Source: Phascolomyces articulosus (lineage: Eukaryota; Mucoromycota; Mucoromycetes; Mucorales; Lichtheimiaceae). From it: a stretch of 64,000 bases of DNA. A program made the translations under genes and the position numbers. Positions 1 to 64,000 of this stretch are shown here, in pieces (the first letter of the stretch is position 1; every line of letters starts with the position of its first letter). The notes below the pieces were generated by a model, which saw nothing but the letters and a program-made list of their open reading frames with translations, did not search any database and was not told the origin of the DNA. The stretch is taken from positions 558,001 through 622,000 of the forward strand of contig JAIXMP010000025.1 in NCBI GenBank assembly GCA_025677815.1. Direction: 5' to 3'.

Positions 1-1686
1 TTCTCAGCTGTCCAAGTAGTTTCCGTGAATGGAGAATCGTTCCTCCAGCGGATCAAAGAGAGTATGATGCAACGGAATACGATATTATACAGCAATTGAG
101 TGAACATATCTGGAGTTTATATGTGATTCTACAATGGGAGGAGCTTGCTGAACAACAGATCAAGAATCTGTTCTCAAATGTTACATTTCCTCATTTACGG
201 TCATTTACGGTCTATTGTACGTGCAAAACAAGGGTATAATTTAATTTATTATTTATATATGGAATTATGCGATTAATTTTGAAGAGCATAAAGATATTAG
301 ACGAGGTGATGATGACTCACTTTTATCAACTATATATATATATATATATATATAAACACATATATTAAATTAGTGAGCAAGATTAGTCGGGAAGCTCTAC
401 TAGGTATATTAGAAGTTGCTGCTGATTCTCTAGAAGAAGTTTTCATTTCGTTTGGAAACTCGTTTGCACTGATTCCTGATGTTGGTGATCGAAAAATACG
501 TGCTTGCGAAATATTCGACCTTTGTCCAAACCTCAAGAAACTAACTTATGACACATCGGGGATTTTGGAATATTATGGTGCGGCATTACAACTTCAATTA
601 TCAGAACTTCATATCTACAGTGGGGAAGTTTTGGCAGAGGAAGTGGAGTATATTCTTATGAATACTCCCAATATACAAGAGTTTTCCGTTGGTTATTGTA
701 ACCAGAAGGTGCTGAAGGTGTTTAATGAATGTAATAATAATAGCCTGCGTAGCATTAGTGTTAATCCAGACCGTTTTCAGCCCGATATTATTCAAGGTCA
801 TTCAACACAACAAACAATAAAATGCAACCGTATGATCGACGTATACTACTGTACAGGTGTCACTGCATCATTACTCTTACCATTGCTTGAAAAGCATAAA
901 GAAACGGAGGCACTCACACTTAATGTTACTCCATCAGAACCAAACATTGTCCAGAAATGGAAAGCTTTTGCGGATTTTAGATCATTCTATCTACACTATC
1001 TAATGATCGGATTCACGGATGACGTCGAGCATCTATTTGCTTCAGCAATCAAGAACTGTTTTAACTTGGAAGTTATCAAAATAAAAGCTTCAAATCCAAC
1101 AAGAATCACCTATACTGCCCTAGAATCATTGGATAATTTACGAAAATTCGAACTCACAAACAATACAGAGGCTACAAGTTTATTACATGATGATAATGCT
1201 TTACGTGCTTTCCTTGAATATCACTCGGTTCTTAGTGATAGATCCACATTGGAAGAGGTCTGCTTACGTTATAACGAAGGCATCCAAGCATCTACAGTTG
1301 GGATTCTGTCCAAGATTAAGAATCTAAAGACGATAGATTTAGCAGGACCATTCCTTGAGGAAGAAATTAGTATCAATACATCAATTCAAAATATAACCCT
1401 GACATCACTTCCTCTGCTAGACACCGTTTTTCTTGAAGGTATATCAGTTATTGATGAGGGACTTAAGAAACTCGATTGCCGTCACATACGACTTGCATGT
1501 TTAGATGGCATTACAACACCCGAACTTCAAGATATTGTTACTCGATCAAGATGCTTGGAGGTTTTAGATGTGCTAGATTGTGAAAACATTGACCTTGGTG
1601 CATTACAGCATGTAGTAAAACATAACAATATCCTTTTTAATAGTAAAAAACAACCTGCAATTATTAATATGAATATATTATTCTAA
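1..1686 (+). CDS. F-box/LRR protein, 5'-truncated by window edge
   Basis: This is the C-terminal part of a TPR/F-box/leucine-rich-repeat protein, probably a substrate receptor of an SCF ubiquitin ligase. Exons are <1..216 and 374..1686; the intron has GTACGT..TAG ends and splits a Leu codon (T|TG), the same position and phase as in the full-length paralogue at 8532-10750. The visible part starts at the end of the F-box and carries irregular LRRs to a TAA stop at 1684-1686. Shared blocks with the paralogue include a PLLxKH stretch and an STLEEVxLRY stretch. The reading frame is open throughout. The substrate is unknown. The TPR and most of the F-box lie outside the window, so their presence is inferred from the paralogue. 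Confidence 0.85.
330..354. repeat. (TA)n microsatellite in intron
   Basis: About twelve TA dinucleotides in a row, near the 3' end of the single visible intron of the truncated F-box gene, about 20 nt before the acceptor. Confidence 0.9.
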
Positions 1687-2478
1687 TAAAGAAGCAGCAG
1701 TAGAAATAAATAACTGCATTTTCTGTTGGAGAGTATTCATTAATAATGGTTTAATGAGTGATAATACTCATTTAAACAATTGTAGTGTACCCAGAAAAAA
1801 GAACGGTGAAGCCAATTTATCACCGTCAGTTTTTACATTGACTTTTGTCTCTTATAACTCATCCCCATTCCTAAAAGAAAGTATAACCTGTATTGAAAAA
1901 GTATACCACTATGATGATCTCAAAGTTGATTGGGTTTACCAGATTTAGCAAGATATTCAGAATCTTGAAACATTTCAAAGCTTAGGTCATTAAACTTCTG
2001 GTATTCGATAAATGGACATTTATTGCTTCATATTTATTACGTAGTTCAGGACACAACATGCAAAAAAAAGCATGTCTCAAAACCTATCCATTTCTTACTT
2101 TTCCCCATCCAAGGATATTAAAACCTGGTGTTTTATTTTCTTTTAGAGATATGGTATATAGTTGTTTTTCTTATTAAAAATTTTTGTTTAAAACAACATG
2201 AGATTTTGCCGATTATAACTTGGCTGCACCATAGTACTTTTTACTTCTTCTGATCGACTAAGCTGATAGTACAGCTTCCGAGTAATTCTATAAATGGCGA
2301 GCTGTGCTACCCTCTTCAAATGACGTATGAGTCAAAATATCAGAATCTCCGAGATATTCCATTAAAAGCTTGATAACCTTCCAAACCAGGATTTCCATTA
2401 TCGGAGCCTAACTTTGTGGATCATGAGAACAACAACAAACAAAATACCTCTTTTTCTTTCATTCTTTCCTTGGCCCTT
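1687..2478. other. Intergenic, F-box gene to first P450
   Basis: Tail-to-head spacer of 792 bp. It contains short ORFs without recognisable domains, for example around 1754-1948. The last 200 bp are the presumed promoter of the P450, with a TATAAAT string near 2290. Nothing else is supported. Confidence 0.6.
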
Positions 2479-4766
2479 ATGAGCGATTTTCTTTTGACCA
2501 CAGCAAAAAACTACACTGGCAGTGTTATTGCTTTAACAAGTGCTGCAATATTCGGTATTTTGGCTATAAAATACAATGATCGAGCTCTATTTTCTGATCG
2601 ACGAGACGATATTCCCACTATTAAAGGTGTCCCTTTATTTGGTGTCATGTTTGATTTAGTTTCAAACAAATTACGGAACCTTGAGTGGTTCAATGAAAAT
2701 ATCAACAAATTAGATACTATGACGATGTACGTAATTTATTAATGCTAATGCAGTACATAGTATTGTACCACTTTTATCTTTATTATTTCTAATCGGATGT
2801 ATATTGCTATCACCAGGTACGGAACAGCTTTGGGTATTCCACCCATGATAATGACCATTGATCCCAAGAATATTCAGCATATTGCAAATGGTGAAGATTT
2901 GTTATTATTTAATCTGTCAAAATCTCGATTGTTACTAAAAATAAAATGAGTATGATAATAGATAATTTTTCATGTTACGCCAAAGGGGATAACATTGTGT
3001 ACGTATTCATAAACATTACCAAACATTTACAATTAATTGTTGTCATGGCCTTTAAAATTGATTCATAAACTTCACGATATTATTTTCTATCATATAGTGA
3101 CGCAGGAATGGAATTATTCGGTCATGGAATATTTGTTGCGAATGGTAAATATGATAATTAAGTATAATAAATTTAAATATTTACTTGTATAAAAAAAATA
3201 ATTCGTTGAATTTTCTCATTAACATAGGTGAACAATGGCGCTACCAAAGAAAAGCAGCAAGTCTTATCTTCAATACTGTGAATTTCAGAGACAGTTTTAC
3301 CGAGTAAATTATCATATAATTTATTGTATATATTATTTCAGTTGCAATCGAATATAAATGTAATTTACTAATCTTGTTTTTTTTCTCACAATTTCGAAAT
3401 ATTTGTAATATCCATAGAGTATTTCTTAAGGAGATTAATACTTTGTCCGAACACGTTTTTGACAAGAATGCGGTTACTGGTGAACCGATTAATTTTCAAG
3501 ATGCTATATACAAGTTTACACTAGAATCATTTGTAAAGTAAGTTTGATTACTCTCCTTTTGTTGATCTTCATGAGATATTGCCTTTTCAAGCATATTGTA
3601 TCGAATGATAATATTACAATAATCACATTTTCTTCTATAGTATTGGCTTTGGTAAAAAACTTAATATCTTGACAAGCAAAGATAAAGTACCATTTGCTGT
3701 TTCTTTTGATTATTGCCAGGATGTTATGTTTAATCGTTTAATCGATCCTTTCACAAATTTACGAGATAAAATTAATTCAATTCTGCATCCAAGTCAACTT
3801 TCACATAAGGACCATGTCAAGGTTATTAACGAACTAGCCTATTCATTAATCAACGAGCGCCGAGAACAACTGAAAAAAGGCCACGAATATCATGATTTGT
3901 TATCAAGATTCATGAGTTCTCGTAATGAAGACGGTAAAACTTTAAATGATAAAGAATTGCGTGATCTTATCCTCAATTTAATTATTGCCGGTCGCGATAC
4001 CACAGCCCAAACAATATCATGGTTACTCTATTACACACTTAAATATCCAAGTGTCGAAGCTAAACTTCTTGAAGAGGTGAAACTGTATATCAAGGATGAA
4101 GTTGAGAATAATCCACCTAAATTATATGAAACTATCAAGAAAATGATTTACTTTCATGCGGTGTAATGTATTAAAATTTTTATTAGTCTATATAACAGCA
4201 ACGAGGAGAATTATGAGATTAATGATTGCTGATGATTTTATATATTATTAGACTTCACGAAACCTTACGTTTGGATCCTATCATTGGAAACAACGCAAGG
4301 ACTGCTGTAAGAGACGATGTTTTTCCCGATGGAACGCGTGTACGCAAAGGTGATCTCGTATTATGGAATCCATACTCTATGGCAAGATCGGAGAAGATTT
4401 GGGGTCCTGATGCTAACGAATTTAAACCCGAAAGATGGGTGCTTGCGAGTGGTGATCTTCATCGTGAAGCACCATCAAAATGGCCAGCTTTCCACTTGGG
4501 TCCTCGTGTTTGTAAGTTTTATTTAACTATATACCGAACTATAATGAACAATTTATATACAATATTAACTAATCTTTTGTATATTATTATGCGATTAAGG
4601 CCTTGGACAAAGTCTTGCAACTTTAGAAGTGTTGGTAGCGCTTGGCTTATTATTAAAACGTTATAAATTCTCTCTTGTTCCAGGTCAGAATATTACTCAT
4701 ACTGCATCATTAACTCATCCAATTAAGGATGGTCTGCATGTATTTGTTGAGAAGCACCATTCTTAA
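2479..4766 (+). CDS. Cytochrome P450 monooxygenase, copy 1
   Basis: Membrane-bound heme-thiolate monooxygenase, expected on the ER and dependent on a P450 reductase. There are nine exons: 2479-2726, 2817-2890, 2962-2998, 3098-3144, 3228-3303, 3418-3537, 3641-4162, 4252-4511 and 4600-4766, giving 516 residues, normal for a fungal P450. An N-terminal hydrophobic anchor is followed by a Pro-rich hinge; the I-helix AGRDTT is near residues 317-322, the ExxR motif (ETLR) at 378-381, and the heme loop FHLGPRVC ends at Cys462. All catalytic signatures are present. The start was chosen at the first ATG because all three paralogues align from there. It resembles large Mucoromycota families such as CYP509, but that subfamily call is inference and the substrate is unknown. 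It forms a tandem pair with the gene at 6129. Confidence 0.93.
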
Positions 4767-6128
4767 TAGCTATAACAAACTTGATACTCGTTGTTGTTGT
4801 TGTTATTGTATTTTTACCAGACCTATAGTGCCTTTGTGTTATATATTATTAAAAATAACATACCTCTTATTATGTAATTGTTTTTTTATTTTATGTCAAA
4901 ATAAAAGGTCACCCCAGATTTTTTTGTATGAAAATAAATTAAAAAGTTAAACTATACTACAATAGGGGAAGTATCAGAAATAAAAAGATTGGCAGGAAAG
5001 AAGCGAACGTGGGAGACCAAGGATGTTCATCCAATATAGAGCACCAGTGCATGGATCAAGTATTCTGAAGAATAAGGCTAATGTATTCCAAGTTTTGATT
5101 ACAAAATTTAGTTAAAGATGATTCTACCTTAATATTCTTCCACACTTGCTTTTTAATCGATAAAAAACTTATCTACATATACAATTACTAAAAAAATACA
5201 TAAAGATACTTAGTTTGATGTGCTACAGAATACAGAAATAAAACTGCATTTGTTGTTGTAACAATTTTGAGATAGCCTGGTGTAACAAGTAAAAAACGGC
5301 TGTTATTCATAACTAAGAATAAACCTGCTCTTCTTTTTCAATATATAGCAAGAAAAACTATAAGTACGCAAAAAAATATAAAGGTTTTTTGATTTATAGT
5401 TTCCATTAATACCTAGTTATAATATGAACTCTTCTATTTATGAAAAGGTCTCAACTTTTTTTTTTACCAAAACTACATTTATGGCTAATTTTCTCGTATA
5501 TTTTTATATATGTTTTTTGTGTAAGGAAGAATAGATTATAGATGCTTCTGAGAATTATGTGCTACTTTCATCCAGCAAGTACATCCCAAACGAAAATCAT
5601 GCATACTAATATATAAAATACTCTGGCAAATCATAACCGCTTCAGGGTGTACATAAATACAGTACCAGTGCAACCACTATCATCTTCTCCACTAATATTT
5701 TACAGCTACTAACATTTTCTAGATTTATATATCTAACAAAACGCGCAGTAATTATATTTGATAAAGGGATTGTTAATACAATGGGTTATTATATTTGTTT
5801 ACTATATATGTTTACATTTATCTTACCATTGAAGGTGAATGGACCCACTTTTTAAAAAGCCAACGTCTTCCATTTGTCACACTAAACATATCTCCACCAG
5901 GTAATAAATAAGCTTTCACAGAACGACAAGTGGACCTCTATTTCTGGATTTTGTAGTACATAAATCAACCAAGGTTACTTTATCCTTTCCGTACCACCTT
6001 ACATGGTAGTACTTCGGGCAGGGTACCTCCGATCTGAGAAGCAAACAGGGAATAAATGTTATATATTTATATTGCTATCTTTCCTTTCCTTTCTGTTTTC
6101 TTTTAAATATATCTTTCCTAACGTACTC
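4767..6128. other. Intergenic between tandem P450 genes
   Basis: A 1.36 kb AT-rich spacer holding the 3' end of copy 1 and the promoter of copy 2. No domain-bearing ORF, RNA gene or repeat could be recognised. An in-frame ATG at 6003 upstream of copy 2 is disfavoured as a start because the extension has no counterpart in the paralogues. Confidence 0.6.
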
Positions 6129-8343
6129 ATGAACGATTTTATTGCGAAGACCACGAAAAACAATATTGGAAGTACTATTGCTTTAGCTACTGCTGCTACG
6201 ATTGGTATTTTGGCCCTTAAATACAATGATCGAGCTATATTTACAGAACGGCGCAAAGGTACTCCTACCATCAAAGGCATTCCTATATTTGGAATCGTGT
6301 TTGATTTGGCTTCAAATAAACTTCGTCTTCTTGAGTGGTTCGATGAAAATATCAATAAATTGGATACCATGACAATGTAATTTATTCTCATCTAGTATTT
6401 TATTATAAAGTGTCATAACACATATTATATCATAATATATCTAATGGGTCTTTACGCTATTTATTTTTCTACATTTCAGGTTCGGAACAGCACTCGGAAA
6501 TCCACCTATGATAATGACAATTGACCCTAGAAATATCAATCATGTTGCAAAAGGTACACTATAGTTTTTATGTCACAAGATTTTGGACCAACAATTTTTT
6601 GATTCTTATAAAATTATAAAATAGATAATTTTTCAAGTTATGCCAAAGGAGATAACGTGATGTATGATGGAAATTTAACACATTGGATTGATTAGTTAAA
6701 CATTTTTTTTAGTATCTTATCTAACATTTTTGTATGTATAGTAAAGCAGGGATAGAACTATTTGGTCACGGTATTTTTGTTGCTAATGGTAAGTAACATT
6801 ATTCACAAATGTTGTCTCCTGGCGGTGTTGTATTAATTGTTTTTTTTTCTAGGGGAGCAATGGCGCTATCAAAGAAAAGCAGCAAGTATCGTTTTTAATA
6901 CAGTTAATTTCAGAGATAACTTTACTCAGTTTGGTATCAATTTTATATTATCAATAACAGTAGTTCAAAAAAGTAATCGTAAAAAATATACTTACAAAAA
7001 AATTGTATACAGGGTCTTCGTAAAAGAAATAAATATTTTGTCAAAGTATGTTTTTGACGAGAAGGCTGGAACTGGTGAAGCGATCGATTTTCAAGGTTTT
7101 ATTTCCAACTTTACACTCGAATCCTTTGTAAAGTAAGGCTATTTCCTTCTAATATTTTCAATGGATTATTCATATTTATTTGATATTTCGGTTACATTAT
7201 ACTAATAATTCTAACATTATCCTGTTCGTATAGAATTGGTTTTGGAAAAAACCTTAATATTCTCACAAGCAAGGATAAAGTTCCATTTGTTGTTTCCTTT
7301 GAACATTGTCAAGATGTGATGTTTAACCGCTTACTTGACCCATTCACAAATATTCGCGACAAGATTAATTCAATCCTACACCCTAACGAGCTCTCACACA
7401 AGGATCATGTCAAAACTATTAATGACTTTGTATACTCATTAATTAATGAGCGTAGGGAACAGCTCAAGCAAGGTTACGAGTTTCAAGATATGTTATCAAG
7501 ATTTATGAAGGCCTGCAATGAGGATGGCAAGGCGTTGAACGACAAGGAATTGCGGGACATTGTGCTTAATTTTGTGATTGCAGGTCGTGATACTACAGCT
7601 CAGACAATATCATGGTTACTTTACTATGCACTTTCCTACCCAGAGGTTGAAGCCAAACTTGTTGAGGAAGTGGATAAATATATAACAGAAGAAGTAGAGA
7701 ATGATGCTCCTAAATTATACGAAACTATCAAGAAAATGATTTATGCTCATGCTGTGTAAAGTACTATTCTACTTTTTTTGGCTATATAAAAAATAGAAGC
7801 TAATGATGAATGATACAATATCATTATTAGACTTCACGAAACATTGCGTTTGGATCCAATCGTAGGAAACAATGCTAGAACTGCCATAAAGGATGATATT
7901 CTTCCGGATGGCACCCAAGTACGTAAAGGCGACATGGTTTCTTGGAATCCATACTCTATGGCAAGATCGGAGAAGATTTGGGGCCCTGATGCTAAAGAAT
8001 TCAAACCTGAAAGATGGATTCTTCCAAATGGCGAACTTGCTCGTGAGTCATCAGCAAAATGGCCAGCTTTCCACTTAGGTCCTCGAGTCTGTAAGTTATA
8101 TATATGCAATTTTTTAAAAAAATACGACATAATAAAAATTTAAAAGATAAACTAATTTATACACAAAAATAACTAGGTCTTGGTAAACATCTAGCGATAC
8201 TAGAAGCATTAGTGGGACTTAGTTTCTTATTGAAACGATACAAGTTTAGACTTGTTCCTGGTCAGAATATTACTCATGCCGCAGCATTGACGCATCCCAT
8301 CAAGGATGGCTTGCATGTTTTTATTGAGAAGCGTCAACCTTAA
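6129..8343 (+). CDS. Cytochrome P450 monooxygenase, copy 2
   Basis: Tandem paralogue of the P450 at 2479. Exons are 6129-6376, 6480-6553, 6625-6661, 6742-6788, 6853-6928, 7013-7132, 7234-7755, 7831-8090 and 8177-8343. Every exon has exactly the same length as in copy 1, so the protein is again 516 residues and all intron phases are kept. The I-helix AGRDTT, ExxR (ETLR) and FHLGPRVC heme loop are intact, so an active enzyme is expected. The most variable parts are the N-terminal anchor, the 37-47 nt exons and the C-terminal strand, where substrate contacts may differ. It lies only 188 bp upstream of an F-box gene on the same strand. Reaction and substrate are not known. Confidence 0.93.
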
Positions 8344-8531
8344 ATATTGTTAGATCTTATTTGTATATCCTGTTTTATTTCATTTTTATTTTACACGTTT
8401 TCCTTGTCTTTTGAATAGTAACTAAAATTATTTATAATTATACCAATCCAAAAATGCTACCAAGGTTGAAAGTCAAATTTAATGCAGCGGATTTGTAGAA
8501 CCGCAGTTTTTTCTTTTTTAATGATAAAACA

Positions 8532-10750
8532 ATGAGCAAAAAATCAGCTAATGCATTGATTACTTCGATTAGCAAGGTTGAGAAAGCTTTAGAAACAAGT
8601 GATTTCGACGTTGTCATTGAGGAAACTACTTCCGGTCTTAATGAGCTCCATGGGATCCATTTACAACTTTTATCAGCACGTATCACAGCTTATGAACAAA
8701 ATAATAAGCTCAGCCAAGCTTACAATGATGCTATTATTATGACGAAACTATTTCCAAACTCTGCTCTGGGTTATATTCATCTAGGCAACATTCTCATGAA
8801 GCGCAGGAAATCCAAAGAAGCTTATGCAAAGTGTAATGAAGCACTCAACGAAGAGCTAGTCGCACCGTCGGACCCACACTATCAAGCTCTCGTCAACCTT
8901 CGTCAAGACATAGCTTATCAACGTCAAAAAAAATCCAGAGTCGATTTTATAAAGTTGTTTCCTAAAGAAGTCATTTCACTTATATTTGAACAATTATCCA
9001 TGGGCGATAATATGACGTGTTTGGATGTATCGAAAACTTGGCGTCAAGCTCTTCTTAACTGCCCAGGTGCTTTACGTTCATGCCTGTTGGGACCATTCAA
9101 AGCAGAACAAGATTTACGGGCTGGATACGAAAATATTCGATTAGTGTGCGATTATATCTGGGAGTTACATATTTTCTCACTCGAACCGGATGAAGAGTCG
9201 CTTAATGTTGTCAGCGAATTGCTTGATGAAGTGAAATTCCGTCAACTTCGTGAATTCTCTCTTTATAGTAAGTTATCATATACAAACATGTATGAAAAAG
9301 AAATATAATGGGAGGAGGGAGATAGATGCCGTTCCTAAAAAAATATTATATATATAATACATTATCTCTTCATACAAGTGATCGATTAAATCGGGATAGT
9401 CACTTACATGTTCTTTTTCTTTTTAAAAAAAATTAAACATATATGATAGTTAGCTCAATTGAAGAAAAACAAATATTGGATATATTGGAGAATTCTCGAG
9501 ATTCTTTGGAAGAGCTCTATTTTACATTTAGTTCAACAAATGTACGCTTTGAAGATATTATTACAACATGCAAGAATATCAAAAAGCTTACATATGACGT
9601 GTTGGCACCACTTGGATATCGGTCTAAGACACCTTTACCTCCTCAACTCACACACCTCAAAATTTATGCTCAGGATGTTCGTCAGGATGAAGTACAAAAG
9701 ATTCTTGAAAATGCACCTAACCTCCAAGAGATTACAATTGGGTACTGTGATGCTATTGTGTTACACACTTTTTATAAATATGGTGGCAAAAATTTATATC
9801 ATATTGACTTGAATCCAGATCGGTTTATGCCTGGAGATGTTATGATTCGTACGTCGTCAAATTGTTTCAGAAAATCCAAAGCGTTATCAAAGGGCCATAG
9901 TAGTAAAATGATTGGTGTGTATTTCTGTGAAGATGTAACTGCAGAGTTGCTTTTACCGCTGCTTGTAAAGCATCAAAATACAACAAAGGCAATAACAGTG
10001 TCAGTAACTCAAGAAGGCAACGATGGTATACGGAGTTGGAGAGCATTTGCTAACTATAGCTCTCCACATATACAATATATGAAACTGGGGTTTACACAAG
10101 AAACTGAATATATTTTTGCGTCTCTTATTCGAAAATGTTCTGTGTTAGAAGCCATTGAATTCCATGAAACAAGTCCAACAAGTCCAACATTCAATGCTTT
10201 GCGATCATTATCCAAAGAAGGAAGAGGTTTACGATGTTTTATTATTGCAAATGATGAACAGGGACCAAAACCACGCATTGTCGATGGGGATCTAAGATCA
10301 TTCTTTGAATATTACGCGTCACTTGGTGAAACTTCTACTTTAGAAGAAGTAGGATTAAGATATTTTCCTGGTATCCAAGCCGCAACATTACGAATTTTAT
10401 CCAAAATAAACAGTTTGAAAACAGTTGACCTTGCGGGGGAACTTATAGAAAACGTAGAAGTTATGGATTCGGCTGTTCGATTGTTAACAGCTGCATCTTC
10501 ATCTCTTCCGCTACTTGAACATATTTGCTTTGAAGGGATTCCAATCACCGACGATGGTATTGAGCTGCTTGATTGCAAAAATATCAAATTGATATCACTG
10601 GATGATATTACTATGGCTGGAGTCGAAATGCTCATTGAAAATTCAAAGATGCTGAAAACGCTAGAAGTGTCAGAATGTCAAGAAGTAGAATATGAAACTT
10701 TGTGCTCTTTGACAAAAAACAATGATATTACGCTCATATATGCTGGATAA
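8532..10750 (+). CDS. TPR/F-box/LRR protein (Pof3/Dia2-like architecture)
   Basis: Two exons, 8532-9267 and 9450-10750, give 678 residues; the intron splits an Ile codon (A|TT). TPR-like helices lie at about residues 45-105, an F-box at about 139-185 (starting near LFPKEVISLIF) and irregular leucine-rich repeats fill the rest. This order is known from yeast Dia2 and fission yeast Pof3, SCF adaptors in which TPR and LRR select substrates. Here the family is locally multiplied, with a truncated paralogue at the left edge and a decayed one just downstream, so orthology to Dia2/Pof3 is not claimed. Expected partners are Skp1 and cullin-1. The start is the ATG after a short A-rich leader. Confidence 0.88.
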
Positions 10751-11259
10751 TGCATTTCATTATATTTTTACTTAGCGCATATACAATATACAATAAATAA
10801 ATGAATACTTATACTGGTAAAAGCAGCAGTATACATTATAATAGTTATAGCTAATCAAATGACTTTCATTCGACGTGATTATTCTTATTTTGGGCCAGTT
10901 TTCCTTTGGTACATATGGTCAGTAGTGCCTGGTATTATATAGATATCTCGACATTGAAGAAACACCATACTTCAACATTCAACAACCAAAAGTATGCAAA
11001 CCTGGGGTATGTCGTCTAGATAGCTTGTTGGATCAAGTGAAACTGTATATTTCCTTGTGAAAGATTAAAGAACTTGAAAATAGCATATCTTGATTATCGA
11101 AAGGGTATACTAAAAGCGACATCATTCCACCACCTCTGTTTACTTAAAGTTAGTAATTATTATAGCATCCATTTTGTATTAACTATGATGTTATCAATGT
11201 ACTGTATATATAAAATTCAAGTATTAATAATCTTACCGTTATTGTATAACATGGATTGC
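10751..11259. other. Spacer between F-box gene and its decayed copy
   Basis: About 0.5 kb of AT-rich DNA. It may contain unrecognisable upstream parts of the neighbouring pseudogene; no alignable F-box or TPR sequence could be read in any frame. Confidence 0.5.
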
Positions 11260-12013
11260 ATAGAAAGTCGTGCTCGCACAGTAACACCAAGGGAAGTGCA
11301 TTTTCTGGATCTCCACTCATTCGTTATATGAAGGTTGCGTTTACGTCAACAACGGAGGGTATATTTGCGAGCATGACCTGTAACTGCCCATCATTGAAAA
11401 TAATTGAATTCCATCAAGCAACAAAACCCACGTGAGCTATCTTGGATGCCCTGCAATTATTGACATCTTTAGAGCAATTTATTATTAATAATACCGATGT
11501 TTCATTTCAAGTATATTCGTCAACAAACTATGATAATTTACAATCCTTTTTCAGATATATATCACGCATCTATTAGCAATGATTCAACATTGGATGATGT
11601 ACAATTACGTCATATCTGAAATCGAGCTCGAGGCTCCTATTGCAATGGCTTAGAAAAGAACATTACAAATTGTTTTTTCTTCTCGATCAGTAGTTCAGAC
11701 TCGCCATTTTTTGGCAAGATAATCCAAGCATTGGGAAAACTGAAAATGCTTCAACATAATGTTCTCGAGTACTGTGGTGAAGAATCATATACAGGAATTA
11801 AAGGCTTGGATTGTGAAATAATTGAACTCATAGGGCTAGATACTTTTACCACACGTGGGGTATCTGATCCTATACAAATCTGGAAGGTTAAGAATCTTGA
11901 ATCTTGATGGCGGATGTAAAGTCCGTAGAGATATTAGAGATACACTAGCTAAAGAGAAGAGTATCAGGATTGTAAAACTTCTTCGAAATAAGAAATGTAT
12001 GAAAAAAGCATAA
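11260..12013 (+). pseudogene. Decayed F-box/LRR gene copy
   Basis: Translation in shifting frames matches the LRR half of the two F-box genes upstream. Examples: a block near 11319 reads like the paralogue's IQYMKLGF..IFASL stretch, a following one resembles its IEFHE segment, a later one starting at 11575 resembles STLEEVxLRY, and a last one ending in TAA at 12011-12013 matches the C-terminus. Lesions include a frameshift before 11319, an in-frame TGA at 11433-11435, a TAG at 11574-11576 and a further frame change right after it. The TPR and F-box halves are missing or unrecognisable. This is a dead tandem copy, unless assembly errors are responsible, which several independent lesions make unlikely. 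Confidence 0.78.
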
Positions 12014-12573
12014 AATGTATTGAGCTACTATTTGTAAATATGAACATATAGTTATAGAGAGTTTACTCTGTATAATAATACATTTGGAAATCCCCACTTT
12101 TTTTTATTTTTCTGTGTTATGTAAACTGTACTGTATATTATTCATCAGGGATGTTTAAAAACGATACCACTTATAAAAAATAAGAGAGCCTCATGATCAT
12201 TTATATATATATGGAATAAAAGTATAAACTAATAGCATTTCCCTTGTCATATACTTATACATAATAATGACTTATGTTTGTAATGATACGTAACAATTAA
12301 ATGGAAATATATTATCCAATTTCCAATAGAGCATTTCCTTGTTATGGCTGTCCATTATCTCATTTTTCGTAAATGGATATTGTACATATGAGGCAAGAGT
12401 GAGGCAGAGATTGTCCAACAACGATTAAGGCAAAATAATAATTAAAAAAATCATATAATAACCGCCTTTAATTTATCAATGTATTATAATATACATGCTA
12501 CCTTTCTTTATGTTTACAACGTAAAAATTCTACGAAGGAGAAAAATTATTAAACAATTACATTGGACTCTAAA
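12014..12573. other. Intergenic, nothing recognised
   Basis: 0.56 kb of AT-rich spacer between the F-box pseudogene and a small ORF. No motif or ORF of note. Confidence 0.6.
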
Positions 12574-13029
12574 ATGGGATCGTCGCCTGTAGAACGTTCT
12601 TTCTCAAGTAACATCAGCCACAGCGATAATTCTGCTTCGTCTCCAAACTGGTTGATCCACGACAGTGACGAGGATGGTTTTGGATTGACATTACTTTTTA
12701 GTTCCGAAAACGCAACCCTGAAGAAGCATGTAACTAACAACAAGGATAATAAAGTGTCAGTATCTGATCATGGATACAAAGAACGAGTAGGACAAATGAG
12801 ACATGAACACCAAGAAACAACAATAGCAGCAGAAGAACAAGTTGTTCCAGAGAAAAATCAAGAACAATTCATTCGACGAGGTACTGTTGTTGATAACCAT
12901 CCAACTATTCAGCAACAGATGAAGATTATCAGTCAAATAGAAGCATATGATGAAACAATTCAAAGATTAGATCAGGAATACCATGATCTGGCTAATAACC
13001 AGTTTTTGCAACCACCACAATATGATTAA
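12574..13029 (+). CDS. Small acidic protein of unknown function
   Basis: Single-exon ORF of 151 codons starting at the first ATG (a TTG-initiated extension of four codons was ignored). The N-terminal half is Ser/Asp-rich and low in complexity, the middle is Gln/Glu/His-rich, and the C-terminal ~35 residues look like an amphipathic coiled-coil helix with heptad-spaced Ile/Leu. No signal peptide or membrane segment is visible, and no family is recognised. Support comes from the open frame in an AT-rich region and from the protein-like C-terminal helix; it could still be a chance ORF. Confidence 0.5.
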   Translation: MGSSPVERSFSSNISHSDNSASSPNWLIHDSDEDGFGLTLLFSSENATLKKHVTNNKDNKVSVSDHGYKERVGQMRHEHQETTIAAEEQVVPEKNQEQFIRRGTVVDNHPTIQQQMKIISQIEAYDETIQRLDQEYHDLANNQFLQPPQYD

Positions 13030-13457
13030 GACAAGCACTTTATGAATTAGTACCACTCCTATAATCATTATTAAACATTATACAAATATATTTTTAATGG
13101 TTGGTGCGTAGCCTGTATTAGAATTTAGAATAAAATGCTTTTAATTATCCCCATTGATATTATATGATAAATTGCATATATTGGTAATCCTTTTGATATA
13201 TGCGTACGTTATAATGATAATACGGTTTTAATAGAAGAAAAAGCTAGAACATAAAAAACCACAAGTTACATACACAACTTATGATGGAGAGAAATTGAAT
13301 TTGGAAAAATTTGGTTAATTCTTGGATAAATGGATGAGAAACAAATTATGAGTGCTATCAATAAATTAAATTATATCATGATAAATGAATATTTATCATG
13401 TCATTATATATACTTTTATTTTGGAGTATTATTGATTTATTATTTTTATTGTTATTT
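13030..13457. other. Convergent spacer to primase gene
   Basis: 428 bp between the stop of the small ORF and the stop of the minus-strand primase gene; presumably holds both 3' ends. A short plus-strand ORF at 13330 has no recognisable content. Confidence 0.55.
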
Positions 13458-15695
13458 TCATCGATCAACATCCATAGCCTCCTCATTATTTTCAGACGAT
13501 TCCTTTGCTAATCGTTTACTTGCTTCATAATATTGATTTGGATGTTCAATGGTATCAATTTTACTATTTTCACCGTACTGAGAATGTGTCACTTCAAAGA
13601 AACGTGTACATGCAACTTGGTAATGTCGATCTCGGACCAAATTCATAATTTCATTCACGTATACTGTACCGATTCGTTCAGAATATAGTTTAGATTCCAG
13701 GCTTCCTTGCGAGAAATGTCTGAACGGGCAGCCATGGTGGTCACCAGTGGATGGTGGATTACCTGAGATAATTTTCATGCAGCTTTTTTTTTTTAAAAAA
13801 AAAAGCATAATTAGTCAATAACAAATTGTCTATAATACCTTTGACTTTGATATATATATATATATATTCCATCCATCCATATTTACAAGTATATTATATA
13901 CTTACTTGTATGCTGAATAACTGACACGTTTACCTTCCAAACCATAATTGTGACGGATATTATATGAGTATTCCTTTTGGAATTTATCATCGGTATGGTT
14001 TGTAAATGCTGTACGCCAGAAAATCAAAGCTTCTTCAACTGATAAACCAATTGCCTAATACAAAAACAATAACGTATTAGACAGACATTTTGTATTTAGT
14101 TTGTAAAGTTTATATAGTAGCTGTACCTTTAAGAAAAGACCATATTGCATACGACCACCATGTCGTAAATGCTTATCTGCTCGAAGTGACGCATGCATAT
14201 TACTCATACAAAGTGGCGCATGTTGACGAATTAACTAATAAATGACAAATGATTAGAAATTAGCTTCATTGATATCCACAAGATACACTGTATATCTCAC
14301 TAATCATATCTTCATCCTTACCTGATCCACATCACTTGCGCGTACTGTACCGCCTGCAGCTGAAGTACCACCATAGTCCTTTCCGATATATTGTTTTTCA
14401 ACATTCATTAAGATCGGCTTGAGTCGCTCGTCTTCTTCCATACGTGGTAGTGCTTTCGATGTTGCCTATAAATAGAGCCGGTTATTCTTCTTTCCTTCAT
14501 TTCTCTCATCTCTAAACAAATGGTATGTTTCTTCTTCTCATAACTTTCATTACCTCAAGTGCAGCTGATAATTTTGCTCTAAATTCATCCATAACTATAC
14601 TGATTTGTTCTGACATTGGTACATACGCTTTGCCTTGTGCAATGTATACAGCTCGTCGATTTATTAAATCAGGTACTTTTTCAAAATCAACCTATTTTTT
14701 ATATTAATATTTAATTATAATAGGAATTAAAAAAAGGGGAAAGACAGATACCTTGAAATAAGTTTCATTGCGAACCATATCTCGTGCCGCTTGCGCAGTT
14801 TTACCAGCTTTCCATACTGTACAAGCTGCTAATTTGTCTAATAATTCATTCTTTTCATCTTGTTCGACCTAGTAAAACAATATATTTAATCTGACATTCA
14901 CATATGTTCAATAATTCGTGAGATATATATATTACTTACAATAGACCAACTTAAGTTTAAACTTGACACAAATCTTTTCTTTTCATCTAATGTTTCCTGT
15001 TCAAACCGATATCTAACAAAATTTGTAAGTCCTCTTTATACTCTTTTCGCATCCATCCTCCATTATTTCGAAACATACTTAAATAAAGCACATTCTTGTC
15101 GCAAAAACCATGCACGGAGATCCTCACTAATATACGTTAATTCACATGTAAGTAACATTTTCGCTATTTATCGCAGTACTTATAAAAACGCCATTTACCT
15201 TCGACAATAAGCAAGTCTTAACACGAAATGACTAATATGATCTTTTCGACGTTCTTCTAAAAGATTACGTGATTGAGACTGATTTGATTTTAAGGGCAAG
15301 TGTTTTTCAAGTGCTTGCTCAACTTGTTTTTTAAATTCAGGACCATGTCTGTTTCGTAATGATGCCGTTTCCAACGTTTTTAATACTAACAAGGAAAGGA
15401 TACGCATAAAAAACAATAGATGTTATTTTTTTGTTGTTACCATAGTTGTTGTCCTATCCATATGATTGTTTCCTTTTCTAAGTGACAGGCTTATATTACC
15501 TTGAAGTCGATCAAGTGCGTAGGTTTCAAACTCTTCAATAGTAATTTCAGCAGGTGGGGGAGTTGAATAAAAGTTTAATCGTGAAGCATAGATAGAAGGT
15601 AAACCTTCAACTCCATTATCTACAAAGACACGTTGGTGTTGTCGATTTGTGGCAGCGGAAAATCGGTTGATTCGTGTTGATTTTTGTTTGAGCAT
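13458..15695 (-). CDS. PRI2: DNA primase large subunit
   Basis: Regulatory Fe-S subunit of the Pol alpha-primase complex that makes RNA-DNA primers in the nucleus. Ten exons: 15500-15695, 15199-15385, 15079-15126, 14940-15012, 14752-14868, 14554-14691, 14322-14465, 14127-14234, 13906-14054 and 13458-13782; 494 residues (human about 509). The N-terminal helical domain has the usual [20 protein letters not shown] stretch. The C-terminal domain has four candidate [4Fe-4S] cysteines at C310, C388, C405 and C445; their spacings (78, 17, 40) nearly match the known human ligands (80, 17, 40). The signature [10 protein letters not shown] is around C405. The acceptor of the last intron lies inside a T11/A10 inverted homopolymer, which is unusual. 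The tail ends in an acidic segment. Confidence 0.95.
13784..13804. repeat. T11/A10 inverted homopolymer at a splice acceptor
   Basis: Eleven T followed by ten A, flanked by GC on both sides, directly next to the 3' splice site of the last primase intron (minus strand). The intron RNA could form an A-U hairpin just upstream of the acceptor AG. Confidence 0.85.
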
Positions 15696-16118
15696 TTCGG
15701 GTTGTAAGGTATAAAGAGCTAGAAAAAAATGTTCAAGGAACGCGAATTTTGATGAATCGCGTCCTCAATCGTGTTTTTATCATTACGCGCTCTTTTTTTT
15801 CATAGACAGCCAATAGAAAATTTGTAGAAAGATATTCGAGAAGACCACCATCCTGTACAACTGTAACCATATCGATAGATAAAGATCAAATGACAGTATA
15901 CCATTTGTTGTTTGTGTTTGTATTTATAAAAGTTTTAAATCAAAGTATATTTGGTGGAAAATTTGTGTAAACAGATATATATAGCATTGCTTCATCGATT
16001 GTTACTTATTGTGGACAATTCTAGTGATAATGTATAAAAATATGTAGACGGTTGGGGTTTTTAACACCTCAAAGAAAAAAATGAACATGTTATAAACTAT
16101 AGGGTACTAGGTGCTTGC
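15696..16118. other. Spacer upstream of primase, downstream of lipase
   Basis: 423 bp containing the primase promoter and the 3' end of the minus-strand lipase gene. Two T-rich tracts near 15780 and 15970; no further feature seen. Confidence 0.55.
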
Positions 16119-18119
16119 TCACCAAGGGTCATTTGGTGGTTCTGGTACTCCGGTTGTTTGGGTAGTCGCTGGTGACGACGTGGATGTTGGCATACTTGAT
16201 GAGCTACTACTAGTTTCTTTTGGAGGATCTCTTGCATCAATATAACTCCATAACCCACAATCTGCGCAGCTTGGATTTTCAGAAACACAAACTGGTAATG
16301 GAAAAACTTCCTCAGGTTGCTTGATAATATTCTCAATAACATCATGGATACGATGAGATCTTACATCTACACGCCAATTTTTCTCATTTACAGTGTCCCA
16401 AACACATATCTATATATATTTAATAGCACTTATTACTAATGTACTTGATTTATTATGCTTTCTTTTTTTCACTCTTTTCTAATAACATACCTTTCCAGCA
16501 TGGCATCGAGTTTCCATTGCGAATCCTCCATACCAACAACTACTTGAGGGGCCCTAACAATTTGCGTATTATGTACTGAGTTAAAAGATAATATTACATA
16601 TCGTTTTGCAATAAGTTTAAATAGAGGCGATGGATAAATAGATACGTACAGTACACACACCAACAAAGATTGGATCTGCAGTATGCCCAAAACTCCATAA
16701 TGGCATATTGACTTTATCGTTATATGCATAGGGCAAATGTAGTCGTTGTGAAGCTAATCGTTCACCAGGTATTTCATAAGTTACAGTTGGAACCAAAAAT
16801 GTTTGTCCAACTAAACTCGCAATTGCACCTCCAAGGGAATGGCCTGTCAACCATATCGTTGAGTTCTTATATTCATCAGCAACTTGTTTATAAATTTCCT
16901 ATTTATATATATATATATGATATATACTTGCACTACATATATAAAACAAATTCGCCTTATTTTTAAAACAAATAATAAACCTCCCCCACACACTATCACC
17001 ATAACGTGAAAAATATATAACATAATTTTTACCAGAGCATGGTCGTAATAAAGGCCACTATGAGTGATACTGTCTTGTAAACAAGATGTTTCACATACAT
17101 AATTATTTCCTTGGAAACAATCACAAACAGGTGTCCAAGCGCGGCTAATATAGGCACAGCAACATGAAAATAATGTATTATCATTCATTTTATCTTTTTC
17201 ACCTGTTTGACCACCACCCCATAATCCAGCACTAGTGCCTTTGATGCTAATCACGAGAATGGATCCATCATCGTTACTAAATACGTGACCACGGATACCA
17301 TCATCTTCCCATCCAAAAGATGAATTCTAATATTTATGTTAATAAGCATATTTGATTACGAGTTAGGAAAAATTTATATATAATTTTTTAAAAAAGGTAC
17401 ATGATACATTTTTTCCCTTTATGTCATTTCACTCCTTTCATTCCCAATCGATTATGATCTTTATACTTTACCAGATTCCATGGTGCTCCAATATCATACC
17501 AATCCGTATCATTGTTTGCCGGATTATATGCGTTATTGGTCATCATGGCTAATGAAAGAACAGATTCTCGATGTTGTACATCAGGTAATGATCCAGGTGC
17601 CCATTCAAAATCAATTGTTGCTCCCTCTTGTGAACTTGCTGATGACAGCATCATAAACTGGTGACGTTGAGTATTGATAGCATCATATTTATAAAGCTGA
17701 TATAAAGCATCAGGATAAGCAGGTCGATAAGTATCGCCCATTTTTGAACGTATTTCAAACGTTGATTGTTGGCTACCGCTGTCATCACTATCAAAGGACG
17801 TTGTCCTTATCTCTTGTTCTCTTTCTTGTGATATGTCTAGTTTACGAAAAAGTCCTGGGATAGGTCCATTATCAGATGCATGGTGATATATACTTTTCAG
17901 TCGAAATGAATGCAATTGTGTTGCCGTTGAATACAATGTTTCTGCTTGTTCTTGTTGTGAAGGTGGATTGGTGATAACAATTTGAGGTCTTGTCGAAATC
18001 TTTTGGCTCGGTTCGCCGTGAAACAATGCCTCAAAGGCTCGTTGGTCCCATGGCATTCGTAGTCCATGACAATGAAAAAATAAAAGTATAAATTGTAATG
18101 AAATGAGCAGCTTTTTCAT
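16119..18119 (-). CDS. ATG15: ATG15-type phospholipase/lipase (autophagic body lysis)
   Basis: Class-3 lipase that in yeast is delivered to the vacuole and breaks autophagic-body membranes. Five exons: 17472-18119, 17033-17326, 16650-16898, 16491-16553 and 16119-16409; 514 residues. The N-terminus is a hydrophobic signal anchor (about residues 2-19). VISIKGTSAG is followed by Cys-rich segments; the nucleophile elbow TGHSLGG places the catalytic Ser near 335, then SFGHTADPI and a Cys-rich FAMETRCHAGK block typical of the family. The C-terminus is Ser/Thr-rich. A 32-codon in-frame extension up to an ATG at 18215 was not used because the internal Met directly precedes the anchor. It is divergent from EFG1. 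Confidence 0.93.
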
Positions 18120-18795
18120 AATATAAAAAACAGTTTTTGTTATAAATAAATAGTTAGGATTATAAGTAGTTATAAGTGGAAGAGAGAAGTGGAACATACT
18201 TGGAGTCGTCGTCATGCGTTTGTTCTAAACTTGTAGCTCAGATTCTCCAAGAATGCACCAGTAAGCAGTAAGAGTTGGGGGGGACCTTGGCATTATTTGT
18301 ACAACCATCCGTCTTTTTGAGCTTGTTTGAATTCTTGACAACAAATTATCTGGTTTTTCTAATTCATCCATTATGTAATAATGAAGATATATTTCTAGTA
18401 TAATGACACCACCTAGAACGCGATAGAAGTAAAGGATGATGATCTCAAGCTTAAATCATGCCAAATACTAGTATTATTATATTACCGAGAGGAGCAGAAA
18501 TGATTTGGTGAATCAAGCAAGAAGGGTCATTTTAAACCAATGATCCACTTGTCAACTTCGTTTTTCTTTTGTATGATAAAAAAAGATGTTAAAGATAATT
18601 TTACCAACTTGGGAAATAATTATCATCTACAGTGTAACTGTGCGTCATATAATAGAATAGTATCTTGTTTGGTAGCTTACAGATTTTTATAGCCTCCACT
18701 TCAAAATTTTGCCTCTCTCTCAAAAAAAAATTAATGGCTGCTGGCTTAAAAATTTCTCTCTACTTAACAACTTTCTTTTGTGAAAAAAAAAAACC
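18120..18795. other. Divergent promoter region ATG15 / EFG1
   Basis: 676 bp between two divergent start codons. It contains the 5' leaders of both genes and AT-rich sequence. No gene is visible; specific factor sites cannot be assigned from one sequence. Confidence 0.55.
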
Positions 18796-19776
18796 ATGAA
18801 GGGAGCGAAAAACCAACAACAAAATAATAAAGATCAAAAGAAATCAAAAAACAACAATAATAAAAATGACAGCTACGGTAAAATCAAGAAGCGTATTCGA
18901 GATTTGAAACGAACTATTCAAAGAGTAACCTATCCTTTTCTAATCGATTATTATTAATAATATTAATTCTACGCGATCGATCAATGAAAGAATGACTTTG
19001 GATCTAATATGAATCTATTCAAATTATAGGGTGCCAAAACAGCCAAAGCACAAATTGAATCAGAACGACGTTTACGTGCACTTGAATATGAACTTGGTGA
19101 AAAATATATTGATGAACAGCAAGAAAAGTTTTATCAGAAATATCGAACTGTCAAATTTTTAGGTATATAAAGATGTTTAATATGCTGAAGGGTTTTGTGA
19201 CGATAATCTAAGTATACTCATGCCCACTCACACACACATACTATGTGCTTTTATATAGAATTTAAAAAGGCACAACGTAAAGTTAAACGAGCAACAAAAG
19301 CTATTGAGGAAGCCAAAGATGTGGATGAGGAAGAGAAAAAGAAATTGCAAGACAAATTGGATGAATGTCGAATTGATGAATTATATACTACAGTAAGAAG
19401 GATGAAATATATTTATTGTTCCTGCTTCCAGTGCTAGCTGGTGATTTTAATCTATTCATTATTTTTCTGACGAATTTACTGTTCATATATATAGAATTAT
19501 CCAAAGACATTACCCTACATTTCCTTATATGAAAAAGAAAAATCAAATATCGAGAAGAATGATAAGTTACGAAATGCATTACGTGAAAAGATCAAGCAAA
19601 TTCTGGATAGGGATGGCGATATGAGTGAATTAGCTAAAGAATATCGTGAACAATATCGAGAAAAAATGGTAAAATTGGAACGGATACCTGCTGTACGACC
19701 TTTGAACGATCAAGAAGATCAATCAGCACCTGAACAACATCAAACGATCACAGAAAAGGATGATTTCTTTGCATAA
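18796..19776 (+). CDS. EFG1: rRNA-processing protein EFG1
   Basis: Nucleolar factor needed for 18S rRNA maturation in yeast. Four exons: 18796-18924, 19030-19162, 19259-19392 and 19495-19776; 225 residues. The N-terminus is Lys/Asn/Gln-rich (nuclear localisation), followed by KIKKRIRDLKR, a charged coiled coil, the KYRTVKFLEFKKAQRKVKR segment and the diagnostic NYPKTLPYISLY box. The C-terminal tail is charged and ends near a DDFFA stretch. The frame is open and phases agree. It is convergent with the uS4m gene, with about 200 bp between stops. Confidence 0.93.
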
Positions 19777-19980
19777 AAAACATATATACACAAAAATTAT
19801 CATCAATAATAATAATAATAAAGACTTAATGATGAAAAGAAACAAAACTTTTTTATTTTATCTTTTTTTTTGTTTAAAAGGAAGACAAAGATGGAAGAGC
19901 AAGGAAGAGAGAGGAAAAAATAGATGTTCTATATCTGAGATATATGTATAAATAATGGACTATGTACTAAAACTTTTTAT

Positions 19981-20803
19981 TTATTTGCTACGAGCATAAT
20001 ATTCATAAGCAAGAGAGTGGAATTCAGGTGGGAAAGGAGATGGGATTTCGGAACGACCAGGTCTTGAAATAGGGGATCTCAAAAATACAGTTTGACATGT
20101 GTTGTAGTTGACTTCGAGGTATTCAGGAACGAACAAGAAAGGTTGTGAGAATGGCTTAGGTTCAAAGTCAAGTTCAGTACCCTTTTCACCCTTAAGCATT
20201 TGAATAGCGTGTGGGTCTACAGAAATCACATCACCATCCTTGACCTTATGTGAAGGAAATGCCAACTAATAAAAAAAACATTGAATAATTAATATCATCC
20301 TCATCCAGTCTATATCAATACCATTACGCATGCACGTTCCATATCCTTCTCTCTGGATGTAGTTGTATCCTCTTCTATCATTCTTCTCTCAAAAAAAAAA
20401 GTAATCGATATTATACCTTTTTCCCATTTACTTTAACTTTGCCGTGAACACACAATTGACGAGCAGCGTAAATAGAAGGACAAAAGTTGGAACGGAAAAC
20501 AATGAAATCAAGTCGTCGTTCCAATTCAGCAAAAGTAAGTACAGGAACAGGTGGGTGAGCTTGTTGAGTAGATCCACTATTGACAGTAGGTAATTTTGGG
20601 TTGAAAAACTTGGCTTTGAATTGACGTTCAGTCACTTCGTCACCATGGTAGGCTCGGGTTTCTCGTTTGCCAATCCATTTTTGTTGGTAAAGTGTCATTT
20701 TAGTTGTATCTTGCAATCGTTTATTAGCGATATTGTACAAGTTGTATTTGTTCCATGACATACGTGCCAATTTTCGCGTTAATGAATAAATAGGTTTCCT
20801 CAT
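19981..20803 (-). CDS. NAM9: Mitochondrial small-subunit ribosomal protein uS4m
   Basis: Nuclear gene for the mitochondrial S4 homologue. Two exons, 20417-20803 and 19981-20265; the intron falls between codons and the protein has 223 residues. The N-terminus ([17 protein letters not shown]) is basic and matches the S4 start. The S4 RNA-binding domain is clear: [14 protein letters not shown], then [16 protein letters not shown], then a KDGDVISVD turn. A long C-terminal extension rich in Pro/Phe, typical of fungal Nam9-like proteins, follows. It binds 15S/12S-type rRNA early in mitoribosome assembly. Confidence 0.93.
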
Positions 20804-21167
20804 TGTGTTATTGTTCGTTTGAAAGTTTATAAGTAACGGCCTAATTTTTTTTCTGGCCTTTCGTCCACCCCCTCTTGAAAAATCGGGACTGTTTGTTCAA
20901 AACAAAAAAAAAGTTGTCAAAAAAATACTAACTCCGTTGTACAACAAGCGCGAGGGTAAGCTGAATTATGAGCACTAGGTAGTTAAATTACAATATATTT
21001 CTTCATGTCAACAATGGATATAAAACAGCAAATATATATGACATAATTACTATGTGGGTATATCTTCATTATTATAACTTTTGGTTTATAAATACTACTA
21101 CTAATAAACGAAAATAGTATTTTTTCCGAACCAAACATGGATAGATTTATATATTGATATAGAAAAA
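20804..21167. other. Spacer uS4m / cystinosin
   Basis: 364 bp with the uS4m promoter and the 3' end of the cystinosin gene, both on the minus strand. AT-rich; nothing more seen. Confidence 0.6.
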
Positions 21168-22958
21168 CTATTGCGATTGCAGACTTGCATTATGATCCAT
21201 GGTAGCAAGTTGATGATAATTCTTTCTTCTTCGTTCTAATCCCATCTTTTCTTGTAAATTATGAGACAAGTTCTTGATATACTTATAAAATGTTTCACCA
21301 AACGGTTCAACACTACATATTTATAAATTTTTTATACATGGATTATAAATAAAATTACATATCAGAAAGTATTATATTCAAAGTATTTATATATGTACTA
21401 TAAAGGATAACACACGACGCACACACTCAAAAATAAAAAGCTACACATAATCCTCATCATCACGGGGAACCCGTCCCTCTGCTATTAACCTTCGTCGCTC
21501 TTCGTCGACAGTATTGAGATAGTAATCCGTTCGATCTCGATAAAGAATATAATGTTGAGTCATGAACAGTAAATCAAAGAAAATGGATACAAAGCCGAGG
21601 CCACTATAAATGAGAAATCATGTCAGCATGTTACACCCGTTATTTTTTGTTATTATCCTCTCAATTTCCTTCTCTATCTTCCCCACAGACGAAATTCCAT
21701 TGAGACGTACAATTTGACGGGATCCTGGTGATTTGATATATAAAATGATAAATTAGTTTAGGCTTATATTCATATCAAAAGAATGATTTAGAAAAAGTAA
21801 TAATTTACCCCAGAAACACCACTCCAATCACCACTTAGATAAGCATCTAATAACAATTGAGCGACGGATAAGAAACCACCAGTGAAATCCTTACAAAAGG
21901 GAAAAAAAACGTTATTAGTAAAGGTTATGTGTCCTTATATATATTTCTTTCCATCCTATAATTAACTTTACCAAGAGAATATTATGGATACTCCATCCAA
22001 CAGTTGATTGTCGTCTGAAATTGATCCAGACTTGTGGCAAATATTTAATAATAGTGACACCCAATTTGATATAACTTAAATAATACATCAAATCAATCCA
22101 AAGTGCATTTCCAGATTTAACTGCCAGTACAACAAGAAATGCGCCTAAAATAGATAGCCATATTAACCCACGAGCTGGAAGCGATGATCTTTGATTTGAA
22201 CTTCTCTATGGATAACAAAATATTCTATATCAGCTATTTTTCATTTTCTTGTTTATTTAATGAGAAGACATTGACCACTTACTTTATAGTAAAATGTTTG
22301 CGATAATGTAAATGAAGATATGGCTAATGCATGAAGAGCGAATACGACATCATTGATACGGACAAGATTCGCGCTACCATTATTTCTTTCCTTATCTGTT
22401 AAATTGTAAGAATGGCGTGCTCAACAGTAAATATAAAACAATCGTCATAAATCGTTAAAAAAATATTATCATCAACTAACTTACACTCTTCCTGGATTTC
22501 TTTGCTTGCAAAAAAAGCAACATTGAAAATCTACATAGTCTGAGTCAATTTTTGTTCTTTTCTATGCTGTACGGATTAGTAATACTTTACCGAATAACAG
22601 GTAAATCCTAACACGTTATAATATAAGAAATCCATCGATAAACCTTGGACACTAAGAAAAAAATTAATGGTTAGTTTTTATTATAAACTATATCTTCCTA
22701 TCCCTCTCCGTCCCTTATTTTTTTTTATTTTACCTTTTGCGTCTATAGTTCAATATTGCTTGAGGATAAAAACTAATAGACCAAGCTAAAAAGTATATCT
22801 GAAAATAGCTTTTGAAATCAGTCAAATGCGATTTACTTCTGACATGATAATAAAATGAATTACGTCCACGAAAAACATACCCATCCTATAATACTTGATA
22901 TAACTTGCCACCCCCAACTGATGTCTACGGCCTGTTGATCATAACTGGTAGGTGCCAT
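21168..22958 (-). CDS. CTNS: Cystinosin-type PQ-loop transporter
   Basis: Lysosomal/vacuolar cystine-H+ symporter family (yeast Ers1). Ten exons: 22881-22958, 22734-22798, 22591-22651, 22485-22530, 22283-22395, 21972-22205, 21809-21889, 21711-21724, 21445-21603 and 21168-21312; 331 residues. Seven hydrophobic helices are expected. The first PQ loop is at about P38-Q39 (FYPQAILNYRRKS) and the second at about P178-Q179 (LPQVWINFRRQSTVGWS), followed by DFTGGFLSVAQLL and FDLLFMTQHYILYR as in animal cystinosin. The long N-terminal lumenal domain of the human protein is absent, as in other fungi. One exon is only 14 nt. The last exon adds about 48 residues; if its intron is not spliced, the protein stops at a TAG at 21441-21443. 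Confidence 0.9.
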
Positions 22959-25828
22959 TTCAATATTTATGAAATTTCTGGCAAAAAATGTATAAAGAGA
23001 AGCAAAAAGTTTGGCTTTGGAATCGGGGTTTTGTTTTTTCCACAGCTGCATATCAAAAATGAAGGAAATTGCGTGCTTGTAACTTCGTGTGCAACAATAC
23101 CTACATCCTTCTGCTTTAGTATTAGCATTAGCACTTTTTTGTTGCTATGATATGATAACTGTAAGCTTATTAATTTCCCTTCATTATTTGATGTATTAAA
23201 AGATGCTTCTAGAATAGTACCTGTGCGTTATTTATTAAAAAAGAGTTTGAAGGTGTTTCTTGATTATAGTCCTGAAAAACACGGTCGAGAATTTGAAAGC
23301 AACACGGTAATATATATAGCAGTTACACTTACTCACGTAGTAATTAATTTGGATTAAATAGAAGCAAATAAGTCTTCTTTTTAGGAAAGCTGTCTGTTGT
23401 AAGAAGAATCATCTTGCAACTATTAGGATACAACGCGCCTTTCAGTTACCGAATTTTGCATTTCACAAAAGTTTCAACTAGTAAAATACTTGAAAAAACA
23501 CACTATGACTCTCTATTCTATATAGGTATTTTTTTAAAAATTTATATTATTTTACGTATCCTGAGCTAAATAAGGATGAAATAATATAATATATATAATA
23601 TGCAAAGTATAAAAAACTGTTTAAAACAACATCATGCTACTGAATATTTTTTACATATTGATATATAAAGAACAATACAAGTAATGTTGATGCATGCATA
23701 TATATATACGAGTGAATGATATGCAATGTAATAAACCTTATCTTTTCTATTATCCCTGAGTGTAGTACTGATCCTAAACTGGACAAAAAAATGTTCCTCT
23801 CATTTTACAAAGGACGATTTAGTCAGTATTTAGTATATCCCATTGTCCCATTAGTTGTGTAGGACAAGAGCCATAATTACATGCACAACTAAAATAGGTA
23901 TATATCATTTAAAGTATAAAAAAACAAGCTTTGCACACATTCCATGTTGATGATACTCTCCCCTAACCATGATGCCCAACGATTATCCGTAGCTATTATA
24001 GTTAACATCAAAAAAAAAATTGCAAGACAGTGGCACAAAAGAAGACCATGTGGGCTCTATATAAAAAACTGGTAAATATATTTCGAGTAACTATATACAT
24101 AAAAAATGATCTTACGTTTATATATAGTAAGTCTGATAAGACAAAATGAGAAAAGAGAAAAGTGATATAGTACCCTTATCTTTATCAGAAATCTATTTTA
24201 CAGATAGGAGGATGAATAAGTAAATAAAAATCCAGTACAATAGATAATTGGTTGTAAAATGAGTCATCCTATCTATTATATGTAGTAATAAAAATAATAA
24301 CGCATGCGACTTACAGTTGCGGTACTCCTTTCATCGATCATTGTTTTCGGTGCCATTTGTTTTGTTTGGAAATATAGAACTTTATACGTGGGGAAAAAAC
24401 GAATGTTTAATCGTACAGCATTAATAAGCGTGCGTTCTAAACACTATCTATATAACGCTGTCGTCGTTGTTGTCGTCAGTCAAAAGAGAAAAGAATGGGA
24501 AATAAAGTCAATTTAGCTATATAATAGTAGTGTTTCCTAAGCTAGATCTGAATCTTTCCGTGTAAAAACTCTAAAGATCGTAGGATGAAGTTAATATGCA
24601 TAAGGGATCGGTGAATGACTTTAATTGTTATCCCTGTGTAATTGTACAACAACAATGGTTTATAATCCTTTAATGGTCCTGTAGTGTTGTATAGTGTACT
24701 ATATATAATAGTACTATTACACCCGAGTTGGTTGCGGCTTACATCCCATAGTACAAAATCGGTAACGTGGTGTGGAGAAACGTTGTACCACTCTTTATTT
24801 ATTTTTTTCATCTAATTCAATACAGGATTAAGTTTGGATAGAAAGCAAGTCATGAGATACGAAGCAATCTTGGATCAACATACAATATATTCATTAGAAT
24901 TATTGGCAATGGTATTGAAACAACCATCCTAGCTAAATATTTAGTTAACGATTGACCAAGAAAAAAAAAGCGATATACCATCATTATTCAATAAGGAACA
25001 ACATATTTTCACTTGCATATAAACAATTAGGGATTAATACTTAGATTAATCCTTGTTTACTCCTTTAAAGAAAAAAGAAAATGTAAATCAGGTACGCTGT
25101 TTCCAGTTAAATTCAATTTGACTAGATATAGACAGAATCATCATCATTATTTCTCTTTCAATCTTGCCAGGAACCGAAATGTTTATTTATTTATGTAAAT
25201 ATGATGTGTTGGTCGGGTGACAGAGTATATAGCTCATTGAAAACTGGTATCTTTATATATTCAAGAGATAAAATCATTCTTTATCATCAGGTGTTATATA
25301 TAATATAAGTACTAGCGTTTATTTCTTTTCTGCTATTACTCATCATTGTTAATAATAGTGTCTTTATTACTATAAAGATAATGGAGATGATGAGTAAGGG
25401 ATGACTAGTGAGAGAACAGAGGGGGGGAGCTAGGGGGAATACCTTATGATAATAGATAAATATGTAATAATAGGTTATTGCGTCATATCAACATTTAAGT
25501 ATGTATTAGATAGTAGTAGTCATTATTCCTCGGAACTGTATAATAATAATAGGAGAAGATTGAGGGTGATATCTGTTGTGTATTATTATTATTCATCATG
25601 ACTATTTATTATTTTAATAATAATTACAATAGCTTACTCCTATTTTACGTTGAAATGGAGTAATATAAGCATTTCAATATACAATCCAGACTGTTAATTC
25701 CATTGAAATTTATTATAAATTGAACATAGAAAATGTTGGAAAGGTAAAATACAGTTTTTTACACTTGAATTTAATAAAAAACATGAATTTTAATCCGCAA
25801 GTATCGGGTAACACAAGGTGAATAAATA
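22959..25828. other. Gene-poor AT-rich region
   Basis: 2.9 kb without a convincing gene. It has trinucleotide-rich stretches (ATT/AAT near 25500-25630) and scattered short ORFs. One minus-strand ORF of 89 codons (24542-24811) begins with an ATG but has no recognisable content. The right end meets the inverted-repeat element. Confidence 0.6.
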
Positions 25829-25996
25829 TAGGGTCTTCACTAATGGTTGGCATAACTTGCTTTTTAACTTGGTGTGACACCAATTTCCGTTTAGCGACTT
25901 AGGGAATTTGAACTTGGCGCGTAAAGTTTTTTCATTTTGGCATTATTATCAGAATTTCAATTGGATATTGTATGAAATCCACTTCGACACAGTTTC
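25829..25996 (+). repeat. Left inverted repeat of TA-flanked element
   Basis: Aligns with the reverse complement of 28744-28892. Well-conserved blocks are CACTAATGGTTGGC, TTGCTTTTTAACTTGGTGTG and a TATTGTATGAA..CCACTT stretch at the inner end; between them are small indels. Confidence 0.85.
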
Positions 25997-26067
25997 TTTT
26001 AATAGTCATGTGTATGATAAAAAGTTAACGGTGACAAAATCAACTTTTATTTGAAAAAAGAATAAAA

Positions 26068-26694
26068 TTACAAATAAGATTTATTCTTCCTATTAAACAT
26101 ACTCCCAATAAACTTATTAAACAAAAATATCGCGCTTGCTGTATACATTATTGAAACTGGAAGGTAACATCTGCAGTTCCAGTTCAGAATAGTCTTTATT
26201 GCTTTGACGTCACAAATGATAAAATAGTGAAATACTATAATACAGTTATATTCGCAAAGCATCTCTTTAATCTGGCTGCTATTTAAAAATAGAAATGTTT
26301 TAACGAGTTTCCATGGTAACAATGCTGTCATTGCTCATTACAGACGGTGGTCAATTCAAAACTTACATAAGCTTATCAAAGGATAGCAAGAGTAAGCAGG
26401 TCGATTACGAGTATTTACAGTTACCTAGCCAGGAACTCTCGGAATAGTTGTGATAATCTTAAAGGGTATCGGCTGGTAGCTTTACCTGGGCTGCTGTTCT
26501 TTGTCCCCACGGGTTTCATTCATACTGTTGTTCATGGAAAGTGTTGGAATATCTTTGGGCGTTTTTATATATTTACCAATCACTAATCAACATTATAAAA
26601 AAAAGATATATAGGTTATTGGTTATGATATCCCAGAATTATGGTACCAATAATTTTGCAGAAGATGGACAGACATAATTACCTTGTGGAGGCAT
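26068..26694 (-). CDS. Possible small single-pass membrane protein
   Basis: Three exons, 26682-26694, 26486-26552 and 26068-26170, have good GT..AG borders and compatible phases, and sum to 61 codons (60 residues). The N-terminal half is hydrophilic and begins MPPQDIPTLSMNNSMNE. The C-terminal half has one hydrophobic segment of about 17-20 residues (around SIMYTASAIFLF) followed by a basic tail, a tail-anchor-like layout. No family recognised. It lies inside the inverted-repeat segment. The first exon is only 13 nt and one intron is 315 nt, so the model needs transcript support. Confidence 0.42.
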
Positions 26695-27738
26695 CCTACC
26701 AGAGCTGAAGCATGTGCAAAATTGTCATCATATACTCAACCAACTGGTTGGCTGGGGGAGATGGTTCTTCTACAGGCGCAAAGTGTAAACAAATTGACGC
26801 TAGTTTTTCACGGTTGTATGCAGCTCAGTGTTCTTCTTTCATACCATTGAAGTTCAAGGCAGGTGCCAAGTGTTTATGTATTGATAATTATGTAATTAAC
26901 GTAATTTTATTTAGGTTCATGGACTTGGTCTCGAGGCACATTTCAAGACTGTAAATATATAATATCTTTTTTACTAAAGAATAAAAAAAATACTTACCAT
27001 TCATATTTACATTTACACAAAATACAGCTTTTATTCTAATAGTACGATGTATTACATTATAATCTTCAATTATGCTATCATATCTGCCTTCGGCTTGTTT
27101 TTTAAGTTACATTGTTTATTAGACTAAATACATTTTTCTAAATGTTAAATAAATTGTGCCAAGGGATTGCGTCCTGAAATATACACTATTACTGGTCGAG
27201 TCGAGATAATGTATGATTGAGGAGTTGTAGCCGAATCATATTTGAGCGGGGCAGGGAGCAGGTACAGATGTAAATAAGAAGTGGTGGTAGTACTAACTCG
27301 GGATTGAAAAGACATAGCAATCATGGATTGACTGATGCATTCATGGATGTAGATGGGATGTCTGTTTGGCTTCTGTCCGTTCGCACGCTATCATTATTAC
27401 TAGATGTCGCCATGACAAATGACGGTAATAATAATCCAACCAATCTAATTGTAGCTGCTCATGACGGATGTATAAATCGATATGTTATTATTTTAGTAGC
27501 TTGAATTGAACGTAAATGTACATATATCATCGAAAGCACGTTCCATCATAGTCCAAGTATGAGCTAGCTGCCAAATTTCAGAATTGACTTGATTCTCAAG
27601 ACCCATGTCCGAATTCTCGTAACCAATTTCATTTAACAAAATATACATTCGAATAAATATATTTATAACTGACCATGTAGTATATACTATATTATATATT
27701 ATGGTGGGAACTTATATTGTATAAATACTATGACGGAT
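26695..27738. other. Interior of TIR segment, little readable
   Basis: About 1 kb without a clear gene. A 30-residue minus-strand ORF at 27321-27413, rich in Ser/Thr/Asn/Asp, may be a leftover exon. Short plus-strand ORFs at 26712 and 27304 look random. Confidence 0.45.
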
Positions 27739-28125
27739 TCAATCAAGATCGTGACATGGTTTATTATCGAAATCTTGGTCCCAATCTTGTGCTTTCATAA
27801 TCATTTCACGCGCTCCAGAAGACTTTTTTCTGAATTCACTTAGATAAGTCGAATGACTTTATTGCATTGAATAATATTGAATAGTAAGTGGTACACTGTG
27901 TTCTCTTTTCTTTGAAAAAAAAAGATTACCTTCTTGTGCATATTTAAATGTTGGATGGTTTCTTCTTTACGTACTGGGCCTTCCTTTCTGACCACAAGTT
28001 CAGATCTCATTAATTTCCTCTTCAGTAAAGACACTTTTGGTCAAATAAGTCTTGTCCCATGGATCCACCACAAAAGAATGACAAAGGCTAAATATAAAAA
28101 AAATGCTTAGTAAAAACATCGACAT
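27739..28125 (-). pseudogene. Broken gene for a small secreted-type protein
   Basis: From an ATG at 28125 the frame opens with a hydrophobic signal-peptide-like start (MSMFLLSIFFIFSLCHS), continues through VDPWDKTYLTKSVFTEEE and meets TGA at 28000-28002. Protein-like sequence goes on in another frame to a good donor at 27930, then in a further frame in a candidate exon 27739-27838 that ends in an Asp-rich tail before TGA. The three pieces cannot be joined in one frame by GT..AG introns I can find, so at least two lesions are likely. No family recognised. Confidence 0.4.
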
Positions 28126-28379
28126 TTTTTTCATTTATATATATTATGTATAAAACAACAGCTTACTGTTCGTATTTAATGTGATACCATACATATACAA
28201 TACATTCTCCATTTTTCTACCACTGCATCTCAACCCCCATTTACTTCCATCGATCATTGCATCCTATCCGTTCTTAACTTATCCAAATAGAGCTTCTTAT
28301 ATGTATAATAAAAAGGTTAATAATGCTATGTTTTGATCTACCTTATCCTCTTTCGAAAAAAAATTCGTTGGCTGGATTA

Positions 28380-28662
28380 TCAATCTTTGTCTTTTTCCTC
28401 ACTCTTCGTTTTCATATTCTTTACAGTATTAACCATTGTCAACACCATTAATTCTAAGTTTTTATTTTAATAATTATTGGGTATATTCTATTTATTGTTA
28501 TTCAGGTTACATACCTTCTACTACTGAACGCTTTCTTCCTTCTTCTGAAGCGGGCGTGTCCTGCGTAGATGTATTATACCGAAGAAGTTGTCGATGATGA
28601 TGTTGTTGTTTTTACATTGACTGTTTTCGCAACGCCAACGAATCCATTATTGTGTGGTGCAT
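28380..28662 (-). pseudogene. Small gene with one internal stop
   Basis: Candidate exons 28515-28662 and 28380-28453 have a GTATGT donor, a CTTAG acceptor and agreeing phase (GAA codon split G|AA). They read as one 74-codon frame starting MHHTIMDSLALRKQSM, broken only by a TAA at 28612-28614; the tail is Lys/Glu-rich. No family recognised. It could equally be a chance reading in a low-complexity region, or the ATG-proximal part may be leader. Confidence 0.33.
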
Positions 28663-28743
28663 AGAATACACCTGCATTATTATCACGTCGATTTTTTTTT
28701 ATGAAGAAAGATATTAAAGGACTAAATACCATACTAAAATCCT

Positions 28744-28892
28744 AACCGTGTCAAAGTGGAATTCATACAATACCAAATAAAAAACATTACCAGTCATCAC
28801 GCACCAAGTTCAAATTTCCCTAGTCGCCAAATGGAAACTGGTGTCACACCAAGTTAAAAAGCAAATTACGCCAACCATTAGTGAAAATCCTG
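28744..28892 (-). repeat. Right inverted repeat of TA-flanked element
   Basis: Reverse-complement partner of 25829-25996. It ends at a TA dinucleotide next to a (CA)n stretch. Confidence 0.85.
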
Positions 28893-29074
28893 TACACACA
28901 CACACGCGGGCGCGCCTTATAGAAAAATACAGTCCGTGCGCAGAACTATATATGTTTTAAAAGCTTTCTTGTTCTTACTAATAAGAAATATTTATATAAA
29001 TAGTTATCTTTATTTATTCCTAATTATGAATCATCAAAAGAAAAGAAAGAAAGTTTGTTACCATGATAGAATTT

Positions 29075-29084
29075 GTGAATAAGA
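29075..29084. repeat. Target site duplication, left (GTGAATAAGA)
   Basis: Perfect 10-bp direct repeat of 33284-33293, immediately outside the MULE terminus. Duplications of 8-11 bp are diagnostic of Mutator-like elements. Confidence 0.92.
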
Positions 29085-29475
29085 GGGTGGTGTGTTTTTT
29101 TGTGGGCTTTTTGGCATTTTTGTGTATTTAGCCACAGATTTTTTGTGTACTTCGCCACCGGTGTGGATGTTACACAGTACTTTGGGTATTATAAAAAGCG
29201 ACTTTTTTTGTGTACTTTTTTTTGTGTACTTTTTTTTAGGGGCCTGTCTCTTCATGGCGCTCACTCCCCTCACTCAAAAGATTTTTTTTGTGTGGTATTT
29301 TTTGTGTGGTTTTTTTTTTTTTTTTGTGGTTTTTTTTTTTTTTGTGGTTTTTTTTTTTGGTGTGGTATAAACTAGGTATCTATCATTTACAGCATTATAT
29401 AGTCCATATTACAAGCGATTTTTTTTGTGTGGTATTTTTTGTGTGGCAAATTCAAAATGTACTTTTTGTGTGGTT
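29085..29475. repeat. Subterminal T(n)GTGTGG motif array
   Basis: More than ten copies of runs of 5-9 T followed by GTG, GTGTAC or GTGTGG, in the same orientation as the motif in the terminal repeat. A block of about 30 bp built from two such units recurs at roughly 29280 and 29418. Only the left end carries the array. It may be a transposase-binding region, or simple repeat expansion of the terminus. Confidence 0.75.
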
Positions 29476-29971
29476 TATCAAGTGATTTTTATTCATCTTT
29501 TTTTTAAAAAAAACTATCTTAGGCTCTGGTTACAATAGTTATAACTATTCTATTTAACTATTCTATTGACTATATATATCTAATATTTGTCACTTACCAA
29601 GTATATTGAACTATTTACTAACAACGTCATATAATCATACAACTTTACTTCACCAATTCACCTCAGGTTCACATAATTCAACCTGAGTAAACCATACCTT
29701 ATTCACACATGACAAATACATATTGATCCACTTGATCGTACAATATAAAGGCATATAGACCATCCTTATATGAAACCCGAAAGAATAAAACAAAACAACA
29801 ATTGAAATAAACAACAAGAAAAAAAGTCATCAACTTATCTCCAAATGGGTCATTGCCCGTCTATGTTACGAATTAGTTAAATTATAATGCTTTGTCAGTT
29901 AACTATAATGAGTGAAAAGAAAAAAAAAGTTAGTACCATTTTGGTTAACCATATTGAATATTACATACATG

Positions 29972-32900
29972 TTAAATATGGTGTCTTTGGTGATAAAAAT
30001 CCAACCATGTTGTTGATAGTTGCTTTCTCTTCACATAAGGTTCATAGGTGAGTTCCAAACGTGGCCATTGCATATGATTAATTGCTTCGTCTTTCATGAT
30101 AACTGTATAGAAATGTATTCTATCCAAGTGTAATATAATGGGGGTTTTGTCGTCATCTGTATTCTCTGTTTCGACATATGGCAAGAATGTAAATGATGCT
30201 TCAATGGGAGTTGTCAATACAATGACTGGTCGATTATAAACTTGAGCTAAAACAATTGGACATTCCAGATTGTCAAACCACAACCCCATTGTCACCGGTC
30301 CTTCTGGCTGATCAAACTTCTTCATCAATTTATGGTAAAGTGTTTCACCAAACATATCCTTAAACAGTGTCGATTGCTGTTCCATTTTTGTCTTCATACA
30401 TAACTTGACAACAAAACACTGGTCTTCTTTTCCATAAATTGCAAAAGATGCAGCCCGCCAACCACAGTTACCATCATCAACAGGGCTATATCTCCCAATA
30501 ACGCCTTCTTTATCCAACTTGAACTGGCGCATATGTAAATCCGACATGGGAAGAAGGTTAAACTCACGGACCATCGGCTTAAACATCTTCTCTCTATACA
30601 AATAAAACATAACCAGTTATAAATTTTAAAAACATACCATGTTTCTTTTTTTTTATCAGTTATCGGCAATCTGCCTTCTCACCTAGCAGACTTTTCATTT
30701 ATCATCTTCATTCGTTTTAATTCGCGTTCCTCTTCTTCCATTCTTCTTCTCTTCTTGTTCTCCTTATATTCTTCACGTATTTGGTTTGCTTGCTGCTCGC
30801 GCCTGGCTGCCAACAATTCTCGTCTCGACTTACCATGCTCCTCCTTCGGCTGGTCTTTTTTATCGCCGTCAACCTTTCCCTTCTCATCACCACTCTTTTC
30901 TTTTTTCTTTTCTTCCCCTATATAACACAACACATTAATGTAAATGTATGGAATATATATAAAATATCAAAATGTAAACAGTACAATAAATGAAAATCGG
31001 GTACTAACCATGACCAAGAAGAGCTTTGGTAGTGTCAGGTGCACGTCCATCGTTTATAAATCTCTCCTTCTTTGGCTTTGAACTATCATAAAAAGAAATA
31101 TATAAGTACACTAGCTAATCATACAAAAATATGATAATACCTTTTATTTTGAGTGTCTTTAACTCTGAAGCCATTGTCAAAGCATTCAAAGTCTTTTTCC
31201 AGTGATTGTAAGTAATAAAACATTTGACGTAATGTTTCAATCACTGGTTTCTTGGCATGAACAATCCTATAAAGATCTCGATGGTACGCCTCAATGCCAT
31301 TGGTTGTACGACATTTATTTTCTTGCAATTCTTTCTTCAAGACAGCCTTTGATCTGAAAATCATTACCGCAATTTCATCTCTTGTCCACCATTTTAACCA
31401 ACGATGGCAGTTTGGAAATTCGTTGTGTAGATCCTGTACTGCACTATTGAATGTCTTTTCGGTTTTGGCATTATACATCTTGTTCGTCAAATTCAAAAAA
31501 TTATCATCAAAGCCACGAGGAACGACAAAGTGATTGCTGACTATGCGCTGGACCGACTGCTTCCAATGATGATAGCATCCACGAAGGAGCGTAGTTGCAT
31601 CAATGTTGCTTCGAGGAAACGCATCCATAAACGCATCAAGAAAACCTTGACGTTGGGATTGGGAAAAATCCATAACCTATAACAATATATATATATAGTT
31701 CATACATTCAAAAATCACGTACCAGTAAGCAATACAATCAAAATACAGCCGGTTTCGCCGTTCATGTTTACAATGCAACTCGACAATATTGTGGCTGTTA
31801 AGTTACTTGTTTTCACGTCCTTATTCTATGTTCTACAACCTCCCCTCGTCCATATAGTATATGCTCCTTCTATATCAAACATGCTCACATGCTCAAGACA
31901 TTTTTTCATACCCATATCCTTATCACAAACTTCATTAACTGAACCTCTCAATACCCTTTCCCTTTCACCCATCACTCTTTCACCAATCACCTTTTCATCC
32001 AAGCCTTTTACCCCATCACTCGCTCACCATCAAAACACTCATTCTATCACCAACCATCTACACTACAGTAGATCATTTTATACACTTACCAGCCCCGAAA
32101 AATTAATATCCAGTTCCTCGTCTGACTTGCCAAATGCAAATGCAAAGGTACGAAAGAAGGATAGAAAATAAGCCTTGAAATGTGTGGCTGTCAAACCATC
32201 AAGAACAGCTTGAAAAACCACACCAAACTTACCCGTCTCTTCAAAAAATATATTTGTAGAACACAGGTAATAACCCTTCGAGAAACAATCGTATGTGACG
32301 TCGGTGAGGATAGGGTAAGATTGAAAATCGACACGAGCAGCAACAGTTGGGGCACAGAACGTAATGCAGAATTTGCCGGGTGTTATATCGGTCGATTGGA
32401 GGTAATCGGGAAACTCCTCAATAAGATTACCAAGCTCGTCACTAGCAGATTCCAATGAGGGGCGGCTTGAAGGGAGTTTTCCTCTCTTGACAAGAAAATT
32501 ACGTCGGTAACGTTTAATTTTGCCGAGACGATGCAATGTCTTGCTGATTTTGATCATTGGTCGTGCTGGTTGTTGTGGACGTATACTGCTGGTGCCAACT
32601 TTCAACGCGTATGCTGTTTCTGACGGGCATTCAAGCACACGTTCCTCCACTTGGTCAAGAACTTCCATGGTGTCATGCAATGGTTCAAACCTGTTATGAG
32701 TGTGTGTGCCTTGATGGTCAAGTGTACCTATTCTCCCAGTAAACTTGAAGTTCACTCTAACTGAACAACAAATGTGCTGCAAGGAGTGTTCATTACAGAA
32801 TTCACAAGTGCCTTTGACCTGCTTTTCTATACCTTTAGGCGTACTCATGGGTCTGATTATCTTGCCACACGACTTATTGGTACAGTTTACTGCACCCAAA

Positions 32901-33079
32901 CAAATCTTGGTGATACTGAGGCCATTCTTGATGTGGCCATAATTTCTTTGGAAAAGCTGCCATCCAATGCTCATGTCATACACATATTCTTTTTCGTTGT
33001 TTTTGCTGTTTTCCTTTTTAGCTTCGCGAAGTTGGATTTGGTAAATATTTTTACCATCAGGAAATTGAGGGAAAGACAT
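29972..33079 (-). CDS. MULE transposase fused to C-terminal OTU cysteine protease
   Basis: Five exons: 32090-33079, 31141-31676, 31009-31082, 30683-30917 and 29972-30593; 818 residues with all phases agreeing. N-terminal zinc-finger-like Cys/His cluster (about residues 60-125, ending near HQGTHTHNR). DDE candidates: D260 (LTDVTYD), D333 (VMDFSQSQRQGF) and E459 (TTNGIEAYHRDL); the MULE CxxHxxQSVxR block (CYHHWKQSVQR) follows the second Asp. Residues about 515-610 form a highly charged Lys/Glu linker. The C-terminal domain has the OTU signature DDGNCGWRA with Cys655 and a downstream LDRIHFYTV with His772. The two catalytic modules therefore share one polypeptide. The OTU part could remove ubiquitin-like tags from the transposase or host factors; that is inference. 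A 413-nt first intron is the longest. Confidence 0.9.
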
Positions 33080-33283
33080 GGTACAGTAATAAAACAGTGA
33101 TAATGTAATTGGAAGTAATTAAGAAGTAAGAATAATTCAAACAATTTACAAGAGTATCCTTTTAATGTATTCATTTAATTGCGTATAGACTGCTTTTCCT
33201 CTTCCCCGACTGCTTTTCTTCTCGCCTATTTCAATTTTTTGTCAGCTGCTAAATCAAAAAACCCCACAAAAAAACACTCACCC

Positions 33284-33293
33284 GTGAATAAGA
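33284..33293. repeat. Target site duplication, right (GTGAATAAGA)
   Basis: Matches 29075-29084 exactly and abuts the right terminal repeat. Confidence 0.92.
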
Positions 33294-34449
33294 TATCTAA
33301 AAGGAATACAATTAATGATTGCTGATTGTGTCAATATTTTGAGAAAGAAATTTGCGGTATTGTTGACACACTAAAAAAAAAAACTATCAATTTTATTTTA
33401 GTTATAAGGTTTAAAATGTAATACAAGATTGCATATACTAAAATAGTAAATAAATGATGCATGTTTATCAATCTACTTCTGTTTTGTTTAGACAAAAAGT
33501 TTCACAATTATTTTTTATTAGTATTTTTTTGGAATATAATAATACTTCCATGTTTTAAATTTTATTCTAAATGTTGAAAAAAAGATAATGCATCGTTACA
33601 AATGAACAAGAAGAGTATAAATAGGAGAAGTGTATTAGAAAACAATAAAGGAATTTACAAGATGATCAATCAGATTTAGTAATTTTATTTTTCAAAATTC
33701 ATCATTTTTTTTTATTTGGTCGAGAATTCCAAAATTCTTGGGGTCTTTTACCAAAAATGACGAGAACTAAGATAAGAAATAAAATTTCACATCATACATA
33801 CACACGTGTGAAAAAAAAGAGGGGAGAAAGGTAAAAAAGAGAGAGGAGATCTAACGTAAAAAAAAAAATTCTACAATTAAGTCAGATTATCATAGTTTTT
33901 GTTATAGTATTTTTTATTATGATTGGTGCATATTTTCAAATAATCAATTGAATTACCCTTCAACTCCTTTTCAAGATAACCAAATTCCAATTTTTTTAAG
34001 GGAACTCTTTTTTTGGGGGGAGAAGGAAGGAGAAGGTGATATAGGAAAGGGAGAAACTGGTAATATGGTGTATATAATAAACTGTTTGTTATTTTTTTTT
34101 GGGGGGGAGGAGAGAAAGAAATTAAGAATACTTATTACACAAATGGTTTTTTTTCTTGACTCAGAGATACAGAGGGATATAGGTTAAACCTAATAGTGGT
34201 CCATTGACGATTTGATAGTAAGTAATAATAGTTGTTTATATTATTCATCAATGGGATAATAAACCTACTACCCCACATTCTTTTTTTTTTTGTTATAGAA
34301 TTATTGGTTATTATTTGACTGGTACTGTCAGACATTTTTGTTAGTCCGTTCTAATCAATGATGTAAGGGGAATATAGATGAAAAACAAACAAAAAAATCA
34401 AGGGGTTTATAAAGGGATAGATAAGGGTTTCTTTGTTATTTGATCATAG

Positions 34450-34471
34450 TATATATATATATATATATATA
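34450..34471. repeat. (AT)n microsatellite
   Basis: About eleven TA units in the region upstream of the transcription factor gene. Confidence 0.9.
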
Positions 34472-34685
34472 CCTCTTGAAAACATATTCTTCCTCATTTT
34501 TATTTACACAGGTTGTTACTATTACTTATTGAAGGACAACAAAGTAGAACTGCTGTTGTTGCAATAGTAATACAAAACCTTATTTCATTGGGTTGGACGA
34601 AAAAAAAAGTAAAAAAAAAAATCTGTTGTTGGGCCACCACAGAAACTGTATGCTTAAAAAAGAGATCTTTTCTCATGCATGATCA

Positions 34686-34711
34686 TAATAATAATAATAA
34701 TAATAATAATA
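34686..34711. repeat. (AAT)n microsatellite
   Basis: Eight or more AAT units in a gene-free stretch. Confidence 0.9.
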
Positions 34712-36014
34712 AACTTGTCAATCATCATGTGTTTTTATGTTATACTCAATTGGTTGCTATTAATGATATGTATTCTAAATAATAATCATTTGATCAATCA
34801 GAAATACATATTTTAAAACCAGTATAATGGGAAGATAAAAGATAAAATACTTATTATCTACATGCTGACAACTATCACCTCCTAAATATTGAATCCCTTA
34901 AAGCTCTTTATTATAAACCCGTACATAACATACAATGGTTTTTTACATTTGAGATGAAGGCAACCAGCAGAAAAAAAGGGAGGGGGGTCGTGGGTGTTTA
35001 TGAATGATAATAATGTTGATGTTACAATCATTATTAAAAAGAAATAGACAGAAAATTGGGGGAAAAGAAAATCAGCGTGGTGGTGAATGAAATAACTTGG
35101 ATGAAATAATCTTCTATCTCTTATTTAGCATACAGTGTGTGAGTGTGAGTGAAACGTGTTGTGTGGGGTTATCATAACTCTGATTCTTTTCGGCATTTCC
35201 CCTAAATAAGTTTTTTTTTATAAGGTCAGCGATACTAAAATCATCCGGAAAACGAAAATAAAAGTCGATAAAGTTATGTAGGAGATAAATTTTATTATTT
35301 ATCGTCCATGGTCCCCACCAATACATTTATTATACACGTTTTAGATCCACTATCTTACAAATTCCATATAGTCGATCGATGTGATCCGAGGAACAGAAAC
35401 TGGGCAAACCGTGAACCTATTTACTTTGAAAGGAGAGTCGTATGTGTGAAATAGTGATTAGGTAGGTAGTTGTTGATAGATACAGTTAAGATTGATAGTG
35501 AATAGGTAGAAAAGGAATAAGAAGAGAATACTATATAAACATAAAGAAAAGGGTGATGATCATCGGTTTTATTCATACACTATTCTAACAGGTATATGAA
35601 ATAGTGAAAAAAAGGAGCAGCAACAGATATTTACTATTAAGTACGTGTGTGTGTACGTGGTGAACAGCTTTATGCCGCGGAATGGAAAGCCTTTTAAGAG
35701 AACCAATCAAAAAAACAGATTTGCCACAGTATTTTACTTACTCACATCTCTTCACCCAAAGTATTTTATTGGGGGGTCCCATGTTCAAATTCGGTCGCGG
35801 ATTCCGTGTACAAAATACCTTCGAATTTCCCAGAACAAAAATTTCGCATTTTATTTATAAAGCAACCTGCTTTTTTTACTTTTTTTCCATTTCCGAGATT
35901 TTCAAATTTTCTTTTCCTTTTTTTTTCTTCTTTTTTTTTTATTATCATATTTTATTATTTTCTCTTCTTTTTTAAAGGTACCAAGGAAGAAGAAGAAGGA
36001 TAAAAAAAGGAAAC

Positions 36015-38813
36015 ATGTCAAGAAAATCATCTGCAGAACAACCAAGACGTGTCAAGGTGACTTTGGCTTGTATCATATGTCGTAAAAAAAAAGTAAAATG
36101 TGATGGTGTTCAACCTACTTGTTCGCGTTGTCATTCAATGGGTATCCAATGTCAATATTCAGATCCACCCAAGAAACGAGGTCCACCTAAAGGTTATGTT
36201 GAGGTCATTAATAATCGAGCCCATCGTATTGAATCATTATTGGGAAAACAAAAACCAACAAATAATAGTCCTTTATCTGCAACTACTGGTAAAGAAAAGT
36301 TTAGGATTTTTTCTATCAATCTTTTTTTTCCCCACATTTAATCCATACTCACATATTTTTTCACACACAAAATTAGTTTGGTCTCCGTCGATCACTACCA
36401 ACAATGGTAACAACCGTGCAAATATTGAAGATCCAGTGTCGCCCAACTCACCAACTACACCTACCCCTGTTACTTTACTTCCACAACAACAAAATGATAT
36501 TCTTAAACTTATCACCGAAGCTTCTGGTGCAGTAAAAGCAAAACTATCAAACAGTAACCATCCTAGTGACCCTGTACGTTTTTTGTTTTTGTTTATGTTT
36601 ATATATGTATATGATGAGACACAGAAATACTGATAAGGTCCATTCTATGATGTTAATCTCTAGGGCAGCCACCAAAATATATTTGCTTCTTCCCCAGATA
36701 ATGATAATATCAACAATAACCGTCACGACGAAGAGAATAACATGAGCGATGAAGAAGAAGAGAATGCGCTTATTTCTTCTGAACTTGCATTGTTATGGGC
36801 AAATAATGTTTTTCAATATTTCAACATCTTTTTCCCGATTTTGTCAAGACAACATTTCTTATTTCAACTGACTCATCAAAAACGTTCAATGAATCCATTG
36901 TTACGTTATGCTATTTATGCCCTCGGTTGTCGTTATAATAATCCAGAAGACAGAAATGCCCAACATTGGTTTGATAAAGCATTTACTTTAGTTGACCACG
37001 AGATCAATGTATCACTTTCCACTGTGCAGGTAAAACACCATCTTTTTTTAAAAAGAAAAAAAAAACCTCTTATATTATATATATAATCACATGATATGTA
37101 AATATGTAAACCTAACTCTCTCCACACTCTAATTTACATATATAGGCACTTGCCATCATGTGTTGGTATAGTTATCTATCAGGCGACATACAACAATGCC
37201 ATCATTTACGTCGTCAATTATATCGTGCTGTTTATGATTGCAATCTTGGTCAAGAGGTAACAACAGCTAATCATTCAGTGGTAGAACAAGAAATGCGCCG
37301 TCGTGGATTATGGGCCTCATACGTGATTGATCAATGGCTTGCAGTTTGTACGGGAGAAAGGGTTCAGCCAGCCATGATTACATCCACTTGGAATGTCAAG
37401 TTACCCAAATTGGAAGACAACCAACTTTATGCAATTGATATTCGAAACTTGCAACCTCCTCCTGCAGGTGGACAACAAGAACTATCGGTAGAATCAGCAC
37501 TTCAAGTGGCAGTGTTTTCTGAAATGGTGAAACTTGTCAAAGTGGTAGTGTGTTCCTGTGATGGACGGAATGCAAAGGCTGCATTGACAGAATGGTTGCT
37601 TCATTTACCTCCCTACCTCGAATTCGGAAAGGCTACAGATGACAGTCCACCCTCCCCTATTGCCAGAATTTTTCATTTGTTATACTATACAGTACAAGTG
37701 ATGATCAACAGGCCCATGGGTACATTACCTACTTCACCAATTCATTCTTTCCATCAGCAACAAGGCAATAGTACAATAACAACGATGGACCATGATGGTA
37801 CAACGGCTGCTAATACGATCATTCATATCGCCGAACAAATGATTTATAGCAATCAAACCAAATATCTCTATAATGTTTTTGGTTTGTCGCTTACACTGGC
37901 AACGACGATCTATCTTGAAAATGCTCGGTTGTTCGATAGTACTCCCGTCAACAACAATTTGACTCGTAGCATCAATATTCTTAAACAAACCAACTGTACT
38001 ATTGTTCCTCGTGCTGATATGGATCGTATTCTCCATCGATTTGTTATCAATCGATGTGGTATTATACTTGATCTTTATTCCCATCACCATAGTCAAGAAC
38101 AACCACAACAACAACAACAACGATCAAGAGCAGCGCTACATCAATCACATCCATATGCTGAATTAAAACCAGCAAGTTTAAAGCGACCACATCTTGGGGA
38201 TGAACTTGAACGTGCTGTGAAACGACCTTCATTTGATTTCTCTCGTTGGTTACCTCCAGAGGGACAGCAGTATAACATCCCGTCGTCGTTCCATGTGACG
38301 GGCAATTATAACAATCTCGTGGGTTTGTTTACCACCGCAACAACAACAGAATCCAGTACAACAATAGAAGCAACATCTCCCAACAACAATATTACTTCTT
38401 CTAGAGTGCCTATTGATATGATGACTACTACGGCCGCCGTAGCAGCAGCAACGGCAGTAAACTTTCAAATGGATTTCTGGAACAATGAACAAAACTTATT
38501 TTCTACCACAACACCTACATCTACATCAGCATCCACTTCATTATTTCAACCATCACCATCTTCATCAATATCTTCTCCAATGGTTACACCAAAACCAACC
38601 ACCACGAACAATCCATCTCCCGCTTTAACCATGATCACAACACCAATAGAAACATCCACTTCATCTTACTTTTTACCTCATGTTAACAACAATTCATCAT
38701 CTCCAACATTATTGCCTAACAATCATGGCTTTGATCTTTCTAAAGAGAATGCTATTCATGATCTCATTTCCGATAATTTTTTTTCCATTGATTTCCAAAA
38801 CACTATCATCTAA
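36015..38813 (+). CDS. Zn2Cys6 fungal-type transcription factor
   Basis: Nuclear DNA-binding regulator. Four exons: 36015-36288, 36377-36573, 36664-37029 and 37146-38813; 834 residues. The N-terminal zinc cluster has six Cys at 19, 22, 29, 36, 39 and 46 (CIICRKKKVKC then CSRC), followed by a KKRGPPKGYV linker and a short helix (RIESLLG). A fungal transcription-factor middle homology region is recognisable from NVFQYFNIFFPILSRQHF through ALGCRYNN, MCWYSYLSGD and LWASYVIDQWLAVCTGE. The C-terminal ~250 residues are Thr/Ser/Asn/Pro-rich with Gln runs, probably an activation region. Target genes are unknown. It stands alone between the MULE and the third P450. Confidence 0.9.
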
Positions 38814-40316
38814 AAAAAGTCTTCTTTTTTATTATATAAATATAACTTCCTTTTCTTTCCCTTTCCTCATCCATTATCATCCTTTTCACTCAAAACGTAG
38901 TAGTATATAACAAACCAGTCCTATATATTATATACTATACAATGTTATTATATACGCATATATTCTAAATAACTTCCTTTATTTATTATGGCTACCCATT
39001 CCATTCGCTCATTTTATTTTACATATTGATATTATTATTTTTTCTCTGATCCGGATCCAAATTCTCTTATACATATTTTTTTTTACAAATACTTTCTTAA
39101 AGAATTATCATTTAATCATAAATACGTATTGATTATCAGAACTGCATTTTTTTTTAAAAAAAAACCCCTTATACATATATTATCAACACCAACAAAATAT
39201 CTGCATTTTTTTATGACTCTCTATTTTTTTTTCTTTTTATTCTATTTCATGTACATCTCTTTTATTTTTTCATGGGCAAGAAGCAAACTTATATAATAAT
39301 AATAATAATAACAATAAAATTTTCATTATTTTCATCCTATTTTGTTTGAAGGTATCAAGAAGATAAAAAGCAATAAACAATAATGCATTACATGTCATCG
39401 TGTGATAAATATTATTATCCGTGTATTTATTTTTTTCCAGAATTAACACATCCACAATTGTAACAGAACATTGGAAGATGAAAATCTTATTTTATATCCA
39501 ACAGTAATAATATATATTAGTTGCATTATTTATATTAATGATTGTTAAGAAGAATCACTTTCGAAACTGTTTATTATCTATAGATAATGGCAGCAATTAT
39601 ATACCTACGTATGTATAAATACACAATATCTCGATGTATAATCGAAAAGCTCTGCATTTCTTTTTTATCACCATCAGTAGTTATGATCCTGATATTTGGC
39701 TTTATAGTATATAGCATATGAGAGATCTATAATGGATAACTAAAGATTATGGGAGGAGGTCATTCATTGTCAATAAATTATTTATTTGGGTGCAATTTAG
39801 CAGTTAATGAAAATAATAATTATATTAGAACTGGAAACGAAAGAGATATTCTCACAGTTTAGGCAAATGTCACATTATCTTGTGAGCGAAGGAGAGAATG
39901 GTGATATTACAAAATAATATATATATTACAAGAAGTATTTTTCTTAATTCAGTCCTGTTAATTCAATCAATAATAACCAAAAATACTCTAACAATAATCA
40001 TAGTATGAATATAGTAATGTAGCAATATAAGTTAAATATCGTATACTTATTCGTTCAAATAAATTGCATATAAAAAATTTATTCATATCTCTATGGAACA
40101 ATATTCATACGCATGTGCTTTTTCAGCATCAAATAGTTGCCGAATAAGCTTGAATATGATAAGTTATAGTGGAATCTAAATAAATGAATTTTTCCATAGT
40201 GCAGTGATATATAATTAAATAACATGGATACTGATACTTTCATTGCTAGTACAACAGCAAATATATAACGAAGAAAAAATGAGGGAAGAAATGGTAGTAA
40301 AGAATTACTATACTAT
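38814..40316. other. Convergent intergenic region
   Basis: 1.5 kb between the stops of the transcription factor and the third P450. AT-rich, with a T9/A9 inverted homopolymer at 39147-39164 and an (ATA)n run near 39297. No gene recognised. Confidence 0.6.
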
Positions 40317-42647
40317 TTAATGTTGACGTTTTTCAACATAAACTTGCATACCATTTTTCATTGGGTGTGTTAATGAAACAGTATAGTCAATATCTTGGTT
40401 TGGAGCAAGAGTGAACTTGTAACGTTTTAATAGTAATGTAAGAGCCATCAATCCTTCCAATGTTGCAAGGTTTTGTCCAAGACCTATAACATAATAGTAG
40501 TTTACAAATGAGTATAGCTGTTTTGTGTCATGTTTTCTTATCATACAATAAAGGTTAAAAAAAACTTACAGACGCGTGGCCCATGATGAAAAGCTGGCCA
40601 TTTTGCTGCAGATTCACGAACAAGTTTACCTTCTTGCACCCATCTTTCAGGTTTGAATTCTTTAGCATCAGGACCCCAGATCTTTTCTGCGCGTCCCATA
40701 GAGTATGGATGCCATAATATAAGATCTCCTTTACGCACATGAGTTCCATCGGGAAGAACGTCATCTTGAATTGCCATCTTTGCATTGCTAGGAACTACAG
40801 GCTCCAAACGTAAAGTTTCATAGAATCTAGCGTCATTAACGAAAAAATTATAAAGTGTCTTGTTAGCATATTCTTCACTTGTTGTTTTATATTATACTAT
40901 AATAGTTATAATTGATACTTTACACTGCGTGGGCATAAACCATCTTCTTGATGGTTTCATAAAATTGTGTGGGATCATTTTCCACTTCATCCGTAATATA
41001 TTGCTTTACTTCCTCGACCAATTTGGCTTCAACTCTTGGATGAGTGAGTAAATAATAGAGTCCCCAAGAAAGTGTTTGAGCTGTGGTATCGCGACCTGCA
41101 ATAATAAAATTGAGAACTGTATCACGAAGTTCTGAATCATTCAACGGTTGACCCTTTTCATTACGTGCGTTCATAAATCTTGATAATAAATCGCTGTATT
41201 CATGGCCTTGTTTGAGCTGCTCTCTACGTTCTTTGACTAACAAGAAAGCAAAATCGTCAATTATTTTGATATGATCCTTGTGTGAAAGTTCTCCTGGACG
41301 GAAAATCGATTTGACTTTGTCGCGTACATCTGTGAATGGATTAATGACCCGTTCAAAGGCTACATGTTGACAATAATCAAAGGAAACAGCAAAAGGTACG
41401 TTTTCTTCACTTGTCAGAATATCAAGATTTTTACCAAAACCAATGCTATATATATATATAGTTGTAATTTATAACAATGTTAGTACATAAATTCAAGAAA
41501 AGTAAATTTTAAAAAGAAAGATGGTTTTTCTTATTACTTGACAAAAGATTCGAGTGTAAACTTGTAAATTATATCTTGAAAATCGATGGTTTCTCCAGAT
41601 GCTGCCTTTTTGTCAAGAACATGTTCAGACATTGTATTTACTTCTTTAACAAACACTCTATATTATTATTTTTAATTGTATATTAGAAAAATGTCATCAC
41701 AAAGGATCCCATCTGAATAATCATAATATAATATATGGGGTAATAGAACCAACGAAATTTAATACTTGCTGAGAAAAATTATCTCTAAAGTTCGCCGCGT
41801 TAAAGATGAGACTTGCTGCTTTTCGTTGATAGCGCCATTGTTCACCTACACGTATAGTTGTTTATATTTATTAATTCATTTTGTTTATCATTTTGTCATT
41901 TTTTTCTTTTGTTTACGTACCATTTGCAACAAATATACCGTGTCCAAATAATTCTTTTCCTGCAGTACTAATATGGTAATAAATAAAAATGAAGTTATCG
42001 AACGCAAGAGAAATCACATGAAACTAAATAAATAAATTAACATGTATATTCATCTTACATTAAATTGTCGCCTTTGACATAGTTTGGAAAATTATCTATT
42101 CAGTTTTTTCATATATATTATTAGTATTACCATCATAAAATAATGAATATCTATATATTTTATTAATAGCGTGTGTTTACGAAAGAATTTATAATATACC
42201 TTTCAAAACATGATTTACATTCCTTGGGTCAATAGTCATAATCATTGGTGGTACCCCCAAAGCAGATGCAAACCTATATTATTTTATAATTTTATCGTAT
42301 ATAATTTGCATATGTTACATAATGTTATATTTCATCTTCATGATGAGGCACGTAATAACTATTCTTCAAGTACATAAAATGATATAAAATGGATCTTACA
42401 TCGTCATTGTATCCAACTCGTCAATGTTTTCTTTAAACCAGTCCAATATGCGATCCTTATTCGCGACTTGATCGAACAATGCTCCAAATATAGGAACGCC
42501 AGGAATATGGTGCGGAATATCGTCTCGACGATCCGTAAATATGGCCCTATCGTTGTATTTGAATGCCAATAATCCAAGTGCAGCAGAGCTGATCAAAGCT
42601 ACAGTTCCTCCGATATTATTTGCACTAGTCATCAAAAGGTCGTTCAT
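40317..42647 (-). CDS. Cytochrome P450 monooxygenase, copy 3
   Basis: Paralogue of the tandem P450s, on the opposite strand about 32 kb away. Exons: 42400-42647, 42200-42273, 42059-42095, 41921-41967, 41770-41845, 41538-41657, 40924-41445, 40570-40826 and 40317-40483; 515 residues. Eight of nine exon lengths equal those of copies 1 and 2; exon 8 is one codon shorter. AGRDTT, ETLR and the heme loop (FHHGPRVC) are intact. The intron after exon 5 has a GC donor (GCAAGT), whereas both paralogues have GT there. The N-terminus starts at the ATG aligned with the other copies. Sequence has moved further (for example FYETLRLEP for LHETLRLDP), so an older duplication is likely. Substrate unknown. Confidence 0.93.
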
Positions 42648-45600
42648 GGTAGTAAGTGATGGTGTCAAGGTATACGAGAAAAATACAGATATCGCTTATT
42701 ATCTATATACTTTCAAAAATAAAGTGTGTTAGTTGTGGATATTTACCCTATTTATATATTTATATACTGTGAACCAACCTCCCACGGAAAGGGGGTATTA
42801 CTTTCACCGAATAAAAAAAAAGTTTGCATGCTGTATAAAAATATTACTATTTACTCAATTTTAATTGTACAGGTTTATTGATATCTCGGAAGTCTAGTTG
42901 ACTCATGCAGCGATCAAAAAATTCCTTGAGGCTATTAGGCAAAGTTACATGTTATATTTGGAAATTTTACGTATATGGCTGTGGTTCGTCATTCAATAAA
43001 GGAAAATCGTTGTTTTCTTTAGCAAACAAATATATTCAAACGAATTGACTGCTCCTTGCTTACAGTGTTTTTCTCAATATATAATAAAGGTAATAGCAAG
43101 TGGTTATCCGCATATCACTGCTTCTGCAACACTGTATGATGTTGTAAGAAACACAGTGTACTCGTATATGGGTGTTTGCAACGACAAATAAAATTACACA
43201 ATCCATAAATAGCGACAAATACAACAAAATATTTTTTATAGAAAGAAGGACGTAATAACAGCTTAACTGCTTCAGCCACATTAGGAGGATAAGATCATTA
43301 TAAATTCTATATGGGGCAAATGACTCTCACGTTCTGTATCCCACTTAACTTAGATCCTTTAATAATATTTGTAATAATGATGTTGTAAATATTTTGATGT
43401 TCGGCTTTTTTAGTTATATTTACGTATTACAAACGAGTCTTTCCGCAGTAAAAACTGATATCTGTTTTCGCCGTTGACATGCGCTATTATATAATACAAG
43501 GTAATAATGGGTGAAAAGAAAAAAAAAGTGATGATGTGACAAAGTGAGAAATAAATAAAATCTGCGCTTTGTTTATGGTTTTCTATTGACAACTTCATAA
43601 TTGGTTTTTTTTTCCAGGATTCTTCCCTGCATCATCAGAATTTGTTGTTGCCAAGCTATCCATTCTAGGAAAGCTGACGAGTATATTCTTTTTATGTACT
43701 CGTTTGTTTATGTTTATTTCCTCTGCACCTCTGCTTCAAATGGATTCGTTATATGGGTCATAACCTGTCCGATTTTACGGCTAAAATATGCTACGTTTTT
43801 TATTAGACTTTCTTCAGATATGCATATTTTTATTTACTTACTAATTCTGACTATATGTATAGCTTTTCCTTCGTATTTTCTCTCCTATTACTAAGGAACG
43901 TACTGATTTTGTCGAAATAGTCAACGTTAAAAAAATACTGTCCTATCAACTGTAGTCATAGATACTGTGGGCAATTATTAATATAATAATTCATCTATTA
44001 TTTATCATATGACCTTAGGGATAGCCGCATCTACATTTAAAAAACTATGTATCTTGCTGAAAATGGCATTTTCAAGGTTTTAGCTTATCTTTAATTCTCA
44101 AAAATAATGAAGTACATATTGATGTTGTTTGTAAGATTAACCCGATCAAAACAATCTAATAAATTGAATACAACATTGTGTTAATGATACATAAAATATA
44201 ATAATGGGCCTAATTATACTGCAGAGTACTGTTGCAACAACAGAATCACTTGCAGTAAGAGATACAACAAGAGGGCTTGTGTGTGTGTAAAATTGAAAAA
44301 TGAGTGAAGGTCTACAAGGATTATTCATTCTCTTACTTTGAAAGGAGCGCGTAGCGCGTCTTCGAGTTTTCCAAATGATACGTATAAGGGCACGTTATGA
44401 GAGCGTTATTTTCTTTTCTTCAAAACACAACTTCTGTGATCTTCACCATACTTTGAGTGGCGATTAAATGTGATCCTTTAGTCACGTAGGAGCAGTTTTG
44501 CTTTAGGCAGTATACTTAAATGGTTCTGTAAAGGAAAATGCAACTATTTGCTACTGTCTCATCAGGCTGTATACTTAAATGGTTCAGTGATGGGTGCGGG
44601 TTTTGTGTTTTAAGCTTAGAGTGACTCTATTTTTTTTGTAAGGAAGAAAGAGAAAATCTGATAAATAAGCAAGATTATTATACTATGAATGAAATTGAGA
44701 GGGTGCGAAGGCATATTCTATTTTATTTTGATGGAACATATTCATAGCCGGCGATGTATGTTTAACTGAACAAGTTTCTATTATTTTTCAATGAAAAACA
44801 CTACTCTTTCTTTTTTTATTTATTTACATATTAAATATATGGAGGATAAGGCTGGTTATACTACTTATACATATAAATGTAGTGATGGTGGTGTTGGCAG
44901 TATTACAATGTTGGGTCAATAAAGAGTGGATGCGTCGAAAAGATTGTGGTCTAATAAAACATCTGGTACGATGACGATTCTTCAAAATATGAGGATGAAT
45001 GTACGCATGGACTGAATGACGACGAATCTGGTGAACAAATAAATTCTATTTTCATTGTAGATGTCAGAAGATACAAAAAAACCACTACCTTTGCTATATG
45101 GATTTAAAAGAAACAAAGGAAAAGTGAAGCTTTTTATATAAAAAAGCACAGGTAAAACCTTTTATTATTATTCTTAACCAAACTAACTTTTATATAAGAA
45201 AGATTCAAATTGAAGTAATCTCTAGTTCTGTATATAAACAAAGATTCTGTGGCACGCACAAGCGGCCCATAACTTTTGCTTCCTCGTTCCTCTTAAATAC
45301 TTCTTTATCGACCATCATTACCTTCGGTCATGGTCAAATGTATGTTCATATCCGCTAACTACACTAAATATTTTTTTTTTAAAAAAAAATAACTCTAAAA
45401 AGGACTGGTTTCACGGCGGCCAGGTTGGCCTTATATTTCTTGCGTCTTATAACCATTTTATATTTATTTGGCTATTCATTCATATTACAATATGATGACT
45501 TACATTTTTTGTTTAAGGCTTGATTTCGTTTAGTTTCTTTTTTATTAATTAATAATAGAATTCCTTTACTCTCTCCCTTTATATTTTTGTAACTATTGTT

Positions 45601-45856
45601 TTTATATAATACTCAATGTGGGTGACTGAGTGAGTGAATGTATACTACTAAGACTGATCTATTTTATCTATATGTTATTATTGTATCTATTTGACTTATA
45701 TTATTTCATTATTGTTATGCTAGTATTATTTGATTTTTATATATTTAATCTCATCCATACACATAATAATAAAGCCCGAACTATCAATTCGCAAATGTGG
45801 TAATATGGTCTTGACACCTGTAAAGAATTAATCCTTCTTTTCTTCAATAATAGCAA
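42648..45856. other. Large intergenic region
   Basis: 3.2 kb with no supported gene. It contains a direct repeat (TATACTTAAATGGTTC near 44511 and 44571), a GCGCGTAGCGCG palindrome near 44347, and a T10/A9 inverted homopolymer at 45371-45389. The last part is the promoter of the ribosomal protein gene and has T-rich sequence. Confidence 0.55.
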
Positions 45857-47017
45857 ATGGTATGCATAGCATAGCTCAGTGGATTTTTGCAAAGAATTCA
45901 ACCTAACAGTGGATGGATGAATAGATGAAAGGATGGATGGATGAGCAGCCGGATGATTGAACGGATAAATCAGATAGATGGATGATACTAATAACACTAA
46001 TTGGATCATAATAATTTATATATAGGCCCCAGCCAAGAAGTCCACCGGCAAGAAGGTCGCTCCCGCCCCTTATCCCATCAAGGCTAAGCAAGGTTCCAAG
46101 ACACCTGCTAACCCCTTGTTCGAGAAGCGCGCAAAGAACTTTGGCATTGGTACGCATACAAAAATTTAATGTTTATTTTTTGGATTATAGATTCATTCGC
46201 ACGCGACATGTACGAAAGTGGAAAAAAAAACGAAACGAATGACTCCCAATTATATTTCACGATTGCGAATTCGAACTATAATATCCATTATTATTTTTTA
46301 CGAGGATCAATATAATTAATCGTGGTAATTATACATATAATAGGTCAAGATGTCCAACCCAAGCGTGATGTCTCTCGCTTCGTCAAGTGGCCTGCATACG
46401 TCCGTCTTCAACGTCAAAAGAAGATCCTCTACCAACGTTTGAAGGTCCCTCCTGCCATTAACCAATTCACCAAGACTTTGGACAAGAACACCGCAACCCA
46501 ATTGTTCAAGTTGGCTGACAAGTACCGTCCTGAGACCAAGGTTGAAAAGCGTGAACGTATCCGTGCCGCTGCTGCTGCCAAGGCTGAGGGTAAGGAAGCT
46601 ATCAAGACTGATAAGCCCGTCGTTATCAAGTACGGTTTGAACCACATCACCGCCTTGATCGAACAAAAGAAGGCCCAATTGGTTGTCATTGCTGACGATG
46701 TTGACCCTATTGAATTGGTTCTCTTCTTGCCCGCTTTGTGCCGCAAGATGGGTGTCCCATACGCTATTGTCAAGGGCAAGGCTCGTCTCGGTCAAGTTGT
46801 TCACAAGAAGACTGCTACTGCTTTGGCTTTCACTGAAGTCAGTGAAGCTGATAAGGCTGAATTGGCTAACATTGTCTCTGCTGTTAAGGCTAACTACAAC
46901 GACAAGGCTGATGAAATCCGTCGCCAATGGGGTGGTGGTATCAATGGTCCCAAGTCCAACGCTCGTCTTGCCAAGCGTGAAGCTCTTGTTGCCAAGGAAA
47001 TTGCTGCTCGTCAGTAA
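45857..47017 (+). CDS. RPL8: Large-subunit ribosomal protein eL8 (RPL8/RPL7A)
   Basis: Cytosolic 60S protein. Exons: 45857-45859 (ATG only, donor GTATGC), 46026-46149 and 46344-47017; 266 residues, the same as human RPL7A. Exon 2 begins [15 protein letters not shown], and exon 3 carries the L7Ae-type RNA-binding core ([25 protein letters not shown], then the [18 protein letters not shown] block). Codons end in C or G far more than in the neighbours, as expected of a very highly expressed gene. The one-codon first exon is inferred from the ATG|GT context and phase; a different upstream ATG cannot be excluded. Intron 1 contains imperfect GGATGGAT repeats. Confidence 0.93.
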
Positions 47018-47277
47018 ATTATCTCCTCCAACAAACAAAATAGACAATAGACTCCTTTTTATTAGACGCTTTCACGATTTGATGGTAAACCCATTTTAAA
47101 ACCATTTCCGCTCGTTTTTGTTGTAATAAATTTCTTTTATTGTCCTTTGGTTTTTATTCCAATTTTTTTTTTACAGATTCAAATGTGTATTTAATATGTA
47201 ACGAATAGTTATATAAATATGTATATAGTGCGCCTTTACGTGTGTGTTATTGGTTTTTTCAATTCCTACTTTGTTTA

Positions 47278-50117
47278 TTATTTTCCTAATTCTTCTACTA
47301 GGTTGTTCACCATATCGACATTTGGGATATAATTATGTGCTTCTGTTTGTTTCTTGCCAACTGTACTTGTAATCGCTTGTGGGATATCGTTGAGTAAAGT
47401 GAACACCACTTCATCCGTCTTGCCATCACCAACACATAAAATGTAATCTATAGTCGATAATTGAAGATCCTTAAGAATATTGCGTACTGCTGTTGATTTG
47501 TCAATCGAGGATGGACGCAACTCAAGTGTCTTGTTGCCCAAAACAATCTAATAAAAAAAAGTTCCAACCAATTCATGTTTAGAATGATATATTCTATTTT
47601 CCATAGTCATGCCTCGATCCTTTCTTTCTACTGTTTTTTTCCCAAAAACTTACAGATAAAGCCATATGACTCAGCAACTTTTCAAGGTTGACTTGCAATT
47701 CGGTTGCTTGCCAACTACCGAATTCAGGATCCGCATTACGGTAATGCCAGGTCAAATTAATTTCTTTTTCTTCAATAAATGATCCAGGAGTGCGCTCAGT
47801 ATAGTGTTGGAATAAGGGACGAATGGTCTCTTTCCAACTAGGATCAATTTGCTCTACCAAACAATACCATTTACCATCCTCTTCCTTGATCAATTTACTT
47901 TCATGAGAGGACGATTGGACAGGGTTAATCTTGTCTCGAATGTTGGCGGGATGCTTGTAGAAACAGCCATGTTCTGCAGATAAACCAACACCCGTTGAAT
48001 CGAACCAAGCATCCAAATGTTTTCTTCCCCGACCAGATAAAATATAGACATATGTGTCTGGCTTAGATGCAAGTTGCTTTAAATGGTCCAGCACTGTTTG
48101 AGATGGCTTTGCAAATTCAGGTAGCTTATGAGTGGTAGTCAATGTACCATCATAATCCAACAAAATCAACTTCTTGGCTTTGGATTCTTTAAATCGAGTA
48201 ATGACGCTGTTAAAGTTGAGTTCTGGAATCGACATGCGCTGCCCAAATTCTTCGCTGATTCGCTATAATCGTAACATTCATTTAAGTATTAAAAATAATT
48301 AGAAAATGCCATCCATCCTTACATTCCCTTTTCTATTATTTTCTTTTGTTGTTGTTACTTACACGTAATTCATTCACAAAGCTAAGACCCCAATAAGCAG
48401 CGGTATACTTTGTTACATAACGATAGAGTTTTTGATGGTTTGTCTTTCGGACGTCGTCGGGCATTGTGACTGCCTCATAGATCGCATTGGCCAACTCTTC
48501 TGTATTCCACGGGTTCACAATGATCGAACCATTGAGAGATTGTGCAGCACCAGCAAACTCAGATAAGATTAACACACCGTGATTATTCTTTTGTGCGGCA
48601 ATATACTCGTACGACACCAAATTCATGCCATCACGGGTAGATGATACAAGGCAGACATCTGAAGCTGCATAAAGAGCAGTTAATTCATCAAAAGGAATGG
48701 ATCGATGCATAAAATGAATAGGAACGAATTCGACAGTGCCATATTGTCCATTGATTCTACCAACCAATTCATTAATTGTACTTCTGAGATGCTGATATTC
48801 CTCAACATCTTCTCGGGAAGGAACGGCCAGTTGCACAAGTACGACTTTGCCAACCCATTCAGGATGTTGACTCAAAAACACTTCCATAGCGTGCATTTTT
48901 TGAGGAACACCTTTGATGTAATCCAAACGATCAACACCGACAATTAATTTGCAATCTCCAAATCGATTCTTAAGTTGAGCAATACGTTCTTGGACCTTAG
49001 CAACTTGGAGATTGTCTGTAAATTTCTCGGGATCAATGCCGATGGGGAAGGTCCCGACGTGTACGTATCGTCCTTCGAATTCTACCCCGTTTGGCATGGT
49101 TGAAAGTCCGAGGATACGTGTGCACGAAGATAAAAAGTGTCGTGCATAATCGTAAGTGTGAAATCCAAGCAGATCGCTTTCCAATACACCCAAAAGGATC
49201 TCCTTGCGAACTGGTAAAATTCTGTGGTATTCCAATGCCAGTCGAAGAAATAACAAAGATGATAAATGAAAGAAAGGTTAGAACAATACTCTCTATCTCT
49301 CTCTCTTTTCTCTCATTCCCACTGTTGTTTCACTCTCTCACACACAAGCATAATTTTTTTGTGTTGTTACCTATATATTTCACTACTTGGGAAAGGTGTA
49401 TGCAAGAACCAACCAATCTTAATATCCTTCTTTGTCTTCTTACGAAGCATGGATGGTAACAACATCAAGTGGTAATCTTGAACCCAAACTAAATCACCAT
49501 CTTCTACAATTCGATCGATAGCATCAGCGAACTGTTGATTGACTCGTTGGTAACCTTCCCACCATTCTTCATTGAATGAAATTTCACCAGGGTGATAATG
49601 GAACAGGGGCCATAAAATACTAAATATATATCATATATATATATAAAACCATTAATTTCATGGGAACTTTGATAATGATTCTATTCCCTTCTATATTTTA
49701 CCTATTGGAAAATCCATTATAATGTAAATCTGCCAATTCTTGATCTACAAAGACAGGCATCGTTGATGTTTCTTTCAAGAGACGTTCCTCCATATGTTTT
49801 CTATCATCCAATGGTATATCTTGACCTGCATAAAATAATATATAAGCATTTATGAGATCAATATCATAAACGCGTCTTTTTTATATTATAATTAATTCCA
49901 AAAACCCTTTCAATGTACTACCTGGCCAACCGATCCAAGTAAAGGACATCATTTTCTTCAAACCACTTAATGCCGCGACTAAACCACCGGACGACATTTT
50001 GAAATCATACTCGTTTGTGGTCGGGTCTTTTGAGACCGTGACAGGTAAACGATTCGACACGACAAGTAAACGAAGACTTTTTCCAGAAGGGGTCTCTGTT
50101 GTCGAGGAAGAAGCCAT
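47278..50117 (-). CDS. Trehalose-6-phosphate synthase / phosphatase fusion
   Basis: Cytosolic trehalose synthesis: glucosyl transfer from UDP-glucose to glucose-6-phosphate, then dephosphorylation. Six exons: 49922-50117, 49702-49825, 49371-49619, 48363-49221, 47654-48262 and 47278-47547; 768 residues. The GT20 synthase half has SNRLPVTV, GGLVAAL, LFHYHPGEI, WVQDYHLMLLP and VDRLDYIKGVPQK and looks catalytically complete (Tps1-like). The HAD phosphatase half starts at LLDYDGTL with D512 and D514 and has the late GDGKTDE motif. Both activities may therefore sit on one chain, unlike yeast Tps2, whose synthase half is degenerate. It is convergent with the ribosomal protein gene (260 bp). Confidence 0.94.
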
Positions 50118-51220
50118 CGTTTTATTTTAGGAATTACCGATAAAACAATAAAAACAAAGAAGAGAAGAAGTAGGAAAGAAAAAGAGAAAGAGTTATAAAG
50201 CCTCGATAAACAGGTCAGTTGACGCGGAAGAAGAAAAACTGTAAAAAAAAAAGATCCCGTATTTCACTGGAATTGGGTTTCGGATGTAATCTTCCTCCCC
50301 CAAAACAACTTATCAAGGGAAAAAATACGTACTATAAGCATCATCATTCTCTTCCCATGACTTGCATGTTTCATTCAACTATAGTATTCTTCTTTTTTAT
50401 ATATTAATCACCATTGTTTTTATTAAGATATTACATTTGACAATAATAAAATGATGATTTATAGGTACTGACCATCAAAGTCGGGCTATGTATTTACCTT
50501 CTAAAAACGTACTTTATCGATGCCCTGGTGGCACAATAAATAATTCTTATAATCCACGAAAGTACCAAAGGATCCCTCACGTGCATTTAGAATTTGGTTT
50601 CTGTATAAACGTAAACTGGGCTGGTGGCACCTCAATATGTACATATTTACTTCTTGAATCACAAGTAAACATATATTTATGCATCGATATTTATATAACA
50701 TTTATTATAAATGTAAAATATGAAGAAAGAAATGAAAGAAGCTTTCTATATGCTAATTATATCATACTCGATTGGATGATGGTTTGGATAGCTGGATCCT
50801 TCGAAATCATTAAAAATGTTGATAAACTTGTTCTAGTTCGTGTCAAAACTAAATTGATTTATAGTATTTGTTTTTTTCTTAATCTAAAGCTTTACAGCAT
50901 TTATACTTTACTGGTAGATATATATCATGATTGTAAAAATGGTACAATTCATGGATTGTGCTGTGTAACCCATGCAATAAATCTTTTATGATAACAAGGC
51001 AGAGCGCGATGAATGTTATATACATTATACGTGTAGTGGTTTGTATAGCCATTATATCATAAACAGACACGGTTGGCAATAAACTATAGATCAATTAGAC
51101 AATAACAAGAATAATGTGACGAGTAAAATTTACAAATGATAAACTCAGTTCACATATCACTCTCTCCTGTCTATTATAACACAGTACCAGAGGGTTTTAT
51201 TCAGCGGCTTCAAAAAAAAT
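50118..51220. other. Divergent region trehalose gene / SWI3
   Basis: 1.1 kb between divergent starts. A plus-strand ORF of 167 codons (50488-50991) has no recognisable domain and an erratic composition and is not called. Both promoters must lie here. Confidence 0.55.
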
Positions 51221-54200
51221 ATGGCAGTGGCGAGAAAAGCCAAGGATGCCAACGTTCAACTCCAATTTTATGAACAATCCAACATAATCACTTGCTTTGA
51301 AACCATCAAAGAACCCCTCTTATCTGAATTACACCATCAACAACCAGATCTCACCTTTAAAGCACGCGATCTTTCGATTCTCATTGGTTACCTTCAACAG
51401 TTTCAACAAGATTTTTTAGGCCTAAACAACAGAGCCAACAATGCCCCTTTACGAATACCCGCAAAACTCTTTAAATTCGATCAAGAGCGACCATTAACCA
51501 TTGATTCACCTGTTTATCATATTTTGCGTGCTGCCTATACCTATCGTATTGTTCATAATTGGCGTAAATTTGATTTTGGTCCATCAAAAAAGAACAAAAA
51601 TGCTGATTTAATTCGATCGATTCGTGACGAATTGTATCAAGCTAGTTTGATTAACTTACCAACGATCGGATTTGATGATTCAGTACCAAGTTCTGCACGA
51701 AAAACAATCACGTCATTGGCTAAAAAAATTCATTGTATGCTCTTATTCTTTTTATTACTGTTTAAAGTATTAATAAGATCACCAGTGATATATGTGGTTA
51801 AGCTAAAATAAACCTTCCCCGCGGATTTTTATGAATAGTAAATATTGTCGGTGATATCCAAGACGCAACACATATTTTACATGGTCCATTGCATGAATAT
51901 GAACTGGGTGAAGAGGAATGGTTTCGTACATTGGAGAAACGCGATAAGAATGTATTGGTACATTGGTGGTATTTTCCAGATTCATATGATAGCTGGTTGC
52001 CCCAGACAGAACAATTTGCGGACCCAGAAGAAGCACCTGTTCATGATGGCGCATGGCATATTGCAACACGTTGGTTACAGGATAGTGTTAAATATAATGA
52101 ATTAATGAACGAAGAAGATTATGAAGAAGTTGATGACGATGAGGAAGAGGAAGAGGAGGAAGAGGAAGAAGAGAGAGAAGGGGAAGAAGAAATTGAAGAT
52201 GAGGATGAAGAATTACCGGATGCAACACCAAGCCAACGAGAAGATTCTGTGAGCGAATCTCAGTCTGAAGTAGCTGTATCTCCACCGTCAGTACCCGTCA
52301 AACCGGAACCAAAAAAGCAAAAGAAACGCACTCCATCATTACAACATTCACCCACCAAACCATCATTTACTTCGCAAACACAACCATCGACGCCTACCAT
52401 AAACAGTTCTACTTTACAACTACAACACCAACAAATTTCGCATTCTGAACCCGTGCAAGTTATTGTTGCACCCCCTGTACCTGTTCTTAATCCAAATTCT
52501 CAACCTCAAGTTCGTATTCGTGATATTGAAAAGGAACGTCCTCAGCTTGGCAGTCGACAACGCAAGAACGAATTTGAACCGTATAGTAATGGAGAAATTA
52601 CAAATATATCACAGTACACCGAGGAATTTATGGATTATCTTACCAGGGACGGAGCGACATTTATGCAGTTAGATAATGATGATTATATCAATAATCGTGG
52701 AGATGATGAGGATGAGGATGACGAAGATGAAGAGATGAACAATGGTAAATATAGAAAATTATTTGGTTAAATACTATTCAATAGCAATTATAAAACATAC
52801 CCCTTTATTGATGATGTGTTTATTACAATTTAGATCTGGATTTGAGCAAAGCAATGCCTTATGATGACTATAACAGATTTCCTGCCCCTGAATGGTTCAA
52901 TGTGTCAAGTATATCAGAAGCAGAAAAGGTAGCACTTCCCGAGCTTTTCAAGAATGAAGGAAAACGAGGAGAGAAAGCAGCAAACGAATATATCAAACAT
53001 AGAAATTTTATGGTTGAAACTTATCGAAAAAACCCAAGTTATTACTTGACATTTTCTGCATGCAAGAACGCACTCAAGATTGATATGTTGACCATTATAC
53101 GTATACACACATTCTTGGAACATGCTGGATTAATTAATCATCTGGTAATTATTTTTGAAGGATTAAGAAATTAATTTTATATAACATTATTAACAAAAAT
53201 TCTCTCTAAAAAACAGACTGATCCGCGCCGGAGGATATTTGATCCATATATTGATAGCGAACCACATGCACAAGTATATAATCGAGGAACACAACGTGAT
53301 TTCGTAGTGAAAGATCCCGACATTCAACTATTACGCGATCTGGTTTACAAAGATATCCCAACAAAACCAGAACAATCAATATGGGATGTACAAATATATG
53401 ATCAATTTAACGCAGACGGTCGTACAGTATTTACTTGTTTCAACTGTCATGAAGATTGTAATGAAGTGTGTTATCAAAGTTTAAAATACAAGAAATTACA
53501 ACTCTGTGCCAATTGCTTCCTGGAAGGCAAATTTACTGCCGCTTCATGCAAGGGTGAATTCTTACGGGTGGATAGACATGATCGAGAAGTTCTAGAAGAA
53601 GATTGGTCTGATGAAGAAGTCTTACGATTATTGGAAGCAGTAGATCAGTTTGATGAAGATTGGCTTGCGATTTCAGAACATGTGAGGACACGTACCAAAG
53701 AACAATGCATTACTCAATTTTTACAACTTCCTATCCATGATGAATTCTTGACAGCCAAATTATCGGATAAGGAATTAGAGGAATTACCTTTTGGCGATCA
53801 ACCGAACCCAGTAATGACGTTGATTACCTTTTTATCTGGCCATATTAATCCTGGTATTGGATCATCTGCAGCCAAAAGTGCACTCAAAGAACTGATGAAG
53901 GAATCAGAGGATGAGATGAATGGTGTAGCACCAAACACGATAAAGCCAAGCAATAATGATGATGATACAGACAAGATGGATATGGATGGTGCAGCTGTCC
54001 CTGATATCCAAGAACAAGATGGCTTTTCTCGTGAAAAAATGAGAAAAGCGACCATTGCAGCGCTAGAAAGCGCAGTTACTCATGCGAAAAAACTTGCATC
54101 TTACGAACATGAGGAAATTCAACATTGGACTCGTTTAGTGGTGAAAACATTATTGGATAAGTTGATGATCAAGGTGCAACAATACGATGAACAAGAGGTG

Positions 54201-54506
54201 TTTCTGGATAATGAACTTAAAGAACTTGATAAACAAGGAACAACGTTACTTACTTCACTCGAAGCATTAAGTAAGCAACATCCCCTCAGTAGTAGAAATA
54301 TTAGTAGCAGCGGTAATATTAATAATTCAGCAAATAATGCTATTAATACAAATTCTGTTACTACGATATCTACCACGACAGCCACTAATCCTACCACATC
54401 TACCACATCTACCACATCTACCACACCTGCATCTGCCACTACACCAATCACTACTACTACGCCTATTACAACATCCGTCCCTAACACCCCAACTACCCAA
54501 CAATAA
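51221..54506 (+). CDS. SWI3: SWI/SNF-RSC scaffold subunit, SMARCC/Swi3 type
   Basis: Core subunit of a chromatin remodeller. Four exons: 51221-51734, 51839-52744, 52834-53144 and 53217-54506; 1006 residues. The N-terminus has the SMARCC module with a BRCT/chromo-like part (DIQDATHILHGPLHEYELGE and WWYFPDSYDSW). A long Glu/Asp-rich linker (about 300-340) follows. SWIRM is at about 480-577 (FNVSSISEAEKVALPELF to FLEHAGLINHL), a ZZ-like Cys cluster at about 651-680, a SANT domain near 700-745 (DWSDEEVLRLLEAVDQF) and a C-terminal coiled coil (about 830-900), ending in a Thr/Ser-rich low-complexity tail with (TACCACATC)n repeats. The full SMARCC layout with the N-terminal module resembles animal SMARCC1/2 more than yeast Rsc8. 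Confidence 0.93.
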
Positions 54507-54858
54507 ATAACTCCTATTACTCTTGCATGTATGATATTTTTACACCTTTAATACTATTAAAAGTTTCTGTTTTTCTGTTCAATTTTCTTTTGCCTCTTTA
54601 TTATTGTTCAGTAGCTATAATAGAAGGTACATTTACGTACGTATTGATTTCACATTATAAAAGGAAACACTTTCTATGTGAATATTTGAGGCAATAAAAG
54701 TAAATGAACGAAGTATTAATGTGGGATTTACATACTTTATTAGGTATTATAAAATGAAGAAACATAGTATATGGATGCAATGTAGTAAAAAGATGTTGAT
54801 GAAATCATGTATGCTAGTTATTCACAGTGTTTTTGTAATGCTTTATACATATTAGATT
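54507..54858. other. Convergent spacer SWI3 / CINP
   Basis: 352 bp containing both 3' ends; AATAAA-like strings occur near 54505 and 54695. Nothing else seen. Confidence 0.6.
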
Positions 54859-55743
54859 TTACGTATCATTCTCGTGTATTTCTATCTTGAGAAGATCCTC
54901 AAATTCTGATATTACACACTCGTTGATACTTGGGTGGTTCATCCAAGTTGATAATAATGTTAACCCTTCTTCACGACTTTTGACATGTGACATCCCTTTT
55001 TCACCTAATAATGAATCTACAGTTTCCATAGCACTTGTGTACATGCCAACAATTGCTGCAATTCTGTCCACTATAATTTATATCGCAGTAAACAAAAAAT
55101 GGATGTTAGTAAAGCAGTTACATTTAAAGAAGAAATGGGGGATCATTAACTAAGCTTACCATACACGGTCATTGGACAGGTTTTATAAAGAGGTACCGTT
55201 TTTACATATGTTTCTCCATGAAGCTCTCCAAGACGTGTTGATATTGCTTGAATTTCTTTGATCTGCTGTTGCATTTTGTCATGTTGTTTCCTCTATTTAA
55301 AAAGAGTGTTTGATGAGTGATATGAAAAGAAATCAAAGTATGATCCGCCATATCACTGTCAGTTACCATTTTTTGCACCATAGAGCTTAATTTATCATGG
55401 TGTTGTTGGATAATCCACTGCATTTTCTTATGATATGCGTGAATAATATTTGGAAACTCTTGTAATAAAGCAGGATGCCAATAGGCTGGTTCATCAACAT
55501 ATCTGTTTTATTATTCAGTTGGAGCTTATACTTTCAAATGCCTGAGCTATGACTTGTGTGAATGTGTTTGTAGAGAAAAAACGAAGATAGCCCATAATAC
55601 CTGGATTGAATGGTAGCATTGACAAGTGCATTGGCTGCTGAAAATCCATCAGTGCTAATTTCATGCCATGTTGTGCGTGCACGTTTAAAATCTTCAAGAA
55701 TTGTTTCAAGTCGTCGTTTTAACGATCCAATTGCTTGTGCCAT
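54859..55743 (-). CDS. CINP: CINP-like protein (CDK2-interacting protein family)
   Basis: Exons 55601-55743, 55367-55502, 55160-55292 and 54859-55070; 207 residues (human CINP 212). The N-terminal helix contains TTWHEISTDGFSAANALVN, comparable with the animal WHxxxxxxNDAGFTTANNI segment. The middle is coiled coil, and the C-terminal part has LTLLSTWMNHPSINE, matching the TLSYLSMWLHQP region. In animals CINP links CDK2/CDC7 to origins and ATR signalling; a fungal role is inference. The start is the first in-frame ATG; an upstream ATG at 55861 opens a different 37-codon frame. The gene is head-to-head with UNC45. Confidence 0.8.
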
Positions 55744-55859
55744 TTGTAAAATGTCAAAAAAAAGCTGCGAAAGAGACGCTTTGCTGAGTTTTTGTAAGGT
55801 ACCTCTGGTCGAAAGGTTTCCTTTTATTCTTTTTACTCTTTTCTTTAACAATAGCGATC
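55744..55859. promoter_or_regulatory. Bidirectional promoter CINP / UNC45
   Basis: Only 116 bp separate the two divergent start codons, so both leaders and core promoters must overlap or reach into the opposite gene. The UNC45 start sits in a CATG palindrome that also gives a minus-strand ATG (55859-55861). Confidence 0.7.
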
Positions 55860-58368
55860 ATGTCAGGTAAACAAAAAGATCTAAAAAGAAAACAAAATTC
55901 AAAAAAACACTTGTAATGACTATAACATTGACTCGTTTATATTTATAGACGATTCACACAAGGTGGGTTGCGCTGCTTGAAGAGTATGTTCATCATTATT
56001 CTGTTTCTCTAACCGATGAACTCTCAATTTTTTTTTCTCTTTTGACAGAACCTGGAAGTGCAGTTGGACGCGTTCAAAGCAGGTAAAGAAAGGAACCAAG
56101 AGAAAAAAAAAGATGATACGGTGGGATAGCTAGATTCATGGACTATTGTTTTTAAAAATTTGTATAGAACTCGAAAAAAATCAAAATGATAATAACAAAG
56201 TAGCTAGTATCCTATTAAAGCGAGCAACCATTTATGACAAACTCAATAAACTCGATCTTGCTCGGGCTGATATTGAAACAGCTTTAAAACGAGATCCTTC
56301 CAATGAATCTGCGAAAAAGCAAGCTCAAGAACTCTATACACGAACAACAGCGACACCATCATCAGCACCACAAGAACAACCAACATCACCATCCAAGAAA
56401 CTAAACGACGACCCACTAGCAGCACGTTTCCAAGAATATCTTCAATGCGTATCTAGCAATAACCTGAATGATATTCGATCATTTATTCAAACTAATGGTT
56501 TTGTTGACGTATTATCTGCTTGTGGCACACCCGAAACATCGACACAAGCCAAAGCAACGGCCTACATGATTCTCACAAAATTATTTAATCCACCACCCGA
56601 GATTCAAAAAGAACACCCAACCCAACGCATCATTGAACTTTGCGCTCGTTATTTTTCACGCAGCATCGATTCTGGTAAGAATACTGAAAAATTATTAGCG
56701 TATCGTACATTACTGGCCGTTTTTGAAACTAGTATGACAGTGGGTGCAGTCATTTTGAGCCAAGAAAGTACTGTGGAGGAAATGATGGATACGGTGGATT
56801 TTGAAGTGCTTGAAGTTCAACAAGCCATGGCAGATGTACTGGCTATTGCATCATCGGATAAATCATGTCAAAAAGTCATTGTCAAGTTTGGAAGTGAATG
56901 GATTGCCAATACCGCCTCACGAGCCAAAGACGAACGATTAAAATCAACAGCTCGTACAATATTGACGAAATTGCAAGCGCAACAACAGTATGGGCAACAA
57001 GATAACAATGGCAGTAATGATGGTGGGGATGAAAAATCGGCAGAAAAATCACTGCAAGAAGCTATGAGCAAAGTCAATTTAGACAGTAATGATTTGACGG
57101 ATACATTGATGGTGACCATCAAAAATTACAAAACTCAAGAGGACTCTGTTATACTTAATGCAGTGGAGGCTTTAGCTTATTCGACACTACAAGGGACAGT
57201 CAAGGAAGCCATTAGTAATGACCCAGTACTACTCAAAGCGTTGGTGGCCATTTCCATTAATACAGCTGGTGCAAATAGTAATCCACTCTTGTTTGGTATT
57301 GGCACTATATTTAGAAACATCACAATGTACAAACCTGTCTTGGACGAACAACAAAAGCAAATGAAACGATTACGCGAGATGGCAAATGCAAAAAGTAAAG
57401 GAAAACCTGTACAAGAAGAACAAGAGGATCCACTTGAACAAGATGAAGCAGTGGATGAACGTGTACGCACAGCAGTTGATAATGGAGCAGCACTCGCATT
57501 ACTTGTGTTATCAAAAAATCCCAGTGATAATTTGAAAGGTGTGGCAGCACAGACCTATCTTAACATGGTGACTCCACAATCCACTCGTGGCAAGCTTCTT
57601 CAACAAGGAATTGTCAAGGGATTATTACCTTTGACACAACAAAAAAATAAAGATGCGCCATATTACTTAATGAGTGCTCAAGCGCTCGCTAAGCTCGCCA
57701 TTACATCTGATCCACGTATTGCCTTTGGTGTGCAAACATCGCATGAACTTGTTTTACCCTTTTTGGGATTATGCAAAGACAGCGCTCAACTACGGCAGTT
57801 TGAAGGTCTAATGGCACTTACCAACTTGGCTTCTGTTGATGATCAAGTACGACAACGCATCTATGTCGATGATGGTATGACAGCATTTGAAAACTTACAA
57901 TTATCCAACAATGATATGGTGCAACGCGCAGCAACAGAAATGATTTGCAATATGACATTTTGTGATCCTGTATTTGAAACATACAGCACTAGCCCTAATC
58001 GATTACGACTCTTGATGATTTTGTCTGACCACGAAGATGCGGCAACACGACGTGCAGCTTCTGGTGCATTAGCCATTTTGTCAAATAGCAAAGACACATG
58101 TGATAGAATTATCAAAGTGGACAAGGCATACGAACGGATAGCACGATTACTATCAGGTGAAGAAGAAGTTGATATACAACACCGTGGTATTGAAGTAGTT
58201 CGATGCGTAATTGGAAACACTGGAAAAGAAGCGGCAGAAGGATTTGCAAAGGAACAAGTTTATGTTAGATTAGCTGAAATTGTCATGAAGTGTCAAGTCA
58301 ATGTTGTCCGAACTGCTGCTATGGAAGTGTTGAAAATGTTTGTTGAAAACGGTGTCCAAATAAAATAA
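55860..58368 (+). CDS. UNC45: UNC-45/She4/Cro1 myosin chaperone
   Basis: UCS-domain co-chaperone that folds myosin motor domains with Hsp90. Exons: 55860-55866 (7 nt), 55949-55962 (14 nt), 56049-56082 (34 nt) and 56168-58368; 751 residues. The three tiny exons join in frame to MSDDSHK-NLEVQLDAFKAELEKNQ. A TPR-like helix pair (KRATIYDKLNKLDLARADIETAL) is followed by the central armadillo region and a UCS domain to the C-terminus (NLASVDDQVRQRI, RAATEMICNMTF, RAASGALAILS). The TPR part is short, as in fungal Cro1/She4 relatives. The microexons are supported by GT..AG ends and by the frame. Confidence 0.9.
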
Positions 58369-58561
58369 TCCCCTCTTCTCAACCCATTTATAACTATATG
58401 TTATGAAAAGAAACATTGATTACTGTATAATATTTGATTGCATTAATATATAGTATTAGGATTTTTTTTTATATACAGTTTCAATTGAACTATTATTAAT
58501 TAATTAAAAAATGAATAGTACAATGAGAGATGATCTACCCCATATCCTGTGTCATTCCCTA

Positions 58562-59023
58562 CTATTTCAAAATATGACGATTAGGTGCCAAGCAAGCTTC
58601 TTCCACATCAGGTACTACAACCACTTCAATACCGTGGTCCTTGAGTTGTTGGATACCTGTGCACTGGACCAAATCTGGTGGTTCACGGACACCCATAACT
58701 ACGCGTTCAATCTGTGCTTCAATTAATCGATCCGTGCATGGTCTATTGCCCGAAAGTCTTGTAGAACAAGGCTCCATGGTGGTATACATTATACCACCTT
58801 TTGCTTGGTTAATATCTTGAAGTTTGAGTAATGCACATTCTTCAGCATGTGTATTGCCAGGTAACTCGCGTGAAAAACCAGTCGTCAATAATCTGTCATT
58901 TTGTACCAAGACTGCACCAACGCAATATGCCTTTTCAACCGGGACGGATTCGTTTGCCTTTTCAATGGCAATTTGCATGAACTCTCGATCGCGTGGCTCG
59001 TGAGTATATTGTGTGAGACTCAT
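58562..59023 (-). CDS. Pyrimidine deaminase, RIB2/RibD deaminase-domain type
   Basis: Single-exon gene of 153 residues in the cytidine-deaminase fold. The zinc motifs are THAEECALL (His/Glu) and EPCSTRLSGNRPC (two Cys). REPPDLVQCTGIQQLKDHGIEVV matches the RibD/Rib2 class, which deaminates the 2,5-diamino-6-ribosylamino-pyrimidinone phosphate intermediate of riboflavin synthesis. It is a stand-alone deaminase with no reductase or pseudouridine-synthase part. A dCMP deaminase role is less likely. No signal peptide is visible. It is convergent with UNC45 (193 bp). Confidence 0.8.
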   Translation of the reverse strand: MSLTQYTHEPRDREFMQIAIEKANESVPVEKAYCVGAVLVQNDRLLTTGFSRELPGNTHAEECALLKLQDINQAKGGIMYTTMEPCSTRLSGNRPCTDRLIEAQIERVVMGVREPPDLVQCTGIQQLKDHGIEVVVVPDVEEACLAPNRHILK

Positions 59024-59864
59024 TGGTATTATTGGATTTTGAATAGAGCGGGTAAATTGCGTGGGTACTTCGTCAATAAAGGAAATTTTAATTTATCCCG
59101 CTCAAAGTTACCATAAGTTATATAGATACTTTAAAAATTAGTATCAGTAACCAATTTTAACGAAGTTTTTTAAATGATTAAAAAATCGTTATTTCGGTGA
59201 GAAAGCAAGATGTTGATGATAAATAACGAACAGCGTTAATAATTATTATAGCCATTTTTAGATCAAATGAGAAATCGAATGTGATATTCGTATTTATTTT
59301 GTCTAGAATCTACTCACGTAAAAGAAACTTTAATAAAAAGAGACTCTGGCTTCTGTTGTTGTATACGTTTACACAAAAATTACATCTAAAGTTATTTTTA
59401 TTGGTATAAACTATTTCATCGGTCGTTTGATTTCCTACCTATTTGTTTATTTTTAGTTTAAAAGGATTTATGTCATATGTATTTAAGATAATGATAGTTG
59501 AGCTGCATAGGCTAGATCGTGTTAATCATTAGATTCGTCTTAGTGTGATTTTTATTAGCTGTATATTATTATTATTATTATTATTACAATTATTGCAAAT
59601 GGTGAATTTCAAGGGGTCCAGTGGAGGTGTTTCACTTGTAAAGGGTTACACAGACTTACAAATTATGAGAGGAGGAAGGTCTCCGACCTTGAAGTGCAAA
59701 TGGGGTGTTCACATCTAATACAACTCACTCAGACTTGTTAATATTATTATTACATTTATATATTCGCCAGGGCCTCGATAAAAAAAGTATGTTTCCATCC
59801 TTAAAACCTCTTTTCACTCTCTTCTTCTTCTTCTTCTTTTTCTTTTCTTAACCTATTTTTTTCC
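59024..59864. other. Divergent spacer, pyrimidine-rich leader
   Basis: 0.84 kb upstream of the deaminase and of the Sel1 pseudogene. Contains (TTA)n at 59567-59586 and a CT-rich tract at about 59800-59863 directly before the pseudogene ATG, a typical strong-promoter leader. No gene seen. Confidence 0.6.
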
Positions 59865-62281
59865 ATGTCTTTAATTTCAAATATTACAGCAACACCAAAA
59901 TCACCATCACCACTAAGGACACATTTTAATACCTTACCATCACGCTCTCCACCTTCAGGACTTCAAGTTCCACAATATCCTACGCCTATACATAGACTTG
60001 GGTAAATAATACAATGAAGCAAATATATAAACAGATAAAATCAAAAATCTTGGAAATGTTGAATGATTATTAACAACTTGGGATTTTTTTTATTAGAATT
60101 CCACGTTCACATTCAACATCCAGTCTTCATGTACGTCAATGTTGTACACAGATATGCAATACAAAATATTTATTATTTATACCAAGTGTAATTAAGGAAT
60201 CACCTTGTTTATTTAATTTATAATAATAATAATTTAATAGGACTTGGTAACTGATCTTCGCCAACAACAATACCAGCAGGTAAAGTAAATTAAAAAATTA
60301 TAGTAATGTTTCATATCCTCTTTTCTTTCGTTTTTCTTTAATATCTGAATTACATATTTTAATATGAATACTAATAATTATCCATATTAAAATACATTAG
60401 AAACTTGATGAAGAGGAAGAAAAGAAACGATTAGGTATGTAAATCTATTTTATATAGAAGTCATTATCTGGTAAAAGAGAGGAATCTAATAAGATATATA
60501 AAAATAATAGAGGAGGCTTCAAAAAATTCAATTTCTAGGCATACCTCATTTGTCGTTCGCTATTACAATAAAGCTAAAAGTCGATCACCGTCATTGAGTA
60601 AAGCGCTTTCTTCAGCATCTCCGAAAAAGAACAGTAAATGTGTGCCCCAACAACAACCACCGCCAAAAAAAACCAAAAAACCCGAACCGTCACCAATAGT
60701 GCCTGGAACAGCACCATCATCGGTAACGGAGCCGCGGATTCAACGAGCCGATTCCCGAGTAAAAGTAGAGCTACCGCCTACTCCGCTTGTCGAACCATCC
60801 GCAGCCGTCATTGAAGAAGTGACTATTCCTATACCAGAATCACATCAAGCTGTAATTATCAACGGAATAGTAGTAGAAGACGAAAAGACTGAGAATCAAG
60901 GTGAAAATGATGCGGACAAAATCAATGAAAAACACCAGGATGTCAATATAGACGAAGAGCACAATAAATCTCATGATCTAGAAGAAGAGAATGGCGACGA
61001 CAAAAAAATTCAATTGGAAAATAACGCTCACCATAATGAACACACTACCACAATGCTTAATATTGAAACATCACGGCGGCAACGAATGCCTTCTCGATCT
61101 CTTTCATCACCATCTACAAATAGCACAAGCAGCTGGTAGGCAATGCGTTATGATGAATCTGACGCATCATGAAAAAGGAGAATTGGCAAGCCACACTGGA
61201 ATTTCAACGAGCTGTCAATGCTAACCCACCTATCGGTTTGTTCCTCTACCAATTGTGGTAATAACATCTTGTGTTTATTTTTCCTCATCACGCAGAACGA
61301 CAATAGCTTCTTTAGTTCGCTTAATGATCTATGATGTGCTTTAGTAAAAAGTTATTGTTAATCCACCTTATGCTTTATAATATTAAAATTAATTGTTTCT
61401 ATCCTGATATATTCAGGGGCAGTGGAGTACAAACTACATTAATTTTGCATGAATCTCTTACGTACAATACGTACTATACGTGCTATACAAACGAAGAGTA
61501 TACCTTTTTTTTCTTCGTTTTTTTTAAACATCGTATTGATCTTTAAATATCGTTTTCCACGATGTCATTCGCATCGATTTCAATACTTGATATCATTATT
61601 AGCATGTAGATCTGCTTCTAAGTTCCATTTTAATACCAATATTGTATATTAGCATCTCTTACCGTTGCTTTCAGTAAAACGAATGAGGCATTATTTGCTT
61701 ATTATAGAGTTGTAAACGTAGTGAAAGAAGAACATTCAGCATCTACAAAATCAGTCGAGCCTGCTCTATTTGACATACAGCAATTTGCACCAGACCATGG
61801 AAGCAAATTAATTGATAATCGTGATCTGGTGATGGTTTTTTATGGGCTGGGTGGGTCATGTATTCATGGTTGGTGTGTAAGTTTTTTTATCATCTAAATT
61901 GTATTATCATTACGTATTAAGAAAATAATAATCAGGATGATGAAAAGGGCTATTAGTTTTATATAAAAAATTATCTTACAATTTCAATCAAAAAACAGCA
62001 GATTATTTTTTTAAAAAAAGTTACTGCAAATTTAGGTGATGGTTATGCTCAGAATGAAATAGGAATCCAAGATGTTATCAAGAAGGAAAAGAAGTAAAAA
62101 AGACCATGAAACTAGCAATTAAATACTATCGCAAAGCAGAGTAAAAGGAAATGGTATGGTAGGAAATTCTTGGATTTATAATGAAAAATATAATGCTCCA
62201 GCATCATCACCTTCATCACGATGCATTGATATTATTACAATGGTAAGCACATGCGGTAATAATAAAGTTATTATTGATTAA
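59865..62281 (+). pseudogene. Disabled Sel1-repeat protein gene
   Basis: Five upstream exons (59865-60001, 60097-60130, 60241-60279, 60401-60434, 60574-61139) join cleanly into 269 codons of Pro/Ser/Glu-rich sequence ending at TAG (61137-61139). Reading on in the same frame gives AMRYDESDAS, then a TGA/one-base shift, then KENWQATLEFQRAVNANPP. Further on, 61675-61876 encodes a Sel1-type FDIQQFAPDHGSKLIDNRDL..FYGLGGSCIHGW stretch, and 62035-62281 encodes GDGYAQNEIG and, one frame off, CYQEGKEVKKTMKLAIKYYRKAE. These match Sel1-repeat (HCP-like, Chs4/ACK1-type) proteins. Stop codons and frameshifts disable the repeat domain; the N-terminal part could still be expressed. It ends 20 bp from the ECM33 stop. 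Confidence 0.72.
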
Positions 62282-62301
62282 GAAAATAAAATGAGCTATT
62301 A

Positions 62302-63651
62302 TTACAGCAAAAGCCAAGTTCCCATAAAACTCATCATGGTAACCACAACCCAAGCCAACTGGGTCGAGCTAGCTGATCCTTCCAGATCGTCAATACCTCC
62401 GCTTTTGGTGGTTAATCCTGATTTTGGTTTGGCTACGGATGCTTTACATATAAAGGAATTACCTTTAATGACACCATTTTTTAACTTGCTCATATCACTG
62501 CATGAGAATTTGCTGCTAGAAGTTTGTACATTAAGACCACCTCGGACCTATACACATGATTTAGTAAAACAATTTCTTTCTACGGGTTTGAAAATAGATA
62601 GGAATTAAATTGGTATATTACTTACATCAGATAGCTTGGGTAACTTGACTTCATCGAATGTTCCAACAATATCCAAAGTGCCATCAACTTCTTCCAATTC
62701 GGGGAATGCTTCAATAGTAGCCAATTGTGAGTTTTGACCAAGTGACAACGCTCCCCCAAGACGATGTAGCTTTGGAAGTGACAGTTTTGTTAACTGATTA
62801 TTGTTGGTAATTGTCAATGTACCGCCAATATCGTTTAATTCCTTGAGACGAAGCTCAGAGAATGTATTAGAGATGAAGGAAATATCACCAACAATTTGTT
62901 TTAATCCATCCAGGTTGATAGCAGCCAAATTGCGGAATGACCCTTCTTTGATGCTCTTGATACTGTGAATCTATTATATAGTCGCATTAAAGAGAGAAAG
63001 AAAGTGTTGGGAATTTTCCTAATAGTCAATAATTGATAATACGTGAACACGAACAGGTTAATATATACATACATCTAAATTGAGGCCCGGGGAATTGGCA
63101 GAAACGGTCAAAGAGCCTGTAATCTCGGTCAAATTGTTCAATCCCACTGATTTCAAGTAAATGTTATTGTCGATAACCATGCTAGACACCTTGCCCATTT
63201 TTAATCCATCAATACGTGTAGTAGTTGTATCCGAAACAACAAATCGATCCGATTGCGACAGACCTGCTGGGAACACAATGGAAGATAAGGCTGGTTGAAC
63301 GGCTGCTTCAAAGCTACGAACGCCTGATAATGCCTTGGGTTCAAACTTGCTGAGAATTTTGTTATTCTCCATTTTCAATTGACCATCAATCACCTGAAGG
63401 TTTTCCAGAATAAGTGTTTGCAATGCATTGTTATCCTTTACGATGAGATCACCCTTGAGAGTTTGGATTCCTCTAAGAGTTAATTTATTGGTACCAACAC
63501 CTTCGATGGTAATACCGCCTTGGTACTTTTTACAGGTCTTGATGGCATCTAAATCACCTTGGGAAGTGACCTTAATATCACCATTGCAGTTAGCGGATAC
63601 CGTCGATACTGCCGCAAATACAAAGAGTAGGGCACCAGTGAGTCCTTTCAT
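62302..63651 (-). CDS. ECM33: ECM33-like GPI-anchored cell-wall protein
   Basis: Cell-surface protein of the Ecm33/Sps2 family, needed for normal wall structure. Exons 63073-63651, 62626-62970 and 62302-62547; 389 residues. An N-terminal signal peptide (about 1-20) precedes receptor-L-type leucine-rich repeats (GGITIEG, then LKGDLIVKDNNALQTLIL, then LTEITGSLTVSAN). The C-terminal block VRGGLNVQTSSSKFSC..FICKA is typical of the family, followed by a Ser/Gly spacer and a hydrophobic tail (SSTQLAWVVVTMMSF) without charged end, the GPI-attachment signal. All phases are zero. Confidence 0.92.
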
Positions 63652-64000
63652 ATACGTATTTGTAGTATTTTATTGTTCGGGGGGTGAAAATAATAAAAGA
63701 TAAAAGAGTTGAATTATAATAATATTACATTATCTAATTTTCTTTTTTATTTGATGAAGCGTCTTTTTTTTGTTGACTTTTATTTCAAATAAACATTTTT
63801 TGTTTGGAGAATGTTTATGGATGGTAACAAATATAACTTAAAACAAGATTACCTTTTGTTTTTTTTTCTCTGAAATATAATATGAATCTATTATATTAAT
63901 AGCAAAAAAAGTAGAATACTAAATTTATAATGATTATGAAACCTCATAGAATTATGTCATATTATACTAAAGTATAACTGATTGCAAATTGCGCAATATG
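63652..64000. other. ECM33 upstream region
   Basis: 349 bp of AT-rich promoter sequence to the window edge; T-rich (sense A-rich) tracts near 63740-63870. No other feature. Confidence 0.6.

What the first reader, a model, noticed from the sequence alone, without database searches (positions are those of the whole stretch)
29972..33079. DDE transposase and OTU deubiquitinase-like protease in one polypeptide
Residues 1-500 have MULE features (D260, D333, E459, CYHHWKQSVQR) and residues 615-818 have OTU features (DDGNCGWRA with Cys655, His772), joined by a charged linker in a phase-consistent exon chain. ULP1-like proteases are known in some plant MULEs; I do not know of a well-described OTU version in fungi. 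The protease could protect the transposase from degradation or act on host ubiquitin signals.
Basis: partly seen in the sequence, partly recalled or inferred. Interest (0 to 1): 0.88.

Follow-up and report, generated by a model that had tools for sequence, protein, structure and literature searches.

The report
Jumping gene with built-in deubiquitinase
A mould, most likely Phascolomyces articulosus, carries a DNA element present in six copies without substitutions whose one recognisable gene is predicted to make a single protein that likely moves the element and ends in a domain predicted to fold like OTU enzymes that strip ubiquitin tags, a pairing known from other jumping genes but apparently unreported for this kind.

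Summary
Window 29085-33283 is a complete 4,199-bp transposon with imperfect terminal inverted repeats and a 10-bp target duplication. Six copies were found, each in a different place, with no substitutions between them, so it jumped very recently. Its one recognisable gene is predicted to encode 818 residues in five exons. GCM + DDE + 9-bp duplication matches the published MuDRF branch of MuDR. The join is supported by the same exon order in diverged relatives and by annotated proteins, but not by cDNA. Beyond the finding, 24 of 27 OTU places found in the genome follow a transposase core; a second (FAR1-type) family also carries OTU; one GCM-type element carries the OTU subtype of FAR1-type ones; others have a possible USP-like tail. 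Deubiquitinase tails thus look exchangeable. Activity and role are untested. New variant of a known kind: Ginger1 and Helentrons have OTU, plant MULEs have Ulp1.

The parts
29075..29084 (.). target-site duplication, GTGAATAAGA
   Evidence: identical 10 bases on both sides of the element
29085..29112 (-). terminal inverted repeat at the gene's 3' side (imperfect, one-base offset)
   Evidence: similarity between copies ends at 29085 (all six ends); pairs with 33256-33283
29085..33283 (-). complete transposon, 4,199 bp
   Evidence: six copies found in the genome, no substitutions between them
29972..30593 (-). exon 5: OTU protease domain (residues 613-818) and stop
   Evidence: AlphaFold pLDDT 87.8, Foldseek and VIA matches to OTU enzymes
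30464..30466 (-). codon of predicted catalytic Cys655 (DGNC box; Asp652 at 30473-30475)
   Evidence: invariant in A3; aligned with the DGAC box of OTUD5
30113..30115 (-). codon of predicted catalytic His772
   Evidence: nearly invariant in A3, where P0001 ends before it
30683..30917 (-). exon 4: charged, likely coiled linker with basic clusters
   Evidence: aligned with the Circinella P0002 linker; same exon in C67, C21, C27
31009..31082 (-). exon 3: conserved NDGRAPDTTK segment
   Evidence: aligned in P0001, P0002, P0005, P0007 and others and seen in P0014
31141..31676 (-). exon 2: transposase core with D333, C364-x2-H367, E459
   Evidence: D333 in 12 of 12 rows that cover it, E459 in 11 of 11, C364/H367 in 11 of 11, of 15 rows aligned
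32090..33079 (-). exon 1: start, GCM domain and first catalytic Asp (D260)
   Evidence: D260 in 14 of 14 rows that cover it, of 15
32696..32968 (-). GCM-type zinc DNA-binding domain (about residues 38-128)
   Evidence: profile A1 matches mouse GCM1 1odh, E 6.8e-6; PF03615 in 3 of 10 members, best E 4.7e-5
33256..33283 (-). terminal inverted repeat at the gene's 5' side
33284..33293 (.). target-site duplication, GTGAATAAGA

Best explanation
A 4,199-bp DNA transposon of the MuDRF type carries one recognisable gene whose five exons are predicted to be spliced into an 818-residue protein of GCM domain, DDE transposase core and OTU-fold tail, in which the tail is likely an active deubiquitinase that would remove ubiquitin from the transposase and its partners at the element's ends. 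Shown: the complete element, its ends, the target duplications, the copies without substitutions, the same exon order in diverged copies, and the conservation of D/D/E and of the OTU Asp, Cys and His. Predicted: splicing into one mRNA and the OTU fold. Inferred: the GCM domain binds the terminal repeats, the DDE core cuts and pastes with a 9-10 bp stagger, and the OTU tail, held at the ends by the same chain, reverses ubiquitination. I think its most likely substrate is the transposase-DNA complex itself, which would escape proteasome- or Cdc48/p97-linked removal during transposition. The exchange of OTU subtypes between transposase lineages, and perhaps of a USP-like class, suggests that the activity, rather than one fold, is what selection keeps.
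Against: No cDNA and no enzyme assay. The window OTU on its own is under Pfam's cut-off (15.2 against 23.3 bits). The core has no solved or predicted structure here, and profile comparison to PF10551-type cores found nothing. The window protein alone gives no GCM match, and annotated P0005 lacks two of the zinc Cys positions. For the window's own OTU, dS against C21 and C27 is saturated, so selection is inferred from relatives; the remaining pair (C100a-C58) gave a ratio of 4.0 on a dS of 0.01. Annotated P0015, on a contig of C67's length, ends before the OTU. 11 of 15 OTU frames, the window's included, do have a Met before the Cys. The self-protection role rests on inference alone.
Confidence: 0.55

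Rival explanations
1. The OTU tail acts on host chromatin or repair proteins (for example ubiquitinated H2B, H2A or PCNA) at the cut site rather than on the transposase, steering repair or opening chromatin.
For: A tail tied to a DNA-binding domain would be delivered to the break. PMC2836005 proposes a DNA-repair role for Ginger1 OTU and Ulp1 tails (passage).
Against: No chain-type or substrate data. The predicted fold does not fix specificity: VCPIP1, OTUD5, A20 and Cezanne lie close together.
Confidence: 0.25
2. The OTU is made as a separate protein from its own start codon or an alternative transcript, and the element is a two-product transposon.
For: The window's OTU frame has in-frame Met codons before the DGNC box; 11 of 15 frames examined do, the window's included. 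P0015 is annotated without OTU.
Against: 4 of 15 frames have no such Met; linker exons are conserved at the protein level; four fused annotations.
Confidence: 0.1
3. The tail is a self-processing protease that releases the transposase, as polyprotein proteases do.
For: It sits at the C-terminus behind a long charged linker; some proteases of mobile elements process their own chain (recalled).
Against: The nearest structures are deubiquitinases, whose usual substrates are bonds after ubiquitin (recalled).
Confidence: 0.07
4. The OTU tail is catalytically dead and serves as a ubiquitin-binding or scaffolding module.
For: Identity to known enzymes is low (8-25% in the rows).
Against: The DGxC box is invariant and the His nearly invariant over the aligned tails; dN/dS 0.24-0.30 in 4 of 7 pairs.
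Confidence: 0.1

Closest known systems
MuDRF elements (Cantu et al. 2011, PMC3164196; passages seen)
   Same: one protein with a GCM DNA-binding domain and a DDE transposase, 9-bp target duplications, very distant from other MuDR (four PSI-BLAST iterations there)
   Different: 'OTU' does not occur in that main text; hosts named in the passages seen are rusts, other Basidiomycota and Naegleria; the supplement was not read
Ginger1 transposons (Bao et al. 2010, PMC2836005; passages seen)
   Same: DDE transposase with a C-terminal OTU or Ulp1 protease domain, differing between families
   Different: Gypsy-integrase-like transposase with H2C2 zinc finger and GPY/F motif; hosts in the table seen are animals; unrelated DNA-binding part
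Kaonashi / Ulp1-bearing plant MULEs (PMC13317346; passages seen)
   Same: Mutator-type element that carries a Ulp1 protease domain
   Different: Ulp1 domain in an accessory VANC-type gene, not an OTU fused behind the transposase; plants
Helentrons with OTU and/or VTD deubiquitinases (PMC9741609, PMC6431247; passages seen)
   Same: transposon-borne deubiquitinase domains of exchangeable classes; role proposed there as preventing proteasomal degradation
   Different: rolling-circle RepHel protein, no DDE transposase
OTUD5 (DUBA), A20, Cezanne, VCPIP1
   Same: OTU fold and DGxC...His arrangement
   Different: host enzymes, 15-25% identity, no transposase
MULE-Mucorales group (Dupeyron et al. 2019, PMC6446971; abstract and one passage seen)
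   Same: Mucoromycota host, one ORF, 10-bp duplication
   Different: SWIM zinc finger, 40-bp terminal repeats; 'OTU', 'protease' and 'GCM' do not occur in that main text

Membership tests
MuDRF (GCM-bearing MuDR branch) | N-terminal GCM zinc DNA-binding domain | tested here: met
   profile A1 to mouse GCM1 1odh E 6.8e-6; six Cys and two His positions kept in 14 of 14 rows covering them, of 15 (P0005 not among these rows, its annotated model lacks two); the window protein alone gives no GCM match
MuDRF (GCM-bearing MuDR branch) | DDE transposase core in the same protein | tested here: met
   D260, D333, E459 and C-x2-H kept in every row that covers them; no structure predicted for the core
MuDRF (GCM-bearing MuDR branch) | 9-bp target-site duplication | tested here: met
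   9 bp in 4 of 6 copies, 10 bp in the window copy, none in C1
MuDRF (GCM-bearing MuDR branch) | detectable kinship to other MuDR/MULE transposases | tested here: inconclusive
   hhalign against own-genome PF10551-type cores found nothing; Cantu et al. needed four PSI-BLAST iterations
Canonical MULE (Pfam PF10551) | match to the MULE domain profile over its cut-off | tested here: not met
   no match for the model, exon 1 or exon 2 at E <= 10; not filed under it
OTU cysteine protease | OTU fold | tested here: met
OTU cysteine protease | catalytic Asp-x2-Cys and His | tested here: met
   D652, C655, H772; Asp and Cys invariant, His nearly so, over 12 tails
OTU cysteine protease | sequence kinship to known OTU enzymes | tested here: met
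   profile of 12 tails to OTUD5 E 6.1e-8; the window tail alone scores 15.2 bits with PF02338, under its cut-off of 23.3
OTU cysteine protease | deubiquitinase activity | not testable with these tools
   needs an enzyme assay
Ginger1 | Gypsy-integrase-like transposase with H2C2 finger and GPY/F motif | not tested
   no Pfam integrase match appeared at E <= 10, but no Ginger profile was run

The most novel reading that the evidence does not exclude
Mucorales transposons carry exchangeable deubiquitinase tails. The same C-terminal slot on GCM-type transposases holds OTU subtype A (this element), OTU subtype B (shared with FAR1-type transposases of the same genome) or a USP-like cysteine protease. 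This would mean that transposons repeatedly recruit deubiquitination itself to evade a host ubiquitin-based check on transposition.
Probability: 0.45. Interest if true: 0.78.

Novelty: new variant of a known kind. Interest (0 to 1): 0.63.

Why it matters
Deubiquitinase domains on transposons have been noticed several times (Ginger1, Helentrons), and a 2022 paper states that transposon OTU domains had not been tested for activity (PMC9741609, passage). This element is a good test case: compact, one recognisable gene, six copies without substitutions, five of them with target duplications, in a saprobic mould (lifestyle recalled). An excision assay with and without a working Cys655 could show directly whether transposition needs its own deubiquitinase, and so whether hosts police transposases through ubiquitin. 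The GCM domain also bears on the proposed origin of animal GCM regulators from transposases (recalled).

Tried and rejected
Chance phase consistency as proof of the exon chain: rejected, since many other phase-consistent chains exist; comparative evidence was used instead.

PF10551 kinship: no match; hhalign of GCM-type against FAR1-type cores gave probability of about 0.2% or less in every setting. Some settings align the C-x2-H segments, but without significance.

Protein search restricted to the OTU region of the model returned nothing at E <= 0.001 from 84 candidates, although P0001 and P0002 plainly hold that domain. I treat it as a limit of that search.

Possible USP-like tail: its AlphaFold model is useless (pLDDT 31.7, three sequences), PDB sequence and profile searches found no protease, and one of three members has a sub-threshold UCH match (E 0.025). 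It stays a lead.

PF03615 search of the own genome found nothing, and nothing rang in the controls either. PF02338 in the own genome found two other OTU places, C16:90958 and C100:1034862, not followed up.

Non-autonomous copies: a search for the terminal repeat gave 18 matches (backward control 0): the 12 ends of the six copies, one end of a diverged relative (C70) and five others. Two of the five, C38:68397 and C38:68952, face each other about 580 bp apart with three mismatches each and could be a short derivative; not followed up.

C24, C13 and C56: whether core and tail are spliced together there could not be decided; many introns would do.

Ten paper searches, of which I saw the listings (capped in 75, 86 and 87) and passages of seven papers, showed no MuDR/MULE transposase with an OTU tail. 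Babu et al. 2006 on WRKY-GCM1 fingers is recalled, not held.

Full report
WHAT IS THERE. Aligning the genome's copies shows a complete element at 29085-33283, flanked by GTGAATAAGA on both sides. Its ends are imperfect inverted repeats that start GGGTGAGTGTTTTTTTGTGGGG and GGGTGGTGTGTTTTTTTGTGGG. Six copies were found (contigs C1, C15, C28, C29 = window, C32, C37). Over 4,199 bp they show no substitutions, and two of them differ from the window copy by one base of length each. Target duplications are 9 bp in four copies, 10 bp in the window copy and absent in C1. I read this as a very recent burst of cut-and-paste-like movement. A pattern search for the repeat found all 12 of these ends among 18 matches; the backward control found none.

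ORGANISM. An annotated Phascolomyces articulosus protein (P0005) lies on a contig of 742,845 bases, the length of contig C27, where a diverged copy lies; P0015 likewise matches the length of C67. The window is therefore most likely from that mould (Mucorales, Lichtheimiaceae). The window's own protein was not among the 10 hits of the protein search: best 54% identity.

IS IT ONE POLYPEPTIDE? Phase alone cannot tell. Four lines support it. (1) The model aligns with Circinella minor P0002, an 824-residue annotated protein, through three of the four junctions without gaps, including the small NDGRAPDTTK exon; the linker aligns with gaps, and the exon 4/5 junction lies in a gappy stretch. (2) Copies C67, C21 and C27, whose OTU is only 38-40% identical to the window's, show the same order: core, NDGRAPDT exon, lysine-rich exon ending at a GTGAG donor, OTU exon (by eye; C21 and C67 are near-copies). 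(3) In 4 of the 15 OTU frames examined (near-copies included) there is no Met before the catalytic Cys; in 11, the window's among them, there is. (4) P0001, P0002, P0005 and P0014 are each annotated as one chain with core and OTU Cys box. Of these only P0002 reaches the OTU His, and P0002's core lacks the stretch around C364; P0014 is a partial record. P0015 ends before the OTU. All are predictions, not transcripts. Whatever the splicing, the OTU exon lies between the terminal repeats and travels with the element.

WHAT KIND OF ELEMENT. GCM plus DDE in one protein with 9-bp duplications is the description of MuDRF, a distant MuDR branch reported from rust fungi and others (PMC3164196, passages seen). 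A search for the word MuDRF found only that paper and one unrelated. The survey of MULE diversity has no occurrence of OTU, protease or GCM in its main text (PMC6446971). OTU tails are published on Ginger1 (PMC2836005) and Helentrons (PMC9741609, PMC6431247), and Ulp1 domains on plant MULEs (PMC13317346). So this is a new variant of a known kind.

BEYOND THE FINDING: TAILS LOOK EXCHANGEABLE. A search with the window OTU finds 27 places in the genome (30 matches, pieces closer than 1 kb joined; counts are lower bounds), and 24 have a transposase core upstream on the same strand. Of the three others, C14 lies near a contig end, while C56 and C58 have no core found. A second family with PF10551-type (FAR1-like) cores has seven copies; six are 98.3-99.96% identical to the seventh from the end of the core match through the OTU to beyond its stop. 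In a tree of 11 of 16 tails (five near-copies or short rows dropped), the OTU of the GCM-type element C24 groups with FAR1-type tails C80 and C46 (99/97). One clade for all GCM-type tails is rejected (AU p 0.008). In the core tree (13 rows; five partial proteins dropped) C24 sits with C13, C56 and P0009 (100/99; C24, P0007 and P0008 are long branches). Those three carry a different tail with a Cys box (MSCYIDA) and a distal GxHxKTT motif; one of three has a sub-threshold UCH match (E 0.025). Its structure prediction failed, so USP-like is a lead only. Whether core and tail are spliced together in C24, C13 and C56 is undecided; in P0009 they are annotated as one chain.

SELECTION. Seven OTU pairs were compared. 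Four give dN/dS 0.24 (C100a-C19), 0.24 (C100a-C40, not independent of the first), 0.25 (C80-C46) and 0.30 (C21-C27, dS 1.3). Two window pairs are saturated. C100a-C58 gives 4.0 on a dS of 0.01, which reads as a decaying copy or noise.

HOW IT LIKELY WORKS. Inferred: the GCM domain holds the ends, the DDE core cuts and joins, and the OTU tail keeps the complex free of ubiquitin. Self-protection is my first choice (about one in two), action on chromatin or repair factors second. I ran no assay and saw none published for this family. The exchange of tail classes would fit selection for deubiquitination itself, as PMC9741609 argues for Helentrons and herpesviruses (passage).

Noticed in passing
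G000:C13:272849-275700 (-), G000:C56:1694075-1696728 (+), protein P0009 of Circinella minor: GCM-type transposase cores followed by a non-OTU tail with MSCYIDA and GxHxKTT motifs, possibly a USP-like protease; UCH match E 0.025 in P0009 only, fold prediction failed.
   Followed up: partly
L024-L028, L030, L031 (contigs C40, C19, C43, C32, C100, C18): A second recently mobile family: FAR1-type (PF10551) transposase cores with an OTU frame about 1.47 kb downstream, seven copies 98-100% identical through the OTU.
   Followed up: partly
G000:C24:18161-20832 (-): GCM-type core followed eight bases later, in another frame, by an OTU frame of the subtype found on FAR1-type elements C80 and C46; the join is undecided.
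   Followed up: partly
G000:C1:488248-492447: The C1 copy has intact ends but no target duplication, as if two copies recombined or the flank was rearranged.
   Followed up: no
G000:C38:68397-68978: Two sequences like the terminal repeat (three mismatches each) face each other about 580 bp apart; possibly a short non-autonomous derivative.
   Followed up: no
window 29280-29485: Runs of GTGTGGTTTTTTT-like units inside the end beyond the gene's stop; the two length differences between the copies lie here; possibly transposase-binding repeats.
   Followed up: no
window 35976-36341 (+): Open frame with a CxxCx6CDxxxPxCxxC pattern like a fungal Zn2Cys6 regulator, 2.7 kb from the insertion.
   Followed up: no
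P0015 (contig length equals C67): Annotated protein fuses a homeodomain-like start to the GCM-type core and stops before the OTU, possibly a misjoined gene model.
   Followed up: no
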